DNA from: an uncultured Haloferula sp.
Lineage (GTDB): Bacteria; Verrucomicrobiota; Verrucomicrobiae; Verrucomicrobiales; Akkermansiaceae
Assembly (NCBI GenBank): GCA_946885645.1
Contig: CAMPGU010000168.1
Location: 1-8,890, forward strand
DNA: 8,890 nucleotides
Reading direction: 5' to 3'
Part shown: positions 1 through 8,890 of the stretch, piece by piece
Numbering within the stretch: position 1 is the stretch's first letter
Layout of the letters: the number at the start of each line of letters is the position of its first letter
The notes under the pieces: generated by a model
What the model was told of the DNA's origin: nothing
The model's database searches: none
Seen by the model: the letters and a program-made list of their open reading frames with translations, nothing else
Translations under genes and position numbers: made by a program

Positions 1-1
1 G

Positions 2-130
2 TCCATCGCGGCGGAGAGGGAAACGCATCTTCCCGGGCTGCCGTTCTTCGGGGCCTCGGTGGTGTCGCTGGCGGCGGCGTTTTTCGCGTGGCGTGCCTTC
101 CGCAGGGCGGGGGAGCCTGTCACCGGGTGA
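2..130 (+). CDS. C-terminal end of a membrane transporter, probably MFS (TCR/Tet-like); 5' end outside the window
   Basis: An open frame enters from the left edge and ends at TGA 128-130, leaving the last 42 residues. They contain one hydrophobic segment of about 20 residues (FFGASVVSLAAAFFAW), preceded by a PGLPF motif and followed by a basic cytoplasmic-looking tail (RAFRRAG). This is the usual look of the last transmembrane helix of a 12-helix MFS permease. The PG-x-PF turn before the helix reminds me of the TCR/Tet drug-efflux branch. The frame has normal GC-rich codon use and no alternative frame on this stretch looks better. Substrate cannot be told from the tail. Another polytopic membrane protein remains possible. 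A 65-base gap separates it from the next gene on the same strand. Confidence 0.6.
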   Translation, partial: SIAAERETHLPGLPFFGASVVSLAAAFFAWRAFRRAGEPVTG

Positions 131-195
131 CCCGGCGGCGGGCAAGGGTAGTTACAAATCCTTGGCCACCGGATTTCGCGGCTTAGCATCGCCCC

Positions 196-759
196 ATGAT
201 GCCGCGATCCGAGAAGGAGAAGATGCTCGCGGGAGAGCTCTATCAGGCCTTCGGCGAGGAGCTTTTCCAGGAAAGGCAGCGGGCCAAGCGCCTCTGCCGG
301 GCCTTCAACGCGACGACCGAGGAGCAGATGGCGGAGCGGGATGGAATCCTGCGCGAGCTGCTGGGGACCTGCGGCGCGAATGCCTTCGTCGAGCCCGCCT
401 TCCGTTGCGACTACGGCTACAACATCCACGTCGGCGAGAATTTCTACGCGAACTACGATCTAATCATCCTGGACGTCTGCGAGGTCCGGATCGGGAAAAA
501 CTGCATGATCGCGCCGCGCGTTTCGATCTTCACGGCGGCCCATCCGCTCGATGCGGAAACGCGGATCAGCGGCCTCGAGTTTGGCAAGCCGGTCACCATC
601 GGCGACAACGTCTGGATCGGCGGCCACGCGGTGATCAATCCCGGCGTGACCATCGGCGACAACGCGGTCATCGCGGCGGGAGCGGTGGTGACGAAGGACG
701 TGCCCGCCAATGCCGTGGTAGGCGGCGTGCCCGCGAAGGTACTACGTCTGCTGGAGTAG
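196..759 (+). CDS. maa: Maltose/galactoside O-acetyltransferase (left-handed beta-helix family)
   Basis: A 187-residue cytosolic enzyme expected to transfer acetyl from acetyl-CoA to a sugar hydroxyl (maltose or glucose in E. coli Maa, galactosides in LacA). The N-terminal helical Mac domain (about residues 5-60, [12 protein letters not shown] onward) is followed by FRCDYGYNI (69-77). Hexapeptide repeats then build the left-handed beta-helix, ending in [20 protein letters not shown] and GGVPAK. His116 in TAAHPLD is the expected catalytic base, and [12 protein letters not shown] (139-150) matches the acetyl-CoA-binding coil. Length equals the family norm. Similarity to E. coli Maa looks high along the whole chain. 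The start could be either of two adjacent ATGs (196 or 199); neither has a Shine-Dalgarno sequence. The true acceptor is unknown. It may serve sugar detoxification or polysaccharide modification; no sugar-uptake genes are adjacent. Confidence 0.93.
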
Positions 760-956
760 GGGGGGCTCCCCGACGTTCACTCCGCCGCTTTCCGGTGATC
801 CATCCGGCAGTCCGGATCCGGATTTCCCCCGCTGCGGGAGTTGGCGAAGCACGCATGACGGGAATGGCCGCAGGGCGTGAGGAACCGAACGGCGCCGGGA
901 CCGGCTTCCTGTTACCGCTTTCTTGCGGGCGGGGCTTTATCCGCCGATGCTCGGGC

Positions 957-1376
957 ATGGCACCGAAGGCCAGGGGTATCAGCGAGAGCGCGCTCTATGT
1001 GGAGGACGTGCCGCATTCCGCGGAGTTCTACGGGGGCCTGCTGGGGAGTCCGGTGATCCACCGGGACGAGAGCTTTTGCGCCCTGCGGGTGGCACCGGGG
1101 CAAGTGCTTCTCCTTTTCCGCCGCGGGGCTTCCAAGGACGCGACGGATATGGGCTTCGGCACGATCATCGGCCACGATGGCTCGGGCCCGCTCCATGTCT
1201 GCTTCGGCATCGGGGCAGGGGAGGCCGCCGTTTGGGAGGGGCGTCTCGCCACCCTCGGGATCCCGCTTGAAAGCCGCGTCGATTGGCCCTCCGGCGCCAT
1301 CAGCCTTTACTTCCGCGATCCGGACGGGCATGCCGTGGAACTGGCCACGCCCGGACTCTGGCCGGATGAAGCATGA
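957..1376 (+). CDS. VOC family (glyoxalase/bleomycin-resistance fold) protein
   Basis: A 139-residue protein of the vicinal oxygen chelate fold, with the two beta-alpha-beta-beta-beta modules in order. The first opens with SALYVEDVPHSAEFYGGLLG (residues 11-30), the second with PLHVCFGI (79-86) and closes with the hallmark LYFRDPDGHAVELATP (117-132). Candidate metal ligands are Glu10 (in the place usually held by His), His80 and Glu128, so it is probably a metalloenzyme rather than a metal-free binding protein. The family covers glyoxalases, dioxygenases and fosfomycin or bleomycin resistance proteins; the sequence does not tell which. The ATG at 957 was chosen because the fold starts right after it; the same frame is open far upstream but reads as nonsense over maa. 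A 197-base gap lies upstream with no recognisable gene. Its TGA overlaps the ATG of the next gene, so the two are probably translated together. Confidence 0.85.
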   Translation: MAPKARGISESALYVEDVPHSAEFYGGLLGSPVIHRDESFCALRVAPGQVLLLFRRGASKDATDMGFGTIIGHDGSGPLHVCFGIGAGEAAVWEGRLATLGIPLESRVDWPSGAISLYFRDPDGHAVELATPGLWPDEA

Positions 1377-2092
1377 ACGCCCCGCCGCTCCGCATCCTCT
1401 ACCTCGACGAATACCTCGTCGCCATCGACAAGCCGGCCGGGATGATCGTGCATCCGGGGCGCGACGAGGATGCGCCGGAATGGATCGCGATGAAGCGCGT
1501 GCGCGATGAACTGGGCCGGCCGGTGCAAGTGCTGCACCGGCTCGACCGGCCGACCTCCGGCGTGCTGATTTTCGCCCTCGACAAGAAGACCTGCGGCATC
1601 GTCCAGCAGGACTTCGAGAAACGCCGGGTGGAAAAGACTTATCTCGCCGTCGTCTGCGGCATCACCGCGGAGCAGTGGCTCTGCGAGACGCCGCTACAGA
1701 AGAGCCCCGAGGAGCCCGCGCTGCCGGCACGCACGCATTTCGAGCGCGTGGCGATTGCGCCGCCGTCCTCCTTCGCGGCTGACCCTGCATTGAGCCTCTC
1801 CCTGCTACGGGTGTCCCCGACCACGGGCCGCTTCCACCAGATCCGCCGGCATCTGCTCCAGGCGGATCTCCCTATCGTCGGCGACTACCGCTACGCGGGC
1901 CGGGACCGCAGCGATGAACTGGGTGCCACGCTCGGGACCGGGACGCGCATGCTCCTCCAGGCGAAGGAACTCCGGCTGAGCCATCCCTACACCGGGCAGC
2001 CCTTGCACATCGCGGCTCCCATGGATGCCGACATCTGCCGCTGCTTCCCGGAGCTGGCGGAAGAAGCCGTGCCACCGGCGGCGGTGTCGTAG
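1373..2092 (+). CDS. truC: RluA-family pseudouridine synthase, TruC-like (tRNA U65)
   Basis: A 239-residue RNA pseudouridine synthase. Residues 7-28 (ILYLDEYLVAIDKPAGMIVH) are the usual RluA opening. Motif II is HRLDRPTSGVL at 55-65, with catalytic Asp58. Motif III appears as RVSPTTGRFHQIRRHL followed by PIVGDYRYAG. The form HRLDRPTSG, the absence of an S4 domain and the TGR-HQ-RRHL segment match E. coli TruC, which isomerises U65 of certain tRNAs, better than RluA, RluC or RluD. I therefore call it TruC-like, but substrate prediction inside this family is risky. The start ATG sits inside the stop of the VOC gene (ATGA overlap), which points to translational coupling. It ends 20 bases from the convergent opgG stop, with no obvious terminator hairpin between them. 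Confidence 0.85.
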   Translation: MNAPPLRILYLDEYLVAIDKPAGMIVHPGRDEDAPEWIAMKRVRDELGRPVQVLHRLDRPTSGVLIFALDKKTCGIVQQDFEKRRVEKTYLAVVCGITAEQWLCETPLQKSPEEPALPARTHFERVAIAPPSSFAADPALSLSLLRVSPTTGRFHQIRRHLLQADLPIVGDYRYAGRDRSDELGATLGTGTRMLLQAKELRLSHPYTGQPLHIAAPMDADICRCFPELAEEAVPPAAVS

Positions 2093-2112
2093 GACGGGCG
2101 CGGAGGGACCGC

Positions 2113-3711
2113 TCAGTGCGTGCGCTTCCAGAGATAGACCCAGCGCTCGGAGACCACCTTGCCATTCTCATCCTGCAGCTCGCAGGTCATGTCGATGTCG
2201 TGGACATCCTTGGACGGATCCAGGACGAAGAAGGCGCGCAGCACTTGCGGCATGTGCAGATCCTTGCTGCGGCCGAGCCCGGCGGGGAGGTCGTCCACGT
2301 TCGCCATGCTCAGGTCCGTCAGGCCCACATGGATCAGCTTCACGCCCGGCTGGTTCACGGTGACCACGGGCTTGAACTTGGTGGCATCATCCCACTTCGG
2401 GTCGCCCACCTTCTTTTCCGGAGTGAGCGGCTTGGCGAAGTCGATGCTCATCAGCACCTCGTCCGGCTTCTGGACGGGATTGCCGGCGCGGGTGGCGCGG
2501 ACGGTGAAGAGGCCGGAGGGCTCGGGGTCGCGGATCCACTTCAGGCGGTAGTGGAAGCGGAAGGGCTTGCCCACCTCCGGCGCGGGGGTGGGTTCCCACA
2601 CCAGGATCACGTTGTCGTTGGTCTCGTCGATCGTCGGCATCTCGATGAGATGCAGCTTGCCATTGGCGAAGCCGGATACGGGCTCCACGATCACGCTCGG
2701 GCGATCATGGTATCCCGCCTCCACATCCTGATAGGAGGCGAAGGAGCGATCCCGCTGGACCAATCCCCAGGAGCGCGGGCTCTCCATGGTGAAGACGCAG
2801 TGGCGGAATTGGTCCTTGGTGTGCTCCAGCGGCCGGTAGTGCAGGTTGCCGCTGCCCAGTTCCATCAGGAAGCCGTCGCTATCGTGGACCTCCGGGCGGA
2901 AATCGTAGGGACGCGGATGCGTGTTCTCGCCGAACCAGAACATGCTGGAAAACGGCGCGAGCCCGAGCTGCTGCACCGGGCGGCGCAGGGTCAGCTCCGC
3001 CTCCACGTCCATCACCGTTTCCTCGCCCGGAGTCACCGTGAACTGGTAGGCGCCGGCCACGCTCTCGCCCTCCAGCAGCGCGGTGGCGGTGAGGGTCTTG
3101 GCGTCCTTCGCCGGGCGCTCCAGGTAGAATTCCGTGAAATCCGGGAACTCCTCCGCCACACCGGGCAGGCCGCTGTTGATCGAGAGCCCGCGCGCGGACA
3201 GGCCGTAGGGTGCGCCCTTCGGAATCGCCCGGAAGTAGCTCGCCCCCAGGAAGACCAGGAACTCGTCCATGTACTTGGGCGAATTCAAATGCGTCCGCGC
3301 GCGCCAGCCCGCATAGCCCGGAGGCGGCGGCGTGCCCGCGGGGATCTTGTTCTTGCCGTAGTCGAAAAGGGCGGTGTCGAATTCCAGCGGCGTCTCCGCC
3401 CCGTCCTTCACCTCGTGGATCGTGACGGTCTTCTTTGCCGTCCAGCCGGGGTGGAAGAAATCGATCGAGAAGGGCCCCTGATCCCACCACAGGCCGGACT
3501 CCATCTTGAAGCGGATGTCCCGGTGCTGGTCGTAGCTGAGATTCGCCCAGTAGTCGGCCAGCTTTCCGGAAGCGGGGGCGTAGGGCTTCGCGGCCAGCGC
3601 CCGGGCCTTTTCGCGCAGGACATCGAAGGAAAAGTCCCCGGCCGCGGGAGCGACGGATGGCAGGCCGGCCAGGAGGAGCGCCGCGGTAAAGGATCGGTGA
3701 TGGAAAATCAT
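2113..3711 (-). CDS. opgG: Periplasmic glucan biosynthesis protein OpgG/MdoG family
   Basis: A 532-residue secreted protein (539 if the upstream GTG at 3732 is used). The N-terminus from ATG 3711 is a good Sec signal peptide: HHR, then a hydrophobic stretch, then VAPAAG before the mature chain, which begins near DFSFDVLREKA. The match to E. coli OpgG runs along the whole chain: LGASYFRAIPKGAPYGLSAR, EEFPDFTEFYLERP, GAYQFTV, APFSSMFWFGEN, FRPEVHDSDG, FTMESPRSWGLVQRDR and IPTIDETNDN. OpgG is needed for osmoregulated periplasmic glucans. OpgG and OpgD proteins have more recently been described as beta-1,2-glucanases (GH186), and the DETNDN stretch is conserved in both. OpgG or OpgD cannot be decided with certainty. 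The membrane glucosyltransferase OpgH, its usual operon partner, is not in the window. I chose ATG over GTG because the extra seven residues are not needed for the signal peptide; no start has a clear ribosome site. Confidence 0.9.
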   Translation of the reverse strand: MIFHHRSFTAALLLAGLPSVAPAAGDFSFDVLREKARALAAKPYAPASGKLADYWANLSYDQHRDIRFKMESGLWWDQGPFSIDFFHPGWTAKKTVTIHEVKDGAETPLEFDTALFDYGKNKIPAGTPPPPGYAGWRARTHLNSPKYMDEFLVFLGASYFRAIPKGAPYGLSARGLSINSGLPGVAEEFPDFTEFYLERPAKDAKTLTATALLEGESVAGAYQFTVTPGEETVMDVEAELTLRRPVQQLGLAPFSSMFWFGENTHPRPYDFRPEVHDSDGFLMELGSGNLHYRPLEHTKDQFRHCVFTMESPRSWGLVQRDRSFASYQDVEAGYHDRPSVIVEPVSGFANGKLHLIEMPTIDETNDNVILVWEPTPAPEVGKPFRFHYRLKWIRDPEPSGLFTVRATRAGNPVQKPDEVLMSIDFAKPLTPEKKVGDPKWDDATKFKPVVTVNQPGVKLIHVGLTDLSMANVDDLPAGLGRSKDLHMPQVLRAFFVLDPSKDVHDIDMTCELQDENGKVVSERWVYLWKRTH

Positions 3712-3788
3712 CGGATGCGAAGGATCGGACACGGATTTCTGGCATTAGCCGGGGAAGGATGCAAGGGTCGCCGCAGAGCGATCCCCGT

Positions 3789-4118
3789 ATGAGCGAAGCA
3801 GCGTGCCCCATGTGCGAGATGACAGAGGTGGCGGTCCATCCCGACCGCCATGAATGCCTCACCTGCGGCCACGAGTGGCAGCCGGAGGAAACCGCTGCGG
3901 ACCGGGTGGTGAAGGACGCCTACGGCAACGTTTTGGCGGATGGCGACGTGGTGGCCATGATCAAGGACCTGAAATTGAAGGGCTCCTCCCAGGTGCTCAA
4001 GGTCGGGACGAAATCAAAGCCGATCCGCCTGGTGGACGGGGATCACGAGATCTCCTGCAAGATGGACGGCATCGCCATCGGCCTGAAAGCCTGCTTCGTG
4101 AAAAAAGTGCCGGTTTGA
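3789..4118 (+). CDS. yjdM: Zinc-ribbon protein YjdM (formerly PhnA)
   Basis: A 109-residue protein closely matching E. coli YjdM (111 aa, once named PhnA). An N-terminal zinc ribbon has cysteines 6, 9, 23 and 26 (CPMC and CLTCGHEW). The C-terminal SH3-like PhnA domain contains VVKDAYGNVLADGD, IKDLKLKGSS, LKVGTKSKPIRLV and DGDHEISCKMDG. The family's link to phosphonate use came from its neighbourhood to phn genes in E. coli and is not established as its job; no phosphonate gene is near here. The ATG at 3789 (MSEAACPMC) agrees with the family start. An ATG ten codons upstream (3759) is in frame but adds residues no relative would need. It diverges from opgG with only 77 bases between starts, so that short gap must hold both promoters; I see no convincing -35/-10 pair in it. 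Confidence 0.92.
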   Translation: MSEAACPMCEMTEVAVHPDRHECLTCGHEWQPEETAADRVVKDAYGNVLADGDVVAMIKDLKLKGSSQVLKVGTKSKPIRLVDGDHEISCKMDGIAIGLKACFVKKVPV

Positions 4119-4132
4119 GCGCCGGGAGCATC

Positions 4133-4993
4133 ATGGAAGCCTGGCAGGAAGAGCGCCGCACGCTGGAAGAAGAGCTCGGCGAGCGCATCACGCTCGACGC
4201 CCTCACGGGCCCGCAAGGCCTCTCCGGCCGGGAACCGCTGCTCGATGACGCGGGAGGTGTGGCCGGCTGGCTGATCGCCCAGCGGAAGAAGGGGCACCGC
4301 CACTCGATCGACGACGTGCTGACCGCCTGGTACGCCTTGGAGAACTCGCCGCAGGTCGCGGAACATCTGGATCTCGGTACCGGCATCGGCACCGTCGGCC
4401 TGCTTACTCTCTGGGGCATGGGACCTGCCGCCCGCCTCACCTGCGTGGAGGCGCAGGAAATCAGCTACCGGCTCCTGCAGGCGAATCTCGATGCCAACGG
4501 GCTCCGCTCGCGGGTGGACTGCCGCCACGGCGATCTGCGGGAGCTGGCGCTGGACCGGAAACTCCCGCTCGTCACTGGCAGTCCGCCTTATTTTCCGGCG
4601 CATGCCGGCGTGGTTCCGCAGGATTCGCAGAAGGCCCACGCGCGCTTCGAGCTGCGCGGGGATGTCTCGGACTATGCCCGCGCCGCGGTGCGGCACCTCG
4701 CGCCCGGCGGCTGCTTCGTGCTGTGCTTTCCCTTTCCCCAGAAGCAGCGCGCGCTCGATGGCATCGCCGCCGCCGGACTCGCCACGGTGAAGCTGCGCGA
4801 CGTGATCCCGCGCGAGTCCCTCGCGCCGCTTTTCACGCTCTTTGTCTGCCGTCATGCCGCGGAAGCGGGCGGGGGAACCGAGGTCGAGGAACCATTCGTC
4901 GTGCGCGAGCAGAGCGGCCGGCTGACCGCGCAGATGGCCGCGGTCCGGCGGCGCTTCGGCTTCCGCGACGGCGCGGCCCACGGGGGACATTGA
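4133..4993 (+). CDS. SAM-dependent N6-adenine methyltransferase, TrmN6 (YfiC)-like
   Basis: A 286-residue class I methyltransferase. The SAM-binding motif I is HLDLGTGIGTVGLL (residues 78-91), followed by the acidic loop CVEAQEISYRLLQANL. Motif IV is SPPYF (150-154), the N6-adenine type of (N/D/S)PP(Y/F), here with Ser where E. coli TrmN6 has Asn. Before motif I, KKGHRHSIDDVLTAWYA (53-69) matches the family's substrate-side segment. After motif IV, HARFELRGDVSDYARAAVRHLAPGG is the usual TrmN6/HemK-like continuation. The likely substrate is A37 of a tRNA (tRNA-Val in E. coli), but other RNA or protein targets are possible, so no symbol is given. Its first 45 residues are less conserved. The ATG at 4133 is 14 bases after the yjdM stop and has GGGAG four bases before it, one of the few plausible ribosome sites in the window. 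Probably co-transcribed with yjdM. Confidence 0.8.
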   Translation: MEAWQEERRTLEEELGERITLDALTGPQGLSGREPLLDDAGGVAGWLIAQRKKGHRHSIDDVLTAWYALENSPQVAEHLDLGTGIGTVGLLTLWGMGPAARLTCVEAQEISYRLLQANLDANGLRSRVDCRHGDLRELALDRKLPLVTGSPPYFPAHAGVVPQDSQKAHARFELRGDVSDYARAAVRHLAPGGCFVLCFPFPQKQRALDGIAAAGLATVKLRDVIPRESLAPLFTLFVCRHAAEAGGGTEVEEPFVVREQSGRLTAQMAAVRRRFGFRDGAAHGGH

Positions 4994-5009
4994 GGCCGCT
5001 CAAGGCAGG

Positions 5010-5028
5010 GACGGCTCTCCGAGCCGTC
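5010..5028. repeat. Strong GC-rich hairpin 3' of the methyltransferase gene
   Basis: Arms GACGGCTC and GAGCCGTC pair perfectly over 8 bp around the loop TCC, 17 bases after the methyltransferase stop. No T-run follows on the + strand, so it is not a classical intrinsic terminator. It may slow 3' decay, or be a palindromic repeat of its own; it shares no sequence with the REP-like pair 80 bases on. Confidence 0.55.
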
Positions 5029-5106
5029 TGGCTTCTGGCGGCCGTCGCCGGATTCCGGCCGCCCCAGCCGGCCTTTTCGGCGATAGGCCCCTGCCATGCA
5101 TGGCGA

Positions 5107-5133
5107 TAAGGAGCAGCGACATTCTTGTCGCTG
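5107..5133 (+). repeat. REP-like palindromic element, left copy
   Basis: A 27-base element made of TAAGGAG followed directly by a perfect hairpin with arms CAGCGACA and TGTCGCTG and loop TTCT. A short conserved tetranucleotide (GTAG or GGAG) just 5' of a palindrome is the known signature of REP sequences linked to RAYT (TnpA-REP) transposases. Its inverted partner is 23 bases to the right. The gap lies between two convergent genes, the usual site for REPs. A perfect 12-bp palindrome, GCCATGCATGGC (5093-5104), sits two bases before it. Confidence 0.75.
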
Positions 5134-5156
5134 GCAGGGGGCGCGCCGAAGCACCT

Positions 5157-5183
5157 CAGGGACAGGAATGTCCCTGCTCCTTA
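5157..5183 (-). repeat. REP-like palindromic element, right copy (inverted)
   Basis: Read on the - strand, this is TAAGGAG followed by a hairpin with arms CAGGGACA and TGTCCCTG and loop TTCC. It matches the left copy at 24 of 27 positions. Two of the three differences are the two partners of one base pair (C-G in the left copy, G-C here), so the stem is kept; the third is in the loop. The two copies point toward each other, giving a REPIN/BIME-like doublet. It ends 39 bases beyond the stop of purC and may also protect or end that transcript. Confidence 0.75.
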
Positions 5184-5222
5184 CGGCTTCGCGTGAGCAG
5201 CAGGATGAGAAGCAGCGACCCG

Positions 5223-5936
5223 CTACTTCACCGCTACCTTCACGCGCTCCAGCACTTCGGCGTAGGCTTCCATCACCCCGCCGAGATCGCGGCGGAAGCG
5301 GTCCTTGTCCATCTTCTCGCCGGTCTTGAGGTCCCACAGGCGGCAGCCGTCCGGGCTGATCTCATCCGCCAGCACGATCGTCTCCGGATCGGTGGCGAGA
5401 CGGCCGAACTCCAGCTTGAAGTCCACCAGCTTCAGCCCGCATTCGGCGAAGAACTTGCCCAGGATGGCATTCACCTTCAGCGCGGATTCGCGGAGAAACG
5501 CCAGCTCTTCCGGCGTCGCGAGCTTCAGTTCGCGGATGTAGTCGTCGTTCACCAGCGGGTCGCCGAGTTCGTCGCTCTTGATGCAGAACTCGATGATCGG
5601 CTGTGAGAATTCGCGGCCCTCCTCGATCCCGGTGCGCTTGCAAAAGCTGCCGGCGGATAGATTGCGGATGATCACTTCCACCATCAGGATGTCCACCTTG
5701 CGGACCTCCACGTTGGTGTCGTCGATCTGGCGGACGAAGTGCGTCGGCACGCCTTCCTTTTCCAGGAAGCCGTAGATGAGGGTGCTGATGGCGTTGTTGA
5801 GCCGCCCCTTGTTTTCGAACTGCGCCTTCTTCTCGCCGTTGAAGGCGGTGGCGTCGTTCTTGAACTCCATGCGCAGCACGTCCGGGTCTTCGGTGGCCCA
5901 GAGGCGTTTCGCCTTTCCCTCGTACAGCGGTTCCAT
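5223..5936 (-). CDS. purC: Phosphoribosylaminoimidazole-succinocarboxamide synthase (SAICAR synthetase)
   Basis: A 237-residue cytosolic enzyme, exactly the E. coli PurC length. It joins CAIR and aspartate with ATP hydrolysis to form SAICAR in de novo purine synthesis. It starts with the family's LYEGKAKRLW (residues 4-13) and then shows DATAFNGEKKAQF, the GRLNNAISTLIYGFLEKEGV helix region, VEVIIRNLSAGSFCKR, the signature PIIEFCIKSDELGDPLVNDD, LVDFKLEFG, and LADEISPDGCRLWD near the aspartate/metal site. All expected blocks are present, so it should be active. The ATG at 5936 gives the family start; the frame stays open upstream but reads into the neighbouring gap. It begins 44 bases after the beta-helix gene on the same strand, with no terminator in between. 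A TTGACC hexamer (5966-5971, - strand) is there but without a clear -10. No other pur gene is adjacent. Confidence 0.97.
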   Translation of the reverse strand: MEPLYEGKAKRLWATEDPDVLRMEFKNDATAFNGEKKAQFENKGRLNNAISTLIYGFLEKEGVPTHFVRQIDDTNVEVRKVDILMVEVIIRNLSAGSFCKRTGIEEGREFSQPIIEFCIKSDELGDPLVNDDYIRELKLATPEELAFLRESALKVNAILGKFFAECGLKLVDFKLEFGRLATDPETIVLADEISPDGCRLWDLKTGEKMDKDRFRRDLGGVMEAYAEVLERVKVAVK

Positions 5937-5980
5937 GCGCGAGAGGTATGGAGCCGCGGCGCGGGGGTCAAGCGGGCGTC

Positions 5981-7981
5981 TCATTCGCCGCTCGAAAAGT
6001 CGGCGTTGGTCACGATATTTTTCGGTCCGGCGTTCGCTGTCGCGGTATTGCCGGCGTAGGCGGAGGCCTGCAGCCCTTGCTCCAGCGCCAGCCCCGGCCC
6101 CTGGTTCTTCTCCAGCTTGTTGTTTTCGATCATCAGGCGGGCGGCGGCGAAACGCACGGCCATGCCACCGAGGAGGTTTTCCCGGCAAAGGTTGCCGTGG
6201 ATGCGCCCGGACACGGCGGAAAAGGCGACGATGCCGTACTCGCGGTTCGAGCGCAGGTCGTTGTTTCCCAGGACGACGTTTTCACCGTCGGTGTCCACGA
6301 GGATGCCGTTTCCGCTGTTATCCCGCGCCAGGCTGTCGTGGATGGCCCCGGAGCCGCCGTCCCAGAGGTCATAGCCGTGGCCGAAATTCCCGGTGGATTC
6401 GCACCCGGTGAATTCCACCCGGCTGCCGGCCCCGCGCACGGAGACCCCGTCCCAGCCGTTGTTCTCGAAGGAGCAGCGGCTTGCCACCACCCGGCCCGCC
6501 TCCACCAGCGCGAGGCCGTGGCCGGCGGAATCGGCGATCCGGCAGTCGCTCATCGTGATCTCCGCGCCGCGCACCAGCACGGCGGAAAAGCGGTCCTGCC
6601 CTGCATCGAAGCCGCGATGACGGAAGGTGATGCCGCTGACCCGCGTGCCCCCGGCCTTCCGGCCGAAGGTGGCCGCGGTGCTTTCGGAGGCCTGCACTTC
6701 CAGGATGGTTTTGTCCCGGCCCGCCCCTTCGAGGATAACCGGCTTGTCCACGATCAGGGGGCCGGTCCAAGTGCCCTCGCCGACCACGATCCGATCCCGC
6801 TCCCGCGCGGCGGCGAGAGCTTCCGCCAGGGTGGAAAAGTCCCCCGGCACCTGCAGGGTGCGGGTGTAGGAGGCCAGCTTTTCGTGGAGCGCCGCGATCT
6901 CCGCATCATCGGGAGCAAGCGCAACGGCCTCCCGCAACCACTCCAGCGCATCGCGGTCGAAGCTTCCCTGGTCGCGGACCTTGGCGGCATTGAAAAGCTC
7001 CCGGGCCCGCTGCCGGTCCCGCGCTTCTTTCTCGCGGCCGGAGCGGATCTCGGAAAGCAGCAGGTTTCCCTCCGGATCCTGCGGGAACGATTTCACCAGC
7101 TCCCTGGCCTTGCTCTCGGCCTCATCCCAACGGCGCTTCTGGATCGCGGCCGTGGCGGTGGCGACGAGGGACTCCCGGGCCTGGGTGCTGCGGGCTTGCT
7201 CGATCCTTTCGAGCAGGGCGCGGGTCTTCTTTTCGTTCGGATACTTTTCCAGGACGTTGCGCGCGGCGTTCGCGGCATCGTCCAGACGGCCGGCCTCGAA
7301 TTCCGCCAGCGCCTGACCCGACCAATAGCCGACGAACTGCCGCTGCTCCTCTTCCATCCCGGCCTCGATGCTGCGGCGGCCGATGAGCGCGGCGACCGAA
7401 CCGGGGGCCAGCTCCTCGATCTCGCGGTAGGCGAGCCCCGCCTCGTCCCAGCGGCGGGCTTCCACCATCTTTCCTCCCAGGCGTTCCAGGAAGGTCAGGC
7501 GCTCCTGCACGCGGAACCGCTCGTACTCCCTGTATTTCGTATAGGCGAATCCGCCGCCCGCCACGGCAAGCATCAGGATCACGAAAATCGTCCCCACCAG
7601 GCGGCGGTCGGGGGGCTTGTCCCGCAGTTCGTGGTGCTCGAATTCCTGTTCCGCGAGCGCCTCTTCCGGGGGCGCGGTTTCCGGGGCCGCCGCAGCCCCC
7701 GTGACTTGGGAGGCATCGCCGCGGGAGCCGCGTGCCGCGCGCATCCACTCCTCGCGCTTGGCGATCTCCGGATCTTCCTTCTCCATTTCCTCGCGGAGCG
7801 CGGCCAAGGCCCGGTCGAAGTCGATCAGCCCGTCTTGGTAACGCAGCGCGATCGTCTCGTTCGGGGCTGTGCGGACCAGTTCCGCGATCCGCTCGCGCGC
7901 GGCTGCGAATCCGGCCATGTGGACCTGCGGATCCTCGTCCGCCGCCAATCCGAGTATTCGCCGTGCCTCCTCCAAGGTCAT
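5981..7981 (-). CDS. Membrane-anchored protein with TPR-like repeats and a right-handed beta-helix
   Basis: A 666-residue protein of unknown role. Residues 1-65 form a helical region starting TLEEARRILGL that resembles a J-domain but lacks HPD. An acidic, Ala/Pro-rich linker follows (66-120). One transmembrane helix lies at about 129-147 (VGTIFVILMLAVAGGGFAY), after basic DKPPDRR. Four TPR-like helical pairs occur at about 165-370: RRWDEAGLAYREIEELAPGS, GRLDDAANAARNVLEKYPNE, RRWDEAESKARELVKSFPQD and DALEWLREAVALAPDD. From about 378 to 655 there is a NosD/pectate-lyase-like beta-helix: DFSTLAEALAAAR, IVVGEGTWTGPLIVDKPVILEG, then turns of about 23 residues rich in N-N/N-G. By the positive-inside rule, the beta-helix is probably outside the inner membrane. 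ATG 7981 was preferred to GTG 8065 because a terminator (8030-8053) would otherwise lie inside the gene. A 6-bp hairpin (7989-8003) sits just before the start. No catalytic residues are evident. Confidence 0.85.
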   Translation of the reverse strand: MTLEEARRILGLAADEDPQVHMAGFAAARERIAELVRTAPNETIALRYQDGLIDFDRALAALREEMEKEDPEIAKREEWMRAARGSRGDASQVTGAAAAPETAPPEEALAEQEFEHHELRDKPPDRRLVGTIFVILMLAVAGGGFAYTKYREYERFRVQERLTFLERLGGKMVEARRWDEAGLAYREIEELAPGSVAALIGRRSIEAGMEEEQRQFVGYWSGQALAEFEAGRLDDAANAARNVLEKYPNEKKTRALLERIEQARSTQARESLVATATAAIQKRRWDEAESKARELVKSFPQDPEGNLLLSEIRSGREKEARDRQRARELFNAAKVRDQGSFDRDALEWLREAVALAPDDAEIAALHEKLASYTRTLQVPGDFSTLAEALAAARERDRIVVGEGTWTGPLIVDKPVILEGAGRDKTILEVQASESTAATFGRKAGGTRVSGITFRHRGFDAGQDRFSAVLVRGAEITMSDCRIADSAGHGLALVEAGRVVASRCSFENNGWDGVSVRGAGSRVEFTGCESTGNFGHGYDLWDGGSGAIHDSLARDNSGNGILVDTDGENVVLGNNDLRSNREYGIVAFSAVSGRIHGNLCRENLLGGMAVRFAAARLMIENNKLEKNQGPGLALEQGLQASAYAGNTATANAGPKNIVTNADFSSGE

Positions 7982-8029
7982 GCCGGGACGGCTGTAGCAG
8001 CCGCGCGACGCGGGGGGAAGAGCGCTTTC

Positions 8030-8053
8030 AAGAAAAGCCCCTAACAGCGGGGC
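8030..8053 (-). terminator. Rho-independent terminator after the transglutaminase-like gene
   Basis: On the - strand, arms GCCCC and GGGGC pair around the 7-base loop GCTGTTA and are followed directly by TTTTCTT. It begins 8 bases after the TGA at 8062-8064, the right place to end that transcript. The stem is short (5 bp) but all G-C. It separates the transglutaminase-like gene from the beta-helix gene and argues that the latter starts downstream, at 7981. Confidence 0.65.
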
Positions 8054-8061
8054 GGGTCGCC

Positions 8062-8890
8062 TCACTCCACCTTTTCCACTTCCACGGTCACGCTCATCTT
8101 CGCGTGGCCGCTGCCGTGGTAGGTGCCGCGCACGGGGGCCACGTCGTCGTAGTCCCGGCCGACGGCGATCTTAATGTAGCGTTCGTCGGCGAGGGTCTCG
8201 TTGGTGGGATCGAAGCCGATCCAGCCGACGCCGGGAAAGAAGACTTCCGGCCACGCGTGGGAGGCCTGCGCGCCCACCAGGTGATCCCGCGGGCCGTTGT
8301 AAAGGTAGCCGGAGGCGTAGCGCGCGGGGATGCCCACCGCGCGGCAGAGGCCCAGCATCACGTGGGTGAAGTCCTGGCAGACACCGCGCCGCAGGGCGAA
8401 GGCCTCTTCCAAATGCGTGCTGACGGTGGTGGAGCCGGTCTCGTAGCGGAATTCCCGGTGCACCCAGTGCATGATCGCCACCGCCTGGCCGAAGACCGGC
8501 CCGATCCCGGCGGTCAGGTCGAGCGCCTGCCGCCAGATCTGCGGGTGTCGGGAGACGAAGCGGCTGTCCTGCAGATAGGCCCAGGTCCGCTCCGGAATAT
8601 CGCCGCCGCGGTAATCCTGCAGCGTCGCGTTCTGCGAGCCCTCCGGCACCACCAGGGGAAGATTCTGGATGCGGATACGGCTCTCGATTTCCAGCCGCCG
8701 GTGCTCCCCGGGGATCTCGAAGTGGTGGGTGATGTTCTCGAAAAGATCCTGAAAGCGCCGCACCCGCGTGGCTGGCAGCACCTTCACCAGGGCGGAGAGC
8801 GTGCGCTGGAAGGGGAAGGTGCGCGGCTCCAGATGGAGCGTGTTCATGCTGTCCCGGACCGGGGCGTCATAGTCGAAGACAGTGCGGTGC
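8062..8890 (-). CDS. Transglutaminase-like (papain-fold) protein; 5' end outside the window
   Basis: A transglutaminase-like protein of the bacterial type with an N-terminal beta domain (Bact_transglu_N) and a core domain. The core shows the catalytic triad: Cys in RRGVCQDFTHVMLGLCRAVG, His in ASHAWPEVFFPG, and Asp in WIGFDPTN. Counted from the internal Met at 8847, these are residues 157, 197 and 213. The frame does not begin at that Met: it stays open to the edge and reads HRTVFDYDAPVRDS just before it, which with MNTLHLEPR forms the family's conserved first strands. The true start is therefore beyond 8890, probably only a few codons away. Such proteins are thought to be proteases or amide-bond-modifying enzymes; the substrate is unknown. 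In many bacteria they cluster with alpha-E and circularly permuted ATP-grasp genes, which could lie to the right of the window. A terminator follows the stop. Confidence 0.9.
   Translation of the reverse strand, partial: HRTVFDYDAPVRDSMNTLHLEPRTFPFQRTLSALVKVLPATRVRRFQDLFENITHHFEIPGEHRRLEIESRIRIQNLPLVVPEGSQNATLQDYRGGDIPERTWAYLQDSRFVSRHPQIWRQALDLTAGIGPVFGQAVAIMHWVHREFRYETGSTTVSTHLEEAFALRRGVCQDFTHVMLGLCRAVGIPARYASGYLYNGPRDHLVGAQASHAWPEVFFPGVGWIGFDPTNETLADERYIKIAVGRDYDDVAPVRGTYHGSGHAKMSVTVEVEKVE

Follow-up and report, generated by a model that had tools for sequence, protein, structure and literature searches.

REPs are defined in the accessible text of PMC3686654 by a GT[A/G]G tetranucleotide with a palindrome, and the search rules in that of PMC6006769 were derived from 66 described families, all of them GTAG or GTGG; the REPs listed in the accessible text of PMC2817692 also carry GTAG or GTGG. 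In the REPINs or BIMEs of Pseudomonas and E. coli, hairpins occur as inverted pairs with a short spacer, mostly in intergenic sites, in several to dozens of copies and flanking RAYT genes. These properties are shared by the element described here, which differs in its guide tetranucleotide, GG[AG]G where theirs is GT[AG]G, and in its short, perfect 8-bp stem without a bulge. With 1 to 41 copies in the genus concerned it is less numerous than usual REPs, for which the accessible text of PMC2817692 gives more than 100 per genome. With the TnpA proteins of IS200/IS605 elements (IS608, ISDra2) the system has in common the fold class and the logic of a hairpin with a 5' guide tetranucleotide, but it differs from them in that its repeat is non-autonomous and its proteins have the class 2 Y---NP motif.

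REPs are already known in Verrucomicrobia. The GTAG superfamily, which according to the accessible text of PMC3733652 includes GTAG-17, -19 and -20 of O. terrae, shares with the present element the phylum, tagged palindromes, dimers and insertions in genes. In contrast, its tags are reported there to degenerate to GYAG, GYRG, GTRG and GTMG, never with G at position 2, and GTAG-20 has mostly GTGG. As a separate word, 'GGAG' is absent from the accessible texts of PMC3686654, PMC6006769, PMC8266576, PMC3733652 and PMC2817692 (figures and supplements aside), and our literature searches found no paper title on GG-guided REPs (subscription papers and supplements aside). The original prediction had taken GGAG for a known type of REP tetranucleotide, which has to be corrected, since REPs are defined by GT[AG]G in the accessible parts of PMC3686654 and PMC6006769 and GGAG is unusual. 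Its remark that REPs are little described in this lineage needs qualifying, in view of the O. terrae GTAG families (PMC3733652, accessible text). What sets the element apart is its GG[AG]G guide class, which lies outside the definition published in the accessible text of these papers.

The doublet and its copies in related genomes

The element lies in the window, a stretch of 8,890 nt from an uncultured Haloferula sp., between a methyltransferase gene with a small domain (Pfam MTS; 4133..4993, + strand) and purC (SAICAR synthase; 5223..5936, - strand), the latter converging on it. Exactly as had been predicted, two inverted 27-nt arms at 5107-5133 (+) and 5157-5183 (-) face each other between convergent genes; they are 89 % complementary and separated by a 23-nt spacer (5134..5156), which was delimited by the repeat search and by comparison with elements of the genus. 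Both arms consist of TAAGGAG, an 8-bp stem and a 4-nt loop. The left unit has the stem CAGCGACA/TGTCGCTG and the loop TTCT, the right unit the stem CAGGGACA/TGTCCCTG and the loop TTCC; the two stems are thus unlike each other, with compensating changes. The guide-like tetranucleotide GGAG at the foot of the hairpins (5110..5113 on the + strand and 5177..5180 on the - strand) was conserved also when it was left free in the search. The pattern GGAGCAGNGACATTCNTGTCNCTG, with up to three mismatches allowed, matched the window twice, both times exactly, and did not occur in 200 dinucleotide-preserving shuffles of the window. Folded as single-stranded DNA, positions 5100-5190 reached -29 kcal/mol (z -6.5; 0 of 200 shuffles equally good), the minimum-energy fold being a single long hairpin joining both arms.

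Two further repeats were seen in the same gap. At 5204-5219 (+) there is a partial copy of the left unit, GATGAGAAGCAGCGAC, with an 88 % match to 5105-5120, which is probably a decayed REP half. A REP-like unit of another family, GCAG with the 9-bp stem GGACGGCTC/GAGCCGTCT, is found at 5005-5029 (+); copies of this family recur in the related genomes G082 and G026, one of them with GTAG (L337).

Of 18 genomes from the genus to which Haloferula sp. BvORR071 (G001) belongs, 16 had a match to the purC of the window, the best being that of G001 itself (91 % nucleotide and 96.6 % amino acid identity). Based on this similarity, the window most likely comes from a species of the same genus, and all figures on copy number and RAYT linkage given here come from the genomes of relatives. 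When genome contigs were searched with the unit, at least 119 stretches matched; among those listed, 95 were from Verrucomicrobiota, 12 had no phylum, four were from Acidobacteriota, three from Armatimonadota and one each from five other phyla, and Aminicenantes is named among them. In three Aminicenantes loci (L041, L049, L056) GGAG hairpin units of about 27 nt stand in direct tandem, all in one orientation, and do not form inverted doublets. Twenty genomes picked from the matching ones all had copies by construction, with none of the reversed pattern. Among 195 genomes drawn from the family, 10 had the exact pattern (reversed control 0 in 195), with 18 copies in Roseibacillus persicicus (G002), 13 in G039, 10 each in G001 and G026, five in G015, three in G082, two in G166 and a single copy each in G020, G057 and G149. 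In the genus of G001, 11 of 18 genomes had the TAAGGAG form with at most one mismatch (reversed control 0): 41 copies in G082, 24 in G143, 21 in G026, 13 in G001, 12 in G057, eight in G147, three in G066, two each in G048, G111 and G103, and one in G138. Many of these copies have GACACTC in place of GACATTC, a variant which the pattern permits. Viral contigs gave no match to the strict unit pattern and 37 stretches with one match apiece to the loose pattern; the latter come without a chance estimate and serve as a contrast set only.

The tag was then read without being fixed: with the retrieved matches excluded, GGAG stood at the foot in 24 of 35 cores and at least three of four outer pairs were formed in 33 of 35. 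In the viral contrast set 37 of 41 cores have GGAG because the pattern required it, and 30 loci from the Y1_Tnp search gave a single core, tagged GAAG. In place of the GT[AG]G of the REP definition (PMC3686654, accessible text), GGAG was found in both window units and in 37 of 41 elements from the window, G001, G026, G082 and G057, preceded by TAA in 32. The palindrome directly 3' of the tetranucleotide was present as the 8-bp stem, which covaries: an alignment of 31 units, 30 of them distinct, has standard pairs in 97.9 % of the pair cells, and 43 stem cells are changed on both sides, compared to 13.3 in shuffles, with none of 500 shuffles reaching as many. A register with TAAG as the guide, with extra bases before the stem as in pseudomonads, was rejected, as G002 conserves GGAG and not TAA. 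Where two elements are at most 160 nt apart, 13 of 16 pairs are inverted in the orientation of the window, with spacers of 13-36 nt, and as in the window the stems of the two units are mostly unlike. Many elements of the genus have perfect stems, and single units and degraded copies also occur.

The copies in relatives are many and mostly intergenic. Among 23 sites in G001, G082, G057 and G026, 10 lie between convergent and 11 between tandem genes, none between divergent ones, one within a gene and one at an edge, so that 21 of the 22 sites with context are intergenic; genes were called by codon usage trained on the genes of the window, in loci which were fetched around the elements and are 77 % gene-covered. 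In five loci (L246, L249, L262-L264) the TAA of TAAGGAG is at most two bases from a called gene end, and therefore some insertions may supply or overlap a stop codon.

Comparison of orthologous loci revealed differences between species in presence of the element. A doublet of G001 (L246) is situated between convergent genes, and the orthologous junction in G026 is present without it; with flank identities of 79 % and 83 %, the breakpoints are not exact to the base. Downstream of purC the window has its doublet and G082 a single GGAG-GACATTC unit, and none was found at the other 15 of 16 orthologous loci compared, the sequence of one (L324) ending after 100 nt. As purC is adjacent to the methyltransferase gene in none of 30 loci (28 with the methyltransferase; flanks of up to 1.5 kb), the doublet of the window could be compared on the purC side only. 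Another doublet of G001 (L243) was considered as a clean insertion within a gene and rejected, the site being a variable linker in nine orthologues. At the equivalent spot G138 has a TAAGGAG doublet with another stem, resembling the REPs of its own RAYT (L297). In this gene and its orthologues (L307-L316) doublets with different stems thus occupy the same spot in G001 and G138, and G057 and G082 have hairpin remnants; the linker may have received repeated insertions, or an old element may have been converted.

RAYT proteins and the guide tetranucleotide

The RAYT proteins of these genomes share MPNHxH, WQ...D...R and YIxxNP. In a 17-row alignment (A1), MPNH-x-H and the Y and N of Y---NP are invariant and the P is conserved in at least 90 %, and the HUH motif and Y---NP signature of class 2 TnpAY1 are therefore present. 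The NCBIfam family REP_Tyr_transpos (NF047646) was the top family for each of five proteins, with 52-78.7 bits, in all five below the cut-off of 80. The best PDB match of the RAYT profile was 4ER8, the E. coli RAYT in complex with a REP hairpin (E 2.7e-8), with E. coli WQPRFWEHAIR aligned opposite the guide motif. An AlphaFold model of one RAYT (L135; pLDDT 83) also had 4ER8 as its top fold match (rank 1, E 1.7e-6, probability 1.00, TMt 0.50, rmsd 7.7). HUH, Y---NP, W-Q-...-R and the best fold match are common to these proteins and class 2 TnpAREP (PMC6006769, accessible text; 4ER8). The differences are in the guide motif, where the present proteins mostly have D-R or D-T in place of E-H (E. 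coli) or D-H, and in a long N-terminal region (LPHW, FxTFRLxDSxP), together with the sub-cut-off score of the NCBIfam model. A homologue search with the L135 protein gave 1389 homologues at E <= 1e-10. One source gives some close homologues the name 'type I restriction enzyme R subunit', although in most cases the Pfam domain listed for them is Y1_Tnp, and this is likely a misannotation.

Flanking units were assigned by a similar hairpin on both sides within 400 nt, at 75 % identity, with the tag G[GT][AG]G and in any orientation. Matching pairs were found at 31 of 65 and 21 of 46 RAYT ORFs, compared to none among 41 control genes and none among 174 mock genes, and the units are tagged GGAG, GGGG, GTAG or GTGG. 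The first RAYT tree contained 55 of 74 ORFs, duplicates and ORFs with ambiguous flanks (L284, L289, L290, L375, L386) being omitted; its 35 labels were assigned by hand and include L305, which is truncated and ambiguous, and L219, with both hairpins on one side. On this tree guide base 2 changes twice (once without L305), compared to a mean of 11.8 and a minimum of 7 in 300 shuffles, and guide base 3 changes five times, a number equally low in 1 of 300 shuffles. In a second tree (109 rows, 50 labels) base 2 changes three times (200 shuffles: mean 16.3, minimum 12).

By computation, guide base 2 goes with one residue. With L305 omitted, all 17 GT rows have H directly after the D of WQxxxxDx, and all 17 GG rows have R, T or S there. 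A rule was fixed ahead of the new RAYTs, His meaning a GT guide and any other residue a GG guide. The 46 ORFs of set 1 came mostly from the class of G005. In this set, for which the expression that reads the residue was settled once the tags were visible and the rule was left unchanged, His went with GT in 11 of 11, and the non-His proteins had GG in six cases, GT in two and mixed tags in one; the remainder were one GT case without a readable motif and 25 ORFs without an assignable call. Three motif rows of this set were misanchored (L231, L232, L404); read correctly, L232 and L404 stay in the same class, and L231 has no assignable tag. Set 2 was taken from the genus of G001 and comprised 19 ORFs; here His went with GT in 3 of 3 and non-His with GG in 8 of 8, with eight ORFs lacking an assignable call. 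The rule was thus right for 28 of 30 unambiguous new RAYTs, the exceptions being two of the 16 unambiguous non-His RAYTs, which have GT guides; one further protein is mixed. A refined rule, suggested by set 1, which also demanded Tyr at motif position 5 for GG, was broken by L455. According to the accessible text of PMC6006769, in subclasses 2.5 and 2.7, whose guides are GT[AG]G, H101 is sometimes replaced by R, and the His rule is therefore not universal.

In the trees, from which the 19 ORFs of set 2 are absent, the GG-guided RAYTs are on one side of one branch, except for L437. Common descent could therefore explain the switch of the residue, and can explain most of the guide-residue association. 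It is possible, if somewhat less than probable, that the GG or GT guide is unrelated to the His101-equivalent residue and that both do no more than mark an old split of the RAYTs into two branches: one to three changes on the trees mean few independent events, and three further alignment columns split the GG and GT groups just as fully. Against this stand the 28 correct prospective calls and the position of the column within the region of W94, Q95, E100, H101 and R104 of E. coli TnpAREP, residues which the accessible text of PMC6006769 discusses for GTAG recognition; L437, on another branch, may be an independent GG case, with a hairpin of low complexity. With modest confidence, we lean towards a RAYT branch that reads GG[AG]G, in Verrucomicrobiota and also in Aminicenantes and Methylomirabilis, in which guide base 2 was switched by replacement of the His101-equivalent and its motif neighbours. 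The RAYTs of GG elements fall mostly in one branch, with a guide motif that is typically WQxxYxD[RT]xxR, compared to WQxESxDHxxR in GT[AG]G relatives, so that guide base 2 has gone from T to G along with a change of the residue equivalent to E. coli His101.

The second repeat family of the window adds a different guide. A RAYT-profile match in G026 (L459, G026:C1:529800-532200; ORF 626-1315) lies between inverted copies of the GCAG family (728 + and 1374 -), the stems of which are compensated, and its protein has the motif WQRDYFDHRVR, i.e. His together with a pyrimidine at guide base 2. Judged from these motifs, His at this position seems to go with a pyrimidine at guide base 2: T, or C in the sole GCAG case.

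Linkage to RAYT genes and origin of the element

Y1_Tnp was present in 18 of 20 genomes, a set picked from unit-bearing ones, and a RAYT was inside just two of the at least 119 listed unit-bearing stretches. Inverted copies flank the RAYTs L232, L254, L453 and L135. Beside the RAYT of R. persicicus (L232) the adjoining copies are GGAGCAGGGACATTCCTGTCCCTG, identical to the 24-mer of the right unit of the window, and the RAYT of G149 (L254/L294) has a stem of the window type on one side and an inverted near-copy on the other. At L135, inverted GGAGGGGGGACATTCCTGTCCCCC units are at distances of 4 and 55 nt. Two RAYTs with such flanks belong to the genus of G001. The one in G082 (L298), with the hairpin GACACTCC, has two GACACTCCTGTC units that point the same way and are not inverted; the one in G066 (L453), with GACATTCC, has four CATCGACATTCCTGTCGATG units tagged GGGG, which form one inverted pair on either side of the gene. 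In G018 a RAYT-like gene is split between two frames and adjoins several GGAG hairpins (L236/L174).

The arrangement of a gene flanked by inverted copies of the unit was thus found in relatives, and it was not found in G001 and G026. The element was beside none of nine RAYT-profile matches in G001, none of five in G026 and none of the four strong ones in G143. The RAYT-profile matches of G001 and G026 have GTAG, GTGG or GCAG units or no matching pair in their flanks, and both genomes are rich in the GACATTC form of the element. In part of the genus the element may therefore be a RAYT orphan.

Taken together, we are highly confident that the feature is a REPIN-type non-autonomous element most likely placed by a RAYT, because of the computed copies in relatives, the covarying stems, the intergenic sites, the presence and absence between species and the flanking of RAYT genes. 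The original reading as a REP doublet moved by RAYTs is borne out by the dispersed, mostly intergenic inverted doublets of the relatives and their linkage to RAYT genes. The element consists of two inverted REP-like units, each with a GGAG guide at the foot of an 8-bp hairpin, and its placement is most likely due to a RAYT. RAYTs are Y1 HUH nucleases that act on single strands and are relatives of the IS200 transposases. In a single-stranded state, e.g. on the lagging-strand template, each unit would fold; the RAYT would read the GG[AG]G guide and the hairpin and cut beside the hairpin, and the pair of units would be copied or moved, settling mostly downstream of genes. Cleavage and movement, as well as the role of the residue in the guide switch, are what we infer from sequence comparison.

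It is unlikely, though it deserves consideration, that the RAYT has been lost and that the genus now has only decaying, immobile fossil REPs, which at most act as a 3'-UTR hairpin. The unflanked RAYT-profile matches of G001, G026 and G143 agree with such a loss, as do the single and degraded units and the partial copy at 5204-5219, but the same-genus RAYTs of G082 and G066 have near-identical REPs, many copies have perfect stems, and most of these genomes are split over many contigs, where the gene may be missed. That the doublet is a bidirectional terminator of the convergent genes, selected in place and not mobile, would suit the strong fold, the site between convergent genes and the 10 of 22 convergent sites in relatives, but this was rejected as very improbable, since window positions 4900-5300 hold no intrinsic-terminator-like site (GC stem followed by a T run; sigma-70-like sites also 0), just one of 16 purC orthologues has such a unit downstream, and the same unit recurs at many unrelated loci, once within an open gene.

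Implications for REPs and RAYTs

REPs are defined and searched for by two features, of which the guide tetranucleotide is one, and if the GG[AG]G-reading branch is real, surveys based on GT[AG]G would miss the GG-guided class. In the accessible text of PMC8266576, on Marinomonas REPs, guide mutants are described together with a cross-pairing model in which CT is paired by A3G4 and CA by T2G4; by this model GG guides would still permit cuts at CT, with CC replacing CA. A further class of guides, matched by a change in the transposase, would offer a simple way to test how DNA is read by RAYTs. In Verrucomicrobiota genomes there are natural pairs with GGAG, GGGG, GTAG, GTGG and GCAG guides, sometimes several in one genome, and the recognition code is therefore testable by single-residue swaps in environmental proteins of an ordinary kind.
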